From contig JACQVL010000100.1 in assembly GCA_016209865.1 (NCBI GenBank), positions 1 to 6,234 on the forward strand: a DNA stretch of 6,234 nt. The letters are read 5' to 3'. Origin of the DNA: Candidatus Latescibacterota bacterium (lineage in GTDB: Bacteria > JAAXHH01 > JACQVL01). The notes beneath the pieces are model-generated. The model was not told the origin of the DNA. It saw only the letters and a list, made by a program, of their open reading frames with translations, and made no database searches. Below are positions 1 through 6,234 of the stretch, piece by piece (positions within the stretch are counted from its first letter, which is position 1; every line of letters begins with the position of its first letter). Made by a program: the position numbers and the translations under genes.

Positions 1-539
1 ATGACATCCACCTGATCCGACCCCGGGCGCGGGGCGAGATCGACATCATCGCACCGTAACGCCGGGTCGACCAGTCCGGCCGTGACGACGATCGCGGCCC
101 GATCCCGGTGCGCGTTGTAGAGCTGACCGCTCATCTGGGCGGTGCCCACGATCGCGTGCACGTTGACGAACGCGGGCTGGCCCGTCGCCTGGTGGTAGCC
201 ATGCGCCATCGAGATGACGATGCCTTCGTGCAGCCCGATGATGAGGGGGAGACCCGTCGCATCAGCTAAGGCATCAAACAGACCGACCTCGGTCGACCCC
301 GGGTTGGCAAACACATACTCGACGCCCGCCGCCTTGAGTTGCTCGACGAGCAGCGCCCCTCCCGTCCCGGTGACGGTCCGGCAGGTCTCCCGGCTGCGGG
401 AGACGCGGGCGTCTGAGGCCTCGACGTGAGTCAGGACGGCGTCGAGGGTGTGCAGGGTCAGCCCTGTCGCGGCCACGCCGCGGATGAACCCGCGCCGGGA
501 CAGCCGGTGATCGAGGAGTCGTGCGACGAGGTCGTGCAT
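1..539 (-). CDS. Tat-signal thiamine-diphosphate-dependent enzyme (N-terminal part, truncated by window edge)
   Basis: The first 179 residues are present; the 3' end lies outside the window. After a basic start, residues 14-20 read SRRGFIR, a very good twin-arginine motif. A mildly hydrophobic stretch follows (about 21-36), so export as a folded protein is likely. From about residue 58 the protein matches the N-terminal pyrimidine-binding domain of ThDP enzymes (acetolactate synthase / benzoylformate decarboxylase superfamily). It shows GVEYVFANPGSTE at 72-84, the LHEG segment at 103-106 with the expected catalytic Glu105, MAHGYHQATG at 111-120, and the GTAQ and IVVTAG strands near 132-155. 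Family members decarboxylate 2-oxo acids or join the resulting aldehyde units. The substrate cannot be told, because the central and PP domains are missing. The ATG at 539 is chosen because a good Shine-Dalgarno lies 5 nt upstream and it places the RR motif correctly. The family call is firm; the exported location is likely. Confidence 0.88.
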   Translation of the reverse strand, partial: MHDLVARLLDHRLSRRGFIRGVAATGLTLHTLDAVLTHVEASDARVSRSRETCRTVTGTGGALLVEQLKAAGVEYVFANPGSTEVGLFDALADATGLPLIIGLHEGIVISMAHGYHQATGQPAFVNVHAIVGTAQMSGQLYNAHRDRAAIVVTAGLVDPALRCDDVDLAPRPGSDQVDV

Positions 540-544
540 GGGAA

Positions 545-552
545 CACCTCTT
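545..552 (-). promoter_or_regulatory. Ribosome binding site of the ThDP enzyme gene
   Basis: On the minus strand AAGAGGTG lies 5 nt before the ATG at 539. It is a strong Shine-Dalgarno match. It settles the start codon and therefore supports the N-terminal twin-arginine signal as a translated part of the protein. Confidence 0.75.
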
Positions 553-612
553 GTGATGATGGAGAGTCGCCAGGGATGGAGCCTGATGGCTCACTGGTCA
601 CCCAACAGTAAG

Positions 613-629
613 AACAAGAGGCGTGCCAA
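613..629 (-). promoter_or_regulatory. Sigma-54 (RpoN) -24/-12 promoter for the ThDP enzyme gene
   Basis: The minus strand from 629 to 613 reads TTGGCACG, then CCTC, then TTGTT. The RpoN consensus is YTGGCACG-N4-TTGCW. Every fixed position agrees except the -12 C, which is T. The GG and the G of the -12 dinucleotide have exact spacing. The predicted transcription start is about position 602, giving a leader of about 60 nt before the ATG at 539. The gene immediately upstream encodes a sigma-54 activator, which strengthens the call. The imperfect -12 element could lower the activity. Seen by eye; no scoring matrix was run. Confidence 0.7.
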
Positions 630-795
630 CGTCGAGGCGCATGACGAAGGGGAGACCGTCAGGATGCGCAAGAGCCTTACGGGGAGGGGAGTTAAGAGAA
701 TTGAGAGAGTGACGGAGAACGCAGGCAGGGGATGAGGGATGAAGGGGAGATCACGCCTGAATGGGCGGTTCTAACCAGTAACAGCGGGCGACTCT

Positions 796-828
796 GACCA
801 GACGTGAGGGATGTGGTCGATTGTGACC
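796..828. promoter_or_regulatory. Possible activator-binding dyads upstream of the sigma-54 promoter
   Basis: GACCA (796-800) and TGGTC (814-818) form an inverted repeat with a 13-bp spacer. GGTC (815-818) also pairs with GACC (825-828) across 6 bp. In addition ATTGTGA occurs at 820-826 and again at 844-850. The patch lies about 190-230 bp upstream of the predicted start, a usual distance for enhancer sites of NtrC-type activators. The arms are only 4-5 bp, so chance is a real alternative. Confidence 0.25.
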
Positions 829-869
829 GGGGGAATGAGGTTTATTGTGAGAGTGATGCCTATAACCTG

Positions 870-2306
870 TCAATGATCCGATGCCGTCCCGTCGATTTCG
901 TACTTCCGCATCCGGCGTTCCACCTGCTTGCGATCCAGCCCCAGAAGGGCGGCGGCCTTGCTCTTGTTGCCCTTCGTATGCGCCACGGCCACCCGGATGG
1001 CCATCTCTTCCATCGTCTCCAAGAAATTCCGGACAGTCTCGCCCCGGTCCTGCTGCATCATCGCGTGCAGCCATTCGTCTAAGCTCGCCACCGTCGTCTC
1101 CCAGGTTGGCGCGACCTTCGTCCCGACGATTTGCTCCGGCAAGTCTTTCGGTCGAATTTCTGGTCCTGGGCTGAGCACGACCGCCCGCTCGATCGCGTTC
1201 TCCAACTCCCGGATGTTGCCCGGCCAAGTGGAGGCCGTCAGGTAGGCCATCGCCACGTCCGAGATGCCGGTCACCTCCCGCTTCGTCTCGTGTGCATACT
1301 TCTGGAGGAAGAACTGCGCCAGCGCCGGGATGTCCTCCTTCCGCTCTCGCAACGGCGGGAGGACGATAGACACGTCGTTCAGGCGGTAATAGAGGTCCTG
1401 AAGGAACGTGCTATCGACGATCGCCTGTTCCAGGTTGCGATTCGTGGCCGCGATGACGCGCACGTCCGCCTTGATGGCATGGGCATGGTCGCTGCCCACC
1501 CGCTCGAACTCCCCTTCCTGGATGACGCGCAGCAGCTTGAGTTGGGCATCCGGTTTCATCGCGCCGATTTCGTCCAAGAGGATCGTCCCGCCCCTGGCCA
1601 GCTCGAACCTCCCCTTCTTCTGGCGGTACGCGTTGGTGAACGCGCCCTTCTCGTGGCCGAACAGTTCGCTTTCGAGGAGGGATTCGGCCAACGCCACGCA
1701 GTTGACCGCCACGAACGGCCGGTCCTGGCGGGGACTCCAGTGATGGATGGCGCGCGCCAGCACCTCCTTGCCCGTGCCGCTCTCCCCGCGCAGGAGGATC
1801 GTCGTCGTGCTCTGGGCCGCCCGCTGCGCGACCGCCAGGATGTCGCGCATCTTGGGGGAGTTACCGATGAGCGCCGGAACAGCACCGGCAGCTTCCTCCT
1901 GGAGATAGGCATGCTCTCGCCGGAGCCGCTCTCGCTCCATGGCCTTCTCCACGACCACGCGCAAGTGTTCCGTCTCGAACGGCTTCGGAATAAAATCGAA
2001 CGCGCCTGCCTTCATCGCCTGCACGGCACGTTCGACGCTGCCGTACGCGGTGATGACGACGACGGTGGTGTCGATCCCCTCCGCCTCGATCTGGCGGAGG
2101 ACGGCCATCCCGTCCATTCCGGGCATCTGGAGGTCGAGGATGACCAGGTCGAGGGGTTCTGTCCGGATGCGCTGGAGGCCTTCCATGCCGTTTGACGCGT
2201 GAACGACATCGAATCCTTGTGCCTCGAACCAGTCCTCGAGTTCTTCCTGGATATCCACCTCATCATCGACGATCAGAACCCGACCTTTTTTTGATGGCTT
2301 CATCAT
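870..2306 (-). CDS. NtrC-family sigma-54-dependent response regulator
   Basis: 478 residues, normal family length. The receiver domain (about 8-120) has the acidic pair Asp14/Asp15, phosphoacceptor Asp58 in [13 protein letters not shown], Thr86 and Lys108. The AAA+ domain (about 143-375) has Walker A GESGTGKE at 174-181, the sigma-54 contact loop as GAFTNA (221-226, consensus GAFTGA), Walker B LLDEIG with Asp245/Glu246, an ATNRN sensor I region, the DLYYRL arginine segment (Arg308) and [10 protein letters not shown] sensor II at 361-370. A Fis-type helix-turn-helix closes the protein (about 430-470; [12 protein letters not shown]). When phosphorylated, such proteins assemble into rings and use ATP to open sigma-54 promoter complexes. 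It lies 61 bp behind the propeller kinase gene on the same strand, so they are probable partners. The frame stays open upstream, but the receiver begins at VLIVDDE, so an ATG at 2306 (or 2303, or GTG 2309) is the sensible start. Confidence 0.95.
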
Positions 2307-2320
2307 CACGCTCGTTTGAA

Positions 2321-2326
2321 CCTCAC
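2321..2326 (-). promoter_or_regulatory. Weak or distant ribosome binding site for the response regulator
   Basis: GTGAGG lies 14 nt before the ATG at 2306 and 11 nt before the in-frame GTG at 2309. A poorer CGAG (2311-2314) is 4 nt before ATG 2306 and 7 nt before ATG 2303. The exact start among GTG-ATG-ATG is therefore unsettled. The 61-bp gap after the kinase stop shows no terminator, which fits cotranscription. Confidence 0.35.
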
Positions 2327-2367
2327 TGTATTTTCCTGTTCGCCAGGGGGCGTCCGCAAGAGAACGC

Positions 2368-5300
2368 TCAGCGCAATTCCCCTTCCTGCGGTGGTTGCCT
2401 CTTCCCTTTTCGCCTTTTCGCTGCTTTCTCCGCGACCAGGAGCGTGCACCGAAATTCATTCCCCTGACCCGCCACACTCCTCACCTCGATCCGTCCCCCC
2501 TGCAGTTCTGCCAGTCGCTTCGCAATCGATAAGCCTAACCCAGACTCTCCTCTCACGATCTCGGCGTCCCCGACCTGAGAGAACGGCTCGAACATTCCCT
2601 CCAACTCCGATGCCGGAATCCCTTCCCCTGTGTTCTGCACGACCACGCACACCCGCTCCGCATCCTGGATGACTCGCACTTCTACCCGTCCCCCACTACG
2701 GGTCAACTTCAGGGCATTGGTTACTAAATTGACCAGAATCTGGTGCACCCGAGTGGGGTCGGCCCATGCCAGCACCACCGGTTGCTTCACCTGTAATGCG
2801 AGGGTGATATTCTGCTCCATCGCCTGCGGCTGAAGGGCTTGTATCACATCCTGGGCCACTTCCTCGACGGAGACCTTCATCAACGTCAGTTGCAACTGGC
2901 CGGCTTCAACCCGTGCGAGATCCAGTAAATCGGCGATGAGCCGGTCCAGCCGGTTCGTATTCGCCTGGACGCGGCTGAGAGAGTACTGTTGCTTCTCGGT
3001 GAGCTCCCCCCCAATGCCTTCGAGCAGGTTGTCCACCGCCCGCTTGATGGCGGTCAGGGGGGTACGCAGTTCATGGGAAACATGGGAAATCAATGCGGAC
3101 TTGAGCTGATCCAACTCCTGGAGTCGGGCATTGGCTGCGGCTAACTCCCGATTCTGCGCCTCCGACTGACGGAAATCCAGATACCGGGCGTAGGCCACCG
3201 CGAACGCATTCGCCAGCGTCTCTACCAGCGACACATCCGTCTCTGACAGGGGGGTCTCGCTGCCCACGTAGAGCATCCCCTGAACGAACGGCACAAAGTG
3301 GAGGTGCAGGGCCTCCGGCGGGGCTTTTCCATCCAGGAACCGTTGCCGCTCAATCGGCTGGCCCTGAGCCTGGAGAAACTCGAGCCACTCCAGGAACGTC
3401 TGGCGGTCCCATCGCGTGACATACCGCAGCCGCTTCCGCCAGTGTGTCACCACCTCCTGACTGATCCCAAAGCGATCAGAAGGCAAGTCCAACTCACCGA
3501 GGCCGACACCCAGAGGATTCATCAGGGTGATCCTCATCCGTTTCGCCTGCTCATCCACGATGATCACCCCGAAGCGACGTAAGGGGACCTCCAGCGTTCG
3601 TAATCCCTCACGGATCATGGCGGTGATCCGATCCAGGTCAGCGCTCGTCTGCATCCGGGCGATCTCTGCACGCACCTGATCCACGACCCGTTCCTGCTTA
3701 CGCTGTGCGACAAATTCATGGATCCGTATGTCTATCGTCGCCGGGGTGACCGAGTAGACCAGGTCTCGGTCGACCGCCTGCACTTCAAACGTGTGGCGTC
3801 CGCGCGGCAGGTCCTGGTATTCGACCCGGCGCGCCCGAGTGATCTGCCAGTCGTGGTCGTAGCCGGTGAGCCGGTACCTGTACATCATCGCCTCCGGCCG
3901 GGTCTTGAAGCTCTGTCCGTGGAACTCGAAGGCGATCAGACGCACACTGGCAGGGATGGCCAGAACTGTGACCCCCGTGTACCGGCGATCCGACACTACC
4001 GCGTCGATGATGACGTGAGGGGGAGACGGTGCTGGAAGGCGATAGCGCGTCACCCCTTTGTTGGTGCCAAACCAGAAGGCCCCGGTCTGATCCTGCAGGA
4101 TCGCATACACATTATTGCCCGCCAGGCCATCCGGCCGGATCATCGTCTGAAAGACCTGGCCATCATACCGGCTCACCCCACCACCTAAGGTCCCGACCCA
4201 GAGCGTCCCGGCCCGATCCTGGAACAGCGACCGCACCATCGTATCTGCAAGGCCATCATGAGTGGTAAACGTGATCCAGGTCTGCCCATCGTACCGACTC
4301 ACCCCCCCGCCTTCAGTCCCGATCCAGAGCTGCCCTGCTCGATCCTCCAGCAGCGACGTCACCTTATTGCCAGCCCGCCCATCGTGGGGGGTAAACGTCG
4401 TCCAGGCCTGCCCATCGTACCGGCTCGCCCCGCCGTTCGTGCCGACCCAGAGCGTCCCCGCCCGATCTTCCAGGATCGCATACGCGTTATTGCCCCCCAG
4501 ACCGTCAGCGATGGTAAATGTCGTCCAGGTCTGCCCATCATACCGACTCACCCCTCCGCCGATGGTGCCGACCCAGAGCGTCCCCGCCCGATCCTGGAAC
4601 AGCGACCAGACCGTATTCCCCGCCAGGCCGTCGGCGATCGTGAACGTCGTCCACGTCTGCCCATCGTACCGACTCACCCCACCAGTCGTGCCGACCCAGA
4701 GCATCCCCGCCCGATCCTCTAAGAGGGACACCGCGATATTCCCCGCCAGGCCGTCGACGGTCGTGAACGTCGTCCACGTCTGCCCATCGTACCGGCTTAC
4801 CCCACCCCCATACGTGCCGACCCAGAACATCCCTGCCCGATCCTCTAAGAGGGACACCGCGATATTCCCCGCCAGGCCGGCGGCGGTCGTGAACGTCGTC
4901 CACGTCTGCCCATCGTACCGACTCACCCCGCAAAACGTACCGAACCAGAACTGTCCCTCTCGATCCTCGAGGATGGCATTGACCACGTCGCTCGCCAGCA
5001 CACTCGCGTCTTCGGTGAAAGTAGCCCACGTGTGGCCATCGTATCGACTGATGCCACTGTCGGTCCCAAACCAGAGCGTGCCCGTCTGGTCCTGGAAGAT
5101 GGTATTCACTCTATTAGCCGCCAGGCCGGCGGCGGTCGTGAACGTCGTCCACGTCTGCCCATCGCACCGGCTCAGACCGCCCTCAGTCCCGACCCAGAGT
5201 TGCCCTTCTCGATCTTCCAGCAGGGACACCACGATATTCCCCGCCAGGCCGTCGACGGTCGTGAACGTCGTCCACGTCTGCCCGTCGTACCGACTCAGAC

Positions 5301-6165
5301 CGCCCTCAGTCCCGACCCAGAACCTCCCTGACTGATCCTGCACGATCGAAGACACGTGATTGCTCGCCAGGCCATCATCGGTCGTGAACGTCGTCCAGGC
5401 CTGCCCATCATACCGGCTCAGACCGCCCCAGGTTCCGAACCAGAGTGTTCCGACTCGATCTTGGAGGATCGAGCGCACATCATCGCTCACCAGACCATTG
5501 TCTGTCGTGAACGTCGTCCACGTTTGCTCATCATACCGACTCACCCCACCGGCAGTCGCCACCCAGAGCGCCCCTCCTCGATCCTGCAGGATCGACCAGA
5601 CGTGATTGTATGCCAGGCCGTCCGTTTCGGTGAAGGCGGTCCAGGCATAGCCATCGTACTGGCTGACTCCCCCCTTGGTTCCGACCCAGAGGATGCCTGC
5701 TCGATCCTGCAGGATCGAGTGGACGCTCCCACTGGTCATCCCATCTGTCGCATCATAGGTGCACCAGTGGCCTGTTCCCGCTCCCGCTTGTTTTTGCGTC
5801 CCTCGTCCTGCCGGCATGACCGCGCCCGGTCCCGCCGGGACCTCGTAGAACGAGAACTCGTGACGGATGAGGCCGTCGGACTGGGTAGTCCCGAAGAGGG
5901 CTCCGACACGTCGTAACCCTTCTACGGCAGCCGGGTCCTTCCGGAACACCTGCCACTTGTTGAGCGCCTCCGCCGGGGTTTGGCATTCGAGGAGCCGACT
6001 GACGATGCCCTGAGGGGACATCCGCCCTTGCTCTGACGACACCTCAAAACCATGCCGCCGCAGCAGGGGCACGAGCTGCTGCTCGTACACGTCGTCGAAC
6101 TCGGTCAGGCGTTCGTGCGGGATCCAGCAGGAGAGCCGAATGAGTGTTCTGGCGGAGAGGGGCAT
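2368..6165 (-). CDS. Large double-propeller sensor histidine kinase
   Basis: 1265 residues. In order: an alpha/beta domain (about 5-110), distantly like NIPSNAP or antibiotic-monooxygenase folds; a Gly/Ala/Pro linker (about 110-131); 14 two-component propeller repeats (about 132-708, Reg_prop type, each with W-T-x-F ... DGL ... I-L-x-D-R-x-G-x-LWVGT-x-GG); a Y_Y_Y domain (about 735-815; [12 protein letters not shown]); a helical connector; a GAF-like domain (about 835-990); a coiled coil; HisKA with SHELRTPL and phosphoacceptor His1031; and HATPase_c with N box NLVTNALK (1146-1153), G1 NTGEGIP (1178-1184), F box FEPFSQV and G2 GLGL (1209-1212). It ends in a basic tail. Known relatives, the Bacteroidetes hybrid kinases, sense sugars in the periplasm. 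Here I see neither a signal peptide nor a membrane segment, so it is probably cytoplasmic. It lacks a receiver and should signal to the regulator encoded next. ATG 6165 has no Shine-Dalgarno but directly precedes the first strand of the N-terminal domain. Confidence 0.93.
4042..5769 (-). repeat. 14 tandem propeller-blade repeats of 123-126 bp inside the kinase gene
   Basis: Fourteen in-frame units of about 41-42 codons encode the blades. Some copies are nearly identical as DNA. 4688-4794 and 4814-4920 differ at 4 of 107 positions at a 126-bp offset. 4735-4785 and 5233-5283 are identical over 51 bp, four blades apart. 4871-4915 and 5120-5164 are identical over 45 bp, two blades apart. Units with an extra Gly (GGGVSRY) encode only blades 8, 10, 12 and 13. 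Fourteen units fit two seven-bladed propellers, as in known propeller kinases. Counts were made by eye from the translation. Confidence 0.92.
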
Positions 6166-6179
6166 GGGTCAGGGTGTGA

Positions 6180-6210
6180 CGATACGATCGCGCTACGATT
6201 TATACGATTT
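6180..6210 (-). promoter_or_regulatory. Tandem ATCGTA repeats upstream of the kinase gene (possible operator/promoter)
   Basis: On the minus strand AAATCGTA occurs at 6210-6203 and again at 6201-6194, a 9-bp tandem. A third ATCGTA lies at 6188-6183. TATAAA (6204-6199) inside the repeats could act as a -10 element about 35 nt before the ATG at 6165, but no convincing -35 lies at the right distance. This could be an operator over the promoter; only 69 bp upstream of the gene are visible. Confidence 0.3.
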
Positions 6211-6234
6211 CTTCAGGTACACGGCGGGATGGCC

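Follow-up and report, generated by a model that had tools for sequence, protein, structure and literature searches.

Background

The closest described arrangement to the locus analysed here is that of Desulfovibrio vulgaris, in which the activator DVU0569 is described together with the ald gene DVU0571 and a sigma-54 promoter of this neighbouring gene (PMC4641369). Here, likewise, the gene that follows the activator gene encodes an enzyme and has a predicted -24/-12 promoter, with a conserved motif upstream. Unlike the DVU0569-ald pair, the present locus has a response regulator as activator, with a propeller kinase as its partner, and the putative output is a Tat-type ThDP enzyme. The sigma-54 contact loop of such activators has the canonical sequence GAFTGA. 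The NorR variant G266N, with an asparagine at a glycine of GAFTGA, still opens sigma-54 promoters, is freed from regulatory-domain restraint and is constitutively active (PMC2941729), and the natural loop variants GAFTDA and GAFTHA have been listed as compatible with activation (PMC4641369). The regulator described below resembles NorR G266N as a predicted sigma-54 activator with asparagine at the fifth position of GAFTGA; the NorR substitution was engineered in a protein regulated through a GAF domain, whereas the asparagine of the present regulator is natural and lies behind a receiver domain.

The other parts of the locus also have described counterparts. Hybrid and propeller two-component systems carry the same combination of Reg_prop, Y_Y_Y, HisKA and HATPase domains in one protein; in contrast to these, the present locus has a separate NtrC-type regulator and a kinase that, by hydropathy, has neither signal peptide nor transmembrane segment. 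ThDP enzymes of the benzoylformate decarboxylase and acetolactate synthase type have the same three TPP_enzyme domains as the enzyme encoded here, which differs from them by its twin-arginine N-terminus. A literature search for a system combining a Tat-ThDP enzyme, sigma-54 and a propeller kinase found no relevant paper.

Results and discussion

Organisation of the locus

The stretch of DNA analysed (the window) is one whole contig of 6234 bp, C38, from a 3.75-Mb genome assembly of 356 contigs. All three genes of interest lie on the minus strand, in the order propeller histidine kinase (2368-6165), NtrC-type response regulator (870-2306, 478 aa), a gap of 330 nt, and Tat/ThDP gene (3-539). A domain search placed the Reg_prop propeller repeats, Y_Y_Y, HisKA and HATPase of the kinase in a single protein with no strong transmembrane segment. 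By hydropathy, the kinase lacks both a signal peptide and a membrane-spanning segment, and the stretch between Y_Y_Y and HisKA is soluble. Its orthologue in genome G015, a relative from the same phylum, has both a signal peptide and a transmembrane segment, so that the location of the sensor seems to differ, with a predicted cytosolic position in the window and a periplasmic one in G015.

The end of the contig truncates the ThDP gene. The window encodes the N-terminal 179 aa, and the remainder is found on contig C75 (555 aa), which overlaps C38 by 252 bp with 8 mismatches; the join may therefore be between strain variants. All three TPP_enzyme domains are accounted for, the N domain in the window and the M and C domains on C75. 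The closest solved relatives of the enzyme are benzoylformate decarboxylases, and the fragment scanned scored under the NCBIfam equivalog cut-offs. The twin-arginine motif SRRGFIRG is present at its N-terminus and similar motifs occur in those homologues with readable starts, suggesting that the enzyme is probably exported via Tat. On C75 a SpoIIE-type phosphatase gene (L048 3760-4602) overlaps or directly follows the ThDP gene, and is probably part of the circuit output.

The same genome encodes a ThDP paralogue (L049 68-1840), 59% identical over the N-domain, whose open reading frame has no twin-arginine N-terminus. Tat-ThDP enzymes were also found in many metagenome-assembled genomes labelled Acidobacteria (Bryobacterales, Thermoanaerobaculia and Holophagales; L051-L101), and the same neighbour genes recur around many of these.

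A -24/-12 element precedes the ThDP gene

The sequence TTGGCACGCCTCTTGTT (TGGCAC-N5-TTGT) is located at 629-613 on the minus strand, 74 nt ahead of the ATG of the Tat/ThDP gene, and predicts a transcription start near position 602. It differs from the consensus TGGCACG-N4-TTGCW by a single mismatch: the -24 GG and the spacing are exact, and the -12 reads GT, not GC, with a T in place of the C. The initial annotation had reported a near-perfect -24/-12 element of exact spacing at this position and strand, directed at a ThDP gene just downstream of a sigma-54 activator gene, and both the element and the gene arrangement were borne out. The -12 T was counted against the promoter reading. Sites with two or fewer mismatches were present in 97 of 200 shuffles of the window, so a match is unsurprising in the window alone and permits no strong statement; the genome context was therefore used.

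The genome contains one full-length rpoN gene (contig C190, E 3e-61) and 14 strong matches to Sigma54_activat. The pattern TGGCAC-N5-TTG occurs at 24 sites genome-wide as compared with 23 for the reversed control pattern, and the raw count by itself thus shows no significance. Placement was assessed by gene calling on 1.13 Mb of the genome, in which all 24 sites were included; since the sample was drawn in part to contain them, their number is biased, but their placement is not. Of the 24 sites, 16 fall in upstream zones, taken as the intergenic DNA in the 350 nt ahead of a gene of matching orientation; these zones cover 4.6% of the sampled strand-bases (P about 2e-16). When the spacing was varied in the pattern TGGCA[CT]-Nk-TTGC, a peak of 30 sites was observed at k=5 and every other spacing gave 0-4, in a comparison somewhat biased by the same choice of sample. 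The base following TTG in the 24 sites is C in 21, T in 2, G in 1 and A in none. The two TTGT sites of the genome, the one in the window and one on contig C26, are both promoter-placed. From the genome-wide placement of the TGGCAC-N5-TTG sites, a chance match at 613-629 was rejected, and the element very probably serves the ThDP gene as a true sigma-54 promoter.

In four cases, on C38, C140, C265 and C134, a -24/-12 site pointing in the same direction lies no more than 400 nt behind an activator gene. The three further sites are at L134 3143-3157, L141 4207-4221 and L137 6841-6855, and the genes that follow are a TonB-dependent receptor gene on C140, a CcmF-like gene on C265 and a response regulator gene on C134. 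For the TGGCAC class, about 0.07 such layouts were expected and 3 were seen. Another activator of this genome (L140 8753-9811) has the loop GAFTDA, with a divergent -24/-12 site at 10116-10130.

Complementarity between the promoter and the ribosome-binding region

The ribosome-binding region of the ThDP gene, ACAAGAGGTGTTCC (541-554, minus strand), forms an inverted repeat with the promoter arm at 614-627, to which it is complementary at 12 of 14 positions, or 13 of 14 if G-U pairs are counted. This raises a speculative extra layer of control, which we regard as unlikely: the -24/-12 sequence, when carried in read-through RNA, would pair with the ThDP ribosome-binding site and silence it, while RNA started at 602 would lack the arm. 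The promoter would thereby serve a second purpose, locking out translation that escapes regulation. The pairing energy, -20.1 kcal/mol, is the strongest among the genome's 25 sigma-54 promoters (next -14.7); among mismatched promoter/RBS pairings, 0.17% are as strong. Opening of the start region was predicted to cost approximately 17 kcal/mol in RNA from 640 as against approximately 8 in RNA from 602, and this difference of approximately 10 kcal/mol is again the largest of the 25 (next 5.3). However, for RNAs beginning at 800 or 869 competing pairings cut the difference to roughly 0-4 kcal/mol, the Shine-Dalgarno sequence of the short RNA also pairs with coding sequence, and no orthologous sequence exists for covariation. 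A genome-wide rule of promoter/RBS pairing was rejected, own pairs averaging -8.3 kcal/mol and mismatched pairs -8.6 kcal/mol. The further proposal, that the element is a dual device acting as promoter in DNA and as anti-RBS arm in RNA, with enzyme made only from activator-started RNA and the -12 T adding a pair to the helix, is also unlikely.

The regulator and candidate enhancer sites

In the preferred reading, 613-629 is the promoter of the ThDP gene and is opened by the adjoining, kinase-phosphorylated regulator through upstream dyads; taken together, the sequence evidence makes this likely. The propeller kinase would phosphorylate the NtrC-type regulator encoded beside it, which would then bind two or three TGGTC-N6-GACCA-like dyads approximately 170-220 bp upstream. 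The bound regulator would loop to sigma-54 RNA polymerase and open the promoter, with transcription beginning near 602 and giving the ThDP enzyme, probably along with the SpoIIE-type phosphatase encoded behind it.

The regulator has the complete NtrC-type domain set: receiver (Response_reg, PF00072), AAA+ (Sigma54_activat, PF00158) and Fis-type HTH (PF02954). Its contact loop reads GAFTNA, and that of the G015 regulator NAFTGA. The non-canonical loop was counted against the preferred reading, and a literature search on the GAFTNA loop found no paper. Given the asparagine variant of NorR and the natural loops GAFTDA and GAFTHA, it is plausible that the window regulator acts on sigma-54, perhaps under altered control.

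Among the 16 genomes examined for the phylum, G015 alone besides the present one has a close orthologue of the regulator (55% identity), and a Tat-ThDP orthologue (60%) is likewise confined to it. The propeller kinase again adjoins and precedes the regulator in G015, which means that one distant relative has kept the pair. The gap between the two G015 genes contains two perfect TGGTC-N6-GACCA dyads, TGGTCGATAATGACCA and TGGTCATTATCGACCA, 28 nt apart; farther downstream is a sigma-54-like site, TGGCACAATCCCTGCA. In the coordinates of that locus (L234), the twin dyads occupy 7242-7285, right behind the kinase stop, and the sigma-54-like site is at 7118-7134, upstream of the regulator. The twin dyads and this site suggest that the G015 regulator may be self-regulated.

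Three similar dyads cluster at 762-829 of the window, in the gap between the regulator and ThDP genes. The first, TGGTCGATTGTGACCG on the plus strand (814-829), has one mismatch to TGGTC-N6-GACCA and lies approximately 220 bp before the predicted start; the second, CGGGCGACTCTGACCA (785-800), and the third, TGGGCGGTTCTAACCA (762-777), have two mismatches each. Not one of 315 further intergenic regions, 5000 random 330-nt intergenic windows or 3000 shuffles reached the score of this cluster; these figures are supportive rather than blind, since the similarity of the dyads had been noticed before testing. In a weaker test, dyad 1 was identical to a G015 dyad at 13 of 16 positions, a value reached by 31 of 2000 random intergenic windows. 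Elsewhere in the genome TGGTCGATNNTGACC has three exact matches, all inside genes. The pattern GGTCNNNATCGACC, with 37 matches in the two genomes, was dropped as too loose. The dyads at 762-829 are probable candidates for enhancer sites bound by the regulator.

Conservation of the predicted circuit

Upstream DNA was searched at 51 Tat-ThDP homologue loci, which come from other phyla except that one is G015's own contig. No -24/-12-like site was found in the 21 kb of upstream DNA from these loci, and none of the 51 has an activator adjoining the ThDP gene, the nearest clear one being approximately 7 kb upstream at a single locus. The Tat-ThDP gene of G015 is apart from the regulator; it is preceded, at a distance of approximately 27 nt, by the stop codon of an rpoN fragment that lies at the start of a contig. 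Both the separation of gene and regulator in G015 and the 51 loci with no site were counted against the preferred reading. No rpoN match other than this fragment (L050 / L235 1-212) was found in that genome, and the position of the ThDP gene behind it is a second, different tie to sigma-54.

The initial annotation had suggested conservation of 613-629 in orthologous intergenic regions as a check; 0 of the 51 homologue loci carry a -24/-12 site, and no orthologous intergenic region exists. It had also proposed a compact circuit of three genes, and this was upheld in part. A sigma-54 promoter of the ThDP gene, probably driven by the adjoining regulator, is supported in view of rpoN, the functional-looking -24/-12 sites across the genome, the activator-then-promoter layout seen three times elsewhere and the candidate dyads shared with the G015 system. 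Conservation of the circuit was not supported, and the SpoIIE-type phosphatase gene behind the ThDP gene means that it is not strictly one of three genes. The GAFTNA loop, the dyads and the complementarity between promoter and RBS are additions to the initial annotation. As far as these loci go, the predicted sigma-54 link to the ThDP enzyme is lineage-specific, and not a trait of the family.

Alternative explanations

An alternative is that the sigma-54 promoter is real and is opened by another activator, the adjoining regulator working elsewhere. The choice among 14 strong activator matches, the distance between regulator and ThDP gene in G015 and the non-canonical GAFTNA loop all point that way. 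Nevertheless, the dyad cluster is common to the gap in the window and the gap beside the orthologous G015 regulator, and the recurrence of the activator-then-promoter layout in this genome favours the neighbour; this alternative is improbable. That the element is a chance match, with the ThDP gene read from a weak sigma-70-like promoter where the regulator gene ends (873-844, minus strand; TTGACA-18-CACAAT, 10 of 12) or in transcripts that run on from the kinase-regulator operon, agrees with the T at -12, with the homologue loci and with a search of 500-900 that found no terminator-like site, but is highly improbable given the concentration of TGGCAC-N5-TTG sites, both TTGT sites included, in promoter zones and a dyad cluster at an enhancer-like distance.

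Conclusions

With the adjoining regulator as the likely activator, the locus adds a well-supported case to a known type of switch, and its combination of parts is unusual. The 16 promoter-placed TGGCAC-N5-TTG sites indicate that a standard sigma-54 regulon is in use in this lineage. For a propeller-kinase/NtrC-type two-component system from a little-studied, uncultured phylum, the analysis provides a testable wiring in which the probable output gene, the promoter and the candidate enhancer sites are named to the base. An exported-type ThDP enzyme that is present in many Acidobacteria assemblies is here probably under sigma-54 control.
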